A DNA stretch of 64,000 nt. It comes from a bacterium (GTDB lineage: Bacteria > Campylobacterota > Campylobacteria > Campylobacterales > Arcobacteraceae). The notes under the pieces were generated by a model. That model saw only the letters and a list, made by a program, of their open reading frames with translations. It was not told the DNA's origin and made no database searches. The position numbers were made by a program, and so were the translations under genes. The stretch covers positions 19,581 through 83,580 of the forward strand of contig JAHIWE010000047.1 of assembly GCA_018816105.1 (NCBI GenBank), given 5' to 3'. Positions 1 through 64,000 of the stretch are shown here, piece by piece; the stretch's first letter is position 1, and the number at the start of each line of letters is the position of its first letter.

Positions 1-50
1 ATCATATCAAATTAGCAATATTTTCCAAGATATTTAAATCTTTATTTTAG

Positions 51-78
51 TATGATAAAGCATATATATTTAAAGGAG
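51..78 (+). promoter_or_regulatory. Likely -10 element and Shine-Dalgarno of the isochorismatase-like gene
   Basis: TATGAT at 51-56 is a plausible -10 hexamer. AAAGGAG at 72-78 is a strong ribosome binding site five bases before the ATG at 84, which fixes the start. No convincing -35 hexamer is visible, which is common in Campylobacterota. Bases 1-50 hold nothing else I can identify. Confidence 0.45.
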
Positions 79-83
79 TTTAG

Positions 84-626
84 ATGAGAATAAAAGCCCA
101 AGATGCACTATTTTGTTTAGTTGATGTGCAAGACAAATTATATCCACACGTAACAAATAAAGATGAAATTGAAAGAAACTTAATAACATTAGTAAAAGGT
201 TTAAAGGTTCTTAGTCTTCCTTTTATTGTAAATGAACAATATAAAAAAGGAATAGGTGAGACAATTCCATCTTTAAAAGAGTTAGTTCAAGAGTATCCAC
301 ATTTTGAAAAAACTACTTTTTCTTGTTGTCAAAATGAACCAACAATGGATGCTATTAAAGCAGCTGAAAAAAAAGTGGTAATAGTTGCAGGAATTGAAAC
401 TCATGTTTGTGTTTTACAAACTTGTATAGATTTACTAGAAGCTGGATTAGAGGTTGTATTAGTAACTGATTGTTGTACTTCAAGAAAACAAAATGATACA
501 GATATGGCAATTAAAAGATTAGTTCAAGCAGGTGTGATTCCTACAACTTATGAATCTTTACTTTTTGAATTAACATTAAATGCTAAAAATCCTTGTTTTA
601 AAGAGATTTCTTCTTTAGTAAAATAG
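84..626 (+). CDS. Isochorismatase-family (YcaC-like) cysteine hydrolase
   Basis: A 180-residue cytosolic protein spanning the whole isochorismatase-like fold. The expected catalytic triad is visible: Asp14 in CLVDVQD, Lys76 in HFEKTT and Cys109 in GIETHVCVLQT, the last with the usual strand-Cys-helix context. Family members hydrolyse amides or related C-N/C-O bonds; the substrate cannot be read from sequence. The YcaC-like subgroup is suggested by short length and motif layout. It is transcribed alone, with its own promoter, and faces the prp operon across a bidirectional terminator, so no functional link to propionate metabolism is implied. Confidence 0.85.
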   Translation: MRIKAQDALFCLVDVQDKLYPHVTNKDEIERNLITLVKGLKVLSLPFIVNEQYKKGIGETIPSLKELVQEYPHFEKTTFSCCQNEPTMDAIKAAEKKVVIVAGIETHVCVLQTCIDLLEAGLEVVLVTDCCTSRKQNDTDMAIKRLVQAGVIPTTYESLLFELTLNAKNPCFKEISSLVK

Positions 627-646
627 TTTAAAAAAATATTAGAAAT

Positions 647-682
647 AAAAAAGGGGATAGATATTAATCTATCCCCTTTTTT
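647..682. terminator. Bidirectional rho-independent terminator
   Basis: A perfect 16-bp inverted repeat (AAAAAAGGGGATAGAT / ATCTATCCCCTTTTTT) with a 4-base loop has an A-run on one side and a T-run on the other. It lies between the convergent isochorismatase-like gene and prpF and can end both transcripts. Confidence 0.9.
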
Positions 683-702
683 AATGAAAGAATTAAGAAT
701 AA

Positions 703-1878
703 TTATTCCATAGTTCCTTCAGGAACATGAACATAACCTTCCATGATAATTCTAGCACTTCTACTCATAGTTGCTTTATCAACTATAAATTTACCATCGT
801 TATTTTGAATAACAGCACCAACTTTTAAAGTTCCAGATGGATGTCCAAACTCAACAGCAGATTTTTGTCCACCACCAGCAGCTATATTTACTAAAGTTCC
901 TTCAATACAAGCAGCAACTCCAATAGCAACAGAAGCTGTTCCCATCATTGCATGGTGTAATTTTTGCATAGATAAAGCACGTACGTGTAAATCAATTTCA
1001 CTTGCTTTTACTTCTTTACCACTTGAAGTAGTAAAATCAGATGCAGGTGCAACAAATGCAATTTTAGGAGTATGTTGTCTTGTTTCTGCTTCTTTTAAAT
1101 CTGAAATTAATCCCATTTTTAATGCAGCATAAGATCTAATTGTTTCAAATCTTGCTAAGGCTTCAACGTCAGAGTTAATATCACCTTGAAGCTCAGTTCC
1201 TGTGTATCCAATATCGCTAGCATTAACAAAACAAGTTGGAATTCCAGCTGTTATCATAGTTGCTTTAAATGTACCAATTCCTGGAACTTCTAAATCATCA
1301 ACTAAGTTTCCAGTAGGGAATAATTCTTCACTTGGATCTACAGGCTCTGCAAATTCTAAAACAATCTCTTCAGCAGGAAATGCTACACCATCAATGTAGT
1401 AATCTCCCATTTCTTTAACCATTCCATTTTTCATTGTAACGTAACAAAGAATAGTTTTTTTGATATTTGCTTGCCAAATTCTTACACAACAAACACCATT
1501 AAGAGGCACATTATCAACTAAACCTTCTTTAATTGCAAATGGTCCAACTGCTGAGCTTAAGTTTCCACAGTTTCCACTCATATCTACAAAGTCTTTATCA
1601 ATTGCAACTTGACAGAAATAGTAATCTACATCATGACCAGGAACATCTGATTTTCCTACTAAAATAGCTTTAGAAGTAGAAGAAGTGGCCCCTCCCATAC
1701 CATCCATTTGTTGTTTATAAACATCAGGACTTCCTACGATTCTTTGAAGTAATTTATCTCTTTTTCTTGTATCTTCTTGTGCCTCTTTAGGTAAATCAGC
1801 AATATTAAAGAATGTTCCTTTAGAAGTTCCACCTCTCATATATGTTGCTTTAACTTTAAATTGTGGTTTATAAGCCAT
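703..1878 (-). CDS. prpF: PrpF, 2-methylaconitate cis-trans isomerase (AcnD-associated)
   Basis: A 391-residue protein of the PrpF family (diaminopimelate-epimerase-like fold). It isomerises the 2-methylaconitate made by AcnD so that the ordinary hydration step of the methylcitrate cycle can proceed. Visible family motifs are TYMRGGTSKGTFF (residues 12-24), GGATSSTSKAIL with Lys70 (about 62-73) and GNCGNLSSAVGPF with Cys104 (102-114); a lysine and a cysteine at such sites are the proposed acid/base residues in the family. It is the last gene of prpB-prpC-acnD-prpF, 104 bp after acnD. That gap contains two inverted repeats, so its expression may be uncoupled from acnD. Confidence 0.93.
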   Translation of the reverse strand: MAYKPQFKVKATYMRGGTSKGTFFNIADLPKEAQEDTRKRDKLLQRIVGSPDVYKQQMDGMGGATSSTSKAILVGKSDVPGHDVDYYFCQVAIDKDFVDMSGNCGNLSSAVGPFAIKEGLVDNVPLNGVCCVRIWQANIKKTILCYVTMKNGMVKEMGDYYIDGVAFPAEEIVLEFAEPVDPSEELFPTGNLVDDLEVPGIGTFKATMITAGIPTCFVNASDIGYTGTELQGDINSDVEALARFETIRSYAALKMGLISDLKEAETRQHTPKIAFVAPASDFTTSSGKEVKASEIDLHVRALSMQKLHHAMMGTASVAIGVAACIEGTLVNIAAGGGQKSAVEFGHPSGTLKVGAVIQNNDGKFIVDKATMSRSARIIMEGYVHVPEGTME

Positions 1879-1904
1879 TTGTTTATCCTTAATTTGATAT
1901 GTAG

Positions 1905-1952
1905 TATAAAACTTTTAAAAATTATCTATAGAATATTTTTAAAAGTTTTATA
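1905..1952. repeat. Perfect 18-bp inverted repeat between acnD and prpF
   Basis: TATAAAACTTTTAAAAAT (1905-1922) and its exact reverse complement (1935-1952) flank a 12-base AT-rich loop. Entirely A/T apart from one base pair, it sits directly after a second hairpin in the direction of transcription. It could be a processing or attenuation element or a protein-binding site; sequence alone does not decide. Confidence 0.6.
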
Positions 1953-1955
1953 AAT

Positions 1956-1979
1956 TCTAAAGAGCAAAAGCTCTTTAGA
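1956..1979 (-). terminator. Hairpin after acnD (possible attenuator or weak terminator)
   Basis: TCTAAAGAGC and GCTCTTTAGA form a perfect 10-bp stem with an AAAA loop (TTTT on the transcribed strand). It begins a few bases after the acnD stop. The transcript continues AATTTATAAAA rather than a long U-run, so strong termination is unlikely. It more plausibly tunes prpF level or protects the acnD 3' end. Confidence 0.5.
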
Positions 1980-1982
1980 TAT

Positions 1983-4580
1983 TTATTTTTTTGAAGATGC
2001 AATAACATCTTTAGCGAATTTTTGTAAAATACCACCATTTTTGTAAACATCAACTTCAGCAGAAGTATCTAATCTACAAGTAACAATGAATTCAACTTTT
2101 TCACCATTTGCTCTTGTCATTACAACAGTTAAATCAGTTCTTGGAGTAATATCACCAACGATATCAAAAGTTTCACTTCCATCAATAGCATAAGTATGTC
2201 TAGTTTCACCATCTTTGAATTGTAATGGTAAAACACCCATACCAACTAAGTTAGTTCTATGAATTCTTTCTATTGATTCAGCAATTAAAACTTCAACCCC
2301 TGCAAGTCTAACACCTTTTGCAGCCCAGTCTCTAGAAGACCCTTGACCATAGTTAGTACCAGCAATGATAATTAAAGGTTGTTTTCTAGTTGTGTAAGTT
2401 TCTATTGCTTCCCACATTCTAGATTCAACACCCTCTGGCATAATCATAGTTAAAGAACCTTGTTTAACGCTACCATCTGGTTTTCTAACCATTTCATTAA
2501 ACAGTTTTGGATTAGCTAATGTAGCTCTTGAAGCCGTATGATGATCCCCTCTATGTGTTGCATATGAGTTTAAATCTTCAACAGGTAATCCCATTTTTAA
2601 ACAATATTCCCCAGACGCTGACGTTGGTAAAATTGCATTTGATGGAGATAGGTGGTCTGTTGTAATATTATCAGGGAATACACCTAATGGTCTCATACCT
2701 TTAAGTTCTGGCATTTGCATATATTCATCTTCCCAATAAGGAGGTTTATTAATATATGTAGATTGAGTATTCCATTTATAAAATGGAGATATTTCAATAC
2801 CACTTAAAGCATTTTTTGCAAACATTGGATCATAAATTGCATCAAACATTTCAGGTCTAACTGAAGCTTTTACAACTGCATCAATCTCAGCATCTGTTGG
2901 CCATAAGTCTTTTAATGTAATTGGATTACCATTTTTATCAGTACCTAAAGAATCTTTTTCAATATCAAATCTAATAGTTCCAGCTAATGCATAAGCTACA
3001 ACTAATGGAGGTGAAGCTAAAAATGCTTCTTTTACGTATGGGTGAATTCTTCCATCAAAGTTTCTGTTTCCAGATAATACAGCAGTTGTATAAATATCAT
3101 TATCAACAGCTTCTTTTTGGATAACTGGATCAAGTGCACCTGACATACCATTACAAGTAGTACATGCGAATCCAACAATACCAAATCCTAATTTCTCAAG
3201 TTCTGGAAGAAGTTTTGCATCATTTAAATATGTTTCAACTACTTTTGAACCTGGTGCTAATGAAGATTTAACCCATGATTTTCTTTTTAATCCTAATTCA
3301 TTTGCTTTTTTAGCTAATAAACCAGCAGCAACAACGTTTCTTGGATTTGAAGTATTTGTACAAGATGTAATTGCAGCAATTAATACAGCACCATCTGGCA
3401 TTTTATCTCCATCAATTTTAAAGTCTTTAATAATACCTTCTGCTTTTAAAGTAGAAGTTGGTACTAATTTATGTGGTTGTGAAGGACCAGCTAAAGATCT
3501 TGTAACTGTTGTTAAATCAAATGTTAATTCTCTTTCATATGTAGCTTTTGTAAGAGAAGTTGCCCATAAACCATTAGCTTTAGCATAAGCTTCAACTAAT
3601 TTAACTTGTGAAGATTCTCTACCTGTTAATGTTAAGTAATCTAAAGTTTGATCATCAATACTAAACATAGCAGCACTTGCACCATATTCAGGAGTCATGT
3701 TTGAAATAGTTGCTCTATCTCCTAGTGTTAAATACTCTAAGCCTGAACCATAGAACTCTAAGTAAGAAGAAATAACTTTTTGCTCTCTTAAGAAACAAGT
3801 CATTGCTAGTGCAATATCAGTTGCAGTTATACCTTCAGCACGAACCCCAATAATATTTACTCCAATGATTTCAGGAACTCTCATAAATGAAGGGTTTCCA
3901 AGCATTACATTTTCAGCTTCTAATCCACCAACCCCAATTGCTAAAACACCTAGTGCATCAACGTGAGGAGTATGTGAATCTGTTCCTACTAATGTATCAG
4001 GAGAGGCAATACCATTGATATTGTGGATAACTGGAGACATTTTTTCTAAGTTGATTTGGTGCATAATACCATTCCCTGGAGGAATAACATCTACATTATC
4101 AAATGCTTCTTTAGTCCAATTAATAAAGTGGAATCTATCTGCATTTCTTCTATCTTCAATATCTCTATTTTTTTGGAAAGCATCTGGATCAAATCCACCA
4201 CACTCAACTGCTGATGAGTGGTCAACGATTAATTGAGTAGGAACAACTGGATTAACTTTTTTAGGATCTCCACCTTTTGCTGCAACTGCTTCTCTTAAAC
4301 CTGCTAAATCAACTAAAGCTGTAAGTCCAAGAATATCATGAGTAACAACTCTTGATGGATACCATGGGAAGTCTAAATCTGTTCTTTTTTCTATTAATTG
4401 AACTAATGAATCTTTTAAATCTTCACTAGGACATTTTCTAAGTAAATTTTCTGCTAATACTCTTGAAGTATAGTTAAGTTTCTCAAAAGAACCAGGAGTA
4501 ATATCTTCAACAGCTGCTTTTACATCATAAAAGCTTGTATCGAAACCTTCTAATTTTTTTAGATATTTATCATTTGTCAT
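1983..4580 (-). CDS. acnD: AcnD, Fe/S-dependent 2-methylcitrate dehydratase
   Basis: An 865-residue aconitase-superfamily enzyme with the usual order: catalytic domains with the [4Fe-4S] ligands Cys407 (ITSCTNTSNP), Cys473 and Cys476 (FACTTCNG), then the C-terminal swivel domain carrying the substrate-binding GTNYGQGSSRDWAAKG segment. It dehydrates 2-methylcitrate to 2-methylaconitate in the propionate-degrading methylcitrate cycle. Assignment to AcnD rather than AcnA rests on the operon: prpB and prpC upstream, prpF downstream. PrpF occurs only with this AcnD type, replacing the PrpD route. A terminator-like hairpin lies between prpC and this gene. Cytosolic and expected to be oxygen-sensitive through its cluster. 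Confidence 0.93.
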   Translation of the reverse strand: MTNDKYLKKLEGFDTSFYDVKAAVEDITPGSFEKLNYTSRVLAENLLRKCPSEDLKDSLVQLIEKRTDLDFPWYPSRVVTHDILGLTALVDLAGLREAVAAKGGDPKKVNPVVPTQLIVDHSSAVECGGFDPDAFQKNRDIEDRRNADRFHFINWTKEAFDNVDVIPPGNGIMHQINLEKMSPVIHNINGIASPDTLVGTDSHTPHVDALGVLAIGVGGLEAENVMLGNPSFMRVPEIIGVNIIGVRAEGITATDIALAMTCFLREQKVISSYLEFYGSGLEYLTLGDRATISNMTPEYGASAAMFSIDDQTLDYLTLTGRESSQVKLVEAYAKANGLWATSLTKATYERELTFDLTTVTRSLAGPSQPHKLVPTSTLKAEGIIKDFKIDGDKMPDGAVLIAAITSCTNTSNPRNVVAAGLLAKKANELGLKRKSWVKSSLAPGSKVVETYLNDAKLLPELEKLGFGIVGFACTTCNGMSGALDPVIQKEAVDNDIYTTAVLSGNRNFDGRIHPYVKEAFLASPPLVVAYALAGTIRFDIEKDSLGTDKNGNPITLKDLWPTDAEIDAVVKASVRPEMFDAIYDPMFAKNALSGIEISPFYKWNTQSTYINKPPYWEDEYMQMPELKGMRPLGVFPDNITTDHLSPSNAILPTSASGEYCLKMGLPVEDLNSYATHRGDHHTASRATLANPKLFNEMVRKPDGSVKQGSLTMIMPEGVESRMWEAIETYTTRKQPLIIIAGTNYGQGSSRDWAAKGVRLAGVEVLIAESIERIHRTNLVGMGVLPLQFKDGETRHTYAIDGSETFDIVGDITPRTDLTVVMTRANGEKVEFIVTCRLDTSAEVDVYKNGGILQKFAKDVIASSKK

Positions 4581-4607
4581 ATTTTATATCCATATATTTA
4601 ATTTTAA

Positions 4608-4635
4608 AAAAGGATGGAATTTCTCCCATCCTTTT
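4608..4635 (-). terminator. Terminator-like hairpin between prpC and acnD
   Basis: AAAAGGATGG (4608-4617) pairs with CCATCCTTTT (4626-4635) across an 8-base loop. Read on the minus strand it ends in a run of six T, so it looks like a real intrinsic terminator placed inside the prp operon. Partial read-through or a separate acnD promoter in the 120-bp gap would be needed for acnD expression. Confidence 0.6.
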
Positions 4636-4700
4636 ATTTTGCTAAGATTAGCACTGTATATTTTGTAAGTTCTTCCCTAGATTTTTGAGAGAAAAGATAA

Positions 4701-5855
4701 TTATTTTCTATCTTCTAATGGAATGAATTTTAAACCTTCAGGTCCTGTGTAAGTAGCTGATGGTCTAATGATTTTACCATCTTCTCTTTGCTCAATTACG
4801 TGTGCACCCCATCCAGTAACTCTTGAGATAATGAAAATTGGAGTAAACATATCTGTTGGAATTCCCATTTGGTTATAAGAAACTGCTGAGAACCAGTCAA
4901 GGTTAGGGAACATTTTCTTTTGTTCCCACATGATTGTTTCAATTCTTTCAGCAACGTCATACATTAACATGTCATTGTTTTCTTTTGATAAATCTTCAGC
5001 AACTTTTTTAATTACTACGTTTCTTGGGTCACAAATAGTATAAACTGGGTGTCCAAATCCGATAATAATCTCTTTTTTAGCCATTCTTTCTTTGATATCA
5101 GCTTCTGCTTCATCAGCTGAAGAATATCTTTCTTGAATTCTAAATGCAACTTCATTAGCTCCACCGTGTTTAGGACCTCTTAAAGCTCCAATTGAACCTG
5201 TAATACATGAGAACATATCTGAATTTGTACCAGCAATTACTCTTGAAGTAAATGTTGAAGCATTAAATTCATGCTCTGCGTAAAGAATTAAAGATACATG
5301 CATAGCTTTAACCCAAGATTCTCTTGGTTTTTCACCATGTAATAAATGTAAGAAATGTCCACCAACAGTATCATCATCAGTTACAACATCAATTCTTTTT
5401 CCATTGTATGCATAGTGGTACCAGTATAATAAAATTGAAGAGAATGATCCCATTAATCTGTCAATAATATCTTGAGCTTCATTTTTTGGATGCTCTTCTT
5501 TTTCTTGATTTAAAGCCCCAAGTACTGAACAACCAGTTCTCATAACATCCATTGGATGACAAGTTTTTGGTAATTGCTCAAGTGCTACTTTTACACCTTG
5601 TGGAATATCTCTGTAAGATTTAAGCTTTGCTTTATAAGCTGCTAATTCTGCTTTGTTTGGTAATTTTTCATGTACAATTAAATATGCAATTTCTTCAAAT
5701 TCTGCTTTATCAGCAAATTCTAAAATATCATATCCTCTATAATGTAAGTCATTTCCACTTTTCCCAACTGAACAAAGAGCTGTATTTCCAGCAGAAGTTC
5801 CAGAAAGTGCAACAGATTTTTTTGGTTTAAACGCTGTAGTTGTTTCAGTACTCAT
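4701..5855 (-). CDS. prpC: PrpC, 2-methylcitrate synthase
   Basis: A 384-residue citrate-synthase-superfamily protein of the short bacterial PrpC type. It condenses propionyl-CoA with oxaloacetate to give 2-methylcitrate. Citrate synthase landmarks are visible: HEFNAS (about 195), GPKHGGAN with His230, GFGHPVY with His269, and an Asp in [15 protein letters not shown] near residue 320. A separate, longer citrate synthase (gltA) is encoded in the nuo operon in this window, so the two roles are divided. The 49-bp gap to prpB suggests one transcript. A ribosome site (AAGGG) precedes the ATG. Confidence 0.93.
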
Positions 5856-5904
5856 ATTTTTCCCTTATGTTTAATTTTATTTTATATTGGTTTGATAAAG
5901 CTAA

Positions 5905-6789
5905 TTACTTAGCTTTACCTTTTGAAAATAATTCATCCATTTTTTGCTCATAAGCATGGTAATTTAACATATCGTATAATTCCATTCTTGTTTGCATTGT
6001 ATCAAGAACACCTTCTTGAGTACCTTTGTCTTTTAACTCTTGGTAAACTGCAAGTGCAGCTTTATTCATTGCTCTAAATGCTGATAATGGGTAAAGAACC
6101 ATATCAATTCCTACAGAAGCTAATTCTTCAGTAGTGAACATTGGAGTTGCTCCAAATTCAGTAATATTAGCAAGTACTGGAACAGACATTTGATCTGTAA
6201 ATTCTTTGTACTCTTTTAAAGTGTGAACAGCTTCTGCGAAAATTGCATCTGCTCCAGCTTCAACATAAGCTTTTGCTCTGTCAATTGCAGCTTGTTGACC
6301 CTCAGATGCATGTGCATCAGTTCTAGCAATAATGTAGAATTCTGGGTCTAATTGATTTTTAGCATCAACAGCAGCTCTAATTCTGTCACACATTTCTTCA
6401 GTAGATACTAATTCTTTATTTGGTCTGTGTCCACATCTTTTTGCAGCAACTTGATCTTCAATATGCATACCAGCAGCACCAGATCTGATAAATTCTTTAA
6501 CAGTTCTTGCAACATTAAATGCATGTCCCCAACCTGTATCAGCATCAACGATTAATGGAGTATCACAAATAGAAGTGATTCTTCTAACGTCAATACATAC
6601 GTCTTCGATCATTGTCATACCTAAGTCTGGTAAACCGTAAGAAGCATTTGCAATACCTCCACCTGATAGGTAAATTGCTTTATGTCCTACTTTTGTTGCT
6701 TGTAATGCTTGGTAAGCATTAATAGTTCCTACGATTTGTAAAGGAGACTCTTCTTTCAAGGCTTCTCTAAATTTTTTTCCTGCGCTCAT
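5905..6789 (-). CDS. prpB: PrpB, 2-methylisocitrate lyase
   Basis: A member of the isocitrate lyase/PEP mutase family that cleaves 2-methylisocitrate to pyruvate and succinate, the exit step of the methylcitrate cycle. The metal-binding VDADTGWG motif (about 81-88) and the catalytic loop KRCGH with Cys119 are present. The ORF track starts two codons earlier at 6795, but that ATG abuts AAAGGA. The second ATG (6789, MSAGKKF) has the correct 5-base spacing, giving 294 residues. It is the first gene of the prp operon and is divergent from the HTH gene at 6964. Confidence 0.94.
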
Positions 6790-6818
6790 ACACATCCTTT
6801 AAATTTAAGTTGTAAATC

Positions 6819-6824
6819 ATTATA
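6819..6824 (-). promoter_or_regulatory. Candidate -10 of the prp operon
   Basis: On the minus strand the sequence TATGTATAATG contains a consensus TATAAT with an extended TG element, about 30 bases before the prpB start. No good -35 is visible upstream, which suggests help from an activator or the extended -10 alone. Confidence 0.5.
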
Positions 6825-6854
6825 CATAATTTTGACATAGTAGTAGTGTATGAT

Positions 6855-6935
6855 AATTGTAAGATAAATTACAATTTTTTTAATAAAACTAACAAATTGT
6901 ACAATATTTGATTTTTTTGTAAAAAATGGTACAAT
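6855..6935. promoter_or_regulatory. Cluster of three TTGTA...TACAA dyads in the prpB/HTH divergent promoter
   Basis: Three related dyads lie between prpB and the HTH gene. AATTGTAA-N6-TTACAATT (6855-6876) has perfect 8-bp arms; ATTGTACAAT (6896-6905) is a perfect palindrome; TTGTA-N8-TACAA (6917-6934) overlaps a TACAAT (6930-6935) that could be the -10 of the HTH gene. Repetition of one core with varied spacing in a divergent promoter is what an autoregulated local transcription factor would leave. Binding is inferred. Confidence 0.5.
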
Positions 6936-6963
6936 AAGAGAAATATTACTTTAAGGTGTAATT

Positions 6964-7944
6964 ATGAATTATAAAAATTCAATAGAAAAATTTATAGAGA
7001 TTTTTAAAAGATCAAATTTAAGTATATCAAAATTTGCTTCACTTATAAATAAGGATAGACGTACGGTTACATCGTGGATTGATAATATTACAGATATAGA
7101 ACCAAATAAAGATATAAAAGATAAAATTTGCCAAACTTTTAGATATCCTGATTATATTTGGGAGGAAGGTTGTAATGGAGAAGAGTTCTTAAAATCAATT
7201 ACACAAATACCCCAAAAAGAAGTAAGAATTATTGATGAAGACTATCATGGAAGATTAAGATACATAATGGAGCAAGAGCAAAATAGAAGATTTGTTATTC
7301 AAGCTCAATTCCCTGGACCCATGTATAGAGACTCTGCTGTACAAAAAGTGTACAAAACATCAACTAGTAATAATGATATAGAAGAGTTAAAACAAAGTAG
7401 AATTGATCAAATGCTAAGATATGATTATGATACAACGGAATGGTATTCAATAAAATCTGTACTATCTTTTTGTTTTGCAAGTATTGGAAACTTTTATACA
7501 AAAGAAGAAAAATTAAAAATTTTAGAATTAATATATGAACTTTTTAACAATAATTATAATAAAAAACTTTTTTTATTCGATTCTTTTTCAAGAAAAATAT
7601 ATGGAATGGAAACTACATATATTTCAATAAATGTGAAACAAAAAGTATTATTCTTTAAATCACCAATAGAATCTGTATTTATTGAAATAAGAAATAAATC
7701 ATTAGTTGAAAGAATGCATAAGTACTATTCTTCACCAATTGAAGCACCATCACATGTGAATTTTTTAGAATCTGTAAAAATCATTAAAATTTTACAAGAT
7801 GCATTAAAATATAACAATGATATAAAACAAGCATATGAAACAATAAATAGACAAACAAATTACGGTGAACTTTTTCACAATAATCTAAGTTATGATTTAC
7901 AAAAAGAAGTAAGTGCACCAAATCCAGGTCAAAGAAGAAATTAA
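6964..7944 (+). CDS. HTH protein, probable regulator of the prp operon
   Basis: A 326-residue protein with a helix-turn-helix-like segment near the N-terminus (about residues 17-45: LSISKFASLINKDRRTVTSW). The rest of the protein I do not recognise. It is not PrpR of the sigma-54 activator type, not a GntR-type PrpR, and not the ScfR/DUF2083 type. The middle and C-terminal part is lysine- and tyrosine-rich and may hold a ligand-sensing domain. It is divergent from prpB across 174 bp containing repeated dyads, which argues for local control of propionate genes. The ATG follows TAAGGTG. lysE begins one base after its stop, so the two may be co-transcribed. Confidence 0.6.
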   Translation: MNYKNSIEKFIEIFKRSNLSISKFASLINKDRRTVTSWIDNITDIEPNKDIKDKICQTFRYPDYIWEEGCNGEEFLKSITQIPQKEVRIIDEDYHGRLRYIMEQEQNRRFVIQAQFPGPMYRDSAVQKVYKTSTSNNDIEELKQSRIDQMLRYDYDTTEWYSIKSVLSFCFASIGNFYTKEEKLKILELIYELFNNNYNKKLFLFDSFSRKIYGMETTYISINVKQKVLFFKSPIESVFIEIRNKSLVERMHKYYSSPIEAPSHVNFLESVKIIKILQDALKYNNDIKQAYETINRQTNYGELFHNNLSYDLQKEVSAPNPGQRRN

Positions 7945-7945
7945 A

Positions 7946-8575
7946 ATGGATTATTCTTTATATATAAATGAGTTTTTAATTTTAGCAACAGCACTATTTT
8001 TAGCTTTATTATCTCCTGGGCCTGATTTTGCAATGATATTAAAACAAAGTATTAGTTCAGGTAAAAGAGCTTCAATTTTCTCAAGTATAGGTATTGGAAT
8101 TGGTTCTTCAATTCATGTTGTTTATACTGTTTTAGGAATAGGACTTATTATTTCTAAATCAATAATTTTATTTAATATAATAAAATACCTAGGAGCTGCA
8201 TACTTAATATATTTAGGATATAAAAGTTTAAAATCAAAGGGTACTAACTTAAATGTAAAGAATATAAAAATAGAAGAAATGAGCGATTTTAAAGCATTTA
8301 GTTTAGGGTTTTTATGTAATGCATTAAATCCTAAAGCAACTTTATTTTTTCTATCTATTTTTACAGTAGTAGTAAGCATAGATACTCCTATGCATGTTCA
8401 AGCTTTTTATGGTATTTTTTGTATTTTCACAGCTACTTTTTGGTTTGTTGGACTTTCCTTAATTTTAAGTCATAAAAAAGTAAAAGGTTTTTTTAATAAA
8501 TTTGGAATTTGGTTTGATAGATCAATTGGAACAGTTTTAATAGCTCTTGGAATAAAAGTAGCTTTAAGTAAATAA
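7946..8575 (+). CDS. LysE/RhtB-family amino acid exporter
   Basis: An inner-membrane protein of 209 residues with the LysE family pattern: an N-terminal segment ending LLSPGPDFAMILKQSIS (the family's characteristic SPGPD), then about five further hydrophobic segments. Family members export lysine, threonine, homoserine or related compounds; the substrate cannot be told. The ORF track begins at 7913 inside the upstream gene. The ATG at 7946, two bases after the HTH gene's stop codon, gives the normal family N-terminus. No clear terminator follows; the next 42 bp run to the end of the convergent stator-associated small ORF. Confidence 0.85.
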   Translation: MDYSLYINEFLILATALFLALLSPGPDFAMILKQSISSGKRASIFSSIGIGIGSSIHVVYTVLGIGLIISKSIILFNIIKYLGAAYLIYLGYKSLKSKGTNLNVKNIKIEEMSDFKAFSLGFLCNALNPKATLFFLSIFTVVVSIDTPMHVQAFYGIFCIFTATFWFVGLSLILSHKKVKGFFNKFGIWFDRSIGTVLIALGIKVALSK

Positions 8576-8617
8576 CTAAAATAAAAAAGAGAAATAAATA
8601 AAGCCTTAAATCTAAAA

Positions 8618-8740
8618 TTATTTCCCAAGAAAAAAGTTTATAAGTTTTCGAAAAAAAGAGAGTTTCTTTTTTTCGACTTTTGTTTTTATTTCATTACTTA
8701 ATGCTTCTAACTTTTTAGGCTCATAAAGTGATTTACTCAT
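8618..8740 (-). CDS. Small 40-residue basic protein, third gene of the stator-like operon
   Basis: This ORF is too short for the track. It reads MSKSLYEPKK... and ends ...FFRKLINFFLGK. Its ATG overlaps the last codons of the MotB-like gene (GATGAGTAA), and AGGTGGGAAAG upstream could serve as the ribosome site, implying translational coupling. The first half is charged and helix-prone; the C-terminal 15 residues (KLSFFRKLINFFLGK) would form a basic amphipathic helix suited to membrane contact. I know no homologue. Coupled position and sensible composition favour a real gene over chance. Confidence 0.5.
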   Translation of the reverse strand: MSKSLYEPKKLEALSNEIKTKVEKKKLSFFRKLINFFLGK

Positions 8741-9809
8741 CTTTCCCACCTAAAAAGTTTTGAAGCTCTTTTACTGCTTCTTCATTTTTAATAGCAAATT
8801 TAATCTCAATTCTTCTAGATGCATCTTTATCTTCAACACCATTTTTATCTAAAATTAAATCAGATGATGATCTTCCACTTGAGTTTACATAAGCACTTAA
8901 AAGATTTTTGTCAATAATATTTGAGTCATATAAAAACTGCATCACTGCTAATGCTCTTTGTTGAGATAAGGCTAAGTTACTTAAATATGAACCATCACTA
9001 TTTGTATGACCTTCAATTGTGATACTCTCAATGAATTTTCTCATCTCTTTATCACCAACTAAAGTGTTTAAATATTTTTTTAGAACTACACTTAACTCTT
9101 TTTTCGATTCTTCTTTTAACTTATATTCATTTTGGTCAAATAAGATATTTGAAGAGAATTTTATAGCTCCACTTTTTTCATCTATATTTATAGACTTCCC
9201 AAGTTTTTCTCTTAGTTTTGCAATAACATTTAATTTAATACCTGTTAAGTTTTTGATTTTAACTTTTGTAATATCAAACTCTTCAACCATTTTTTGATGA
9301 ATTTGTGTTTGAACTAAAAGTTTATCAGCTAATAAGGCTAACTCTTCATCTTTTAAACTAATGATATTTTGTCTATTTAAAATCTCAGCAGATAGCTTTT
9401 CATTAGTATCATTTTGTTCTTTTGTTTTTAAATCAAACTCTAATAATAAAGCTTTTAATTTTTCAATTTCTGCTAAATTTAAACTAATACTTTTTGCTTT
9501 TTCATCAAGTGAAACATTTGCAGAATCAAGTTTTGTTTTTGTTTCTTCATAAATATTTCTAGCTTGAGCTAATTCATAAAATAGTTGAGCTTTTTCATCT
9601 TGAATTTTCTTTAAAGCACTATTTTTATTTAAAATCTCTTCTTGACTTAAATTTAATGCAAGTTTCTCTTTGTCTAGATTATTTTGAGTATAAAGATATT
9701 TTATTACAATAGCTCCAATTACTAAAATAAATACAAAAAGAAGTCCTGCCATTAAGTCAGCGTATGAAATCCAAAAATTCTCTTCATTTTTTTGTTCGTT
9801 GTTATACAT
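8733..9809 (-). CDS. MotB/OmpA-like stator protein (ZorB-like in outline)
   Basis: 358 residues: a short cytosolic N-terminus, one membrane helix (about 20-40) preceded by WISYADLM whose Asp18 matches the proton-binding Asp of MotB/ExbD/ZorB proteins, a long periplasmic coiled coil (about 45-190), and a C-terminal OmpA-type peptidoglycan-binding domain (about 210-345, with IEGHTNSDG and ASRRIEIKF). With the MotA/TolQ-like protein encoded 6 bp upstream it should form a proton-driven stator anchored to peptidoglycan. It is not next to flagellar genes. The WxSYADLM start and long stalk resemble ZorB and related non-flagellar stators, but no ZorC, ZorD or ZorE is present. Confidence 0.8.
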   Translation of the reverse strand: MYNNEQKNEENFWISYADLMAGLLFVFILVIGAIVIKYLYTQNNLDKEKLALNLSQEEILNKNSALKKIQDEKAQLFYELAQARNIYEETKTKLDSANVSLDEKAKSISLNLAEIEKLKALLLEFDLKTKEQNDTNEKLSAEILNRQNIISLKDEELALLADKLLVQTQIHQKMVEEFDITKVKIKNLTGIKLNVIAKLREKLGKSINIDEKSGAIKFSSNILFDQNEYKLKEESKKELSVVLKKYLNTLVGDKEMRKFIESITIEGHTNSDGSYLSNLALSQQRALAVMQFLYDSNIIDKNLLSAYVNSSGRSSSDLILDKNGVEDKDASRRIEIKFAIKNEEAVKELQNFLGGKDE

Positions 9810-9815
9810 TATTTA

Positions 9816-11036
9816 CTACTTTGATAAATTTTTGAATTCAGTTAAATCTTCTATAATTTTCGTAGTTTGATTATCAATTGATTCTAAAGAGTGATTTAAT
9901 TTATCTGTAATTTTAACATCATAATCATCAAGCTCTTTTTTGAATTTCCACTCAATTTTTTCCATATCACTTTTCATAGTTTCTATGCTTTTTACGATAT
10001 TTGTATAAATAGCTTTTAGATTATCTGAACTTAAATTATGTAAATGTGAATTTAATATTGAAACATTGTTATTTAAAAGTTCAGTATTTAAAGCATATAA
10101 ATCTTTTTGTTTTTCAAAACTTTTAATTGTTGTATTCATATTTAAAGTAACATCTCTTAACATTATGGATAAACTTTCATTATTATCAATATTTTCACTA
10201 ATTTTTGTAGAAAGCAATAACTCCTTTTTTAGAATATCTTCAAGTAATTCAACTCTTTTTTCTATTAAAGTATTTATGTTATCCATCATATTACTAGATG
10301 TAAGTTTTTCAAATACCTCACTCATTTTTGCATAGTTATCAAGATTACTTTTTATATGAATTGATTCAATATCAACTTTTGTCCAGAAAAATGATTTAGT
10401 ATTTTCTTTGATGATATAAGTATCATGTTCGAATCTACTCATTCCGATTTTTTCAAAAAAAGTCCACCAAATTGATAAAAAGATACCAAAAATAGAAACA
10501 TAAAAGGCAGTTCCCACTCCACCTAAAAGTACTGTAATTTCTTTTTCTAAAGCATTTGAAGTTCCAGAAGAAAAATCAGGCATAGAAAACGCAATAGATA
10601 TAAAAGTTCCTAAAATACCAAGTGTTGGAAAAATTCCAGAGGCAATTGAAGAGAAGTTTGTATTTCTAATATTACTTGTATAATCTTTTAAGAAATCATT
10701 AGCACTTCCATTTGCTTTTGTAATATCTCCAATTGTTAATAAATTATCATTAATATAATTTTTTAAATAGAAAAATAGTTCTTGATATTGTGTTTTAAAT
10801 TTGCATGAAACATAATATGCATTATGTCTTATGAAAAATAGATAAATTAAATAGATAAATCCTATTAAAACCACACTGTGAATTTCAACTCTTAATGGAA
10901 AATATCCTAAATAACATAATATGATTATTCCAAATAACATACTAGGTACTGTCAATAAAGTAAATATTCTTGACATTGGTTTACACGTGGTATAAAATCT
11001 TGAATTTAAATCAATAAAATCGTCATCTGTTAACAT
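9816..11036 (-). CDS. MotA/TolQ/ExbB-like proton channel protein (ZorA-like in outline)
   Basis: 406 residues with two hydrophobic segments near the N-terminus (about 25-75), then the MotA/TolQ/ExbB core with the typical PTLGILGTFISIAF helix (about 140-155) and a second core helix (about 170-195, GGVGTAFYVSIFG). A long C-terminal cytoplasmic region (about 220-406) is predicted largely helical or coiled coil. The track starts at 11042, but AAGGA directly abuts that ATG. The ATG at 11036 (MLTDDD) has proper spacing. It precedes the MotB-like gene by 6 bp. The long cytosolic tail is a feature of ZorA-like rather than flagellar MotA proteins. Confidence 0.8.
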   Translation of the reverse strand: MLTDDDFIDLNSRFYTTCKPMSRIFTLLTVPSMLFGIIILCYLGYFPLRVEIHSVVLIGFIYLIYLFFIRHNAYYVSCKFKTQYQELFFYLKNYINDNLLTIGDITKANGSANDFLKDYTSNIRNTNFSSIASGIFPTLGILGTFISIAFSMPDFSSGTSNALEKEITVLLGGVGTAFYVSIFGIFLSIWWTFFEKIGMSRFEHDTYIIKENTKSFFWTKVDIESIHIKSNLDNYAKMSEVFEKLTSSNMMDNINTLIEKRVELLEDILKKELLLSTKISENIDNNESLSIMLRDVTLNMNTTIKSFEKQKDLYALNTELLNNNVSILNSHLHNLSSDNLKAIYTNIVKSIETMKSDMEKIEWKFKKELDDYDVKITDKLNHSLESIDNQTTKIIEDLTEFKNLSK

Positions 11037-11200
11037 AAACATTCCTTATAATGTTAGGTAATTTTAATTGGAAGTTTAGCATATTTATCATCTTAAGATA
11101 TAAAATTTTGAATATTATTTAAAATATAACAAAAGATTTTACCAGCTTAAAGAATTAAAAGATAAAATAACGAAATATTATGGAGAAAATGAAATAAATT

Positions 11201-12490
11201 ATGATAAAAAAACTTTTAACTTTGTTGTTGGTATGTAGTAGTTCAGTTGTTTATGCTTGGGCAGATAAGTATACAATTTCAGTTTGTATGACTTTGAGTT
11301 TGGAAAATGCACTTATTTGTAAAAAAAGTATATTTGATAATATGGATGGGAAGGTTTTTATTGTAAAAGATAAAGATGGAAGATATTATACATATCTTAA
11401 CGTATATGAAAATAAAAATGAAGCTAAACTTACTATAAATAAAGCATCGACTTATGTTAAAAAACAAAAGCCTTATGTAAAAGCTATAGATGAAAATATA
11501 ATCTCTCTTTATTCTAAAAAAGAAACATTTATAGATTTAACAGCAGTTCCAAAAGAAAATAGAGTACAAAAAGTTTATATAGTAAAAAATGAAATCAAAG
11601 ATAATCAAGAAAAAATTGATAATAAAGTAGAAGAGAAAAAAGAAGAAAAATTAGAAGAAGTTAAAGAAACAAAAAAAAATGATAAAAAAGAAGAGTATAA
11701 GTTGGTATCTCTAAGTCCAAAAATTGAAGATTTAAAACTTGTATCTTCTTATCCTTTTTATGAAGGTCAAAAATTAGGCGATGATGATAGCTATCAAAAT
11801 ATAAATAATACAAAAGAAGAAGAGTTAAAAAAGATTGATGATTTGATACAAGTAAGTATGGAAGAATTTGATAAAGCTGATGATAAAAAACAAGAAGAAA
11901 TAAAAGTTGAAAATAAAATTGTCCAAATTGAGGATAAAAAACAAGAAGAGCCAAAAATTCAAAATAAGATAGTTGAAGTCGTAATCAATAAAAGTGAAGA
12001 AGAAGCAAATATTTTAAACTATGAAGAGTTAATAATCCAAGTTGATGCAAATACAAATCTAATGACAGTTAATGCAAAAATAAATAATGAATTAAAAGAG
12101 ATAAAACAGTATGTTGTCTCAACTGCAAAAAAAGATGTAAAAAGACCATTTGGAGAAGGAAAGATTTCTAAAATATCTTTAAACCCTATTTGGTATCCAA
12201 CCCAAGATACTTTGAAAACTTTTAGAAAAAGAGGAATAAATCTTCCATCAGTTGTTCCTCCTGGACATAAATACAACTATATGGGAGCTGCAAAAATAAA
12301 CTTAACACATATTGTTGATGGTAAAAATACATTTAGAATCCATGGTACATTAAGTGAAAAAACAATAGGGACAAATGAATCAGCAGGTTGTATTAGAATG
12401 AGAAATAGTGATGTTCTTCAATTGGCATCTTTATTAAATGATTTCTCACAATTAAAAAGTTTAAATGAGGTTAAGGTTATTTTGAAGTAA
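11201..12490 (+). CDS. Secreted L,D-transpeptidase (YkuD domain)
   Basis: 429 residues: a signal peptide (about 1-19, ending VVYA), an N-terminal globular segment of about 80 residues with a SPOR-like feel (not firm), a charged low-complexity linker rich in K and E (about 125-270), and a C-terminal YkuD catalytic domain (about 275-429). The active site HGT...SAGCIRMRN with Cys397 is complete. The enzyme forms or edits 3-3 peptidoglycan cross-links or attaches proteins to peptidoglycan. The linker contains a 17-residue tandem repeat. It is divergent from the peptidoglycan-anchored stator pair and 24 bp ahead of a TetR gene. Confidence 0.85.
   Translation: MIKKLLTLLLVCSSSVVYAWADKYTISVCMTLSLENALICKKSIFDNMDGKVFIVKDKDGRYYTYLNVYENKNEAKLTINKASTYVKKQKPYVKAIDENIISLYSKKETFIDLTAVPKENRVQKVYIVKNEIKDNQEKIDNKVEEKKEEKLEEVKETKKNDKKEEYKLVSLSPKIEDLKLVSSYPFYEGQKLGDDDSYQNINNTKEEELKKIDDLIQVSMEEFDKADDKKQEEIKVENKIVQIEDKKQEEPKIQNKIVEVVINKSEEEANILNYEELIIQVDANTNLMTVNAKINNELKEIKQYVVSTAKKDVKRPFGEGKISKISLNPIWYPTQDTLKTFRKRGINLPSVVPPGHKYNYMGAAKINLTHIVDGKNTFRIHGTLSEKTIGTNESAGCIRMRNSDVLQLASLLNDFSQLKSLNEVKVILK
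11882..11983 (+). repeat. 51-bp tandem duplication in the L,D-transpeptidase linker
   Basis: Two 51-bp units begin with the identical GATAAAAAACAAGAAGA at 11882 and 11933. They encode DKKQEEIKVENKIVQIE and DKKQEEPKIQNKIVEVV. The units have diverged outside the first 17 bases. The repeat lies in the flexible linker, so copy number could change without loss of function. Confidence 0.7.
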
Positions 12491-12514
12491 TTAATAGTGT
12501 AGAGGAAAATATAT

Positions 12515-13090
12515 ATGAATAATCCAAGAGAAAAATTACTTGAAGTTGCATTTAATGAAATTTATCATTGTGGATATAATGCAACATCAATTGATAAAAT
12601 TTTAAAACAAGCTTCTATGAATAAAGGCTCAATGTATCATTTTTTTAAATCAAAAAAAGAGTTAGGTTTAGCTGTTGTAAATGAGAAAATTAACTCTTAT
12701 ATAGAAGATAAATATGCTATTTTATTAAAATATGAAAAAAATATTTGTGATGAAATGCTAAAACTAATAAAAAATAGAAACAATTTTGATTTTAATTATG
12801 GCTGTAAATTAAATAATTTGATGCAAGAATTATCTCCAATTGATGAAGATTTTAAAATTGCTTTAGAAAAAGTGTATTTAAGATTTGAAAATATTATTGA
12901 AGAAGTTTTGATTAAAGCTGTAAAAAAAGGCGAAATAAAACATAATGATCCTAAATCACTTTCAATGTATATTGTAGCTTCAATAGAAGGTTGTTTAGGA
13001 ACTGCAAAAAAATCACAAGATGGAAAATATTTTCAAACTTGTATAGGGGAATTGGAAAACTACTTAAATAGTTTAAAAATCAATAAGTAA
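12515..13090 (+). CDS. TetR/AcrR-family transcriptional regulator
   Basis: 191 residues with the TetR N-terminal DNA-binding domain: YNATSIDKILKQASMNKGSMYHFFKSKKEL at about 20-49, where KGSMYHFFKSK is the standard recognition-helix region. The C-terminal ligand domain has the composition of the YxaF/LmrA-type group. Its start lies 24 bp after the L,D-transpeptidase, so it may be read from that transcript. It converges with the GGDEF gene with 11 bp of overlap. It is the only TetR gene in the window and the best candidate to bind the two palindromes before the tautomerase operon 1.1 kb away. Confidence 0.88.
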   Translation: MNNPREKLLEVAFNEIYHCGYNATSIDKILKQASMNKGSMYHFFKSKKELGLAVVNEKINSYIEDKYAILLKYEKNICDEMLKLIKNRNNFDFNYGCKLNNLMQELSPIDEDFKIALEKVYLRFENIIEEVLIKAVKKGEIKHNDPKSLSMYIVASIEGCLGTAKKSQDGKYFQTCIGELENYLNSLKINK

Positions 13091-14078
13091 TTTTATTTTT
13101 TCCATTATTTTTTGATTCGTACATTTTCTTATCAGCCAAGGCATAAGTATCTTCCCATGAGTTAGATTTTTTATCAAAAGCGACGATTCCTATACTAAAT
13201 GTAACTAGAAATTTACTATTACAAAAAAAATCATTTGTTTTTTTCATTATTCTTTCAGCACATTTTATTGAAGTATTAATATCTGAATTTAAACAAATGA
13301 TTCCAAATTCTTCTCCACCAATTCTTGATACAAAATCTATATCTTTTCTAGTAGATTCTTTTAGTATTTTTGCAACTTCTTTTAAAACTAAATCACCTTG
13401 ACTGTGTCCAAAATTGTCATTTATTCCTTTAAAATCATCGATATCCAAGGAAATTATTGTGGCTTGTGTTAAATTTCTTTTTACTTGAGTGTCTACTTCT
13501 GCACATTTTTTTGTAAAAAATCTTCTATTATAAATTTTTGTTAATGAATCTTCAATAGTTAATTCATAGAGTTTATTCATTATCTTTTTATTTTCTTTTT
13601 CTAAAATTATTCTTTCATATTCTGTTTCAATTCTTCTTGCAAAAATTATAGCAATATCTTCAACTTCTTTTGGAATAGTTCTTTCTTTATTTGAAAAAAT
13701 AGCTATATGTCCAATGCAAGAATTCTCTTTATTATGAATAGGAATACCATAAAAACTTTTAAAACTAGAATTTTTAGCTTGTTCAAATGATATATTTACA
13801 CCTTTTGTAATTTGAATAATATTATCTTCATAAACTAGTTTACAAGGAGTGCCTTCTAGTAAAAAATCACTAGAAGAATTAGGATCTGTAGAATATAGAA
13901 TTTTAACTTTTGTTGTAGGATTGTAATCAATAGCTTCTGTTATTAAAACTATTTGTGCATTAAATAGTATTTTTAATTCATCGCAAACTACTTTCAAAAA
14001 GTCTTTTCCAAGGTAAGCTGAAGTAACTCCCACGATTGATTTTAGTGCATCGTATGGATTAAAGTTAAATTTATGCAT
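13080..14078 (-). CDS. GAF-GGDEF diguanylate cyclase
   Basis: 332 residues: an N-terminal GAF-like sensor domain (about 1-155, no membrane segment) and a GGDEF domain (about 165-332) with an intact active site SRIGGEEFGI (GGEEF variant, active in many enzymes) and the usual YNRRFF and DIDDFKGIND motifs. It should make cyclic di-GMP in response to a cytosolic signal. No RxxD inhibitory site is evident just before GGEEF (the residues are DFVSRIGG). The track starts at 14111, but ATG 14078 (MHKFNF) has AAAGGA six bases upstream and is preferred. Divergent from the tautomerase operon. Confidence 0.88.
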   Translation of the reverse strand: MHKFNFNPYDALKSIVGVTSAYLGKDFLKVVCDELKILFNAQIVLITEAIDYNPTTKVKILYSTDPNSSSDFLLEGTPCKLVYEDNIIQITKGVNISFEQAKNSSFKSFYGIPIHNKENSCIGHIAIFSNKERTIPKEVEDIAIIFARRIETEYERIILEKENKKIMNKLYELTIEDSLTKIYNRRFFTKKCAEVDTQVKRNLTQATIISLDIDDFKGINDNFGHSQGDLVLKEVAKILKESTRKDIDFVSRIGGEEFGIICLNSDINTSIKCAERIMKKTNDFFCNSKFLVTFSIGIVAFDKKSNSWEDTYALADKKMYESKNNGKNKITY

Positions 14079-14148
14079 TTTAAATCCTTTAATTCTATTT
14101 AGTATATTCAATTAATATGTAGAATGTGTGTAGATAAATCTAAATTAG

Positions 14149-14199
14149 TTGACTAGTTAGTCAATATTGTGCTATAGTTTTACTTGACTAAATAGTCAA
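14149..14199 (+). promoter_or_regulatory. Two TetR-type operators flanking the tautomerase promoter
   Basis: TTGACTAGTTAGTCAA (14149-14164) and TTGACTAAATAGTCAA (14184-14199) are both perfect 7-2-7 palindromes with identical arms, 35 bp apart start to start. The first TTGACT also serves as a -35, with TATAGT at 14173-14178 as -10 (18-bp spacer). One operator therefore covers the -35 and the other the start region, a repression layout. The geometry is that of the RutR box (TTGACCA-N2-TGGTCAA), a TetR-family site, with a C-to-T change. Confidence 0.8.
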
Positions 14200-14218
14200 T
14201 AAAATAAAGGAGTCAAAA

Positions 14219-14602
14219 ATGCCTTATATAAATGTAAAACTAAATACTAAAGAGAGTGATGATTTAAGAGAAAAGATTGTTGATATTGTATTGGAAAATA
14301 CGACAAGTATTTTGAATAAAAAAAAAGAAGTAACATCGGTATTACTTGAGCTTTTTTCTTCTAAAAGTTGGAGTATAGGAGGGGTTAATAGTCCTACTTT
14401 TTATTTGGATATAAAAATCACAAAAGGTACAAATACAAAAGAACAAAAAGCTAAGTATATAGAAAAAACTTATGAAGATTTTAAGGAGTTGCTAGGTGAA
14501 ATAAATCCTGCTAGTTATATTGTTATTGATGAAGTTGATGGAGATTCTTGGGGATTTGAAGGTAGGACACAAGAGTACAGATATATAAAAAGCAAATTAT
14601 AA
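14219..14602 (+). CDS. Tautomerase-family protein (4-oxalocrotonate tautomerase/MIF fold)
   Basis: 127 residues beginning MPYINVKL. Pro2 would become the N-terminal catalytic proline after Met removal, as in the tautomerase superfamily. The length is that of the fused double-unit or MIF-like type rather than the 62-residue 4-OT. An AAAGGAG ribosome site precedes the ATG. It is first in an operon with an EamA exporter and a hydroxyacid dehydrogenase (stop and start overlap as TAATG). The substrate is unknown. Tight operator control suggests a response to a small, possibly toxic, carbonyl or enol compound; that is inference. Confidence 0.8.
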   Translation: MPYINVKLNTKESDDLREKIVDIVLENTTSILNKKKEVTSVLLELFSSKSWSIGGVNSPTFYLDIKITKGTNTKEQKAKYIEKTYEDFKELLGEINPASYIVIDEVDGDSWGFEGRTQEYRYIKSKL

Positions 14603-15477
14603 TGAGTGCTTATATACAAAAATCAATTTTACCATTTTTCTTTATATTTTTATATGGAAGTGGTTTTATCTTCACACAATATGGTTTAGATAATTCTTCA
14701 CCTATGGTATTTTTAGGTATAAGATTTTTTGTAGCATTTTGGATTTTGTTAATTATTGCATATATTTTAAAAGTACCAATTCCAAAGAGTAAAAAAGAGT
14801 TTTTTCAAATTGCATTTGCTGGAAGTTTGACTGTTGGAACCTTTTCCATAGGTGTTTTTTTGTCAATTTCTTATGGAGTTTCAGGAGCACTAAATGCTTT
14901 GATTATAGCCTTACAACCAATTGTTGTAACATTTTTAGCTCAGAGATTTTTAGATGAAAAGATAAATAAAAGAGTTTACTTAGGTCTAATTATTGGATTT
15001 ATTGGGGTATCTTTTGTGGTAGTTTCAAAACTAGATACTTCATTTGATTCTATTGTAGGAATTTTTTGCTCTGTTATTGCTCTATTGGGACTTAGTTTTG
15101 GAAGTTTGTATCAAAAGAAATACTGTACAGATATGAATTTATACTCAGGTGGTGCAATACAGACTTTAAGTTCAACGATACTTGTTATTCCATTTTTGTT
15201 TTTTGAAGAGATTCATATAACTTGGAATGGTGAGTTTATCATTGCCTTACTTTATATGGCAGTTGGAGTGAGTATTGGTGCTTTGTCATTATTATATATT
15301 ATGATAAAAAATGGTGAAGTTTCGAAGGTATCTTCAATTTTTTATTTAGTGCCAGTTAGTGCAGCTATTGTTTCATATTTTTTATTGGGTGACAAGATAG
15401 AATTTAGTGAAATCATAGGAATTATTACTATAATAATTGGAATAATATTAATTAATAAAAGAGAAGGAATAAAATGA
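14602..15477 (+). CDS. EamA/DMT-family drug/metabolite exporter
   Basis: 291 residues with about ten hydrophobic segments in two homologous EamA repeats (about 10-140 and 150-285). The second repeat ends ...LLGDKIEFSEIIGIITIIIGIILI, characteristic of the DMT superfamily. An inner-membrane transporter, usually exporting amino acids or other metabolites; the substrate is unknown. Translationally coupled on both sides (TAATG with the tautomerase, ATGA with the dehydrogenase), so it belongs to the operon controlled by the TTGACTA-N2-TAGTCAA sites. Confidence 0.88.
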   Translation: MSAYIQKSILPFFFIFLYGSGFIFTQYGLDNSSPMVFLGIRFFVAFWILLIIAYILKVPIPKSKKEFFQIAFAGSLTVGTFSIGVFLSISYGVSGALNALIIALQPIVVTFLAQRFLDEKINKRVYLGLIIGFIGVSFVVVSKLDTSFDSIVGIFCSVIALLGLSFGSLYQKKYCTDMNLYSGGAIQTLSSTILVIPFLFFEEIHITWNGEFIIALLYMAVGVSIGALSLLYIMIKNGEVSKVSSIFYLVPVSAAIVSYFLLGDKIEFSEIIGIITIIIGIILINKREGIK

Positions 15478-16403
15478 AAATAGTTATTTTAGATAGAGCA
15501 ACATTAGGTTCAGATATAGATATAAATATTTTTAAAGAGTTTGGAGAATTGGTATCTTATGATAAAACAAGTGAAAATGAAACAAAACAAAGAGTAAAAG
15601 ATGCAGATATTGTAATTACAAACAAAGTAGTTTTAAGAAAAGAACAAATTGATGATTCAGCAATAAAACTTATTTGTATAACTGCAACAGGAACTGATAA
15701 TGTAGATCTAGAGTATGCAAAAAATAAAAATATTGCAGTAAAAAATGTGGCTGATTATTCTACATCAAGTGTAGTTCAAGTGGCTTTTGCGATGATATTT
15801 TATTTTGTTCAAAAACTAAATTATTATAAAGATTATGTTAATAATGGTGAATGGGAAAAATCACCTGCATTTACACATATAGATGAAATATTTTTTGAGT
15901 TAGATAATAAAAGAGTAGGGGTTATTGGCTTTGGAAATATTGGAGAAAATTTAGCAAAAAAAGCTCAAGCTTTTGATTGTGAAGTTGTTTATTATTCAAC
16001 AAGTGGAAGAAACAGTAATTCAAATTATAAAAGAGTTGAACTAGATGAGTTATTACAAACCTCAGACATTATAAGTATTCATTGTCCACTAAATGATGAT
16101 ACAAGAAATTTATTGACATATGAAAATATGAAAAATATAAAAGAGGGTGCGATTTTATTAAATTTAGGTCGTGGTGGAATCATAAATGAAGATGATTTAG
16201 CCAAATTAATTGATGAAAAAGAGATTTATTGTGGTATTGATGTGGTTTCAAAAGAACCAATACAGAGTTCAAATCCACTGTTAAAAGTTAAAAATAAAGA
16301 TAGATTACTTTTAACTCCGCATATTGGATGGGGTTCAAGTGAATCAAGAAATAGACTTATAAAAAAAGTAGCACAAAATATAAAAGATTTTTTGAATAAA
16401 TGA
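15474..16403 (+). CDS. D-2-hydroxyacid dehydrogenase (NAD-dependent)
   Basis: 309 residues of the D-isomer hydroxyacid dehydrogenase family. The NAD-binding motif GVIGFGNIGENLAKKA (about 145-160), the catalytic Arg region NLGRGGIINEDDL (about 225-237), Glu in VVSKEP (about 258-263) and His in LTPHIGWGS (about 282-290) are all present. It reduces a 2-keto acid to the D-2-hydroxy acid, or the reverse; hydroxypyruvate/glyoxylate, glycerate and lactate are all possible. Its 4-bp overlap with the exporter places it third in the tautomerase operon. Confidence 0.9.
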   Translation: MKIVILDRATLGSDIDINIFKEFGELVSYDKTSENETKQRVKDADIVITNKVVLRKEQIDDSAIKLICITATGTDNVDLEYAKNKNIAVKNVADYSTSSVVQVAFAMIFYFVQKLNYYKDYVNNGEWEKSPAFTHIDEIFFELDNKRVGVIGFGNIGENLAKKAQAFDCEVVYYSTSGRNSNSNYKRVELDELLQTSDIISIHCPLNDDTRNLLTYENMKNIKEGAILLNLGRGGIINEDDLAKLIDEKEIYCGIDVVSKEPIQSSNPLLKVKNKDRLLLTPHIGWGSSESRNRLIKKVAQNIKDFLNK

Positions 16404-16521
16404 AAGTGAAATTTTTACTATTGTAATATGGCTAATGTTAGTGATATCTTGTCTTAATCTTTTAGAACTAATTGTTGCAGGTATTTGGGCAAAACAAGAA
16501 GAGGAAAAAATCAATATTTGA
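16400..16521 (+). pseudogene. Frameshifted small membrane-protein ORF at the end of the operon
   Basis: An ATG at 16400 overlaps the dehydrogenase stop (ATGA) and reads MKVKFLLL then stop. One extra T in the T5 run at 16412-16416 would instead give MKVKFFTIVIWLMLVIS..., a continuous 40-residue single-helix membrane protein ending KQEEEKINI at 16521. The shifted frame as it stands has an ATG only at 16435 (28 codons, no ribosome site). This looks like a small membrane protein broken by a one-base deletion, a sequencing error, or a slippage-controlled frame. No homologue is known to me. Confidence 0.35.
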
Positions 16522-16537
16522 TTTTTCCTTTTTTTAT
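16503..16537. terminator. Intrinsic terminator between convergent operons
   Basis: GGAAAAAATCAA and TTGATTTTTCC form a stem of about 11 bp with one bulged A, followed by a T-run on the plus strand. It lies between the dehydrogenase operon and the oppositely oriented ABC transporter operon, overlapping the end of the small broken ORF. Confidence 0.8.
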
Positions 16538-16538
16538 T

Positions 16539-17939
16539 TTATTTATACTCTTCTATATTAATTACTTTATTAGAAATGATTTGAGCTAGTGTTCTATCAT
16601 GGGTAACTAGAAGGACACTTAGATTTTCAGTTTCAACTATCTCTTTTAATAAAAATAAAACCTCTTTTTGAGATATAGGATCAAGTCTTGATGTAATCTC
16701 ATCTGCAAAAATAAAAATAGGTTTCAAAAGCAATACTCTAATTATAGAAAATCTTTGTAATTCCCCTCCTGATATTTCAGATGGTGTTCTATTTAATAAC
16801 TCTTTTGATAAGTTAAATTTTTCTAAAAATGAATATAATTTTTCTTTTGCAATTTTATGTAATTTTAGTAAATCTAAAAAGCCATCTTTTAATATTTGCT
16901 CAGGTAAAAAAGCACTTGGTGGATCTTGATAAATCTTTTGAAATTGGATTTTTGAATAATTTTTGTTTTTTATAATCTCTCCAAAATCTGATGATAAATG
17001 CTCTAAAATTATATTTCCTAATGAACTTTTTCCACTACCACTTTCCCCAACTATTGATACTATTTCAGCTTTTTTTATATCAAATGATAATTTTTTAAAA
17101 AGTATATTTTTATCAAACTGTTTACTTAAATTTTTTATATGAACTATTGTTTCATCTTTTGGTTTTGTTTTTTCTATTTTCCAAAATGTTGGCTCTGCCA
17201 AAATTAATCTTTTTGTGTACTCTTTTTGTGGATTATTGAAAATTGATTTTGTATCAGAATATTCAATGATTTCTCCATCTACCATAATTCCTAAAGAGCC
17301 TTCTATTTTTCTTGCAATTTCCAAATCATGGGTAATAACGAATAAAAGTTTATTTTGTTTTATTTGTTCATTTAATTTATCAACTATCGAGTCACACAGT
17401 TTTTTATCCAATCCTTTTGTTGGTTCATCAACTAAAATTAGGCTTCCTTCTTGAACATGGGTAATTGCAATTGTTAATCTTTGGCACATACCTCCTGAGA
17501 GTTCATAAGGATATGAATTTGTAAACTTTTCTAATTTTACATCTTTTAGTTCTTCTAATGATTTTTTTAAACTCTGGTTTTCATTATTTTTATATGTGAA
17601 TTGTCTAACTTCTTTTATTTGTTCAATTACTTTCATAGTTGGGTCTAAAGATAACCAAGGTTCTTGAGGAAGTAAGGTTATATGTTTTCCCCAAAGTTTT
17701 TCCCTTTCTTTTTTTGATAATTTTAATAAATCAATACTATCAAGCAATATTTTTCCTGTCACTTTTAGTTCTTGGGGTAAAATGCCCATTACAGCATCTA
17801 TAACTAAAGATTTACCCGAACCTGACTCTCCTAATAACACAAGAGGTTTTTTTGTAGATATTTCTAAATTTATATCTTTTACAAGTACTTTATCTTTTGT
17901 GTAAATTGTTAAATTTTCTATTTTTAATTGTTTATGCAT
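16539..17939 (-). CDS. Fused double ATPase of a NikDE/DppDF-type ABC importer
   Basis: 466 residues with two complete ABC ATPase domains. The first (about 1-235) has Walker A GESGSGKS, signature LSGGMCQR and Walker B LILVDEPTKGLD. The second (about 255-466) has GESGSGKSS, ISGGELQR and IFIFADEITSRLD. In most nickel/dipeptide importers these are two genes (NikD and NikE); here they are one. The fusion powers the permease pair encoded immediately upstream (8-bp overlap with the DppC-like gene). Last gene of the four-gene operon. The substrate follows that of the binding protein and is unresolved. Confidence 0.88.
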   Translation of the reverse strand: MHKQLKIENLTIYTKDKVLVKDINLEISTKKPLVLLGESGSGKSLVIDAVMGILPQELKVTGKILLDSIDLLKLSKKEREKLWGKHITLLPQEPWLSLDPTMKVIEQIKEVRQFTYKNNENQSLKKSLEELKDVKLEKFTNSYPYELSGGMCQRLTIAITHVQEGSLILVDEPTKGLDKKLCDSIVDKLNEQIKQNKLLFVITHDLEIARKIEGSLGIMVDGEIIEYSDTKSIFNNPQKEYTKRLILAEPTFWKIEKTKPKDETIVHIKNLSKQFDKNILFKKLSFDIKKAEIVSIVGESGSGKSSLGNIILEHLSSDFGEIIKNKNYSKIQFQKIYQDPPSAFLPEQILKDGFLDLLKLHKIAKEKLYSFLEKFNLSKELLNRTPSEISGGELQRFSIIRVLLLKPIFIFADEITSRLDPISQKEVLFLLKEIVETENLSVLLVTHDRTLAQIISNKVINIEEYK

Positions 17940-18720
17940 TTACACTCCTTTTAGACATAAGTTGTAGTGATAGTACAATTAAGAATATGATGAATGAGGG
18001 CAATAAAACCAAGAAGGGTTCTTCTTCATAATATGGTAATAGTTCAATAATCATACTTCCTAATTCAGCAGTTGGTGGTCTTATTCCTACATTTATTGCA
18101 CTTAATGAAGAAATAGCAATAATTGCTGTACTCATTGAAAAAGTTGAAATAGTAAATATCATAGGTAAAAGTTTTGGAATAATTAATTTTCTTAAGATAT
18201 AAAAAAAACTAAATCCTAAAGATTTTGATGATTCAACAAAAGGCTCAACTAATAAAGATTTGGTTTTTAATCTAGTAATTTTGAAGAATTCAATCCATAA
18301 AATTAATGCAAGTCCTATATAAAGTGGCAAAAAATCTCCAGGAGAAAAAGCAATTAATACAAGAATTAGTAACAATCCCGGAAGTGCTAATAATATATCA
18401 CAAATAATATTTAAAAATTTATCAGTTAATCCACCTTTATATGCTGCTAATATTCCTAAGGTAACACCTGGTATAAAGGCAGTTACTGTTGTAATTAAAG
18501 CTAGAAAAAATGAAAGCTGTGTAGCTTGGGCAACTCTTACTAATACATCTCTTCCATATTGGTCTGTTCCTAAAGGATGTTCTAAACTTGGATTTGCAAA
18601 TATATTAAATAAATCTTGTTGGTCGCTTTCATAATTTAGAATAATTTGACTGAGAATTGAGAAAAATGCTAAAAATATTAAAATATATAAACCAATATAA
18701 AAAGTTCTTTTATTTTCCAT
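17932..18720 (-). CDS. ABC importer permease, DppC/NikC-like
   Basis: 262 residues, about six membrane segments, with the N-terminal HPLGTDQYGRDVLVR motif typical of DppC/OppC/NikC permeases (about 49-63) and the cytoplasmic coupling region around FVESSKSLGFSFFYILRKLIIPKLLP that contacts the ATPase. It overlaps the DppB-like gene by 11 bp and the ATPase gene by 8 bp, so the three are translationally coupled. Confidence 0.9.
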   Translation of the reverse strand: MENKRTFYIGLYILIFLAFFSILSQIILNYESDQQDLFNIFANPSLEHPLGTDQYGRDVLVRVAQATQLSFFLALITTVTAFIPGVTLGILAAYKGGLTDKFLNIICDILLALPGLLLILVLIAFSPGDFLPLYIGLALILWIEFFKITRLKTKSLLVEPFVESSKSLGFSFFYILRKLIIPKLLPMIFTISTFSMSTAIIAISSLSAINVGIRPPTAELGSMIIELLPYYEEEPFLVLLPSFIIFLIVLSLQLMSKRSVNA

Positions 18721-19663
18721 TATATTTTTTCTCCTTTAATCTTGGATCTAAATTTAGTGCCAAAATATCTACAATTAGATTTATAAATACAAATATTAAT
18801 CCCATAATTAAAACAGTACCTTGAATCATTGGTATATCTCTTGCTACGATTGCATGAACTAAGGCATGACCAATTCCAGGGAAAGCAAATATGGTTTCTA
18901 CAACTACAACACCTTCTATTAAATAAACAGATTGAAGGGCTAAAAATGATATTAAAGGAATTAAAGCATTTTTAATACCATGTCTTTTTATTGTTATATT
19001 TTGAGATAAACCTTTAAATCTTCCATATCTAAAATAAGAATAGGTTTGAACATCATTCATAGAATCTGTTATTAACCTGTTTGAAACAGCAGCTAGTCCA
19101 AGGCAAAGAGTTAATGTTGGTAATACAAAATTTTTCCAACTCTCAAATCCAGCAGGTGGTAAAATATTAAACCAAATACTAAATATCAAAATAAGAATTA
19201 GTGCTAAAACAAAAGGGGGAATTGCTCTAATAATAATTGAAATTAACATAACACTATTATTTACAAATTTATATTTGCTAATAGATGTAAATATTCCTAA
19301 AGGAATAGCAATAATTAATGAAACAATAAAAGCCAAAAGAGCTAAAACAAAAGAGTATCCCAATTGAACTTTTAATTCTTGAATAACACTATTTCCACTA
19401 ACTAATGAATATCCTAAGTCAAGTTTTAAAAAATTAAAAATTGATATTAGGTATTGTTCATATAAAGGTTTATTTAATTGCAATTCCATTCTAACACTTT
19501 GTGCAATTTCAGCAGTAAGCCCATCTGGACCATATCTTCCTGCTGCGATTCTCATTGCAATATCACCAGGTAATAAGTGCATCATTAAAAAACCGATACT
19601 ACTTGATAATAAAGCAACTACGATGACTTGAAAAAATCTTTTTATAAAAATATTTATAAACAT
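18710..19663 (-). CDS. ABC importer permease, DppB/NikB-like
   Basis: 317 residues, six membrane segments, with the usual DppB/NikB N-terminus (FIKRFFQVIVVALLSSSIGFLMMHLLPGD) and the ATPase-coupling segment (FRYGRFKGLSQNITIKRHGIKNALIP, about 215-240). It forms the channel with the DppC-like protein. It starts 9 bp after the binding-protein gene. The family covers dipeptides, nickel and opine-type metallophores; nothing in this subunit decides between them. Confidence 0.9.
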   Translation of the reverse strand: MFINIFIKRFFQVIVVALLSSSIGFLMMHLLPGDIAMRIAAGRYGPDGLTAEIAQSVRMELQLNKPLYEQYLISIFNFLKLDLGYSLVSGNSVIQELKVQLGYSFVLALLAFIVSLIIAIPLGIFTSISKYKFVNNSVMLISIIIRAIPPFVLALILILIFSIWFNILPPAGFESWKNFVLPTLTLCLGLAAVSNRLITDSMNDVQTYSYFRYGRFKGLSQNITIKRHGIKNALIPLISFLALQSVYLIEGVVVVETIFAFPGIGHALVHAIVARDIPMIQGTVLIMGLIFVFINLIVDILALNLDPRLKEKKYNGK

Positions 19664-19672
19664 CTAATATCT

Positions 19673-21169
19673 TTATTTATCAAATTTAATATCAGTTAAA
19701 TTATAAGAAATTTCAAAAGGATCAATTTTAAGATTCTTGATTTTTTTATTTGAAACAACAGTAATACTTGACCAAGTTAGTGGAATAGATGGTAACTCTT
19801 CATTTAAAATCTTTGATATTTCAAACTGAGTTTCTAAATTAGCTTTTTCATATAGTGATTTTAAATCAGATACCATTTTTCCATTTTTCCAATTCATAGC
19901 GCCCCAATCTCCACCATTCTCACCATAATCTTCAATGATTGTTCCTAAAGGGTTAGGAACTAATGTAAAGTTTTTTGAAATAAGGGCTAATTGTAAAGAG
20001 TTATCTTTATGTTTTCTTACAACTTCAGATGAATTTGTAACAGATATTTTTAAATCAATTCCAACTTGTTTTAATTGATTTTGAACAACTGTTGCAATAA
20101 TAGGTAGTTCTGGCCAGTTTGGATAAGTAATAAGTTCAAGCTCTAATTTTTTACCATTTTTATATAAAAAACCATCATCTTGTTTTTCCCAACCACTATT
20201 TTTTAGTAGTTTTTCTGATTTTTTAATATTAAATGTTAGTGGTTCTATATTTTTATTGTGCCAAGCTACAAGCTCAGGTGGAAACATTTGTGTTGCCGCT
20301 AAAGATTCATCTTTTAAAATTCCTTTTGCAATAGCATCTCTATTTATTGCATAACTTATAGCATGTTTTATATTTTTATCTTTTAAAATTTCATCTTCTG
20401 AATTTAGTTTTAATTTTCTAGTTCTAAATATTTTTACTGTTTGAATATCTAAGTTAGGGTTTTTCTCTAATGACTTTAATGATATTGGCAAAATTGAAAA
20501 AGCAATATCTGCATCACCACTTTTAATCATTAATGCTCTTGTTTCATTGCTTCCAACAGCATTATATGTGAGTTTTTCAACTTCGTTAGTTTTCCCCCAC
20601 CAAGAATCAAATCTATCTGCTTTTATTAAAAGAGGTTCAGTTATATTTGTGATTTTAAAAGGGCCTGTTCCTATAAATTTTACAACTTTTCCATTTTCAA
20701 ATGAATTTTTACTTAATATCAAAGTAGTGTAGTGAGCAAGATATGCGGGTAAAATACTAACCTTTGAACTTAGCTTTATTATTAATTCATCATTATTTGA
20801 ATCTATCTTTTCAATAGGTAAATATCTCAAAATACTTTTTTCTTTTACCTCTTCTCTCGTCAAATTTAAAACTACTGTTTGTGCATCTAAAACTGTGTCA
20901 TCTTGAAATTTTACATTAGGTCTTATTTTAAATTTCCATGTTAACTCATCTGCTGAAGTTTCCCAACTAATAGCTAAATTTGAAAGAATTTCACCTTTGT
21001 CATTTACTTTTACAAGGTTTTCAGCAATCTGAAGTCTTGAAAAAATATATCCTGATTTTGTTGGTTCAAGACCTTTTATCTCATTTGGTCCTATTACTTT
21101 TAACTCATTTGCACTAAGAGTTAAAAATGAAAAAATTAAACATAATTTCATTAGTTTTTTAATATTCAT
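19673..21169 (-). CDS. Periplasmic substrate-binding protein (SBP family 5; nickel/peptide/metallophore type)
   Basis: 498 residues with a signal peptide (about 1-20, SFLTLSANE). It is a family-5 solute-binding protein: WKFKIRPNVKFQDDTVLDAQTVVLNL (about 75-100) matches the KFxDGxxxxAxDV signature region, in the variant form seen in NikA/NikZ-like proteins. It begins the operon SBP-DppB-DppC-fused ATPase. Campylobacterota use such systems (NikZYXWV) for nickel, so nickel or a nickel/iron chelate is the leading idea, but peptides cannot be excluded. A Fur-box-like sequence overlaps its probable transcription start, which fits metal uptake. Confidence 0.85.
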   Translation of the reverse strand: MNIKKLMKLCLIFSFLTLSANELKVIGPNEIKGLEPTKSGYIFSRLQIAENLVKVNDKGEILSNLAISWETSADELTWKFKIRPNVKFQDDTVLDAQTVVLNLTREEVKEKSILRYLPIEKIDSNNDELIIKLSSKVSILPAYLAHYTTLILSKNSFENGKVVKFIGTGPFKITNITEPLLIKADRFDSWWGKTNEVEKLTYNAVGSNETRALMIKSGDADIAFSILPISLKSLEKNPNLDIQTVKIFRTRKLKLNSEDEILKDKNIKHAISYAINRDAIAKGILKDESLAATQMFPPELVAWHNKNIEPLTFNIKKSEKLLKNSGWEKQDDGFLYKNGKKLELELITYPNWPELPIIATVVQNQLKQVGIDLKISVTNSSEVVRKHKDNSLQLALISKNFTLVPNPLGTIIEDYGENGGDWGAMNWKNGKMVSDLKSLYEKANLETQFEISKILNEELPSIPLTWSSITVVSNKKIKNLKIDPFEISYNLTDIKFDK

Positions 21170-21183
21170 TATTTTCCTTTATT

Positions 21184-21198
21184 TGATAATTATTATTG
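21184..21198. promoter_or_regulatory. Fur-box-like 7-1-7 dyad before the ABC importer operon
   Basis: TGATAAT-T-ATTATTG matches the Fur 7-1-7 consensus TGATAATNATTATCA at 12 of 14 defined positions. It lies 15 bp before the start codon of the binding-protein gene, just downstream of a minus-strand TATGAT that could be the -10. This is a natural place for a repressor. The background is AT-rich, so the match could be chance. Confidence 0.35.
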
Positions 21199-21300
21199 GA
21201 ATCATATTTTAAGTATAATTAAATGCAACTTAGTCGCATCTAATTTAAGAAATACAGCATATTTTTATTATTATAAAATATTAAGATTTTTAAATTTTAT

Positions 21301-21346
21301 AATATAAGTACAACTTATATTCAATATGCAATTAAAAGAGTATAAT
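21301..21346 (+). promoter_or_regulatory. Inverted repeat and -10 of the EF-hand gene promoter
   Basis: AATATAAGT-ACA-ACTTATATT (21301-21321) is a perfect 9-3-9 dyad. A consensus TATAAT follows at 21341-21346, and no -35 is visible. The dyad centre lies about 42 bases before the likely transcription start, the classical position for an activator replacing the -35. The cognate regulator is unknown. Confidence 0.5.
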
Positions 21347-21374
21347 ATGTTATCTAATAAAAAAGGGAGAAATA

Positions 21375-21974
21375 ATGAAAAACTTATTTAAAACAATTAA
21401 ATTAGGTTTTTTGGTTGCTGGTTCTTTATCAGTTATAACAACTGCACTTATTGCAGAAGATTTACCAAATAGAGGTCCTATAGAGTTTTCATCTTACGAT
21501 ACAAATAAAGATGGATTTATTAGTGAAAAAGAGTTTAATGATATAAGAGCAAAAAGAATAGAGCAAAAAGCAACTGCTGGAATGCCTATGAGAAATGTTG
21601 CAAATGCACCAGATTTTAGTGCTTTAGATACAAATAAAGATGGAAAATTGACTGAACTTGAGTTATTAAAAGGTCAAAATAAACAGATGCAACTTAACCA
21701 AGGAAACAGAGGAATGGGTCAAGGCATGAATGGTCAAATGGGCAAAGGTTACAATATGCCTACATTTGAAAGCTTTGATTTAAATAAAGATGGAGTAATT
21801 AGTGCCAAAGAAATGGACGAAGCTCGAGAAAAACGAATGGAAGAAAATTCATCTCAGGGTAAAATGATGAAAAATATTGGTAATCAACCAATGTTTTCAG
21901 AAATTGATACTAACAAAGATGGAAATGTTAGTAAAGAAGAGTTTTTGGCTCATCAAGTGAAACAAAGACAATAA
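21375..21974 (+). CDS. Secreted four-EF-hand calcium-binding protein
   Basis: 199 residues with a signal peptide (about 1-27, ITTALIAED) and four canonical 12-residue EF-hand loops starting at Asp42, Asp85, Asp135 and Asp178, each of the form D-x-N-K-D-G-x-[ILV]-[ST]-x-x-E. The loops come as two pairs separated by a Gln/Gly/Met-rich stretch (about 100-125); each half follows the same plan, suggesting an internal duplication. Probably periplasmic or secreted, binding Ca2+ as buffer, sensor or structural element. No enzymatic domain. Transcribed alone with its own promoter and terminator. Confidence 0.88.
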   Translation: MKNLFKTIKLGFLVAGSLSVITTALIAEDLPNRGPIEFSSYDTNKDGFISEKEFNDIRAKRIEQKATAGMPMRNVANAPDFSALDTNKDGKLTELELLKGQNKQMQLNQGNRGMGQGMNGQMGKGYNMPTFESFDLNKDGVISAKEMDEAREKRMEENSSQGKMMKNIGNQPMFSEIDTNKDGNVSKEEFLAHQVKQRQ

Positions 21975-21982
21975 TTCTATCT

Positions 21983-22004
21983 GAGGGTGTTTTTTACACC
22001 CTCT
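21983..22004 (+). terminator. Terminator of the EF-hand gene
   Basis: GAGGGTGT and ACACCCTC form an 8-bp GC-containing stem around a T-rich loop, followed by TTTATTT. It lies 9 bases after the stop codon. Confidence 0.85.
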
Positions 22005-22088
22005 TTATTTACTACTAGTTTTTTTATTCACATATCTACTTTTGTAATGTTATTAAATATGTTCTCTTGAAAACTTCGTTTCCGCTTT

Positions 22089-22114
22089 CTTACTTTTTAG
22101 TTGTAAAAAGTAAG
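22089..22114. repeat. Perfect 11-bp hairpin at the edge of the noncoding element
   Basis: CTTACTTTTTA-GTTG-TAAAAAGTAAG is a perfect 11-bp stem with a 4-base loop. It starts the structured noncoding region and may be part of the larger interspersed element next to it. Confidence 0.6.
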
Positions 22115-22125
22115 GCAAAAAGCAA

Positions 22126-22286
22126 CCAGACAAATTGTTGAAGGCAAAGCTACCCTACAGTTTTAGAATAAGTTTTCTGCCTTGCGGAACTCGTCGAAAA
22201 AGTGCATTTAGCACTTTTCTCTCCTCAAACAGTCCTCAGGCTTTTTCGAAAATTATTCTAAAACTTCCGGCTTCAACAAAGTCTGG
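22126..22286. repeat. Long nested palindromic noncoding element (about 160 bp)
   Basis: Ends pair as CCAGAC...TTGTTGAAG against CTTCAACAA...GTCTGG. Inside, GTTTTAGAATAA pairs with TTATTCTAAAAC, TCGAAAAAG with CTTTTTCGA, and the centre contains AAGTGC-ATTTA-GCACTT. The whole would fold as one long stem. Its base composition is more GC-rich than the surroundings. The ORF listed at 22135-22317 is a by-product. I recall similar sequence giving many spurious ORFs in Arcobacter genomes, so a dispersed repeat is likely; only one copy is in this window. Confidence 0.6.
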
Positions 22287-22602
22287 AAATTTCTGCAGTT
22301 CAAACTATCTTTTTTAAATTGAGTTTAGAAAAGTTGTTATTATAAAAATCAAAAATGCAAATGTCCTTATCCCATATTCCAACATCTACAGAAGCTGAAC
22401 ATTTGTTTTCTTTTTACAGGACAGAAAAGATAAAACAATAAGTGAAGGAACCTTAAGGGCTTTGAAGCCGTTGGTGGTTTTGCTTACTTTGTCTATACAA
22501 AGTGAGAGAAGAGAAAAAGAATAAATATAAAATATTTTTTACAATATTATCTATTCTTGAATGATTAATAAGGGATAAATTAGTATTCTAGTTTTGAAAT
22601 AT
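22287..22602. other. Noncoding remainder of the 21975-22602 gap
   Basis: No ORF with a start and ribosome site was found. The part from about 22405 to 22530 (GAACCTTAAGGGCTTTGAAGCCG and following) is again more GC-rich than usual and ends near GTCTATACAAAGTGAGAGAAGAG. It may be the distal half of the same interspersed element; this is inference. Confidence 0.35.
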
Positions 22603-23490
22603 TCATGATAGCCATCCATAAAATTCATTTAATCCATCAATGATAGCATCCATTGCTACTTTATCTCTAATTTTTGTTGATATATTTTTTAACCAATTTT
22701 TTACATTTTTACCGAAAGCTTTTTCTTTATGATTAATTATTGTTGTATCTTCTTGAATTGATTTTCTTAAATCTTCCAAATCATCTGAATTCAAGTTGTA
22801 GTTTTGTAATTTCTTTGATAAATTTTCAAAATCATTTTTTATCTGAATACTTTTATTTTTATTATAATCTCCAATATTGATAGTAATGTTTCCATCAAAA
22901 ATAGCATTTTTAAAGATTTCTTTTGTATCGATTTCTTTAGATTTTGATTTAATATTTTTATCACTTATATCTTCTGGAATCATTTCTGAAATATCTAAAA
23001 TAAAATCTAATAATCGACTCCTAATTTGTGTTAAAATTCCTAAAATTTGAGATTTTGCAACTTGTCTCTTAAGATTAGTTACATTGAGAGAAGAATCTAA
23101 ATTTTTTGTTAATAATGGAGCAAATTCAAGTTCAAGGGAAAAAAATAGTGTATCTTCATTTTTAGAGAGATTCTCTATAGTAGAGATACTATCTGAAAAT
23201 TTTATAATTGTAAAAAAATCTAATTCTTTATCCTTTAAGTGCATTATAGGGATAGGATGATTTGTATACCTTGTTGTATAATTTTGAAAAGAACCAACAA
23301 CAATATTGTGAATTTTTCTATAATCAGGTACAGATTCAATGTTGTCGTATCCATTAAGTTCTTGATTAACCCATGTTAGTAATGACTTTTCACCCATTTT
23401 ATGAAGAAGAATTTTAGTTTTAATAAGTGCATTTTCTAAATTGCAATTTTCACTACTTAATATTTCAATAATTTCATCAATTAATTTCAC
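22603..23490 (-). CDS. AbiTii-domain protein (abortive-infection-type)
   Basis: 295 residues. The N-terminal part (about 1-185) matches the AbiTii domain pattern as I know it: a helical start (LIDEIIEILSSENCNLENALIKTKILLHKMG), then LLTWVNQELNGYDNIESVPDYRKI, then a beta-rich region with NHPIPIMHL. The C-terminal third (about 195-295) is helical and unrecognised, preceded by a short IFDGNITINIGDYNK segment. AbiTii is named from abortive phage infection systems, but the mechanism is poorly known. A lone gene with its own promoter, between the palindromic element and recQ, a setting typical of accessory insertion. Confidence 0.7.
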   Translation of the reverse strand: MKLIDEIIEILSSENCNLENALIKTKILLHKMGEKSLLTWVNQELNGYDNIESVPDYRKIHNIVVGSFQNYTTRYTNHPIPIMHLKDKELDFFTIIKFSDSISTIENLSKNEDTLFFSLELEFAPLLTKNLDSSLNVTNLKRQVAKSQILGILTQIRSRLLDFILDISEMIPEDISDKNIKSKSKEIDTKEIFKNAIFDGNITINIGDYNKNKSIQIKNDFENLSKKLQNYNLNSDDLEDLRKSIQEDTTIINHKEKAFGKNVKNWLKNISTKIRDKVAMDAIIDGLNEFYGWLS

Positions 23491-23663
23491 TTTTACTCCT
23501 TAGGATAATTATTTATTAAATACTCATTCTATATAAAGTACTCTTAAAATCATTAACTAAAAATAAATGTTTAATAGTAGTTATTATATATGTATAAATT
23601 AATGATGTGATTACCAAAATATTATTTTACTCCTACCTTATTCAAACTATGTTACTATCCCAA

Positions 23664-25769
23664 ATGAATAAAAAATACCAAATACTAAAAGATATTTTCG
23701 GACACGAGCATTTTAGAAGTTTCCAAGAAGAGGTTGTTGATTGCATTCTTAACAAACAAGATGTTTTGACGATTTTGCCAACGGGTGGTGGAAAATCACT
23801 TTGTTATCAACTTCCTACGCTTCTTATGAATGGAACTACTGTTGTAATCTCTCCGCTTATTGCACTTATGCAAGACCAAATAAAAGCTTTAAATGATTTG
23901 AATATTAGTGCTGAAATGATAAGTTCTGCTACTTCAAATGATGAAAATAGTTTCACTCTTCAAAAGCTTTTAAATGGGGAGTTAAAATTTATTTATGTGG
24001 CACCTGAAAGGTTCACTTCAAATGAGTTTGTAGCAGTTTTACAGCGAATAAATATAAACTATTTTGTAATAGATGAAGCGCATTGTGTTTCGGCTTGGGG
24101 TCATGAGTTTAGGGCTGAGTATAGAAATCTTGATAGATTAAAAAGATTTTTCCCAAATACTGCCATTTGTGCATTTACAGCAACTGCTACAAAAAAAGTT
24201 GAAGCTGATATTGCTTCTTCTTTGAACTTACAAAATCCAAGACATTTCAGAGCAAAAACTGTAAGAGATAATCTTGATATAAAAGTAGAACCACGAATTG
24301 CAAATGGGAAAACTCAAATATTAAATTTCCTAAAAACTCACAAAGGTTTATGTGGAATTATCTACACTTTTACAAGAAAAGAAGCAGAATCAACAGCTGA
24401 GTTTTTGAGTGAAAGCGGATATAGTGCAAAAGCCTATCATGCAGGACTTAGTAATGATAGAAAAAATGAAGTTTTTAATGATTTTGTATATGAAAAAATA
24501 GATATTGTGGTAGCAACCATCGCTTTTGGTATGGGAATTGATAAATCAAATATTCGTTTTGTAATACACACTTCATTGCCAAAAACTCTTGAAAACTATT
24601 ATCAAGAAATAGGGAGAGCTGGTCGTGATGGAGCCATGTCTTATGTTTATATGCTTTACTCAAAATCCGATGAGGTAAAAAGAAAAATACAAATAGAAGA
24701 AGCCATCGACAATGCTTACAAACAAACTGGACTTGATAAGTTAGAGTTTATGTATAGATATTGTGTGAGTAATAATTGTCGTCATAAGATGATTGCAGGT
24801 TATTTTGAAGATGAGATTGAAGCTTGTAAAACTCTATGTGATAACTGCACAAAAGGTGAAGTTGAGCAGGTTGATATGAGTGTGGATGCTCAAAAACTTC
24901 TAAGTGCTATTTACAGAAGTGAACAAAGATTTGGATTAAATCACATCATAGATATTTTAAGAGGTTCAAAAAATCAAAAGTTATTAGATTTTGGACATGA
25001 AAAACTTAGTGTTTATAATTTGGGTGCAAATAAAAGTAAAAATGAGTGGATAGCAATTGCAGATAAATTAATAGATATGCAAGCACTTACTTTAGGGGAA
25101 TTTCGAGCTTTGAAAATAAGTTCTTTAGGTTTAGAGATTTTAAAAGGAAAAGAGAAACTTTTTATAGATAGTGATAAACTAGGAATCGCTTCAAAAATCC
25201 AAGAAGAAGAGACTGAACTAAGTTTTGATGAACTAATTTATGAAAGATTCAGAACCTTACGAAGAGAGATAGCACAAGAGAGCGAAGTTCCAGCTTATGT
25301 GATATTTGGAGATAAAACTTTAAAAGAGTTATCAAATAAACTTCCTCTTTCAAAAGATGAGATGTTAAATATAAATGGTGCTGGTCTTGTAAAATATGAA
25401 AAATATGGTGAAGCTTTTTTAAATTTATGTAAAGAGATAAAAGAAGAGTTTAGCGAAAAACTTGAACAAAAAGAGCCATTAAAAAAACTAACAAAAACAT
25501 ATCTTGAAACTTTTGATTTGATTCAAGAGGGGAAAAGTGTAGAAGAGATTGCACAAATTAGAGATTTAGGATTAACTTCTGTTTTAGGGCATATTTCAGT
25601 TTTAGCTGAGCATGAAAAAATCTCAAAAGAGAAAAAAGAAGAGTTATTAAAACCTCTTGAAATTCCACAAAATATAAAAAACTGGATAGAAGAAGGTTTA
25701 AAACTTGATACTTTAAAAGAGTTAAGACAACAGTTGTATATGTATGAGTATTTGTCAAAAAAAGATTAG
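23664..25769 (+). CDS. recQ: RecQ-family ATP-dependent DNA helicase
   Basis: 701 residues. Helicase core (about 1-340) with LPTGGGKSLCYQLP (Walker A), DEAHCVSAWGHEFR (DEAH box and aromatic-rich loop) and FGMGIDKSNIRFVIH...QEIGRAGRDG (motifs V/VI). A RecQ zinc-binding region follows with CRHKMIAGYF...CKTLCDNC (about 385-415), then a winged-helix/RQC part and an HRDC domain (about 500-590). The C-terminal 100 residues add a helix-turn-helix-like region seen in long RecQ proteins. The track's start at 23607 adds 19 hydrophobic residues foreign to the family. ATG 23664 (MNKKYQILK) is preferred by homology, though no strong ribosome site is visible. Confidence 0.93.
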   Translation: MNKKYQILKDIFGHEHFRSFQEEVVDCILNKQDVLTILPTGGGKSLCYQLPTLLMNGTTVVISPLIALMQDQIKALNDLNISAEMISSATSNDENSFTLQKLLNGELKFIYVAPERFTSNEFVAVLQRININYFVIDEAHCVSAWGHEFRAEYRNLDRLKRFFPNTAICAFTATATKKVEADIASSLNLQNPRHFRAKTVRDNLDIKVEPRIANGKTQILNFLKTHKGLCGIIYTFTRKEAESTAEFLSESGYSAKAYHAGLSNDRKNEVFNDFVYEKIDIVVATIAFGMGIDKSNIRFVIHTSLPKTLENYYQEIGRAGRDGAMSYVYMLYSKSDEVKRKIQIEEAIDNAYKQTGLDKLEFMYRYCVSNNCRHKMIAGYFEDEIEACKTLCDNCTKGEVEQVDMSVDAQKLLSAIYRSEQRFGLNHIIDILRGSKNQKLLDFGHEKLSVYNLGANKSKNEWIAIADKLIDMQALTLGEFRALKISSLGLEILKGKEKLFIDSDKLGIASKIQEEETELSFDELIYERFRTLRREIAQESEVPAYVIFGDKTLKELSNKLPLSKDEMLNINGAGLVKYEKYGEAFLNLCKEIKEEFSEKLEQKEPLKKLTKTYLETFDLIQEGKSVEEIAQIRDLGLTSVLGHISVLAEHEKISKEKKEELLKPLEIPQNIKNWIEEGLKLDTLKELRQQLYMYEYLSKKD

Positions 25770-25788
25770 TTATATTGAGTGTTTAAAG

Positions 25789-25817
25789 ATACAGTAGAAG
25801 GTAAATTTCTACTGTAT
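25789..25817. terminator. Bidirectional terminator between recQ and the small secreted protein gene
   Basis: ATACAGTAGAA and TTCTACTGTAT form a perfect 11-bp stem with a 7-base loop between the convergent genes. No long T-run is present on either side, so efficiency is uncertain. Confidence 0.65.
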
Positions 25818-25824
25818 TATTAGA

Positions 25825-26052
25825 TTATTTTAGATTTTGTTTTGCAAAATTTCTAACTTGCTCATTACTGTCATTTTTAAGAACTTCTAAAACATTTGAA
25901 GATGTTTGTGGATCTTTTGCAATTGTAGTTCTTACATTTAAAGATGCTTTATTTACTAAGTATTCTTCTGTTAAGTTGCTAAATTTATCTCCTGCAAATG
26001 CAGTGTTTAGTAACACCATTGATAACGATAATATTGTGAAAATTTTTTTCAT
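25825..26052 (-). CDS. Small secreted protein with one HEAT/LRV-like repeat
   Basis: 75 residues: a signal peptide (about 1-20, LLNTAFA/GD) and a short mature part. SLNVRTTIAKDPQTSSNVLEVLKNDSNEQVRNFAKQNL resembles a single leucine-rich-variant or HEAT-type helical repeat (VRxxIAxxPxxxxxxLxxLxxDxxxxVRxxxA). Periplasmic. Function unknown. Its promoter has a -10 (TAGAAT) with a perfect FNR-type box at about -41.5, so it is probably induced under low oxygen or related conditions. Confidence 0.7.
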   Translation of the reverse strand: MKKIFTILSLSMVLLNTAFAGDKFSNLTEEYLVNKASLNVRTTIAKDPQTSSNVLEVLKNDSNEQVRNFAKQNLK

Positions 26053-26109
26053 TTTAATTCCTTTTTTTGATTTGTAATGGAATTCTAGTTAAATAGGACA
26101 AAAAGTATC

Positions 26110-26123
26110 TTGATTTAAATCAA
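26110..26123. promoter_or_regulatory. Perfect FNR/CRP-type box upstream of the small secreted protein gene
   Basis: TTGATTTAAATCAA matches the FNR consensus TTGAT-N4-ATCAA exactly and is fully palindromic. On the minus strand a TAGAAT -10 follows 23 bases downstream, putting the box centre near -41.5 (class II activation). For the plus-strand gene at 26274 a TATTTA lies at the mirror distance, so the site could act both ways. Confidence 0.7.
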
Positions 26124-26125
26124 TA

Positions 26126-26150
26126 AAATAGGATAATTTATATCCTATTT
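26126..26150. repeat. Hairpin beside the FNR-type box
   Basis: AAATAGGATA and TATCCTATTT form a perfect 10-bp stem with a 5-base loop, directly adjacent to the FNR-type box. It could be a leader structure of the plus-strand membrane gene pair or a second protein site. Confidence 0.5.
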
Positions 26151-26273
26151 AGAAAAAGAGTTGTGAAGTCCTATATATAGGCACTTGTAAAGAGTAAATT
26201 TTTTAATTGATATTAGTCATTGTTAAATAAATCAAAATTAATTATACTTAACATTATTTATTAAAGAGAGCAT

Positions 26274-26480
26274 ATGAAAAAAATTTATGGAACTTTGATT
26301 TTCTTTTTTTATTTTATTAAGTATCCAGTAGTTATATATTTACTACTTGCTTATTTTTATTTGGAAGTACAAACTAGTTTGATTATGAATATATTAGGAT
26401 TTGTTTCATTGCTACTTATTGTAAAAGATTTATTTTTTCCATATAAAAAATCTGATAATTGTTCAGGAGTTAAAAAATGA
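26274..26480 (+). CDS. Small membrane protein, unknown function
   Basis: 68 residues with two hydrophobic segments (about 5-28 and 34-53) and a short basic tail ending DNCSGVKK. I do not recognise a family. An AAAGAGAG ribosome site precedes the ATG. Its stop overlaps the next start (ATGA), so it is translationally coupled to the CopD-like gene and probably works with that protein in the inner membrane. Confidence 0.65.
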   Translation: MKKIYGTLIFFFYFIKYPVVIYLLLAYFYLEVQTSLIMNILGFVSLLLIVKDLFFPYKKSDNCSGVKK

Positions 26481-26896
26481 TATATGTAACTATAAAATTA
26501 ATTCATATTTTTTCTGTATTTATTTATGGTGGATTTTTATTTACTGATAATTTATTTTTGACAAAAATAAAAAAAGATTTGAGTAATGAAGAGCATAGTT
26601 TAGTTAGAGAATACTTTATGCAATATGTTAGAAAAGTCGTTCCCAAAGCTCTTCTCGTTGCTGTTGCTTCAGGTATATATTTATTTTATATGAATTTTGG
26701 AACAATAGGGGAAGAAGGATTAACTAATTTTCAAATATTATTAGCTATTAAAGCATTTTTAGGACTTTGGTTAGGATTAAGAGGAATTTTACAAGTATTT
26801 TTTAAAATACAGCCTTTTGTTTTTAAAAGTCATATATTCCCATTTATTTTAGTGATAATTATAATATTTATATCTCAAATAATGTTTGTAATTTAA
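26477..26896 (+). CDS. CopD-like four-helix membrane protein
   Basis: 139 residues with four hydrophobic segments (about 5-25, 55-75, 85-105, 115-139). The first helix KLIHIFSVFIYGGFLF carries a His at the position typical of CopD/HemJ-like and related heme- or copper-associated membrane proteins; Arg-rich loops lie between helices. Family assignment is tentative. It ends three bases before the convergent HPP gene. An FNR-type box is found about 160 bp before the pair's first gene. Confidence 0.5.
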   Translation: MIYVTIKLIHIFSVFIYGGFLFTDNLFLTKIKKDLSNEEHSLVREYFMQYVRKVVPKALLVAVASGIYLFYMNFGTIGEEGLTNFQILLAIKAFLGLWLGLRGILQVFFKIQPFVFKSHIFPFILVIIIIFISQIMFVI

Positions 26897-26898
26897 GT

Positions 26899-27462
26899 TT
26901 ATTCATCAGAAAACCATTTTTTATTATAGTCTTTTAATGACTCTGGATAGTGTCTATGTTTTGGAATATTATTTACAATTACAGCAATTGCTAATAATAT
27001 AAAAGCACCTGATGTCACAGGAACTAAAACATATAAGAAACCTAAATCATGGATTTGATTACTTCCAATTACAGCGATAAGTGCAGTAGCACCACCTGGT
27101 GGATGAAGAGTTAATGTTAACTGCATAAATAGTATTGAAGTTGCAACTGCAAAGGCAGAACAAAATAGTATATTCCCTGAAAAAAGTTTAAAAGATATAA
27201 CTCCTATAATAGCTGATAAGATATGTCCGCCAACTAAGTTCCTAGGTTGAGCCAAAGGAGAGTTTACAGCTCCATAAACCAAAACAGCACTAGCTCCAAA
27301 TGAACCAATAACAAGTGTTAAATCTTTATCATCTAAGAAGTCTTGATGAAAATATGATATGGCTAAGATACCTAAAAATGAGCCAATCCAAGACCATATG
27401 ATATTCGCTTTTTCTAGTGGTTCAGAATTTATTTTTTTGAATTGTTTAAAGAATGTTTTCAT
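26899..27462 (-). CDS. HPP-family membrane protein
   Basis: 187 residues with four to five hydrophobic segments. The family-naming motif is in LTLHPPGGATALIAVIG (about 115-131), together with GSFGASAVLVYG and PRNLVGGHILSAIIGV (about 52-90), the usual HPP blocks. Plant and cyanobacterial members have been tied to nitrite transport across membranes; the bacterial role is not settled. The upstream region has an FNR-like box at the same distance from the start codon (about 64 bp) as the FNR box before the gene at 25825-26052. Confidence 0.85.
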   Translation of the reverse strand: MKTFFKQFKKINSEPLEKANIIWSWIGSFLGILAISYFHQDFLDDKDLTLVIGSFGASAVLVYGAVNSPLAQPRNLVGGHILSAIIGVISFKLFSGNILFCSAFAVATSILFMQLTLTLHPPGGATALIAVIGSNQIHDLGFLYVLVPVTSGAFILLAIAVIVNNIPKHRHYPESLKDYNKKWFSDE

Positions 27463-27491
27463 ATTATAGCTTTAATTTTTAATTGAAAACT

Positions 27492-27532
27492 ATGCTATCT
27501 AAAAGTTAAAAAAAGAGGTATGATTTAGGTCA
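27492..27532 (-). promoter_or_regulatory. FNR-like box and -10 of the HPP gene
   Basis: On the minus strand TTGACCTAAATCAT (27519-27532) matches TTGAT-N4-ATCAA at 8 of 10 positions. TAGCAT (27492-27497) is at the correct distance for a -10, giving a box near -41.5. Confidence 0.5.
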
Positions 27533-27538
27533 ATTTAT

Positions 27539-27566
27539 ATACTATAAGAAGAGAATCTTATAGTAT
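27539..27566 (-). terminator. Hairpin at the glycosyltransferase 3' end
   Basis: ATACTATAAGA and TCTTATAGTAT form a perfect 11-bp stem with a 6-base loop. It overlaps the stop codon of the glycosyltransferase gene. No long T-run is present, so termination strength is uncertain. Confidence 0.6.
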
Positions 27567-28670
27567 ATTTAATTGGTGAGCTAAATCAGCAGCTATTCTT
27601 TCATAATTTCTAACAGCCAAAAGTCTTTTTTGACCATTAATTCCTACAAGTGCAACATCTTCTTTGGGTAGTTTGATTATTTGCTCTACTTTTTCTCTAA
27701 TTGATTCTTCTGTAAAATCACTAAACCAAGCACTATTATTATCTTCAAAAATTGAAGCATTATTTTCATTATTACTCATAATACAAGGAACGGCACTTGA
27801 ATAATAATCTAATATTTTTATAGGAGTTGAACTATTAAATAAAGCAATATCCGGAAGAACAGATAATCCAACATCTGCAAGTGCAATTAGCTTTAATAAA
27901 TCTTCTCTAGTTTTTGCATCACAAATTTCAATATTTTTTCTTAAATCTGGGAATTTTGATAACATATCATCTAAATATTCAGGGTCTTTTGTAGAAATCA
28001 TTAGCTTATAATTATCACTTGGAATATTACTAAATGCTTCTAAAACTGTTTCAAATTCTCTTAATTTATCAAGTGTTCCTGCATAAAAGAATCTTTTTTC
28101 ACTTCCTTCATGTTGGATATTTTGATGTAAAACATCAGGATCAATTGCAGATGGAATTACAAATGTTCTTGTTTTTACATCTTTGAAATAATCTTTTTTC
28201 ATTTGAAATGATGTTGGAAGAAAAATATCACATTCATTAATCAGTGAGATTTCACTAAATGTTTGAATTTTATTATTTATAATATCAAAAAAACTTTTTT
28301 TATGATTTGCTTCATCTGTTTGTAGTTTTGCGATTCTTTTAGGGAATGATAATCTAAATCCAACTTTATAGTTGTATTTGATTTTCTTTTTTAGAACATC
28401 TTTTAGTAAAGTAATATTATTTCTTACTACAACAAAAGCATAATCTTTTATGCTTATGCCTTTTTTATCAAGCTCTTCTAATAAATTTGTACTAAATTTC
28501 TCAGGTACGATGATTCTTGCATCATCTTTTATTTCAATTTCTGTTTTGAATTTTGAGAAAAAAATTGTATTTATCTCAAAATGTCTGTTTAAATACTTTT
28601 GAAATAAAGGGCCTATAAAACTATGATCAGTATATTCATCTTGGTCTGTTACATATAAAAACTTACTCAT
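27558..28670 (-). CDS. Glycosyltransferase, GT-B fold (family 4-like)
   Basis: 370 residues. The C-terminal half (about 190-350) has the nucleotide-sugar-binding Rossmann domain of GT4-type enzymes: FFYAGTLDKLREFETVLEAF, then LIALADVGLSVLPD, then STPIKILDYYSSAVPCIMS, where the E/D-x7-E region is represented in modified form (PIKILDYYSS). The N-terminal half is divergent (KLLYVTDQDEY-like start). Likely cytosolic or membrane-associated, acting in surface polysaccharide or glycan synthesis; donor and acceptor are unknown. It stands alone, not in a polysaccharide cluster. Confidence 0.75.
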   Translation of the reverse strand: MSKFLYVTDQDEYTDHSFIGPLFQKYLNRHFEINTIFFSKFKTEIEIKDDARIIVPEKFSTNLLEELDKKGISIKDYAFVVVRNNITLLKDVLKKKIKYNYKVGFRLSFPKRIAKLQTDEANHKKSFFDIINNKIQTFSEISLINECDIFLPTSFQMKKDYFKDVKTRTFVIPSAIDPDVLHQNIQHEGSEKRFFYAGTLDKLREFETVLEAFSNIPSDNYKLMISTKDPEYLDDMLSKFPDLRKNIEICDAKTREDLLKLIALADVGLSVLPDIALFNSSTPIKILDYYSSAVPCIMSNNENNASIFEDNNSAWFSDFTEESIREKVEQIIKLPKEDVALVGINGQKRLLAVRNYERIAADLAHQLNIL

Positions 28671-28748
28671 TTCTTTACTCCTAAATTTTGCTAGAAAATT
28701 TTAGCACTTAAAAGTCGCAACAAAAGAGCATTTTAAAAAAAATAAGAA

Positions 28749-29240
28749 TTAATATAATTTCCCCATTAAATCAACATGGGTTAAATACACTCTTAAATCA
28801 AATTCTACTTGATGATAAGAGGGCATTACAAAAGTACATAAATTATAAAAGGCCTTGTTGTGTTCTCTTTCTTTAAAGTGTGCAAGTTCGTGAACAACAA
28901 TCATTTCAAGGAACTCTTCTGGCATATTTTTAAAAATTGAAGCAACTCTTATCTCATTTTTTGATTTTAGTTTTCCACCTTGTACACGTGAGACAATAGA
29001 GTGCATTCCAAGAGCATTATTTATAACATTTATTTTTCCATCATACATAACTTTTGATACTTGATATTTTTTAAAGTAATCACTTTTAAAATCCATTACA
29101 TAAGAGTATAAAGCCTTATCATTTGTATATGTATGAGCCTTTGGATATTTTGTTTTTATATATGATGATAATTTATTTTTATCAATCAAAACTTGAATTT
29201 TATCTTGTAAATCTTTTGGGTAATGGTTTAAATATTTCAT
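28749..29240 (-). CDS. YgjP-like metal-dependent hydrolase (DUF45/WLM-type)
   Basis: 163 residues with the metallopeptidase-like zinc motif VVHELAHFKEREHNKAFYNL (about 120-139), as in YgjP/DUF45 proteins, where HELxH plus a downstream His bind zinc. It is shorter than E. coli YgjP-type proteins and lacks much of the N-terminal beta domain, so it may be a compact variant. Substrate unknown; both protease-like and nucleotide-phosphatase activity have been discussed for the family. It is divergent from phnA across about 60 bp. Confidence 0.7.
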   Translation of the reverse strand: MKYLNHYPKDLQDKIQVLIDKNKLSSYIKTKYPKAHTYTNDKALYSYVMDFKSDYFKKYQVSKVMYDGKINVINNALGMHSIVSRVQGGKLKSKNEIRVASIFKNMPEEFLEMIVVHELAHFKEREHNKAFYNLCTFVMPSYHQVEFDLRVYLTHVDLMGKLY

Positions 29241-29298
29241 AAAGAATTATAACCTATTGTGATACAATGCACACTTATTTTTTTCTAAAGAGGTGATT

Positions 29299-29853
29299 AT
29301 GAGTATAGAACAAGAGTTAATGAATAGAAGTGAGTCTTCATGTGAGCTTTGTAAATCAACAAGTGATTTAAGTGTATATGAAGTTTCACCAAGTGATGGA
29401 AGTGCTGAACAATCAATATTATTATGTTCAACTTGTAAAGAACAATTCGAAGATGAATCAAAAATAGATGCAAACCATTGGTTTTGTCTAAATGATTCTA
29501 TGTGGAGTACCGTTCCAGCAGTTCAAGTCGCTTCATATAGAATGCTTAAAAAAATTGGAAATCAAGATGCACTTGATATGATGTATATGGAAGATGATGT
29601 AAAAGCTTGGGCTGATGCTGGGATCTCTACAATTGATAGCTCAATTGTTCATAAAGATTCAAATGGTGTTACTTTAAACGCAGGTGATACAGTAACTATC
29701 ATCAAAGATTTAGAAGTAAAAGGCGCTGGATTTACTGCAAAAAGAGGAACAGCTGTAAGAAATATTTCACTTACAGATAATCCTGAACAAATAGAAGGAC
29801 GAGTAAACGGTGTTAAAATCGTTCTTTTAACTTGTTTTCTTAAAAAGTCTTAA
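29299..29853 (+). CDS. PhnA/YjdM-family zinc-ribbon protein
   Basis: 184 residues. An N-terminal zinc ribbon (CELCKSTSDLSVYEVSPSDG...LLCSTC, about 14-45) is followed by the PhnA C-terminal SH3-like domain (about 120-184, SNGVTLNAGDTVTIIKDLEVKGAGFTAKRGT). The name PhnA is historical; members do not generally catalyse phosphonate cleavage and the role is unclear. The track begins at a GTG at 29293. The ATG at 29299 has AAAGAGG at good spacing and is preferred. A GNAT gene follows 6 bp after the stop, so they are likely co-transcribed. Confidence 0.88.
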   Translation: MSIEQELMNRSESSCELCKSTSDLSVYEVSPSDGSAEQSILLCSTCKEQFEDESKIDANHWFCLNDSMWSTVPAVQVASYRMLKKIGNQDALDMMYMEDDVKAWADAGISTIDSSIVHKDSNGVTLNAGDTVTIIKDLEVKGAGFTAKRGTAVRNISLTDNPEQIEGRVNGVKIVLLTCFLKKS

Positions 29854-29859
29854 TTTAAT

Positions 29860-30369
29860 ATGCAACAAATATTAAATACACCTAGATTAATTTTAAGAAC
29901 TATTGAAAACAATGATTTTGAAGAAATTCATAGAAAAATATTTTCAAATTTTAATGTAGTAAAAAACACTTTTGGTTCAGAATTATTTACATTGGATGAA
30001 ACAAAAGATTTTTTAGTTAAAAATGCAAATTTTAATGGTTCTCTTGGATTATCTGTTATTATTGAAAAACAAAGTAATACTATACTTGGACTAGCAGGTG
30101 TTTTAAAGTGTAATTATATGGATGATAACGATTATGAAATAGGCTTTATTTTACAAGAGGAATCTTGGGGGAAAGGTTATGCATCAGAAATTGCTATGGC
30201 ACAAATAAATCAAGTTAAAGACGAATTAAAAAGAAATAGAGTTTTAGCTGCTAGTTCACCTATAAATAAAGCTTCGATTAAAACATTGGAATCTTTAGGA
30301 TTTACATATGAAAAAAACCTCGAAACTTCAAGAGGTGAGAGACTTATTTATGTGATGGAATTAAAATAA
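29860..30369 (+). CDS. GNAT-family N-acetyltransferase (RimJ/RimL type)
   Basis: 169 residues starting with the RimJ/RimL-type sequence LNTPRLILRTIENNDFEEI. The acetyl-CoA-binding region is EESWGKGYASEIAMAQI (motif A, Q/R-x-x-G-x-G/A as W-G-K-G-Y-A, about 104-120), and NKASIKTLESLGF (about 139-151) is typical of the family end. It probably acetylates a protein N-terminus or a small amine. Encoded directly after phnA and convergent with the dynamin-like pair. Confidence 0.88.
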   Translation: MQQILNTPRLILRTIENNDFEEIHRKIFSNFNVVKNTFGSELFTLDETKDFLVKNANFNGSLGLSVIIEKQSNTILGLAGVLKCNYMDDNDYEIGFILQEESWGKGYASEIAMAQINQVKDELKRNRVLAASSPINKASIKTLESLGFTYEKNLETSRGERLIYVMELK

Positions 30370-30376
30370 AAGAGGA

Positions 30377-32389
30377 TTAGATCTCCTCTTTTATCTTCTC
30401 TAAATCTTTTATTTTCTCTAAATATTGCTCTTTTTTCAATGTTACAAAATTCATTCTATCTTCGTTTATTTCTAAGTATTGTTCTTTTGAGTATTTTACG
30501 ATTTTAAATAAATAATTTCTTTTTGATGTTAAGAAATCTTCGATTTTTTCAAACCCAAAATTTGCTTTTAATTTTGCAACAATTTCATCTTCTCTTGGAT
30601 GAGAAATAGAGAATCTTGATGGTTCTTTTTTATATAGCTCTTCTGATTCTAAAATTTGTTGTTCAAAGTGCGCAATAGTTGCTTGTGTAGTTTGGATATA
30701 GCTATATGATAAAGCTCCATTAAAATATGCGAATTTTTTTCTAAGAGCTGATATGTTTTCTAAAATAGCTGTGTTATAACTATTTAAAACATTTTCATAA
30801 ACTTTTGCTGCAAAGTGTCTTGTACTTGAGAACTCTAAATCAGATGCAATTTCTCTATGTTTTCTAATAAGTTCATATGGTTCTTGCCATTTATTTACTT
30901 CATTTTTTATATGTTTATATACATCTCTAAATGATTCATCTGTGTTAAGTTCTATATTTTTAAGAAGCTTGATTGATCTTTTAAACATTTTATCAATAGT
31001 TTGATCATCGTAAAATAAACCTTTGTATACTGCGTCTGAGTCTATCCAGAATGTTTCATATTCAAATTTCTCAATTTTACCACCTAAAAATCCTTTTGAT
31101 TCTTCAAATCTAAAAGCAGATCTCTTTTTAATATTTTTAAATGTCTCGTGGGCAATTTTTTCCATGATTGTTTCTAAAGAATTATAGATATTAAATAGCT
31201 CTTTTGAGTATCTTTTATGAATATTTTCAAACAATTCTAATACATTTTTTTCACTAGCTTTTAAAATCTCAATTAATCCATCATAGATTTTTGTAATTGT
31301 TTCATACTCTTTGATTAAAATATCACAAATACCTTTTAAATCTTTTTTAATAGCAAATTCTTTTGATTCGGCTGCTTGTGGTCGAATAGTATTATTTATA
31401 AATTCTAAAACCTCTTGAATATTTGATTCTTTTAATAATTTATCATTATTTGATGTATCTATGTTATTAATTTCATCTAAATCTCTATAGTAGTCATCAA
31501 GATTTTTTGCAATTGATGCGATATTACCACTTAGTGAATTTCTAATACTTTCCATAAGTTTGTCTTGTTTGTCTTGAATTAAAACATCAACTTGATGTGC
31601 TCTTGATTCAAGTGCCATTTTTGCAGAAATAGGAGTTACTTGAGCAAAATACTTTCCAAATTTTTCACTTACATATTTTGTAGTTGTTTCAACTTGGTCT
31701 GGTGTTAATTTATCTTTTTGATTTAATACACATAAAGATTTATTTTTAAAGTGTTGCATATACTCTTCTAAAACTTCAGCCTCAGAAAGTTTTCCTGCAT
31801 TATCAATAAGTGTTAACCAAATAATTCCACCCACATCTCTTAGAACTTTTCTTGTAGTATCCGTATCGCTTTGAGATTGAGAGTTTAATCCTGGAGTATC
31901 CACAAATGAGATATCTTTTAAAATATCCATTGGAGCATAAAGTGTAAGATATTTTATATCTTTCATTTCATGTTCTCTTTGATCTGTAAAATCTGCAATT
32001 GATTCAATTGGCGCGTACTCTTGTGCACCTGAGTAATAAGTGATTTTTAGTTTATACTCTTCACCATAGTTAATAAAATTAACTTTAGAAGTAACTGGAG
32101 TAATTCCTGTTGGTAAGATATTTCTAGCAAGTAATGCATTTAGAAAGGTTGATTTTCCAGATGAAAATTGCCCTGTAATTGCAACTTCCATAGGATATCT
32201 TGCACGCCTGATTTGTTTATTTAAAATACCGACAAGTTGATTTGATGGACAGAATTTTTCATCAAGTAATTTAGCTTGAATTTTTTTGATATCTCCTACT
32301 AAACCTTCTTCATAAACAACTTCTTGAATATTATAAGTATCTTTATACTCAGTAACAAAACTTTTTAGGATATTGAAATTTGCACTCAT
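30377..32389 (-). CDS. Bacterial dynamin-like GTPase, second of the pair (DLP2-like)
   Basis: 670 residues. An N-terminal GTPase domain has P-loop GQFSSGKSTFLNALL (about 72-86), switch II DTPGLNSQSQSD (about 164-175) and NQKDKL (about 225-230), then a long helical stalk (about 300-670). It overlaps the upstream GTPase gene by one base (TAATGA), so the two are coupled. Position and architecture match the C. jejuni Cj0411/Cj0412 pair, whose products form a hetero-oligomer that tethers membranes. Expected to act at the inner membrane face in membrane remodelling or maintenance. Confidence 0.88.
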   Translation of the reverse strand: MSANFNILKSFVTEYKDTYNIQEVVYEEGLVGDIKKIQAKLLDEKFCPSNQLVGILNKQIRRARYPMEVAITGQFSSGKSTFLNALLARNILPTGITPVTSKVNFINYGEEYKLKITYYSGAQEYAPIESIADFTDQREHEMKDIKYLTLYAPMDILKDISFVDTPGLNSQSQSDTDTTRKVLRDVGGIIWLTLIDNAGKLSEAEVLEEYMQHFKNKSLCVLNQKDKLTPDQVETTTKYVSEKFGKYFAQVTPISAKMALESRAHQVDVLIQDKQDKLMESIRNSLSGNIASIAKNLDDYYRDLDEINNIDTSNNDKLLKESNIQEVLEFINNTIRPQAAESKEFAIKKDLKGICDILIKEYETITKIYDGLIEILKASEKNVLELFENIHKRYSKELFNIYNSLETIMEKIAHETFKNIKKRSAFRFEESKGFLGGKIEKFEYETFWIDSDAVYKGLFYDDQTIDKMFKRSIKLLKNIELNTDESFRDVYKHIKNEVNKWQEPYELIRKHREIASDLEFSSTRHFAAKVYENVLNSYNTAILENISALRKKFAYFNGALSYSYIQTTQATIAHFEQQILESEELYKKEPSRFSISHPREDEIVAKLKANFGFEKIEDFLTSKRNYLFKIVKYSKEQYLEINEDRMNFVTLKKEQYLEKIKDLEKIKEEI

Positions 32390-34743
32390 TAGTTTAATCC
32401 TTTTATCGTTTTAGCAACATTTTCTAGTTTTTTGATATTTTTATGAATATCAATAGATAATTGAGCTTTATTTTTATCATTTTCTTCAAATGAATTTATC
32501 TGCTTTTGAAGCATCTCTTCATCATTTTTTAGTTTTTGTTCAAATGTTTTTAATGGTGCATTTAGCGTTGAAAAGAAAGATTCAATTAATAAACTACTTA
32601 CTTTTTTTGCTTTTGCTTTAATATCTGCTTCAATTGATGTGAATTGATTTTTTATAAGTAGTTCAATTTCCCTATCTAGTTCATTCATTTTACTTTCTTT
32701 AGATTTTGAAACTACATCTATAACTTGTAATATTAAAACTTCATTATTTGAAGTTAAAAATCCTGATTTAAAGTCATCTTGGAAGAATCCTCTTGCATCA
32801 AAGTTCTCATTTTTATGGCCTATTGTAAATCCCATATCATGATATTTTTGCTCACATTGTTCACCAATTGTTTGTGATTTTTTAATAAACTTATATCTAT
32901 AATCTCTAATAACATCAATAATTCCATCTTTGATAGCGGTTTCAACGATAACCTTGATTCTTGAGTTTTCGGGTCTTTTTTTAGTTTTCTCAAAAGAGTA
33001 TCTAACATCACTTACAACTCTTTGTTTAATAACAGTTTGAAGCTCTAGTAATTCGCTTTGTACAAATGTTTCAAGAGAAGTAATATACTCTTTAGCATCA
33101 TTTTTATAATAGTTTATATCTTCATTCATTGCTTGAAAGATTCTAGTATTTACAACTTTTTTCTTATTAAACTCTTCAAGTTCTTTTTCTAACTCATCTT
33201 TTGATTTTGATAGTAGTATTAACTCATAGTTGTAAAAAGAGTTTTGTTTTTCTATAATTTTTTGTAATTGATTTTTTGAAGATTGAATTACAAGTTCACC
33301 TTTTTGAGAGTTTGAACCAAACAGTGTTTCATTTAAATATTTTTCAATTTCTAAAATACCTGTATCTTCAATACTATATCCAGCATCTATAGCTTCTTGC
33401 TCTCTTCCTGTTCTATGTAATAGTGCCATTTTCCCAGAAATTGGAATAAACTTAATTGTTTTTAAAATATAATCAAGTTGAGAATCTTTATTTTGTGCTT
33501 TTAATTGTCGCTCAATTGATGATTTAGTGTATTTAATAACTTCATCTAATTGTTCTTTTGAAACTGTATCAGCACGTGTTATAACAATTAAAAGTTTTGA
33601 AATATTTTGGTAGAGTAGGGCATCAATTATAAACTCAACATCTTTAAGTGTTGCACTTTGAGATACATTCATTAAGTGTAACATCATATCACAAGCAGAG
33701 ATATACTCTTTTGTAATCTCTTCTCTTTGAATAACAGGGTCATCAAGCCCTGGAGTATCTACTATTTCAATACCATCAGATAAAAAGTCAAGTTTAGAAC
33801 CTAATTCCACATATTTTACTAAGTTACATTTTTTACCACTTGCTTCTGCTGATGTATAAGATGATAAGTCATTTATATCAACTTGGTCAAATCGTGAAAC
33901 AGGTTTAATATAATTTTTTAATTCATCACCAAAGATTCTATTTGTTTCATTTACAAAATCTCTCATTGATTCTAATTGTTCAGCTGATTTTAAAATTCTA
34001 TCCCACTCTTGTTGATTCCAATAAAAAACTTTCGCATTATCAGTTGGATTATGTTTTACAATTGTTAAGTTAGCAGTTTCAGGAACAACAGCACTTCCTA
34101 GAATTTCTCTTCCCATTAAGGCATTTAACATAGTAGACTTACCAGCATTCATAACACCTGTAATTCCAATAGAGAATTTTTGATTATTTAAGTAAGTGCT
34201 TGTGTTGTTTAACTCATCTAAAATTTCTTGATTATTTAAATCATTTTTTAGTTCAGCAATTAATTGCTCAACTGTAGTTTTTAGCTCTTTAAATGAAGAT
34301 TTGTTTGTATCTTCATCTTTAATTTCATCAGAAATTTTAGTTTCAACTTCAACCAAATCAAGCTCTTTATAATCAAATAAAGAGATTAATTTTGTGTAGT
34401 TTTCACTATTTAAAATACTTTCATCTTTTAAATACTCAAAAGATGAGTGTAGAACTGAAATATTTTGTTTTGATCTGTTTGATAAAATAGCTTCAACAAT
34501 GTTATGTTGTAAGTGATTTAATTCATTATTATTAGAAGGACTTTTTACATTTATTTGTTGACATAGAGTTTTAAATGACGTTAATGCCAAATATTTGTCA
34601 TAGTTTTTTCTTGTAGCACTAATAATTAAAGCAAAGATAGTAAATATCTCTTCGTTAATTTTAGTTTCAATTGGCTCTACATCTAAATTCTGCTCGAAAG
34701 TTATACCGTGATACAGTAAAAAATAATCATTTGCTAAACTCAT
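32389..34743 (-). CDS. Bacterial dynamin-like GTPase, first of the pair (DLP1-like)
   Basis: 784 residues. An N-terminal helical extension of about 190 residues precedes the GTPase domain with P-loop GVMNAGKSTMLNALMG (about 204-219), DTPGLDDPVIQ (about 326-336) and TRADTVSKE. A long helical trunk and coiled coil follow to the C-terminus. The track starts at 34779; ATG 34743 (MSLANDYF) has TAGGAG at good spacing and is chosen. It lies downstream of frdB but behind two terminator hairpins, so it may have its own promoter or rely on read-through. Pairs with the DLP2-like protein. Confidence 0.88.
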   Translation of the reverse strand: MSLANDYFLLYHGITFEQNLDVEPIETKINEEIFTIFALIISATRKNYDKYLALTSFKTLCQQINVKSPSNNNELNHLQHNIVEAILSNRSKQNISVLHSSFEYLKDESILNSENYTKLISLFDYKELDLVEVETKISDEIKDEDTNKSSFKELKTTVEQLIAELKNDLNNQEILDELNNTSTYLNNQKFSIGITGVMNAGKSTMLNALMGREILGSAVVPETANLTIVKHNPTDNAKVFYWNQQEWDRILKSAEQLESMRDFVNETNRIFGDELKNYIKPVSRFDQVDINDLSSYTSAEASGKKCNLVKYVELGSKLDFLSDGIEIVDTPGLDDPVIQREEITKEYISACDMMLHLMNVSQSATLKDVEFIIDALLYQNISKLLIVITRADTVSKEQLDEVIKYTKSSIERQLKAQNKDSQLDYILKTIKFIPISGKMALLHRTGREQEAIDAGYSIEDTGILEIEKYLNETLFGSNSQKGELVIQSSKNQLQKIIEKQNSFYNYELILLSKSKDELEKELEEFNKKKVVNTRIFQAMNEDINYYKNDAKEYITSLETFVQSELLELQTVIKQRVVSDVRYSFEKTKKRPENSRIKVIVETAIKDGIIDVIRDYRYKFIKKSQTIGEQCEQKYHDMGFTIGHKNENFDARGFFQDDFKSGFLTSNNEVLILQVIDVVSKSKESKMNELDREIELLIKNQFTSIEADIKAKAKKVSSLLIESFFSTLNAPLKTFEQKLKNDEEMLQKQINSFEENDKNKAQLSIDIHKNIKKLENVAKTIKGLN

Positions 34744-34762
34744 TTTAAATCTCCTAAAATGT

Positions 34763-34798
34763 AAAAAGTTAAATATCACTAATGATACTTAACTTTTT
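34763..34798 (-). terminator. Second hairpin between frdB and the dynamin-like genes
   Basis: AAAAAGTTAA-x-TATCA and TGATA-x-TTAACTTTTT pair across a CTAA loop with one mismatch. On the minus strand the stem ends in a T-run. It is the second of two tandem terminator-like hairpins after frdB. Confidence 0.7.
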
Positions 34799-34810
34799 AT
34801 ATTTTTATTA

Positions 34811-34832
34811 ACGAAGGAATTGAATCCTTCGT
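34811..34832 (-). terminator. First hairpin after frdB
   Basis: ACGAAGGA and TCCTTCGT form an 8-bp stem with a 6-base loop, followed on the minus strand by TAATAAAAATA. It starts a few bases after the frdB stop codon. Confidence 0.7.
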
Positions 34833-34837
34833 AATAA

Positions 34838-35569
34838 TTATCTAAGTGATACTAACTTTCTTCTTAAGTAAGCAATTTTATTTTGTAATGGTAAGTGTTT
34901 TGGACAATGGTCTTCACATGCCATTAAAGACATACAACCAAAGATTCCATCATCATCACCGATTAATTCATAAAAGTCTTCAGCAGTTCTGTTATCATGA
35001 GGATCTACTTCAAATCTAGCAACTCTGTTTAGTCCAACAGGCCCTACGAAATTAGGTCTCATTAATGCAGTTCCACAAGAAGCAACACAAATACCACATT
35101 CAATACATCTGTCTAATTCAAAAGTTTGATCAGCAATATCTGGATCAATTTTTTCTTCAAGTTTTGTAATATCATGTACTTCATTTGTATGAACCCATGA
35201 CTCAACTCTTTTAGACATTGCATCCATCCATTTACCAGTATTTACAGATAAATCTTTGATTAATTCAAATGCAGGCATAGGCATTAATTGTAACTTACCA
35301 GTTGGGTAATTAGCAATTAATGTTCTACAAGCAAGTGTTGGTTTACCATTTACAACCATACCACAAGAACCACAAATTCCCGCTCGACACACGAAGTCAA
35401 AAGATAAATCTGCATCCATAGTTTCTCTAATTTTCATTAAAGCAATGAAAAGAGTCATACCTGGAGTCTCTTCTAAATGGAAATCCACGAAATGAGGTTT
35501 TGAAACCTTAGATCTTGGATTGAATTTTAAAACTGATATAGTAATATCTCTACCTTTTTCAATACTCAT
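34838..35569 (-). CDS. frdB: FrdB, fumarate reductase iron-sulfur subunit
   Basis: 243 residues. The [2Fe-2S] domain has [21 protein letters not shown] (about 62-82). The C-terminal ferredoxin-like domain has [11 protein letters not shown] (about 153-163), [16 protein letters not shown] (about 215-230) and further Cys for the [4Fe-4S] and [3Fe-4S] clusters. It passes electrons between the quinone-oxidising cytochrome b subunit and the flavin of FrdA. The start overlaps the frdA stop by one base. Third gene of frdCAB, in the order used by Wolinella and Campylobacter menaquinol:fumarate reductases. Confidence 0.95.
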
Positions 35570-37554
35570 TATAAATCTCCTGCTCTTTCATTTTTCTCTC
35601 TATAGTTCATTGGTAAGTCAAATGGTAATAATGCATGTTGGATTTCATGTCTATCTTTACCTTCCGCTTGCATTTTTTCTACAATTTCATCAACTTGTGC
35701 TTGTCTTTTTTCTGATAGTTCATTTTCTATAATCATACCTTTAGCACCATAACCTCTAAATGCTGGAGGCATTTCCATAGTCATAATATCTAATGCTTCA
35801 TAAGAAATTGTAGGTAAAGTATCAGATTCATTTGGCCAAGAAGTTAATGTTCTATTTAACCAGTTTGCATCATCTCTTTTTAAGAAGTCTTCTCTATAGT
35901 GAGCACCTCTTGATTCAGTTCTTTCCAATGCACCTTTAGCAACACAAAGTGCTATTTTTAACATTCTTGGAACTCTATATCCTTCTTCTAATTCTGGATT
36001 TCCAGCTCTTTCTTTAGATTTAACATTGATTTGTTTAGTTTTTCTTAATAAATCTTCTAACTCTTCAACTGCTGCTTTTAAATTAACACCATCTCTAAAG
36101 ATTCCAACTTTTTCATCCATTAACATTTGCATTCTGTTTTTGATTTTGAAAATATCTTCAGTACCTTCATAAGCTAAGATCTCATTTAAATAAGTATCTT
36201 GTTTATCTAAAAATCTTTGAACTGTTGAAGTAGGAATTGTCACATCATTTGATAAACAATAATCAGCAAAATAATTACCAATAATCATACCAGCAACAAC
36301 TGTTTCAGAAACTGAGTTTCCTCCAAGTCTATTAAATCCGTGCATATCCCAACAAGAAGCTTCTCCACATGCGAATAAACCATTTAAAGTTTGTGATTCA
36401 CCTGTTGGTTTAGTTCTGATTCCACCCATAGAGTAGTGTTGCATTGGTAAAACTGGAGCCCATCCTTTTTTACCTTCATCAGCAGGATCAATACCGTTGA
36501 AAATTTGACAAATTTCTTGAACGTCTCTTAAGTTCTTTTCAATATGCTCTCTACCTAAGATTGAAATATCTAACCATACGTGGTATCCATAAGGTGAAGG
36601 AACACCTTTTCCATTTCTGATATGTTCAATCATTCTTCTTGAAACAACGTCTCTTGAAGCTAGTTCTTTTTTCTCTGGCTCGTAATCTGGCATAAATCTA
36701 TGACCATCAACGTCTCTTAAAATTCCACCATCTCCTCTACAACCTTCAGTTAATAAAATTCCTGATGGTACGATTGGTGTTGGGTGAAATTGAACAGCTT
36801 CCATGTTTCCTAAAGTAGCGATTCCAGTTTCAAGAGCAATAGCAGCTCCTATACCTTCACAAATTACAGCATTTGTAGTTTGTTTAAATACTCTTCCATA
36901 TCCACCAGTAGCAATACATGTACCTTTTGCAACATAAGCTTCTAATTCACCTGTAATTAAATCTCTTACGATTGCTCCATAACATCTACCATCTTCATGG
37001 ATAATTGAAAGTGCTTCTTTTCTATCTCTAATATCAACATTGTTTCTTAAAGCTTCATTAGCAACACCAAATAACATAGTATGTCCAGTTGCATCAGCTG
37101 TATAACAAGTTCTCCATTTTTTAGTTCCACCAAAGTCTCTTGATGTAATTAATCCATGTCTATCTGCATCTTCAGTAATAGTTGTTTTTTTAGCATTAAT
37201 AACAGCTTCTCTTGCACCTTCTCTAACTCTAGTCCAAGGCACACCCCAACCAGCTAATTCTCTAATAGCTTTTGGTGCTGTGTGTACGAACATTCTAGCA
37301 ACTACTTGATCACATCCCCAGTCAGAACCTTTTACAGTATCTGCAAAGTGTAAATCTTCATTATCACCATCTGACATTTTAGAGTTACCTAAAGATGCTT
37401 GCATTCCACCTTGCGCAGCAGCAGAGTGTGATCTTTTAACAGGAACTAAAGATAAAACGATTGTACTTAAACCTTTTTTTTGTGCAGCAACAGCAGCTCT
37501 TAAACCTGCAAGTCCACCACCAATAACTAATGCATCACAGTAATTAATTTTCAT
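35569..37554 (-). CDS. frdA: FrdA, fumarate reductase flavoprotein subunit
   Basis: 661 residues. FAD-binding [19 protein letters not shown] (about 7-25) and the covalent-FAD His region [17 protein letters not shown] (about 41-57) are followed by the active-site regions MEAVQFHPT and HYSMGGIRT. It reduces fumarate with electrons from FrdB, or oxidises succinate in reverse. The length and C-terminal domain match the epsilonproteobacterial QFR rather than the shorter E. coli FrdA. One-base overlaps (TAATG) join it to frdC and frdB. Confidence 0.96.
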
Positions 37555-38354
37555 TATGCAATTCCCCCAACACTTTTATTTGTAATATTAAATTCCATTA
37601 CTTTTGCAGTTGGAGTATATTTTTGACCAACTGTTCCATTTGCAGCATTTTCCATACCAATTTTCATATAAGCTGCAAGTGATGCAAAACCTAATACTAA
37701 GAAGAATACAGTTAATCCCCATTTTACTTTTTTAAGTGCTTTTCTACTTTCTTTTGGATTTGCTCCATCGAACCATCCCCATTTAACACATAATCTATAA
37801 AGACCAATTGTTCCATGGAATTCAACTGCTAATAATAAGAAAATGTATAAAGGCCACATCCACTCAGACCAAATTCTATCAGCACTTTCGTAAGGACCGA
37901 TATCTGCAGAGTTTGTCATAATAATATATAAGTGAACAGAACCTAAGAAGAACATTGCAAAACCTGTAAAGGCTTGAATAAACCATAGTTTTGTATCATC
38001 ATGATTCATACTTTTTGAGTGTGCTTTCATAACTTGATATTGTTTAAAATTACCAGGTAATTTTCTCATACCAAGTGCCGCATGTACAATAAATACTGTA
38101 AAAATAATAGCTGCTGCTATTGTAACTAGTATTGGATTACCACCCTCGAATATAAAACTTCCTTCTAAAAGTTTTGTAACCGTGTACATAAAATCTTTTG
38201 ATATTAATATCGATGATACTAATAACATGTGTGCCCACATAAATAAAGCTAAGAAACCACCAGTAAAACTTTGCATAAAATCAAGTTTTGCAGGCAATCT
38301 ACTCTTCTTTCCTTCAACTGTTTTTCCTAAATAACCTTCTATTAGGTCACTCAT
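37554..38354 (-). CDS. frdC: FrdC, diheme cytochrome b membrane subunit of fumarate reductase
   Basis: 266 residues, five membrane helices. Histidines in WAHMLLVSS (first helix), [11 protein letters not shown] (second), GSVHLYIIM (fourth region) and [11 protein letters not shown] (last region) fit the four axial ligands of the two b hemes in the Wolinella-type enzyme. It oxidises menaquinol and anchors FrdAB. First gene of frdCAB. The AAAGGA ribosome site lies 6 bases before the ATG. The upstream 200 bp hold a plausible promoter and the nuo operon terminator. Confidence 0.94.
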
Positions 38355-38474
38355 TTGCTATCCTTTCTGCGATTTAGATTTTTTTGAATAATAGCGTAAT
38401 AATAGCTTAAAAGTACTTCAAAGTGGTTTATTTTTTTAAGAAAAAAAAGATAGATTTTTTTATAATTTTAGTGT

Positions 38475-38501
38475 AAGAAAGCCCATTTTTAGGACTTTCT
38501 T
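38475..38501 (-). terminator. Candidate terminator after nuoN
   Basis: AAGAAAGCCC and GGACTTTCTT pair (one G-U) around a 7-base loop, about 65 bp after the nuoN stop codon on the minus strand and before frdC. The T-run is weak. Confidence 0.55.
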
Positions 38502-38565
38502 CTTATATTGAATAGTTTGAATTATTTAATAAAATATGATCGTAAATGTTACTTATTAACACAGT

Positions 38566-40086
38566 CTATTTTATAAATAATGATTGAACTGCTACTTGTG
38601 TTAAATTAATTATTGCATCGATATTCATAGAAGGAATAAAAAATACAATAGCTGAACCAATTCCACCTAATACAGTTAATATTGCAACAAAGGCAATAGC
38701 GTATGTTGAAACTCTTTTATCATTGAATCCTTCAATACTACAAGTTAATGGAGCAGGGTAAAAATACATAACTGCAATTAATTTAAAATAATAATAAACA
38801 GATACGATTGTTGCAAAAATTGCAACGATTGTTAATCCTGTATATCCAGCGTTTATAGCCTCTGTAAATACATAAAATTTACCAATAAATCCTATTGTTG
38901 AAGGGATTCCCGCAAGTGAAAATAAGAATATTGTCATCATTGCTGCTAAAAATGGTCTTTCATGTGCTAAACCTTTAAAGTCATCATATGTAACTCTTAC
39001 ATTTGTTTCAGACATTATATGTGAAGCCAAACCAAAAGTTCCAAGTGCTGATAATAAATAAGCAATTAAATAAAACATTGTTGCGTATGCAGAATCAATA
39101 TTTATAATTTGTCCATCTTTATATCCAAGTGCGATAAATGCTAAAAGTAAATATCCTGTATGAACAATTGAAGATGCTGCTAACATTCTTTTTACAATTT
39201 GTTGAGTAATTGCAAGCCACGTTCCAAATACTAATGTAAGAACAATAATAACAGCAATAATACTATCCCAAAAATCAATAATTGGAGCAAAATAAGCTAA
39301 TATTGCTCTTAGGAAAAATGAGAAAATTGCAATTTTAAATGTTGATGCCATATACGCTGTGATAACCATCGGCGCACCTCTATAAACATCAAGAACCCAA
39401 GATTGAAATGGAAATGCCGCAACTTTAAATAAAAATGTAAATAAAATCAGAGTTAATCCAATATAAACTAAAATCATATCATCAGAACTAGCAGTTAAAA
39501 TAAATGCTGAGATATCAGCTAAATTTGTACTTTGCGTAGCACCATAAACTAAAACAACACCTAAAAGATAAAATGCTCCAATAAATGATCCAAGAACTAA
39601 GTATTTAAAAATAGCCTCAACTCTTTTTGAATCTTCAGTATTATATCCAACCATAATATAAACAGAAAATGATGCAATTTCAAGGGCGATATATGCTGTT
39701 ACTAACTCATTTGCATGAGCTAAAACCATCATACCAAACAGTGCAAATAATAAAATTGAGAAAAACTCACCTTTAAAATATGATCTATGTTGGAAGTAGT
39801 GCTCACCAATTAGAAGTGTAAGTAAAGTTCCTGCAATTAGTAATATATTAAAGAAATTTGAAAATGTATCAAATGTTAAAACATTACTTAAAAAATGTTC
39901 ATATGGCTGAACTGAATATGAATTACCAACATCACTTAATGTAAATCCCAGTGCAATTAGTAAAAATAGTGATGATACTACAATGAAGTTTTTTACAGTA
40001 AATTTTTCATACATACTCATAAACATAAGTACTAAAGCACCTATTAAAACTGTTAGTGCAGGGATTAAATATAAAAATTGACTCAT
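38566..40086 (-). CDS. nuoN: NuoN, complex I membrane subunit
   Basis: 506 residues, about 14 hydrophobic helices, antiporter-like (Mrp-type) proton-pumping subunit of NADH:quinone oxidoreductase. The key Glu region ([21 protein letters not shown], about 125-145) and Lys-bearing helices ([29 protein letters not shown]) are present. The last gene of the nuo operon, with 4 bp of overlap to nuoM. Confidence 0.95.
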
Positions 40087-41570
40087 TTTGAAGCTCCAAT
40101 ATGTAAAATATCATTTAGATAGTGAGTTACTGTTGGTTCAAATTTATTTATAAATATCTCAGGATAAAGTCCCATTAAAAATACTAAAATAACCCAAGGA
40201 ATTAAACCAATAATTTCTTTAACTTTTAAATCTCTCATTGTTAATTCAGGTGCACCTTCTGGTCTATCTTGAAGTATCGCTCTTTGAAACATCCATAACA
40301 TGTAAGCAGCTCCAATAATAACTGTAAGTGCTCCAATATATCCCAATGTATGATTAAATTCATAAATACCAAATATAATTAAAAGTTCAGATACAAATCC
40401 ATTAGTTCCTGGAAGTCCTACGTTTGCAAATAACATAATTGCAAAGATAAAAGTAAAAATAGGTGCTTTTTTTGCAATTCCACCTAAGTCTTTGATTGTT
40501 TTAAATCCTGTTTGTTCTTGCATTAAACCAACAAGTAAAAATAGTGCTCCTGTTGCAATTGCGTGGGCAATTATTAAATATAAAGCTCCATTTATTCCAT
40601 AAGAGTTTAATGAAAAAATACCAGCAGAAATAAAACTTAAATGTGATGCTGATGAGTATGCAAACATTCTTTTAATATCATCTTGCATAAGTGCTGCTAT
40701 TCCAAAATAGATTAAACCAAATAATCCAATAGCTACAAACCAAGTTGAAAATTCAACATAAATTTCTGGAAAAATCGGAATCATAAATCTAACTATTGCA
40801 TAAACTCCAAGTTTTGCCATTATAGAAGATAATAAGAAAACTGCACCTGTTGGAGCATTTTTATATGTTTCCATAATCCAAGTATGAAGAGGGAAAATAG
40901 GAATTTTAATTGCAAATGCAGTAAGAAATGCTAAGAATAACCAAACTCTAGTATCATAAGGAATAGTAGTTATTTGCATTAACTTATCATAAGCAAATGA
41001 CCAAACACCAAACTCATTATGATAAGCAACACCTAAATATAATATTGCAATAAACATAAGTAGTGATCCAACCATTGTATAAACAGTTACTTTAATAGTT
41101 GTAAATACTTTATTCCCAAATCCATATAAACCAATTAATAAAAATACAGGTAGAAGCATAACTTCCCAAAAGAAATAAAACAGTACAACATCAAGTGAAA
41201 GTAAAGTTCCTGTAACTCCTGTTTGAACTAAAAGCATATTTATCCAATAACCTTTAGTTTTACCTTCCCATAATAATAAATAAGAAGTAGGAATTAAAAT
41301 AGCAATCATTAATAAAATTGTTAATGAAAAACCATCTAATCCAACATAATAATTAATACCATAAGTTTCAATCCATGGAACATTTGTAACAAACTGCATT
41401 CCTGCACTTGGAACAAATTCTATATAGATTTTTAACACCATAGCTAGAATAACAGTAGTAGTTAAAAAGGCTATATTTCTAATTGTATTAACATCCCTTG
41501 TTGTTATCATTAATCCAAATGCAACAACAGCAGGTAAAAATATAATAAACGAAAGTATATCTGAACTCAT
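40083..41570 (-). CDS. nuoM: NuoM, complex I membrane subunit
   Basis: 495 residues, about 14 membrane helices. An antiporter-like subunit with the conserved [20 protein letters not shown] segment (Glu near 135) and [24 protein letters not shown] (about 220-243), the Lys/His-bearing broken-helix region of the proton channel. It lies between NuoL and NuoN in the membrane arm. The start follows the nuoL stop by one base. Confidence 0.95.
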
Positions 41571-41571
41571 A

Positions 41572-43458
41572 CTATAATCCTAAAGTGATATATAAGTAGA
41601 TAAATACAGCAGTCATACCAATAAGCATGAATGCTGCATAAAATCTAACATTTGCATTTTGTATCATGGCAACTCGTTTACCAATATTTACAAAACCGAT
41701 TGATGAATTCATAACAAAGGCATCAATAATTTTTGCATCTACAACTTTATCTATAAATGTAGATAGCTTTTTTGTAGATTGCACAAATAAAATATTGTAA
41801 AGTTCATCAATATAGAATTTATTTCCAATTAATCCTGTTTCATCTTCAGGTCTACTAACATCAAAATTAGCATATTTTGCATAAGCTGCCATAATACCAG
41901 TTGCTGCTACTACAATTGATAATGCCATTAATACATATTCAGTTGTATGATCCATATGAATATGTTTTGAATGTAATTGAGAAAGCCAAGTATCTACAAA
42001 ATGATTTCCACCAAATATAGCTGGAAGATTTAAAAATCCTGCACCAATTGCCCCAAGAGCTAAAATTAATAGTGGAATAGTAATTGTTTTTGATGTATAA
42101 ACATATTGCTCATCATGTTTTGTTGGAGCTACAAACACAATAAAATACATTCTAAACATGTAAAATGCAGTTAAGAATGCTGTAAACATTGCAATGGCCC
42201 AAATCAAATATTGACCCTCTTGAAATGCAGCTGCTAGAATTGCATCTTTTGAAAAGAATCCAGAAAATGGAGGAATTCCTGAAATTGCAATAACACCTAT
42301 TAAAAAAGTTGTAGCAATTATTGGTAAACTTGCTCTATGTTGTGCAATTTTAAAAATATTTTGTTCATGGTGAAGTGCCATGATTACTCCACCTGCACCC
42401 ATGAATAACATAGCTTTAAAGAAAGCATGTGTAAATACATGGAAAAGTCCAGTTGAATAAAAACCAAGTCCAACAGCTATAAACATATAACCTAATTGAC
42501 TCATAGTTGAATAAGCAAGGATTTTTTTAATATCAGTTTGACGTGTCGCAATGATTGCTGCAAATAGTGCTGAAAATGCACCAATATAAGCAATGAAAAG
42601 TCCAATTTCTTCAATTCCACTATATAAAAAGTGAAATCTAGCAACCATATAAACCCCCGCTGTTACCATTGTTGCTGCGTGAATAAGTGCTGAAATTGGA
42701 GTTGGCCCAGCCATTGCATCAGGAAGCCAAACATAAAGTGGAATTTGAGCTGATTTTCCCATAGCTCCTACAAATAATAAGAAACCTGAAAGAACTAATA
42801 GCTCATTAGATGCATTTGCTAAATTTGCTTCAATTGATGCAAAAGATAAATCAACTTCACCTAAAGCAAAAAATAGTGTTACGACTCCAAGTAAAAATCC
42901 AAAGTCTCCAACTCTATTTGCAATAAAAGCTTTATTAGCTGCTAGTACATTTTCTTTATTCCCATAATAGAATTTAATTAAAAGATATGAACAAACTCCA
43001 ACACCTTCCCAACCAATGAAAAGAATAATTGGATTATCAGCTAAAACTAAAATTAGCATAGAAGCTAAGAATAGATTGAAATAAGCAAAAAATTTACCAA
43101 AACCATTATCACCTTTCATATAACCAATTGCATAAATATGAATTAACCAACCAACAAAAGTTACAAACATTGACATAAATATAGAAAGATTATCACCTAA
43201 AAATGCCATTTCTATATTTAGTTTATCAACATTTAACCAAGTGAAAAGTTGTTGTTTAAAGATGATTTTTTCATCATTCATTCTTAAAAATAAGTAAAGA
43301 GTGATTAAAAATGAAATAAGTGGAGTTATTGTTCCAATTAATGAGAAGTAAATATCAGATACTTTGCTCTTTTTAATATGGTAAAAATATAATAAACCAC
43401 TTAAAATAGAACCTAATAAAGGAGCTAATACAATCCATACTAATAGTGATGTATTCAT
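41572..43458 (-). CDS. nuoL: NuoL, complex I distal membrane subunit
   Basis: 628 residues: about 14 core helices with LFIGWEGVGVCSYLLIKFY (about 145-163) and GKSAQIPLYVWLPDAMAGPTP (about 234-254), then the long lateral helix and terminal helix (about 510-628) typical of NuoL. It pumps protons at the far end of the membrane arm. The C-terminal lateral region contains IGNKFYIDELYN, a family block. Overlaps nuoK by 4 bp. Confidence 0.95.
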   Translation of the reverse strand: MNTSLLVWIVLAPLLGSILSGLLYFYHIKKSKVSDIYFSLIGTITPLISFLITLYLFLRMNDEKIIFKQQLFTWLNVDKLNIEMAFLGDNLSIFMSMFVTFVGWLIHIYAIGYMKGDNGFGKFFAYFNLFLASMLILVLADNPIILFIGWEGVGVCSYLLIKFYYGNKENVLAANKAFIANRVGDFGFLLGVVTLFFALGEVDLSFASIEANLANASNELLVLSGFLLFVGAMGKSAQIPLYVWLPDAMAGPTPISALIHAATMVTAGVYMVARFHFLYSGIEEIGLFIAYIGAFSALFAAIIATRQTDIKKILAYSTMSQLGYMFIAVGLGFYSTGLFHVFTHAFFKAMLFMGAGGVIMALHHEQNIFKIAQHRASLPIIATTFLIGVIAISGIPPFSGFFSKDAILAAAFQEGQYLIWAIAMFTAFLTAFYMFRMYFIVFVAPTKHDEQYVYTSKTITIPLLILALGAIGAGFLNLPAIFGGNHFVDTWLSQLHSKHIHMDHTTEYVLMALSIVVAATGIMAAYAKYANFDVSRPEDETGLIGNKFYIDELYNILFVQSTKKLSTFIDKVVDAKIIDAFVMNSSIGFVNIGKRVAMIQNANVRFYAAFMLIGMTAVFIYLYITLGL

Positions 43459-43769
43459 GATTTTTCCCCTTGTGTAAGTGTAGTGAAAATATCAGTATCT
43501 AAAGATTTTCTTGATCTATATAATAAAATAATAACAGATAGGAAAATAGCAGCTTCCGCAGCAGCAATTGATATAACCATAATTGTAATAACCTGAGGGT
43601 CCATATTAAAATGATATCTAGCAAATGTAACTAAAAATAGATTGATTCCATTTAGCATCATTTCTATTGACATGTAAATAACAAATATATTTCTTCTTGC
43701 AACTACTCCAATTACACCAATTGAAAATAGCATCATTGAAACAAAAGCATAAGAGGTTAATGAAATCAT
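43455..43769 (-). CDS. nuoK: NuoK, complex I membrane subunit
   Basis: 104 residues, three membrane helices, typical length for NuoK (MrpC-like). The conserved Glu in SIEMMLNGINLFLVTFA (about 35) and Glu in ISIAAAEAAIFLSVIIL (about 72) of the proton path are both present. 4-bp overlaps with nuoJ and nuoL. Confidence 0.95.
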   Translation of the reverse strand: MISLTSYAFVSMMLFSIGVIGVVARRNIFVIYMSIEMMLNGINLFLVTFARYHFNMDPQVITIMVISIAAAEAAIFLSVIILLYRSRKSLDTDIFTTLTQGEKS

Positions 43770-44293
43770 AATTGCTCTCCTTTGTTATTAATTTTAGATT
43801 TTCTTTTTTGAGCTAGAACAACTGAACCAATAAGCGCTACTAAAAGTAAAATTGAGATTAACTCAAATGCAATAATCCAGTTATTATAAAGTTCTAATCC
43901 AATAGGTTTAATTTGTCCAAAATCAGTATTAGAAATAGTTAAATCTTTTGCAGGTAGTTTTGATACAGCTTTTAAAATTAAAACATTTAAAGGTACCATC
44001 ACAATTGCCCCTATTGTTATTAATTTAAATTTATTAGGCTCTTTTGGTAAATCCTCTTCTTTGATATTTAAGAACATCAAGATGAATAGAATAAGTGTCA
44101 TAATTGCACCTGCATAAACTATAATTTGAACTAGAAATAGAAAAGTTGCATTTAAAAGTGCAAACATACCAGCAACACTTAGCATTGAAATCAAAACACC
44201 AAGTGCACTATACATAGGATTAGCATATACAATCATAGCAATAGCTCCACTAATTGCTAAAAATGCCAATGCAATAAAAAGTATATCAATCAT
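43766..44293 (-). CDS. nuoJ: NuoJ, complex I membrane subunit
   Basis: 175 residues with five hydrophobic helices. FLVQIIVYAGAIMTLILFILMFLNI (about 52-76) is the conserved NuoJ helix containing the pi-bulge region that changes during turnover. The start overlaps nuoI by 8 bp and the stop overlaps nuoK by 4 bp. Confidence 0.95.
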   Translation of the reverse strand: MIDILFIALAFLAISGAIAMIVYANPMYSALGVLISMLSVAGMFALLNATFLFLVQIIVYAGAIMTLILFILMFLNIKEEDLPKEPNKFKLITIGAIVMVPLNVLILKAVSKLPAKDLTISNTDFGQIKPIGLELYNNWIIAFELISILLLVALIGSVVLAQKRKSKINNKGEQL

Positions 44294-44792
44294 TATTTAA
44301 ATCCTTTGATCTTTCATTTGCCATTAAAGCTTTTTTATCTAATACAAAATCTTCTCTTTTACTTGAAGTAAATGAAAATATTCCTGTGTCCATTCTAATT
44401 GCATCACAAGGACATGCTTCAACACAATATCCACAAAATACACACTCTAGTAAATCTATTTTAAACTCTTTTGGTCTTTTTTCATCAACACCATCAAATC
44501 TCTCTTCTGCTTCAATAAAAATACAATCAGCAGGACAAGCAGTTGCACACATAAAACATGCAACACATTTTTCTGTATTGTCTTCATGTTTTGTAAGTCT
44601 GTGAACCCCTCTATATCTTTCATTCAAATCATCTGGTTGAACTTCTGGATATTGCATTGTTTTTAGATTATTTACATCTTTTAAATTTTTAATAAAGTGT
44701 TTAAAAGTTGTTTTCATTCCTCCAGCAATTGCTGGAAGATATAGTTTGTCTTTGAATGATTTACCGTATCTTGGTACTACTTTTATTCCCAT
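44286..44792 (-). CDS. nuoI: NuoI, complex I 2x[4Fe-4S] subunit
   Basis: 168 residues with two complete ferredoxin motifs: CVACFMCATACPADCIF (about 72-88) and CVFCGYCVEACPCDAI (about 117-132), holding clusters N6a and N6b. It carries electrons from NuoG to NuoB in the connecting part of complex I. Separated from nuoH by one base. Confidence 0.95.
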   Translation of the reverse strand: MGIKVVPRYGKSFKDKLYLPAIAGGMKTTFKHFIKNLKDVNNLKTMQYPEVQPDDLNERYRGVHRLTKHEDNTEKCVACFMCATACPADCIFIEAEERFDGVDEKRPKEFKIDLLECVFCGYCVEACPCDAIRMDTGIFSFTSSKREDFVLDKKALMANERSKDLNND

Positions 44793-44793
44793 G

Positions 44794-46077
44794 TTAATTA
44801 TTCCCCACTACTATAACAACTGCTGTTACTACGATATTTAAAAGAGCTAATGGAATAAGCACTTTCCACCCTAACATTTGTAATTGGTCATATCTGAATC
44901 TTAAAACCGTCCATCTAATCCAGATAAATACAAATGCCATCATAAAGAATTTAATTAAAAAAGTTCCAACTTGAATAACAGCTGTTGCTATATTAATTCC
45001 GTTTGTTCCAAGACCTGTTAGTAAAAATAAAATTAAAACAGCCATAATAAACAAACTTAAACCCCAAAATGCAAAAGTTAAAATTTTTGTCTCTTTTTCT
45101 CTTGATTTATTATTTCCAATCGCTCTATTATTCTTTTTCATCCATTTTGTAAGAATATATGCTTTTATTGGAAGAATAATAATTATTGCCATGATTACAT
45201 AGTTAATATTACTTTGAATTGCGTGTGTATCTAACCAAGGAACTTGATAACCACCAAAAAATAGTGTAACAATAATAGCACTTGATGCACTCATAGCAGC
45301 ATACTCACCAACTTGGAAAAGTCCAAATCTCATAGCAGAATATTCAGTATGATAACCAGCAACTAATTCAGATTCACCTTCTGCTAAGTCAAATGGAGCT
45401 CTATTTGTTTCCGCAAATGCACAAACAATAAATATGATTGCAGCTAGAGGTTGAATAAATATTCCCCACATAGGAATTACACCTAAGTAAGTTCCAGCTT
45501 GTGCATTTACCATATCTGTTAAGTGAATAGAACCATAAGATAAAATCATAGAGATAATTGCTAATCCCATTGCAGCTTCATATGAGATTACTTGAGCTGA
45601 TGCTCTAATTGATCCAAGAAGTCCATATTTACTCCCTGATGAATAACCACCTAAGATTATTCCATAAACACTAAGTCCTGCAAATGCTATAAACCACATG
45701 ATTCCCAGTTCATTTGGAAGAGCTTGCATAATACTTTCTTTTCCATCTATTATTAAAACATCAGAAAAAGGAATAACTCCAAAAGTTAAAAATGAACAGA
45801 AAAATACGATTGCAGGTGCAATTGTAAAGAAAAATTTATATCTAATATGTGAAGGAGTAAAATCTTCTTTAAATACAAGTTTTAGCATATCTGCAAAACT
45901 TTGTATTAATCCTCCAAGTCTCATAGGACCTATATTACATCTATTTGGTCCAGATCTATCTTGCATAAATCCAGATACTCTTCTCTCCCACCAAACAAAT
46001 ACAGGCACGACACCAACAGCTAATATTATAGCAAGGATGATATTTATGATTATTATAATAATAGATGCAATAGTCAT
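44794..46077 (-). CDS. nuoH: NuoH, complex I membrane subunit, extended form
   Basis: 427 residues against about 325 in E. coli. The core is normal: WWERRVSGFMQDRSGPNR (about 29-46), the quinone-channel loop RASAQVISYEAAMGLAII and AFAETNRAPFDLAEGESELVAGYHTEYS (about 221-248). Extra residues lie between the helix ending FFGGYQVPWLD (about 285) and the final ...KFFMMAFVFIWIRWTVLRFR block. They contain two more hydrophobic segments around a basic loop (KWMKKNNRAIGNNKSREKE). Overlaps nuoG by 4 bp. Confidence 0.93.
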   Translation of the reverse strand: MTIASIIIIIINIILAIILAVGVVPVFVWWERRVSGFMQDRSGPNRCNIGPMRLGGLIQSFADMLKLVFKEDFTPSHIRYKFFFTIAPAIVFFCSFLTFGVIPFSDVLIIDGKESIMQALPNELGIMWFIAFAGLSVYGIILGGYSSGSKYGLLGSIRASAQVISYEAAMGLAIISMILSYGSIHLTDMVNAQAGTYLGVIPMWGIFIQPLAAIIFIVCAFAETNRAPFDLAEGESELVAGYHTEYSAMRFGLFQVGEYAAMSASSAIIVTLFFGGYQVPWLDTHAIQSNINYVIMAIIIILPIKAYILTKWMKKNNRAIGNNKSREKETKILTFAFWGLSLFIMAVLILFLLTGLGTNGINIATAVIQVGTFLIKFFMMAFVFIWIRWTVLRFRYDQLQMLGWKVLIPLALLNIVVTAVVIVVGNN

Positions 46078-47510
46078 AGAGTTCCTTTTTCAATCATTGA
46101 TTTAAGATGTTCTATTACAGTTGTTATAGTTTCCATTTTATTGTCTTTATTCATTTTAGATATAACTTTTTGCTTAATTCCACTAGTATTTATGTATGTT
46201 CCTGATTTTTCATAAAAAGAAGATACGGGAATAGCAATATTTGAATATCCAATAGTCATACAGTGGTGAGAAAATAAAGAGATTACTTTTTTATTTTCAA
46301 GAAGATTACTGTTATTTTCGAAATAACTATTTTCAACAACAACTACTAAAGATGCTTTATTTAATTTCTCATCAAAAAATTCTTTTGTTTCGTTTATTTC
46401 TAACTCTTTAAAAGCTGCTCTATTTACAGTTCTATCAGATGTTTTTAAATAATCATCAGCAAAGTTTTCATCAAAAGTATCAGGTGAATATCCTGATACA
46501 TCAACATTTAATTTTGATGCTAAATTTTTAACATTTTGCATCTCTTCAATTGAAAGATTTGCACTTAATACAAATAAGATATTTTTATTAGTTGATAACT
46601 CTTTGAACATATTTGTAATAGTATTATCAACATTAGTTTCATTTTTATCAACAAATGGTGTTTCAAATCTATTTGTGCTTTCTTTTGTATAAGAAAGTCT
46701 TCCTTCATCACAAATAAAGTGACCATTTACACTTTTGTTTACCCTTGGTCTAAATCTAAAAATTTGGTCATCTTTATATTTTTCTTTTCTATGATCAACA
46801 TAAATATTACAACCCTTTGAACAACCATTACAAATTGCATCAAATGATTCTAAGAACCAAACTCTTTGTTTAAATCTGAAGTCTTTATTTGTTAATGCCC
46901 CAACAGGACAAATATCAATAACATTCATAGCATAAGGATTATCAAGTGGCTTTCCAGGGAAAGTTCCAATAACTGAATGATCAGCTCTACTGATTACTCC
47001 TAGCTCATTTGTTTTTGTAATTTGTGAACAAAATCTTACACATCTAGTACAAAGTACACATCTTTCTTGGTCAAGCATTACATTAGAGCCTAAATCAACT
47101 CTTTTTCTTGCATGATTTTTTGTATTAACATTTACTCTAGAATCATAAAAACCTGATTCCATATAATAATCTTGAAGTTTACACTCTCCTGCTTGGTCAC
47201 AAGTAGGGCAGTCTATAGGATGATTTACAAGTTGAAGTTCAAGAATATCTCGTCTTACTTTTTCAATATTTTCACCTTGAGTTCTTACAATCATCCCATC
47301 TTTTACAGGTGTGTCACAAGCAATCTGAGGTCTTTTTTGACCTTCAATTTCAACCATACACATTCTACAGTTTCCATCTTTACCAAGGGCTTGATGATAA
47401 CAAAAATGAGGAATATGGATATTTTCATCCAATAATTTGTCAATTAGCAAGCTACCTTTAGCAGCTTGCATTTGTGCTCCATTGATTGTAATATTTACAA
47501 TTTCACTCAT
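46074..47510 (-). CDS. nuoG: NuoG, complex I Fe-S subunit, short form
   Basis: 478 residues, much shorter than the usual 700-900. All N-terminal cluster motifs are present: the [2Fe-2S] site (CYHQALGKDGNCRMC...CDTP, about 37-65), HPIDCPTCDQAGEC (about 97-110), CVLCTRCVRFC...CPVG (about 152-205) and a CNGCSKGC...C set (about 225-265) fitting N7. The molybdopterin-like domain is cut to about 200 residues, retaining a FYEKSGTYINTSGIKQ segment like the normal C-terminus. It carries electrons from NuoF to NuoI. A 4-bp overlap with nuoH. It follows gltA after 34 bp. Confidence 0.92.
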   Translation of the reverse strand: MSEIVNITINGAQMQAAKGSLLIDKLLDENIHIPHFCYHQALGKDGNCRMCMVEIEGQKRPQIACDTPVKDGMIVRTQGENIEKVRRDILELQLVNHPIDCPTCDQAGECKLQDYYMESGFYDSRVNVNTKNHARKRVDLGSNVMLDQERCVLCTRCVRFCSQITKTNELGVISRADHSVIGTFPGKPLDNPYAMNVIDICPVGALTNKDFRFKQRVWFLESFDAICNGCSKGCNIYVDHRKEKYKDDQIFRFRPRVNKSVNGHFICDEGRLSYTKESTNRFETPFVDKNETNVDNTITNMFKELSTNKNILFVLSANLSIEEMQNVKNLASKLNVDVSGYSPDTFDENFADDYLKTSDRTVNRAAFKELEINETKEFFDEKLNKASLVVVVENSYFENNSNLLENKKVISLFSHHCMTIGYSNIAIPVSSFYEKSGTYINTSGIKQKVISKMNKDNKMETITTVIEHLKSMIEKGTL

Positions 47511-47544
47511 ATATTATCCCCTTACCCTTAAGTTTTGATTTTTC

Positions 47545-48831
47545 TTAGTTACCTGTATATAATTGTCTTGGTCTTGCAATTTTATGTTTTGGATCTTGTT
47601 TTAATTCAGACCATTGAGCTAACCATCCTGGAGTTCTACCAATAACAAAGATTGGAGTAAACATTGCAGTTGGAATTCTAAGAGCTGTTAAGATAACACC
47701 TGAATAGAAGTCAATGTTTGGATATAAACCTCTTTCAATAAAGTATTCATCACTTAATGCAGCTTTTTCAACAGCAGCAGCAATATCAAGTAATTTAGAA
47801 TCAAGTTTTAACTCTTCTCTTAATTTATCTTGTAATCCTTTTAAAGTTTCAGCTCTTGGATCTCTATTTTTATAAACTCTATGTCCGAATCCCATTAATC
47901 TGAAGGGGTCATTTCTATCTTTTGCTTTAGCAATATAAGTTGGTACATTTTTAACATCACCAATTAATCTTAATTGATCCATTACTTTTTCATTTGCACC
48001 ACCATGAGCAGATCCCCATAATGCAGAAATTCCAGAAGCAATAGCAACATAAGGGTGAGCTTCAGTTGAACCTACGTTTCTTACAGTTGTAGTAGATGCA
48101 TTTTGTTCATGATCAGCATGTAAAGTTAAAATTGCATCAAGTGCATCAATTTCAACTTGTTTAATTTCATCATTAACACCATCACCTAAATATCTCATTT
48201 TACCACCTGGATAAGCTCTTAACATATACAAGAAGTTTTCAGTGAAGTATTTATTTACATCTGGATAAATTAGTGGAGTACCAATTGAATTTCTATAAGC
48301 CATCGCTGCAATAACAGGCATTTTAGCTAAAATTCTTCTTCTCATAATTTTGAATTGTTCTTCATCTTCTAAATGTAGGTGATCTTTATAAAATGCAGAT
48401 AAAGCCATTGTTGCAGCTCCCATTGTTGCCATTGGGTGAGCACCATCTGGTAATGCATCAAATAATCTAATGATACCTTCATTTAAGAATGATCTATGTC
48501 TAATTTCTAAATCAAAGTTTTTAGAAGCTTGTTCAGTTGGAAGTTTCCCTCTCATTAATAAATAAGAAACATCTAAGAAAGAGTGTTTACCAGCAAGATC
48601 AGCAATATCATATCCTCTGTATCTTAACTCTGAATTTTCACCATCAATAAAAGTGATTTTTGATTCACAAGATGCAGTTGAAGTATAACCTGGGTCATAT
48701 GTAAACATTCCTGAATCTTTGTAAAATGTAGAAATATCTACAACGCTTGGTCCTCTTGTACCATCAATAATATTATATTCATATTGTTTACCACTTCTAT
48801 TATCTGTTAATGTCATTGTATTTTTAGCCAT
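47545..48831 (-). CDS. gltA: GltA, type II citrate synthase, inside the nuo operon
   Basis: 428 residues, the length and N-terminal extension of hexameric Gram-negative citrate synthases. Active-site blocks are present: HADHEQNASTTTVR (about 248-261), SAHGGANEKV with its catalytic His (about 286), FGHRVYKNRDPRA (about 325-337) and NIDFYSGV with the catalytic Asp (about 380). It condenses acetyl-CoA and oxaloacetate. The track starts at 48888; ATG 48831 (MAKNTMTL) follows CAGGAG with good spacing and is preferred. It is flanked by nuoF (28 bp) and nuoG (34 bp) on the same strand. Confidence 0.94.
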   Translation of the reverse strand: MAKNTMTLTDNRSGKQYEYNIIDGTRGPSVVDISTFYKDSGMFTYDPGYTSTASCESKITFIDGENSELRYRGYDIADLAGKHSFLDVSYLLMRGKLPTEQASKNFDLEIRHRSFLNEGIIRLFDALPDGAHPMATMGAATMALSAFYKDHLHLEDEEQFKIMRRRILAKMPVIAAMAYRNSIGTPLIYPDVNKYFTENFLYMLRAYPGGKMRYLGDGVNDEIKQVEIDALDAILTLHADHEQNASTTTVRNVGSTEAHPYVAIASGISALWGSAHGGANEKVMDQLRLIGDVKNVPTYIAKAKDRNDPFRLMGFGHRVYKNRDPRAETLKGLQDKLREELKLDSKLLDIAAAVEKAALSDEYFIERGLYPNIDFYSGVILTALRIPTAMFTPIFVIGRTPGWLAQWSELKQDPKHKIARPRQLYTGN

Positions 48832-48859
48832 AAGTTTCTCCTGTTTATTAAGTTTAGTT

Positions 48860-50110
48860 TTAGTTTTTAAAATATGTTTTGAATTCATGTGGGAATTTTT
48901 TTACAATACTTTCGATAATATCTTTTACCGCTGGTGCAAATACGCAAATTGTTTTACCATTCATTGTACTACACACATCAAGTATTGTATTTAAATCTTC
49001 ACTTGAACCATCTCCACATAAGATTTTTTCCAAAATCTTATCAATCCAGCCTGTTCCTTCCCTACAAGGTGTACACTGACCGCATGATTCATGGTGATAA
49101 AATTCAATCAAATTCTTAGCTACATCAACCATAGATGTATCTTCATCAATAACTATCATTCCTCCTGTACCTAAAGTTGAACCAATATCCCACATAGATT
49201 CATAATCCAAAACAGCTTGTTCTACTTCTTGGGCTGTTAGAATTGGACATGATGAACCTCCTGGAATAATTGCTTTTAATTTTTTCCCTTCAATCATTCC
49301 CCCACCTAGAATGTTTAGAAAATCAATCATTTTATTTCCATATGCCATTTCATAAACACCTGGATTTTTCACAGGTCCTGAAATTGCAAATAGCATTGTT
49401 CCAGGCGATTTAGCAGTTCCATATTTTGTGTAGCCAGCAGCGCCGTTTTCTACAATATTTGGAACTGATGCAATTGTTTCAACATTATTTACAGTTGCTG
49501 GATTATCAAAGAACCATTCACACTCTTTACCGTGTGGTTTAAGCCTTGGATGTCCACGTTTTCCTTCTAATGATTCAATTAGTGCTGATTTTTCCCCACA
49601 AATATAAGCACCACCACCTCTATGAACTGTTATATCTAATTTAAAATCATATTTATTCATGATTTTATCACCAATAATGCCAGCTTGGTAGGCTTCTTTT
49701 ATCGCTTCATTTAATCTATCTGAGAAAAACTTATATTCACCTCTTATATAAATATATGCATGATGGGCATTTATTGCATAACAAGTGCAAATAATTCCCT
49801 CTATTAAAAGATGTGGGTCATATTCAAAAATTTGTCTATCTTTAAAAGTTCCAGGTTCTGATTCATCACCATTTACTATTAAATATGCAGGTCTTGGATC
49901 ATTCTTAGGCATTAATTCCCATTTAGGACCACAAGCTGCTCCCCCACCACCTTTCCCTCTTAGCCCTGATGCTGTAACTTCTGCTGTTACATCATCTGGC
50001 GCCATTGAAAAAAGTTTGTCTATAGAAGAGTATCTTCCGTTTGCAAGGGCAACTTCAAGTTTATGAGAATTTGGAATATCAAAATTTTTACTTACTATTT
50101 TTGTTATCAT
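48860..50110 (-). CDS. nuoF: NuoF, complex I NADH-binding flavoprotein subunit
   Basis: 416 residues. The FMN/NADH region GLRGKGGGGAACGPKW (about 51-66), NGDESEPGTFKDR (about 83-95) and RGGGAYICGEKSALIESLEG are followed by ESCGQCTPCREG (about 342-353) for cluster N3. It oxidises NADH and passes electrons to NuoG. This and NuoE show a true NADH-input module, unlike Campylobacter/Helicobacter complex I. The track starts at a GTG (50119) that directly abuts AAGGAG; ATG 50110, overlapping the nuoE stop as ATGA, has proper spacing. Confidence 0.95.
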   Translation of the reverse strand: MITKIVSKNFDIPNSHKLEVALANGRYSSIDKLFSMAPDDVTAEVTASGLRGKGGGGAACGPKWELMPKNDPRPAYLIVNGDESEPGTFKDRQIFEYDPHLLIEGIICTCYAINAHHAYIYIRGEYKFFSDRLNEAIKEAYQAGIIGDKIMNKYDFKLDITVHRGGGAYICGEKSALIESLEGKRGHPRLKPHGKECEWFFDNPATVNNVETIASVPNIVENGAAGYTKYGTAKSPGTMLFAISGPVKNPGVYEMAYGNKMIDFLNILGGGMIEGKKLKAIIPGGSSCPILTAQEVEQAVLDYESMWDIGSTLGTGGMIVIDEDTSMVDVAKNLIEFYHHESCGQCTPCREGTGWIDKILEKILCGDGSSEDLNTILDVCSTMNGKTICVFAPAVKDIIESIVKKFPHEFKTYFKN

Positions 50111-50586
50111 TTTTTGCACTCCTTAATCAACTCATCAACTTTTTGTGTAGTTAATTTTTCATGGTAAACACCATCTAATGCAAACATTGGAGCACCACCA
50201 CAAGCACCAAGACACTCAACTTCACTTAGGTGAAATAATCCATCTTCACTTGTTTGTCCTGGTTCTATTCCAATACTTTCTTTGATGTACTTCTTAATAT
50301 CTCTTGAACCACATAACATACATGAAAGAGTTTTACATAACTCAATATGATGTTTTCCAATTGGTTTTAAATTAAACATAGTATAAAAAGTTGCTACTTC
50401 ATATACTTGAATTGGAGTTTTTCCTAATTTATCTGCCACATAAACCATAGCTTCAGGACTAACCCAAGCTTCTTGCTCTTGAACTAACCAAAGCGCTGGT
50501 AACATAACAGAATCAATAAGAGGATACCTGCTTACGTATTCTTGAAATTTTACTTCATTTTCAGGTGTAAATTTAAAACTGCTCAT
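50107..50586 (-). CDS. nuoE: NuoE, complex I [2Fe-2S] subunit
   Basis: 159 residues with the thioredoxin-like [2Fe-2S] fold. The ligand pattern is CKTLSC (C-x4-C, about 84-89) and CLGACGGAP (C-x3-C, about 125-133). Binds NuoF in the NADH-oxidising tip. One-base overlap with nuoCD upstream and a 4-bp overlap with nuoF downstream. Confidence 0.94.
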   Translation of the reverse strand: MSSFKFTPENEVKFQEYVSRYPLIDSVMLPALWLVQEQEAWVSPEAMVYVADKLGKTPIQVYEVATFYTMFNLKPIGKHHIELCKTLSCMLCGSRDIKKYIKESIGIEPGQTSEDGLFHLSEVECLGACGGAPMFALDGVYHEKLTTQKVDELIKECKK

Positions 50587-52220
50587 TATCTATCAAACTC
50601 CCCTGCAATAAAATTCATACTTGCCATTGTTACAACAGCATCAGCTAACATTCCACCTTCAACAATTTTCGCATAAGCGCCAAGTGCATAAAAACATGGT
50701 GGTCTACATTTAACTTTATATGGTCTTCCACTTCCATCGCTTACAATGAAGAATCCTAATTCACCATTTCCAGCTTCAGTTGAAGAATAATATTCACCTT
50801 TTGGAACTTTGATACCTTCAAATGTAAGTTTAAATTGGTTCATTAATCCTTCGATATTTCCATAAACATCTTTTTTAGATGGAAGTAAAATGCCAGGAGC
50901 ATTTACATTTATAGGACCATCTGGAAGTTCACGCATAGCTTGTCTAATGATTCTAATTGATTGTCTCATCTCTTCGAATCTACACATCATTCTGTCATAA
51001 ACATCACCATGACTTCCAATTACAACATCAAATTCAAAATTTTCATAACCATAATAAGGCTTATCTTTTCTTAAATCATGAGCAACTCCAGCTGCTCTTA
51101 AATTTGGTCCTGAGATTCCATAATGAAGTGCAAAATCCGCTTTTATAACCCCAACATCTTGTGTTCTATCATGGAAGATTTTATTATGTGCTATCAATGA
51201 TAAAGCATCTTCTATAGCTGTTTCTGTCTCTTTTAAAACAACAGCTAAATCTTCACTAAACCCATCATATAAATCAAACTCTAAACCACCAATTCTTGTG
51301 TAAGTATTAGTAAGCCTTGCTCCTGTTAATTTTGATAATAAATCATAAGCTTTATCTCTTGGTGCAAATAAATACCAGAAATTTGTAAGTCCACCTAAGT
51401 CAACCATATTTGCAGCATTACAAACAAGGTGATCGATAATTCTGCTTAATTCACCAATAATAATTCTAATCATTTTAGCTCGAGCTGTAATATCAATATT
51501 CAACATCTCTTCAACTGCTTTTGAATAACCAATATTATTTAAAATGGCACTACAGTAGTTTAATCTATCTGTATATGGAATAACCTGTGAATAAGTATGG
51601 TTCTCACAAGATTTTTCAAATCCTCTATGTAAGTAACCAATTTCTGTTACACAAGCTGTTATTGTTTCCCCTTCCATTGCAACAAAGTTTCTAATTGTTC
51701 CGTGAGATGCTGGATGTGAAGGACCTACGTTTAAAAGCATTAAATCATTAATATCTTCAGGTGTGTAACCTTTTGAAGTAAGTAATGGATTCATTTCATC
51801 CATTAAATCTTCAGTTTGAGTACAGATTTGACCCTTTGTAATTTCATAATCTTTTCTTAAAGGATGCCCTACAAATTGATGATGATTTAAAACTCTTTTT
51901 AAATTTGGATGACCTTTGAAGTTAATTCCATATTGGTCATAAGCTTCTCTTTCAGCCCAATTAGCAGAACCATATAAATCACAAAGTGTATCAAGAGTTA
52001 AAGTATTATCATCAATATATGATTTAACAGAAATTTGTTTTTTAAATGATTGATCTCTTAATATATAAACAACAGCAAATCTGCTAGGAGTAACATCAGG
52101 AAATGTTAGATAATCAACTATTGTAATATCTAAAAGAACTGCATAATTATCTTCATTTTTCAGTTTTGAAATAGTAGATTTTATATCACTTGAATCAATT
52201 AACATATCACACTTAAGCAT
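50586..52220 (-). CDS. nuoCD: NuoCD, fused complex I subunits C and D
   Basis: 544 residues. A NuoC domain (about 1-140, with [32 protein letters not shown]) is joined to a NuoD domain (about 155-544, with [16 protein letters not shown], the quinone-site His/Asp region and the C-terminal [17 protein letters not shown]). The fusion is known from E. coli and others but the genes are separate in many bacteria. NuoD forms the quinone-binding cavity with NuoB and NuoH. The start overlaps the nuoB end by 8 bp and has AAAGGA at good spacing. Confidence 0.94.
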
Positions 52221-52728
52221 CTAAAATTCCTTTATACTCTTTGATTCTATCTTTTATAATTGATTCAGTATTTGCTTTTTCTTGAATTCTCATAATGGCA
52301 TCAAGAACAGCTTCAGGACGTGGAGGACAACCAGCTATATACTCATCAACAGGAATGATTTGATCAATTCCTTGTAGTGTTGTATAGTTATCATAAAATC
52401 CACCAGAACAAGCACATGCTCCCATAGAAATAACCCATTTAGGTTCGCACATTTGCTCATAAATTTTTTGTAATATAGGCGCTTGTTTGTATGAAATTGT
52501 TCCAGCAACAATTAATAAGTCAGCTTGTCTTGGAGAAAATCTTACAACCTCTGCTCCAAATCTTGATAAGTCATACTTTGCTCCTGCAACACTCATAAAC
52601 TCAATTCCACAACAAGCAGTTCCAAAAACCATTGGCCATAAAGAATAAGATCTTCCCCAGTTTACTGCGTGATCGAGTCTAGTTGTAACAATAGAATCGC
52701 CAAATTTTGATTCAACTCCTAATCCCAT
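52213..52728 (-). CDS. nuoB: NuoB, complex I N2-cluster subunit
   Basis: 171 residues with the N2 ligands: the tandem Cys pair in [10 protein letters not shown] (about 38-39), [15 protein letters not shown] (about 100-115) and [10 protein letters not shown] (about 134-143). It passes electrons to quinone. Overlaps nuoA by 10 bp and nuoCD by 8 bp. Confidence 0.95.
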
Positions 52729-53081
52729 GATAGTGCCTTTTTCTTGTAGATATAAATTAATCCAGCGAATAATAGTCCCATAAAAATAAACATTTTAAAT
52801 AGACCTGCATAACCTAATTCTAAAATATTTATTGCCCAAGGAAACATAAAAATGATTTCCACGTCAAATAGTAAAAATGAAATTGCAACTAAATAGAATT
52901 TAACTGAAAATCTGATGTTAGTACCACCAACAGGGTTCGAAACACCACTTTCATAAACAGTGTTTTTTATTTTTGGATTCTCATTTTTTGGTCCAACAAA
53001 TCTTGTTAAAGCAAACACTCCAACAAGAATAAGGCCAATGGCCACAAAAATAACAGAGGCTAGAATTAATTCAGTTGACAT
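52719..53081 (-). CDS. nuoA: NuoA, complex I membrane subunit
   Basis: 120 residues, three membrane helices, normal for Nuo[43 protein letters not shown] (about 43-84) is the conserved loop and second helix with acidic residues; only short parts need be compared. First gene of the nuo operon. The ATG is preceded by an AGGGAAGAAA ribosome site. Confidence 0.95.
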
Positions 53082-53112
53082 TTTCTTCCCTATTTATTAA
53101 TATTAGTAAACG

Positions 53113-53118
53113 ATTGTA
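53113..53118 (-). promoter_or_regulatory. Candidate -10 of the nuo operon
   Basis: On the minus strand GTGTACAAT gives TACAAT with an upstream TG (extended -10), about 32 bases before the nuoA start. A TTAAAA lies 17 bases further upstream as a poor -35. Confidence 0.4.
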
Positions 53119-53213
53119 CACTATTTTTTTACACATTTTAAAGTTTTTCTACCTTTTATAATTGATAATCCAAATAGTGAGAAAAAAGGTAATACTTTGC
53201 TATATTATTGCTA

Positions 53214-54383
53214 CTATAAATTACTTGATAACTGATTTAATGCTGTATTTAAGGCATTTTTACTAAGTGCGCAATTTAATCTAAAATATTTATTACCATC
53301 GCTACCAAATGAAACACCATCATTTAGAGCAATTTTTACTTTTGTTAATAAGTGCTCTTTTATTTCTTCATGTGGTAAATCTATTTTTGAAAAATCTAAC
53401 CATAATAAATATGTAGCTTCTGGTATATGAAAATCTATATTCATATTATGCTCTTTCAAATAATTTTTTGTAAAAATAATATTTTCCATAATATAGTTTT
53501 TTAATTCTTTTACAAATAGTGCTCCATTTTTATAAGCTGCTTTTGTTGAAACATAACCAAAAAAGTTTATAGAATGAATTTCTCTTTTGTGTGCTATTTT
53601 TTTAAATTTATCTAAGATAAAACTATTTTTACTTATTGCATATGCACAGTTTAACCCTGCAATGTTAAATGTTTTTCCAGCACTATTTAAAGTGATTGTT
53701 TTTTGTGCTATTTTTTCACTAATAGATGCAAGTGGAATAAATTTTTTAAAAGTTATATCACTATGAATTTCATCTGAAACTATTATGATGTCATTTTTAA
53801 TGCAAATATTAGCTAGTTTTTCTAGTTCTTCTTTATCCCATACACGTCCTACAGGATTATGAGGAGAGCAAAGGGCAAGAATCTTAGTTCTAGGAGTAAT
53901 TTTACTTTCTAAATCTTCTAAATCCATAGTATAATAGCCATTATTATTTTTTAGTTTATTAATAATTAATTTTCTATTATTAGCTGTTACACATTTATAC
54001 AATGGTGGATAAATTGGAGTTTGAACAATTACTTCATCACCTTCGTTACTAAATGCTTCAATACAAGCACTATAAGCTGGAACTACACCGTTTATCATAA
54101 AGATATCTTCTTTATCTATTTTCCAATTGTGTTGATTTTTTTGCCATGAAATTATTGATTGAAATAATCCATCACTTTCAACACTATAACCATAAGAAGC
54201 ATTTTGTGCTGCTTTTATTATTTCATTATTAATAAAATCAGGTGTTTTAAAATCCATGTCAGCAACCCAAAGTGGATTTAAATCTTTATATCCAAAATAT
54301 TTTTCTAAACCATCCCATTTTGCACAATTCGTATTTTTTCTATTTATCTCTTCATCAAAATTGTATTTAATATTATTAAGCAT
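53214..54383 (-). CDS. MalY/PatB-family PLP-dependent C-S lyase (cystathionine beta-lyase type)
   Basis: 389 residues of fold-type I aminotransferase, MalY/PatB subgroup. The N-terminal NCAKWDGLEKYFGYKDLNPLWVADMDF is the family's hallmark. LCSPHNPVGRVW (about 165-176), SDEIHSDI (about 201-208) and the PLP lysine in LNSAGKTFNIAGLN (about 235) are present. It releases ammonia, pyruvate and a thiol from cystathionine or similar thioethers. The track starts at a TTG (54389); ATG 54383 has AGGGG 8 bases upstream. It lies head-on behind nuoA, monocistronic, and divergent from the ubiD gene. Confidence 0.9.
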   Translation of the reverse strand: MLNNIKYNFDEEINRKNTNCAKWDGLEKYFGYKDLNPLWVADMDFKTPDFINNEIIKAAQNASYGYSVESDGLFQSIISWQKNQHNWKIDKEDIFMINGVVPAYSACIEAFSNEGDEVIVQTPIYPPLYKCVTANNRKLIINKLKNNNGYYTMDLEDLESKITPRTKILALCSPHNPVGRVWDKEELEKLANICIKNDIIIVSDEIHSDITFKKFIPLASISEKIAQKTITLNSAGKTFNIAGLNCAYAISKNSFILDKFKKIAHKREIHSINFFGYVSTKAAYKNGALFVKELKNYIMENIIFTKNYLKEHNMNIDFHIPEATYLLWLDFSKIDLPHEEIKEHLLTKVKIALNDGVSFGSDGNKYFRLNCALSKNALNTALNQLSSNL

Positions 54384-54473
54384 ATTCAAAACCCCTATTA
54401 TAAACTATTTTTTATAGATAAAATGATATAAGATTTATACTAATTACCTTATTAGGTTTACTTTGGGGAAGAA

Positions 54474-56285
54474 ATGAAAGAAGCAATAGAACTTTTAAAA
54501 AAACATAATTTACTAAAAATAATAGACAAAGAACTAGATATTTATTTGGAAATTCCACATGTTGCATATGTAGAAGTTAAAACAGATGATTCTAAAGCAA
54601 TACTATTTACAAATGTAGTTGATAGAAAAAATAATAAGAAATTTGATATTCCAGTTTTAATGAATGTATTTTGTAATGAAAAAGCTGTTGAGTTATTTAT
54701 TGGTGATGGCGATAAAATAGGAAATGAAATACAAAGCCTATTAAAAATGAAACCACCTACAACAATAAGTGAAAAACTTTCTACTTTTGGAAAACTTTTT
54801 GCATTAAAAAATACAATTCCTAAAAAAAATAAAGGAAAAGGTGAGTGCCAACAAGTTATTAAATTAGGTGCAGATGCTAAATTATCTGATTTACCAATTC
54901 TTACAACTTGGGAGCAGGATGGTGGTCCATTTATTACAATGGGGCAGGTTTATACAACTTCATTAAATGGTGAATTAAAAAACCTTGGTATGTATAGATT
55001 ACAAGTGTATGAAGATAATACACTAGGACTTCACTGGCAAATTCATAAAGACTCAAATCACTTCTTCCATGAATATAAAAAAGCTGGTAAAAAAATGCCT
55101 GTAAGTGTTGGAATTGGTGGAGATCCTATGTATATTTGGTGTGGACAAGCACCACTTCCTATTGGAATTTTTGAGTTAATGCTTTATGGTTTTGTAAAAA
55201 ATAAAAATGCTCAACTTGTAAAATCAATAACAAATGATATTTGGGTTCCAAAAGATAATGACTTTATTATTGAAGGTTTTGTTGACCCTTCAAAAATAAG
55301 AATCGAAGGACCATTTGGAGATCATACGGGTTATTATACACTTGAAGAAGAGTATCCATTTATGGAAGTAACTGCAATTACAAGTAAGGCAAAACCTACA
55401 TTTTTGGCAACAGTTGTTGGAAAACCACCACTTGAAGACAAATATATGGGACACGCAACTGAGAGAATATTTTTACCACTTCTTAAAACGACAGCACCTG
55501 ATTTAATAGATTATTATATGCCTGAAAATGGAGTATTTCATAATCTAATTTTAGCAAAAATCAAAACTTTATATCCAGGTCATGCACAGCAAATGATGCA
55601 TGCATTTTGGGGAGTAGGGCAAATGAGTTTTGTTAAACACGCTATTTTTGTAAATGAAGATTCACCTGATTTAACTGATCATGATGCTGTGATTAAACAT
55701 ATCTTAAATAGAATTGATATTGATGAAATGTTAGTTACTAAAGGTGTTGTTGATGCCCTTGATCACTCAAGCCCAAAATTTGCAGTTGGTGGAAAACTAG
55801 GACTGGATTGTACGGGAGATGAAATAGCTGAACTTGGAATTACTCTTCTTGATGATGGATTACTTTTAGAAAAAATGCAAAATATCACAGCTGAAGTAAA
55901 AGATTTAAAACAGTATTTTACAGATACAAAAAATCCAATTACAGTAATAAGTGTTGAAAAAACTAGAAATCAAAAAGAGTTAATGGAAGATTTAAAACCA
56001 TTATTTGCACATATTAAAATATTAATTATTGTAGATAGTGCAAAAAATGATGTAAGAAATGCATATATGATGGTTTGGAGAGTTTGTAATAACATTGATT
56101 CAAATAGAGATTTACAAATAATTGAAAAAACTATTTGTTTAGATGCTACAAATAAAAATTCTTTAGATAACTTTACTAGAAGATGGCCTGATGATGTTGA
56201 TTGTTCAAAAGAGGTAATTGAATCATTAAGACAAAGAAAAATTATAGATGTTAGTGATGATTTTATAAATAAATTTTATTTATAA
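54474..56285 (+). CDS. UbiD-family decarboxylase, menaquinone (futalosine) pathway type
   Basis: 603 residues, the length of the SCO4490-like UbiD group placed in the futalosine menaquinone pathway of Campylobacterota. Such enzymes use prenylated FMN, made by a UbiX partner not in this window. Typical UbiD blocks are visible: LGMYRLQVYEDNTLGLHWQIHKDSNHFF (about 178-205), EGPFGDHTGYYTLEEEYPFM (about 280-299, with the conserved Glu) and the NPRNVVxxG-like late region in altered form. Distinguishing it from a general UbiD rests on length and taxon. It has its own GGGGAAG ribosome site and a strong terminator after it. Confidence 0.85.
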   Translation: MKEAIELLKKHNLLKIIDKELDIYLEIPHVAYVEVKTDDSKAILFTNVVDRKNNKKFDIPVLMNVFCNEKAVELFIGDGDKIGNEIQSLLKMKPPTTISEKLSTFGKLFALKNTIPKKNKGKGECQQVIKLGADAKLSDLPILTTWEQDGGPFITMGQVYTTSLNGELKNLGMYRLQVYEDNTLGLHWQIHKDSNHFFHEYKKAGKKMPVSVGIGGDPMYIWCGQAPLPIGIFELMLYGFVKNKNAQLVKSITNDIWVPKDNDFIIEGFVDPSKIRIEGPFGDHTGYYTLEEEYPFMEVTAITSKAKPTFLATVVGKPPLEDKYMGHATERIFLPLLKTTAPDLIDYYMPENGVFHNLILAKIKTLYPGHAQQMMHAFWGVGQMSFVKHAIFVNEDSPDLTDHDAVIKHILNRIDIDEMLVTKGVVDALDHSSPKFAVGGKLGLDCTGDEIAELGITLLDDGLLLEKMQNITAEVKDLKQYFTDTKNPITVISVEKTRNQKELMEDLKPLFAHIKILIIVDSAKNDVRNAYMMVWRVCNNIDSNRDLQIIEKTICLDATNKNSLDNFTRRWPDDVDCSKEVIESLRQRKIIDVSDDFINKFYL

Positions 56286-56289
56286 AGTC

Positions 56290-56321
56290 AAAAAGAAGAG
56301 ATTAAAATATCTCTTCTTTTT
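56290..56321. terminator. Bidirectional terminator after the ubiD gene
   Basis: AAAAAGAAGAGAT and ATCTCTTCTTTTT form a perfect 13-bp stem with a 6-base loop, with A- and T-runs in the flanks. It separates the convergent ubiD and ThrE-type genes. Confidence 0.9.
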
Positions 56322-56323
56322 AC

Positions 56324-56794
56324 TTAAATTACTGGTCTATTTAATCTCATAAAATATAATGATGGTAGTGCTAAACCAAAACTAATAGCTCCTAAAATAG
56401 CAACTGCTTTTAATCCATTTTCAATAAATAACTCTATTAATTCAGGACTAACACCATGTGAATTCATATCAACTAAAGATATCATAGCTGTAAAAGCATA
56501 AGTCCCTGGAATCATAGGAATTATTGAAGCTACTGTATAAACAGGTCTTGGAATTAGATATTTTCTTGACCAATAAAGTGCAATTATTCCAATAGCAGTT
56601 GATGCCACAAAAGTAGATATTTCAATACCAAATCCAAAATTTAATAAAGATGCTCTTATCATATAAGTAAGAGCTCCTCCAAAAGCACAAAATTTTAAAC
56701 TATCTTTTGGTACATTAAAAACCATAGCAAAACCAATTGAAGCGATACTTGCAAAAAATGATTCAAGAATTAATTTTAAAATAATATCACTCAT
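56324..56794 (-). CDS. ThrE-type exporter, small subunit (YjjB/DUF3815)
   Basis: 156 residues, five hydrophobic helices, of the YjjB type. With the partner YjjP-like protein it makes up what is a single chain in ThrE, the threonine/serine exporter of Corynebacterium. LKFCAFGGALTYMIRASLLNFG (about 32-53) and SIIPMIPGTYAFTAMISLVD (about 89-108) match the family. E. coli YjjPB exports succinate, so an organic acid substrate is also possible here. It starts one base after the partner's stop. Confidence 0.85.
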   Translation of the reverse strand: MSDIILKLILESFFASIASIGFAMVFNVPKDSLKFCAFGGALTYMIRASLLNFGFGIEISTFVASTAIGIIALYWSRKYLIPRPVYTVASIIPMIPGTYAFTAMISLVDMNSHGVSPELIELFIENGLKAVAILGAISFGLALPSLYFMRLNRPVI

Positions 56795-56795
56795 T

Positions 56796-57569
56796 TTACC
56801 AACCTTTCATATCTAAAATAGCCATGGCTAAAATAATTCCAATTGATGTGGCAATGGTAAGCAAAATTCCTTCAAGCCAACGTCCCCAACCCATACTTAG
56901 ATAACCTTTTAAAGAATCTAAAAACGAATTTATAAAAGCAAATCCAGGAGCTAGTAATAAAACACTTGAGGCTAGGGCTATATTTGGGGTTTCACTAATA
57001 TTATTTAATTGGGAAATACTAGCTATTAAAGTAGCTACTAATGCTGTGACTCCAAAGGTAATAATTAAAACAAATCTTCTTTTGGCAAGCTCTTGTCTTA
57101 CATACATGGCAACACTTGAAGCTAAAAATGTGATGAAAAATGCAACCCAATCTGCACCTTGTAAATATGAAAAAGAAGCACATGCTAATCCTACCATTAG
57201 AACTACAAGCCATCTATTATAATAATTTGGTTCTATATCTTTTAATGAATCTGCTAGATAATCAACTCCATATTTGTTTTTTTCAATACTAATTACAATT
57301 TTTTGAATATCACAAACAATTGACATATTAATTGGTTTATGATGAACTCTTCTTGTTGTTGTAACTGATTGGTTATTATAAAGTGTTGTTAGAACAATAG
57401 CTGAGGGAATCAAAGATATTTCAACTGAATTAATACCTAAAGCACTTCCAAGTCTTTGGGCTGTTTGTTCTATTAAAATACTTTCTGCTCCAAATTCTGA
57501 CATTAAAACAGCTGCTTTTATGATAGCTCTTGTGATTATTGTTTGGTGTTGATAGTTTATTTCTTGCAT
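56796..57569 (-). CDS. ThrE-type exporter, large subunit (YjjP/DUF1212)
   Basis: 257 residues. A cytosolic N-terminal domain (about 1-115, with LGSALGINSVEISLIPSAIVLTT and the RRVHHKPINM region) is followed by five membrane helices (about 120-255). This is the DUF1212 half of the split ThrE exporter. Paired and coupled with the YjjB-like gene. Substrate: threonine/serine or dicarboxylate; not decidable from sequence. Divergent from the coaX operon across 107 bp. Confidence 0.85.
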   Translation of the reverse strand: MQEINYQHQTIITRAIIKAAVLMSEFGAESILIEQTAQRLGSALGINSVEISLIPSAIVLTTLYNNQSVTTTRRVHHKPINMSIVCDIQKIVISIEKNKYGVDYLADSLKDIEPNYYNRWLVVLMVGLACASFSYLQGADWVAFFITFLASSVAMYVRQELAKRRFVLIITFGVTALVATLIASISQLNNISETPNIALASSVLLLAPGFAFINSFLDSLKGYLSMGWGRWLEGILLTIATSIGIILAMAILDMKGW

Positions 57570-57676
57570 ATATTCTTTATTTTTTAAATTAATTTTTTTT
57601 TATTATATCAAAATAAGTAAGAAGAATTTATAGAAAAAAGTCAATATTTGATATAATAAATATACAAAGGCGAAAA

Positions 57677-58009
57677 TTGAAAGAACTAACAACATACTAT
57701 ACAAATAAAAACATACTATTTAAAGATATTAAACAAATAAGCCCAAAAGAGCTAGGTTCAAGAAGAAAAATTGATATTTATGCGGGAACAAGTACGGATT
57801 TAAATTTTTATGCAATATTTATTCTTGATTCAAAAAGTAGATTTATTAGGAAAAATGCAAATGATTTAATGGAGCTTTGTGAAAAATTATCAACTTTTCT
57901 AGACCATAATTTTAAGAAAAAAGAGTTATTAATAAGCAGTCCTCTTTGCTCCAAAGCAAAAGAGTATTTAAAACAAAATGAATGGAGTATAAGAGTTGAT
58001 TTTATGTGA
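57677..58009 (+). CDS. Small protein of unknown function upstream of coaX
   Basis: 110 residues, cytosolic, basic, no recognised domain. It opens MKELTTYYTNKNILFKDIKQISPKELGSR and ends CSKAKEYLKQNEWSIRVDFM. The start codon is TTG at 57677, with AAAGG six bases upstream and no in-frame ATG near. Its 3' end overlaps the TTG start of coaX by 14 bp, so the two are coupled. Function may relate to CoA or histidine genes only by position. Confidence 0.65.
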   Translation: MKELTTYYTNKNILFKDIKQISPKELGSRRKIDIYAGTSTDLNFYAIFILDSKSRFIRKNANDLMELCEKLSTFLDHNFKKKELLISSPLCSKAKEYLKQNEWSIRVDFM

Positions 58010-58622
58010 TATTGGAAATACAACTTTTCATTTTTTAATAAATGGTAAACACAAAAAATATTTTTTAGATGAAAAAATACCTACTTTTGATGATGAAATT
58101 TATTTTGTATCTGTAAATAAAGAAGCAACAAAAAAGTTAAAAAAAACAAATCCACATGCAAAAAATATAAAAAAACTTATGAATTTTAAAACAAATTATG
58201 TTGGATTAGGAATAGATAGGGCAATTGCTAGTTATTTTGAAAAAGATTCAATTATCGTTGATGCAGGAAGTGCAATCACTGTTGATATTATGCAAAAGGG
58301 CAATCACATGGGTGGATTTATTATGCCTGGAATTAGAGCATTTATAAAAACTTATCCAAAAATTTCGAAAAAACTAAAGTTTGAGTTTGAAAAAAAAATA
58401 AATTTAGATAAAATACCGCTTCAAACTAAAGATGCTATACAATATGCTATGATGAAATCTATCATTTTACCAATCAAAGAAGTAAGTTTAAATAAAAATA
58501 TTATATTTACAGGCGGCGATGGAAAGCTATTGAGTAAATATTTTGAAAATAGCATATATAAAAAAGATTTAATATTTGAGAATATGAAAAGGATGATTGA
58601 TGCTAACAATTGCATTGCCTAA
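57996..58622 (+). CDS. coaX: CoaX, type III pantothenate kinase
   Basis: 208 residues, the short form seen in Campylobacter and relatives. ASKHA-fold motifs are MILCDIGNTTFHF with catalytic Asp5 (phosphate 1), GIDRAIASYF (about 72-81) and IVDAGSAITVDIM (about 88-100, phosphate 2). It phosphorylates pantothenate in CoA synthesis and needs a monovalent cation, as type III enzymes do. The start is TTG at 57996: the nearby ATG is in another frame, and without the TTG the catalytic Asp would be lost. GGAG lies upstream. It overlaps hisG by 23 bp. Confidence 0.9.
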   Translation: MILCDIGNTTFHFLINGKHKKYFLDEKIPTFDDEIYFVSVNKEATKKLKKTNPHAKNIKKLMNFKTNYVGLGIDRAIASYFEKDSIIVDAGSAITVDIMQKGNHMGGFIMPGIRAFIKTYPKISKKLKFEFEKKINLDKIPLQTKDAIQYAMMKSIILPIKEVSLNKNIIFTGGDGKLLSKYFENSIYKKDLIFENMKRMIDANNCIA

Positions 58623-59208
58623 GGGAAGAATTGCTGAGGAAACTTTAGATAAATTTGAAAAAGCTTTTGGTGAAAAGTTTATTTTTGAAAATAGAAAATT
58701 AATATTACAAAAAGCTGGATTTAGATTTTTAAATGTTAGAAATCAAGATGTACCAACTTATGTAATGCATGGCGCTGCTGATTTAGGTGTTGTTGGACTT
58801 GATGTTCTTGAAGAAAAAGAGTACGACTTAATCAAACTTCTTGATTTACAATTAGGAAAATGTAAAGTTGCTTTTGGATTAAGAAAAGGCGAACAACTTG
58901 ATTTTTCTAAAAGTAAAATTACAGTTGCTACTAAACATGAAGTGATTGCAAAAAAGTTTTTTGAACAAAAAGCAATGGCAGTTGAGATTATTAAACTTTA
59001 TGGTTCTATTGAACTTGCACCACTTGTTGGACTTTGTGATTGTATTGTTGATATTGTTGAAACAGGTGAAACAATGAAACAAAATGGTTTAGAAATAGGA
59101 CCTACGATTATGGAAAGTAGTGCACACTTAATAGCAAATAAAAATTCATTTTATGCAAAAAAAGATTTGATCTTAGATTTAAAAGAAAGAATAGAAGCTC
59201 ACTTATAA
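58600..59208 (+). CDS. hisG: HisG, ATP phosphoribosyltransferase, short form
   Basis: 202 residues: LTIALPKGRIAEETL at the start, HGAADLGVVGLDVLEE (about 49-64) and the PRPP site region GLCDCIVDIVETGETMKQNGL (about 145-165). It catalyses the first step of histidine synthesis. The C-terminal ACT-like regulatory domain of the long form is absent, so this is HisG-S, which needs HisZ for activity and feedback; hisZ is not in the window. ATG 58600 follows AAAAGGATGAT; the track's TTG at 58597 is one codon earlier and too near. Overlaps coaX and the methyltransferase gene. Confidence 0.92.
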   Translation: MLTIALPKGRIAEETLDKFEKAFGEKFIFENRKLILQKAGFRFLNVRNQDVPTYVMHGAADLGVVGLDVLEEKEYDLIKLLDLQLGKCKVAFGLRKGEQLDFSKSKITVATKHEVIAKKFFEQKAMAVEIIKLYGSIELAPLVGLCDCIVDIVETGETMKQNGLEIGPTIMESSAHLIANKNSFYAKKDLILDLKERIEAHL

Positions 59209-59903
59209 TGGGATTAGAATTATACGCAAAAATTGAACCGTATTTAGATTTCGAAGAAGAGATTTATACTTTACATAAAGAGTTCTTGAGATTTATAATG
59301 GTAAATGATCTTGATAATATCATTGATATTGGATGTGGTCAAGGATACTTTTTAGAAAATCTAAAAGTAAATAAAAAAAAGGCATTTGGAATTGATTTAA
59401 GTATTGAGCAAATAAAAGTTTGCCAAGAAAAAAACTTAAATGCTAAAGCAATTGATTTATCTCTTGTAAAAGAGAAATTTGATTGTGCAACTGCAATCTT
59501 TGATGTATTAAATTATATTTCAAAAAAAGATTTAAAAGCATTTATAACTCAAACGAATATTGTTTTAAATCAAGGTGCTTATTTTATTTTTGATGTAAAC
59601 TCGTATTTTGGATTTGATGAAGTTGCTCAAGGATGTATTAGTATTGATGTTGATGATATGTTTATCTCAATAGATGCAAACTTCCAAGATGATAAACTTC
59701 AAACAGATATTACTCTTTTTACAAAAGAAAATAGCGGCCTATTTTCTAAAGAAAGTGATTCAATAATTCAAGAATACCACTCTAAAGAGTTTTTATCTAA
59801 ACTTTTAAAAGAGTGTGGTTTTGAAATTCAAGAAGTTAAAGAGTTTAATTTACACACAGATGAACACGCTGATAAGTTAATTTTTATCTGTAAAAAGAAA
59901 TAA
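59208..59903 (+). CDS. Class I SAM-dependent methyltransferase
   Basis: 231 residues with motif I NIIDIGCGQGYFLENL (about 36-51), acidic loop IDLS (about 63-66) and motif IV-like CATAIFDVLNYIS (about 93-105). The Rossmann domain is standard; no added domain shows the substrate. The ATG overlaps the hisG stop by one base (TAATG), making it the last gene of the coaX-hisG unit. It may act on a small molecule or a protein; position gives no firm hint. Confidence 0.85.
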   Translation: MGLELYAKIEPYLDFEEEIYTLHKEFLRFIMVNDLDNIIDIGCGQGYFLENLKVNKKKAFGIDLSIEQIKVCQEKNLNAKAIDLSLVKEKFDCATAIFDVLNYISKKDLKAFITQTNIVLNQGAYFIFDVNSYFGFDEVAQGCISIDVDDMFISIDANFQDDKLQTDITLFTKENSGLFSKESDSIIQEYHSKEFLSKLLKECGFEIQEVKEFNLHTDEHADKLIFICKKK

Positions 59904-59938
59904 TCTAACACAAAAAATATTTTAAACTTTGTGTTAGA
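59904..59938. terminator. Hairpin after the methyltransferase gene
   Basis: TCTAACACAAA and TTTGTGTTAGA form a perfect 11-bp stem with a 13-base loop directly after the stop codon. An A-run, not a T-run, follows on the plus strand, so this is a weak terminator candidate or an mRNA-stability structure. Confidence 0.45.
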
Positions 59939-59962
59939 AAAAATAATACAAAGGTTTAAAAC

Positions 59963-60568
59963 ATGACATACCCACAATTTTTTAATAAAATCCCAACAAT
60001 AAAATTACAAGATGATTTAGCTAACCTTTTAGGTGCTTTTGAAGATGGAATAATAGAATTTTCATATTTAGATGTAGTAAAAAGTGCAGGACACTCATGC
60101 CCAACAGTTTTAGGTGCATATTTAATGACACTTCAAGGATTAAAAGCTTTACATGAAAATGAAATTCCAAAACGTGGTAATATTTTAGTAGAGTTCAAAG
60201 AAAACCAAACTGATGGAGTTGCAGGTGTTATAGGAAGTGTTATTACAAATATAACAGGATCTACAACTACAAATGGTTTTAAAGGCCTTGCAGGAAAACA
60301 TGATAGAAATCATTTAATGAATTTTGGAAAAGATATAAATGGTGCAAGTGTAAGATTTACAAGACGTGATACACAAAAAAGTGTGGATGTATTTTATAAT
60401 GCAAGTTCGATTTTACCACATCCTTCTATGAATTCTTTAATGCAAAAATGTATTCAAGGAAGTGCAACAAATGAAGAAAAAGTTGAGTTTGGAAAAGTTT
60501 GGCAAAAAAGAGTTGAAGATATTTCAAATAATATTGAAGAAGTTATTAAAGTAAATATAAAAGAGTAG
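59963..60568 (+). CDS. FmdE-like domain protein
   Basis: 201 residues. SYLDVVKSAGHSCPTVLGAYLMTLQGLKAL (about 34-63) matches the start of the FmdE (formylmethanofuran dehydrogenase subunit E-like) domain, with the H-x-C-P pair that can bind metal. The rest is compatible with the domain, including FTRRDTQKSVDVFY (about 133-146). Bacterial FmdE-like proteins have been seen with molybdenum enzymes and cobalt/metal functions, but this role is unknown. It has an AAAGG ribosome site, stands alone, and converges with trpS. Confidence 0.7.
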   Translation: MTYPQFFNKIPTIKLQDDLANLLGAFEDGIIEFSYLDVVKSAGHSCPTVLGAYLMTLQGLKALHENEIPKRGNILVEFKENQTDGVAGVIGSVITNITGSTTTNGFKGLAGKHDRNHLMNFGKDINGASVRFTRRDTQKSVDVFYNASSILPHPSMNSLMQKCIQGSATNEEKVEFGKVWQKRVEDISNNIEEVIKVNIKE

Positions 60569-60578
60569 AAACTCTTTT
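60559..60578. terminator. Terminator between the FmdE-like gene and trpS
   Basis: AAAAGAG and CTCTTTT form a 7-bp stem with a 6-base loop, followed by TATATTTTTTATT on the plus strand. It overlaps the stop codon of the FmdE-like gene. Confidence 0.65.
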
Positions 60579-60589
60579 ATATTTTTTAT

Positions 60590-61552
60590 TTAAATTAATC
60601 CTACAGCATCTCTAATGATTTCCATTTTAGCAGATGCAATTTTTCTAGCCTTACTCGCCCCATAAGCTAAAACATCTTTTACTTCTTTTGGATTATTTAA
60701 AAGATGTTCTCTTTTTTGAGCATATGGTTCAAAGTGTTCATTGATTTTATCAAGTAAAGTCATTTTAAAGTGACCATAACCTTCACCTGGAGTTGCATAT
60801 CTTTGTCTTAAAGATGCTAATTCATCTTCATTCATAAATAGCTTAGATAAAGTATAGATATTGCAGTTTTCCCACTCTTTTGCTTCATTTAATTCTTTTG
60901 AGTCAGTTACTATTCCCATAACTTGTTTTTTGATAGTTTTAGCAGGACCAAACATATCAATTGTGTTGTTATAAGATTTTGACATTTTAGCTCCATCAGT
61001 TCCTGGAACTGTTGCTACTTCTTCATCTACTTTCGACTCAGGTAAAACTAAAATATCACCATATGTATGATTAAAACTTATTGCAATATCTCTTGTCATT
61101 TCAACGTGTTGAATTTGATCTTTTCCAACAGGTACTATATTTGAATCAAATAATAAAATATCAGCAGCCATTAAAACAGGATATGAAAATAATCCATGAT
61201 TAGCCCCAATTCCTCTTGATGTTTTATCTTTGTATGAGTGTGCTCTTTCTAGTAATCCCATAGATGTATGATTTGATAAAAGCCAGTATAACTCAAGCAC
61301 TTCTTTTACATCATGTTGTACCCAAAAAGTTGATTTCTCAGGGTCCATTCCTAGGGCTAAAAAGTTAACAGCAGCTTCAAAGATGTTTTTTTCTAAAAAC
61401 TCTTTATCTTTTACAGAAGTTAATGCATGGTATGAAGCGATAAATGCAAATAACTCCCCGTCATTTTGAGATTCAACCATTTTTTTTATCATTCCAAAAT
61501 AGTTTCCTATATGAATTGTTCCTGATGGTTGAATACCTGATAAAATTCTCAA
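60590..61552 (-). CDS. trpS: TrpS, tryptophanyl-tRNA synthetase
   Basis: 320 residues, class I synthetase. The HIGH-type motif appears as PSGTIHIGNYFGMIK (about 9-23), and the second motif as GAKMSKSYNNTI (about 190-201), intact. GLFSYPVLMAADILLFDS and VPVGKDQIQHVEMTRDIA (about 120-155) are the tryptophan pocket region. Essential housekeeping gene. Encoded 49 bp after the TAXI gene on the same strand. Confidence 0.96.
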   Translation of the reverse strand: MRILSGIQPSGTIHIGNYFGMIKKMVESQNDGELFAFIASYHALTSVKDKEFLEKNIFEAAVNFLALGMDPEKSTFWVQHDVKEVLELYWLLSNHTSMGLLERAHSYKDKTSRGIGANHGLFSYPVLMAADILLFDSNIVPVGKDQIQHVEMTRDIAISFNHTYGDILVLPESKVDEEVATVPGTDGAKMSKSYNNTIDMFGPAKTIKKQVMGIVTDSKELNEAKEWENCNIYTLSKLFMNEDELASLRQRYATPGEGYGHFKMTLLDKINEHFEPYAQKREHLLNNPKEVKDVLAYGASKARKIASAKMEIIRDAVGLI

Positions 61553-61601
61553 ATCATATTCCTTTTATTTTTTTGGCTTATTATATCAAAAGTAACTAAA
61601 A

Positions 61602-62885
61602 TTATTTAGTTACAAGTCTTATATTTATTTTAGAGATAATTAGTTCTAAATGCATAATCAAATCATAATATTCACCCATATAAGAAAGTGGAACTTTTGT
61701 TTCTGCTTTTATCTCTTTTTTTAATGCGGTGATTTTTTCTAAATATTTATCTAAGTTTTCATTTTTGACATCTTCTACTTCTAAATCAATCTTTTGAATC
61801 TCTTCGTACCATTTATAGATTTTTGATCTAATACTCCATCTATAAAGTGGGAAAAAGCCTTTTGATAAAGGAATCATCAAAGTAATAAGTGGAATTAGTA
61901 AAATCTTTAATCTATCAATATTTGAAGCAATCCAATATGGAAATATTTTCTCAAGCCAAGTATCTCCATAGGTGAAATATCTGGAAGCATCTTCATTTAT
62001 TTCAATTGTTAGATTATCTATATTTGGAAACTGATTTTGTGCTTCAAATAAGCCTTTTTTATTATGAATGTTTTTTATCTCTTTTAAAACAAGTCTTGTT
62101 AACTCATCTGAAAATTCATCTCTTACTATTAAATTGGCAGTTGTACTAAGAAGATTTACATCTTGGCTTGGAAGATTTTTATATAAATCAATTGTTCCTT
62201 CATAAAGTGGAATTGACTCTAAAAAAGAGTATTTTCTACTATAAGCCTTTGCTCTTTTAAAACTAAATAGATTTATATTTGGATTATCAAGTAACTCTTT
62301 TACTATTTTTGAATTTGCAGATGTAACAACAAACATAGCATCAATTTCACCTTTTAGAAGCAACTCTTTTGCTTCTTGAGTTGAATGGCTAAGTATTTGT
62401 GAATTTTGATCATCAATCCCATTGTCATTTAATATTTTTAATGCTAAATCTTTTGTGCCACTTCCTTCTTTCCCTACTGATATTTTTTTTGAAATTAATT
62501 GAATTACATAATCCATAGTATAATTTTCATTTTTGTAAAATATCCATAATGGCTCATAATTAACAGAGGCAATAGCCTTTAGCGAATGTTGATTTTTTAA
62601 CTCATCAATTCCATTTTGTACAAAAGCAATATCTACTTTTTTATCCTTTAAAAGTTGTATATTTTCTATAGAACCATTTGAAGTTATTATGTTTACCTTT
62701 ACTTTTTGTTTTTCTAAAATATCTTTATATAGCAGTGCTGTTTTGTAATACTCACCATCAATTGAACCTGTGGCAATTGTAATCTCTTTTTTTGAACTAG
62801 GTTCTATAAATTTTGAAGTAAAATAAAATGATGCAATAACTAATAATAAAATAGGAATTGATACTGTAAAAAATTTATTTTTCAT
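61602..62885 (-). CDS. TAXI-family TRAP-type substrate-binding protein, membrane-anchored
   Basis: 427 residues. An N-terminal signal anchor (about 5-25) precedes the TAXI family domain (about 33-320) with ITIATGSIDGEYYKTALLYKDIL and KKISVGKEGSGTKDLALKIL, the typical SxGSGxR/T block. Unusually for a binding protein it continues with a membrane helix (about 335-355, LLIPLITLMIPLS) and a helical, charged C-terminal tail (about 360-427, coiled-coil-like). No TRAP permease is adjacent. It may therefore be an anchored ligand sensor or partner of a distant permease. Ligand unknown. Confidence 0.8.
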   Translation of the reverse strand: MKNKFFTVSIPILLLVIASFYFTSKFIEPSSKKEITIATGSIDGEYYKTALLYKDILEKQKVKVNIITSNGSIENIQLLKDKKVDIAFVQNGIDELKNQHSLKAIASVNYEPLWIFYKNENYTMDYVIQLISKKISVGKEGSGTKDLALKILNDNGIDDQNSQILSHSTQEAKELLLKGEIDAMFVVTSANSKIVKELLDNPNINLFSFKRAKAYSRKYSFLESIPLYEGTIDLYKNLPSQDVNLLSTTANLIVRDEFSDELTRLVLKEIKNIHNKKGLFEAQNQFPNIDNLTIEINEDASRYFTYGDTWLEKIFPYWIASNIDRLKILLIPLITLMIPLSKGFFPLYRWSIRSKIYKWYEEIQKIDLEVEDVKNENLDKYLEKITALKKEIKAETKVPLSYMGEYYDLIMHLELIISKINIRLVTK

Positions 62886-62913
62886 TTGTCCTCTTTTTGT
62901 GTATATAATTTAC

Positions 62914-62944
62914 TTTAGTAAAATATTCATTATATGTTACTAAA
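62914..62944. promoter_or_regulatory. 8-bp inverted repeat between the TAXI and CDF genes
   Basis: TTTAGTAA (62914-62921) and TTACTAAA (62937-62944) are exact inverted arms 15 bases apart in the 135-bp divergent promoter region. It could be an operator for either gene. The AT-rich context makes a chance match possible. Confidence 0.3.
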
Positions 62945-63020
62945 ATATAGGGAATAGATTATGTAAAGATTAAGTCTTAGTAATATAATATAAAAAAATT
63001 GAATAAAATTGGAAAATAAA

Positions 63021-64000
63021 ATGTACAACTGTAAATTTGGATTAAATGAGCATAAACCTCATTTAGAAAATAAACATTCTCATGATTGTTCTCATTCTCA
63101 TCATAAACATGACCATGACAATCATACACATGAACATCATCACGAGCATGACCATGGGCACTCCCATGATCATAGAGGAACTGATAAGAAGTTATTGAAA
63201 ATTGCTCTTATTATAACTTTTATTACAATGCTAGCAGAATTTATTGCAGGTTTTATATCAAACTCTTTAGCATTAGTTTCAGATGCAATTCATATGTTTA
63301 CACACTCATTTGCCCTTTTAATCTCTTTAATAGCAATAATAATTGCAAGTAAAAAAGCGCCTTTGAGTAAAACATTTGGATTTTATAGAGCTGAGGTTTT
63401 AGCTGCATTTATAAATGGAATTACTATTGTTTTATCAATAGTTTGGATTTTGTATGAAGCAATACATAGATTTCTGAACCCAGGTGTAATAGATATAAAA
63501 ATAGCAATGATAGTGGCAATTATAGGTTTAGTTGTAAATATTATTACAGGTGTTATATTAATGCAAGGTGATAAACATAATGTAAATTTAAAATCTGCAT
63601 TTGTACATATGTTAAGTGATGCTTTATCATCAGTAGCAATTATTATAGGTTATATTATAATTTATTTTACTTCATGGTATTTTATTGATATTATTTTAGC
63701 AATAATTGTGGCGATAGTTATTGGAAAATGGGCATTAGATATACTTAAAAGTTCTACAAATACTTTGATGGAAAGTTCACCTATTGATATACAAGAGGTT
63801 CAACAATTTATTGAAAAAAATGAAAATGTTATTGAACTTCATGATATACATATTTGGGAGATTACTCAAGATATGTATAATATGACAGCCCATGTGAAAA
63901 TAGATAAAAAATCATTAGATAAATATGAAGAGATTTTACATGAAATAAATCATGATTTAAAAGAAAAATATAAAATTGTTCATACAACTTTTCAATTTGA
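63021..64000 (+). CDS. Cation diffusion facilitator (CDF) transporter, cut by window end
   Basis: An open frame of 326 codons runs off the window, not in the ORF track. The N-terminus (about 1-55) is a histidine-rich metal-binding tail with repeated H-x-H and HDHD units. The six-helix CDF core follows (about 57-245), then the cytoplasmic domain. The helix-5 site is normal (FVHMLSDALSS, H-x3-D). The helix-2 site reads SDAIHMFTHSFAL, so H-x3-H replaces the usual H-x3-D. It should export Zn2+, Co2+, Ni2+ or similar by proton exchange. GGAAAA before the ATG is a weak ribosome site. Confidence 0.9.
   Translation, partial: MYNCKFGLNEHKPHLENKHSHDCSHSHHKHDHDNHTHEHHHEHDHGHSHDHRGTDKKLLKIALIITFITMLAEFIAGFISNSLALVSDAIHMFTHSFALLISLIAIIIASKKAPLSKTFGFYRAEVLAAFINGITIVLSIVWILYEAIHRFLNPGVIDIKIAMIVAIIGLVVNIITGVILMQGDKHNVNLKSAFVHMLSDALSSVAIIIGYIIIYFTSWYFIDIILAIIVAIVIGKWALDILKSSTNTLMESSPIDIQEVQQFIEKNENVIELHDIHIWEITQDMYNMTAHVKIDKKSLDKYEEILHEINHDLKEKYKIVHTTFQF

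Follow-up and report, generated by a model that had tools for sequence, protein, structure and literature searches.

A ZorAB-like stator pair conserved in Campylobacterales and an overlapping small third gene: a proposed housekeeping motor

A compact minus-strand operon of three genes, here called A, B and C, lies in the 64,000-nucleotide stretch of Aliarcobacter DNA that was analysed (the window). We propose that A and B probably form a housekeeping, peptidoglycan-anchored ion motor of the 5:2 type, near to the ZorA-ZorB (ZorAB) motor of Zorya, with C as its dedicated small subunit. The motor class of A-B is well supported, and we infer a role for C in the motor. New here are the C family and the recognition of the pair as a Campylobacterales core feature without assigned function. 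The operon and its divergent neighbour are arranged as follows.

9816..11036, minus strand: gene A, MotA/ZorA-like membrane protein, 406 aa, or 408 aa if translated from the ATG upstream (11042)
8733..9809, minus strand: gene B, MotB/ZorB-like protein, 358 aa, with a TM helix, a stalk and an OmpA domain
8618..8740, minus strand: gene C, basic protein of 40 aa, with its ATG at 8740
11201..12490, plus strand: divergent YkuD L,D-transpeptidase (Pfam YkuD, 1.6e-13), context only

The initial annotation had described a three-gene operon away from flagellar and Tol genes, with a 40-codon ORF overlapping the end of B and an L,D-transpeptidase as divergent neighbour, and each element of this layout was borne out. 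All three ORFs are found at the positions listed. The first ATG of A is at 11042, but in the alignment the start of most orthologues falls on the third codon (11036), the position given in the initial annotation. A and B are separated by 6 nt, and the stop of B overlaps the start of C by 8 nt, as ATGAGTAA. The other flank of the operon is a convergent gene for a LysE-type exporter. None of the ten neighbouring genes belongs to a PADLOC defence family, and no flagellar genes were found near the pair. The genome encodes five other MotA/TolQ/ExbB proteins, including those of flagellar MotAB and TolQR, all on other contigs. This survey and the tree described below reject A-B as a flagellar or Tol duplicate. 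A further small ion-channel-type pair of the same genome consists of a short TolQ-like protein (152 aa) and a 102-aa partner (L138 1327-2083, G000:C117).

The window also holds several genes unrelated to the pair. A 326-aa protein (6964-7944) with no Pfam, NCBIfam or PADLOC match adjoins a methylcitrate-type gene cluster. A citrate synthase gene (47545-48888) is embedded in the nuo operon (46074-50119), with a nuoF-like gene on one side and a nuoG-like gene on the other, and a second gene of the citrate synthase family is at 4701-5855. Two adjacent, overlapping genes at 30377-34779 encode dynamin-like GTPases of 670 and 796 aa.

Protein A matches Pfam MotA_ExbB (8.4e-6) and PADLOC ZorA1 (3.9e-13), and at least 55% of the columns in the orthologue alignment are conserved. 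Its AlphaFold model, made with 39 sequences (pLDDT 79.6, pTM 0.53), contains four membrane-type helices, including those at residues 128-153 and 162-218. Residues 101-110 form a beta hairpin, and the tail, residues 222-407, is helical. Thr178, the predicted ion-path residue, is over 90% conserved. A was thus correctly read at the outset as a MotA/TolQ-like protein with a long cytosolic tail.

10443..10661, minus strand: A residues 128-200, TM3-TM4 core with the FPTLGILGTF and GVGTAFYVSI motifs (invariant alignment columns; AF2 helices)
9822..10379, minus strand: A residues 222-407, long helical tail in the cytoplasm, free of Pro and Gly (AF2 secondary structure; composition and periodicity)

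Protein B, with the N-terminal sequence NFWISYADLMAGLLFVFIL, matches PADLOC ZorB1 (1.6e-58) and Pfam OmpA (2.1e-12, residues 223-319). Asp18 is invariant across 21 aligned B proteins. Residues 39-188 contain no Pro or Gly in 150 residues, and their hydrophobic periodicity is near 3.5 residues, a value equalled by 2.4% of shuffles. These features agree with the earlier description of a MotB-like protein with a coiled-coil stalk and an OmpA domain. The hallmarks of a 5:2 motor are both present: the Asp in the TM helix of B is conserved, and so is Ser/Thr in the TM helices of A.

9756..9758, minus strand: B Asp18, predicted ion-carrying aspartate in FWISYADLMAGLLFVFIL (invariant in the alignment; motif common to ZorB)
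9246..9695, minus strand: B residues 39-188, predicted helical coiled-coil stalk (composition and periodicity)
8796..9143, minus strand: B residues 223-338, OmpA-type peptidoglycan-binding domain (Pfam OmpA)

The closest relatives of the pair are ZorA and ZorB. By profile, the nearest solved structures to A are ZorA (1.3e-9 and weaker) and those nearest to B are ZorB (2.4e-25, 3.9e-18 and 2.4e-16), with MotB and OmpA proteins trailing at about 1e-6 to 2e-8. A Foldseek search of the PDB with the A model gave ZorA chains as all six best matches (3e-6 to 5e-5), followed by TolQ at 0.05; whole-chain TM-scores against ZorA are low because of A's tail. According to a survey of the stator superfamily (PMC12505986), additional beta structure in the cytoplasmic domain is characteristic of Zorya. 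In a tree built from the TM core of A, all rows from Campylobacterales group in a single clade (89) beside Zorya type I, and MotA, TolQ and ExbB lie behind a branch (97) that sets them apart from the Zor-like rows. This tree was built from no more than about 110 columns with a small outside reference set, and several of its branches are long; the branching order among Zor proteins is therefore left aside, and what can safely be read from the tree is that A belongs on the Zor side and not the Mot side. A B tree made alongside it was not used for this placement because its long branches meet. The likeness to ZorA-ZorB noted initially thus extends to sequence for both proteins, and to tree and fold for A, which falls outside flagellar MotA and TolQ/ExbB.

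A separate OmpA-domain protein of the same genome was noted during these searches. It is a probable lipoprotein of 431 aa with ankyrin-like repeats (G000:C181:8027-8515; L002 1498-2793, L225), it scores 149.5 bits against the ZorB2 model (56 bits for the window's B), and its gene adjoins dnaJ-like and MerR/HspR-like genes.

The pair has the composition by which a Zorya motor is recognised, a MotA-like A with a long tail and a B with a TM Asp and an OmpA domain. Nevertheless, it is not Zorya, because the effectors are missing, the scores are far under the cut-offs, and the distribution and selection are housekeeping-like. As the initial annotation had said of ZorC/D/E, PADLOC found none among the neighbouring genes; with the neighbours identified, and in contrast to real Zorya loci, there is no ZorC or ZorD (type I), ZorE (type II) or type III effector beside the pair. 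The curated NCBIfam cut-offs are missed widely, with 86.7 bits against 400 for ZorB1 and 37 against 250 for ZorA, and none of 31 Aliarcobacter genomes exceeds the ZorB1 cut-off. The patchy, island-borne distribution typical of Zorya was not found either. A occurs once in 30 of the 31 Aliarcobacter genomes searched, including that of the window, whose genus was assigned from named loci nearly identical to it, and the A profile matches 127 of 135 Campylobacteraceae and 193 of 397 Campylobacterota genomes, nearly always in single copy. In close pairs, A has a dN/dS of about 0.01-0.11 and B one of about 0.02-0.19, mostly under 0.12, and purifying selection on both genes is strong. A Zorya remnant was rejected, since hundreds of genomes retain the pair intact, as core genes under constraint.

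The pair is neither a rare nor a mobile novelty: much of Campylobacterales, Campylobacter included, has it as core genes in single copy, which speaks for housekeeping rather than defence. We also weighed whether the motor senses phage-induced envelope damage as ZorAB does, the effector being either C or a gene encoded elsewhere. Zorya motors are indeed the closest relatives, and a small, basic, amphipathic protein like C could harm membranes. We nevertheless regard a defence role as very unlikely, given that ZorC/D/E or other defence genes were not found nearby, that a near-universal single copy with low dN/dS is unlike patchy defence islands, and that gene order is conserved both in Campylobacter and in Aliarcobacter.

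In five Campylobacteraceae loci (L125-L129), a peb4-like and an fba-like gene precede the pair. We take this order, peb4-fba-A-B, to be that of Cj0596-Cj0599 in C. jejuni, which would make the pair Cj0598-Cj0599 by gene order. PMC5841378 lists Cj0598 under "function unknown", and we found no functional study of Cj0598 or Cj0599 in the open-access literature. In a comparison of Arcobacteraceae, an orthogroup of the MotA/TolQ/ExbB type correlated positively with group 1, which includes A. butzleri and A. cryaerophilus (PMC10336517); this orthogroup may be gene A.

The same motor could have a more specific function, as an envelope-energising machine of the Tol-Pal type. Its long stalk would lift the OmpA domain to the wall near the outer membrane, its strokes would move or load peptidoglycan or outer-membrane contacts in growth or division, and C would only stabilise the complex. 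The stalk of about 150 residues without Pro or Gly is far longer than the ZorB linker, which fits this idea, as do the core distribution and the strong constraint. The L,D-transpeptidase gene, which adjoins the pair in nearly all Aliarcobacter loci, could be taken the same way; it was not seen beside the pair in Poseidonibacter or other C-positive loci and, being conserved mainly within Aliarcobacter, is no constant partner. The absence of any constant envelope neighbour outside Aliarcobacter, the TolQR already encoded elsewhere in the genome and a stalk length that varies widely, down to none in locus L122, make this specific function unlikely in our view. Locus L122 (5644-8174, G428:C8) has Zorya-like proportions inside the core family: a core-type A of 592 aa with a tail of about 378 residues, a B of 251 aa without a stalk, and no C.

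Gene C encodes MSKSLYEPKKLEALSNEIKTKVEKKKLSFFRKLINFFLGK. The initial annotation had suggested searching for this small ORF downstream of homologous pairs, and the ORF proved to be conserved in Arcobacteraceae and well beyond. The initial annotation would have been refuted by the lack of such an ORF or by a place for the pair inside flagellar MotAB, and neither outcome was obtained. All Aliarcobacter- and Poseidonibacter-type pairs have an ORF of 38-52 codons behind B whose start overlaps or abuts the B stop. Strong matches to the C profile occur in exactly the 39 Arcobacteraceae genomes that hold this form of the pair (clade I; 39/39), always behind B, and none was found elsewhere in Arcobacteraceae without the clade I pair. 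The one weak member comes from the draft genome G097, where a stop codon interrupts the matched region. Across 385 sequence pairs, some of which are not independent, C has a median dN/dS of 0.37. Other Arcobacteraceae carry a second form of the pair, set apart by a deep split and lacking C (clade II; L063-L078). The Poseidonibacter genus group (g19) has one form or the other according to species, which suggests replacement or transfer.

A profile made from close relatives only had suggested that C is limited to Aliarcobacter. This was overturned by ORFs of the same layout at the same position behind B in distant Campylobacterales and by an iterated profile (inclusion limit E < 0.01), which takes 102 of 124 small ORFs beside the B stop and 0 of 9,569 other small ORFs in the same loci. 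Selection, the 39/39 co-occurrence and the 102/124 against 0/9,569 reject C as a chance ORF. Because an iterated profile can drift, two position-free checks were made. Searching whole genomes with the wide profile placed C behind B in the positive genomes. The same search of whole Campylobacter, Sulfurospirillum and clade II Arcobacter genomes gave no match, with a 46-position profile that could miss a diverged copy; C encoded elsewhere in the C-negative genomes was thus not found. Among 26 further genomes, some of which may be close kin of the training loci, 15 had a match, and in 12 of these the best match was at the place expected from the coordinates of A. In two others (G425, G196) C is matched and the place of A is not listed, and in one (G273) the best match is elsewhere. 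For the 11 genomes without a match, therefore, either C is missing or its copy is too diverged for the profile.

C thus ranges over Aliarcobacter, Poseidonibacter, Sulfurimonas, Sulfurovum and relatives, and is absent from Campylobacter, most Sulfurospirillum and clade II Arcobacter, which keep A and B. Several lineages keep the pair without it, so the motor does not depend on C everywhere. That whole clades lost C and kept A and B also tells against C as the effector of a defence motor. An unrooted B tree with 121 rows splits deeply into two subfamilies (99), both of which include members with and without C; the presence of C needs eight state changes, compared with 34 when the labels are shuffled, and the C-lacking clades are Campylobacter with Sulfurospirillum (96) and clade II Arcobacter (99). 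An ancestral C with later loss would be the simplest account, and gains would also be possible on an unrooted tree. The lack of the last 45 residues of A in clade II had suggested a docking extension for C on the tail. This idea was dropped because C-negative Sulfurospirillum and Campylobacter retain a similar tail end.

Members of the C family have 40-65 residues, with a median length of 46 and a median net charge of +8; Pro8 is invariant and Leu11 is over 90% conserved in the family alignment. AlphaFold predicts an extended N-terminus and one helix at 9-38 (pLDDT 86.7). Comparison of 51 members with Pfam, NCBIfam, PADLOC and the PDB gave no family and only scattered near-chance matches. By our own coding of the HELIQUEST discriminant, the C-terminal part exceeds 1.34, a lipid-binding score, in 95% of 85 sequences. 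Its amphipathic order is modest (a median of 14% of shuffles are as amphipathic), and much of the score is due to composition. Judging from these predictions, C is most likely a peripheral membrane subunit at the motor base. A short, basic product that several lineages lack while keeping A and B might instead be a separate peptide, toxin-like or a regulatory leader, merely carried on the same transcript. We think this improbable to a high degree, because C has no membrane-spanning segment, is under purifying selection, has its start coupled to the stop of B throughout both deep subfamilies of the pair, and never occurred apart from B in the searched genomes.

For the housekeeping motor with C as subunit, we propose the following mechanism. 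Five A would assemble around two B into a chromosomal, vertically kept, ion-driven motor, which would stand on the same branch as ZorAB and yet form a separate Campylobacterales housekeeping family. The OmpA domain of B would grip peptidoglycan at the end of the long periplasmic helical stalk. Ions passing Asp18 of B and the Thr ring of A could drive A5 around B2, and the motion may be passed to the cytoplasm through A's helical tail. C would be made by translational coupling to B. Its extended N-terminus, with the conserved xPxxL motif, precedes one helix, and its basic, aromatic C-terminal part would suit binding to the inner leaflet. In contact with A or B at the cytoplasmic base, C may assemble or gate the motor, or couple it to a partner.

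If this proposal is right, Campylobacter and its relatives would have among their core genes a motor whose class is otherwise represented by those of flagella, Tol/Ton and phage defence. The pair would offer a housekeeping comparison for Zorya, namely a ZorAB-type motor without nucleases. C would represent a new small-protein family, with the prediction that it is found at the membrane with A/B and alters motor activity. A bolder possibility, which we advance tentatively and hold to be somewhat doubtful, is a hitherto unrecognised three-protein Campylobacterales envelope machine whose motor is on Zorya's stem branch, with an obligate tiny C that was lost where it was replaced. In that case an older cell-envelope motor would have become mobile and been weaponised as Zorya, and C would be a membrane-peripheral subunit unlike any known stator accessory.

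Compared with known systems, the Campylobacter pair (Cj0598-Cj0599) is orthologous by profile (E about 1e-90 to 1e-145) but lacks C, is followed by a deaminase-like gene and has a longer A tail. TolQR and ExbBD have in common with A the TM core of the MotA/TolQ/ExbB type; TolR and ExbD have no OmpA domain, unlike B, and TolQ and ExbB no long cytoplasmic tail, unlike A. Flagellar MotAB shares with B the ion-carrying Asp in a TM helix and the OmpA peptidoglycan-binding domain but is on the other side of the A tree. For MotAB, TolQR and ExbBD alike, the host has its own copies elsewhere in the genome, apart from A-B. ZorA-ZorB (PDB 8QYD, 8VVN, 8VVI; PMC11890865) is the closest known system by profile, tree and fold. 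ZorB and B have in common the FWISYADLM TM motif and the OmpA domain, and ZorA, like A, has a helical cytoplasmic tail and a beta hairpin between membrane helices. The A tail is shorter than that of ZorA (about 150-230 against 420-610 residues), whereas B is longer than ZorB (316-491 aa in most members against 235-246) and has a much longer stalk.
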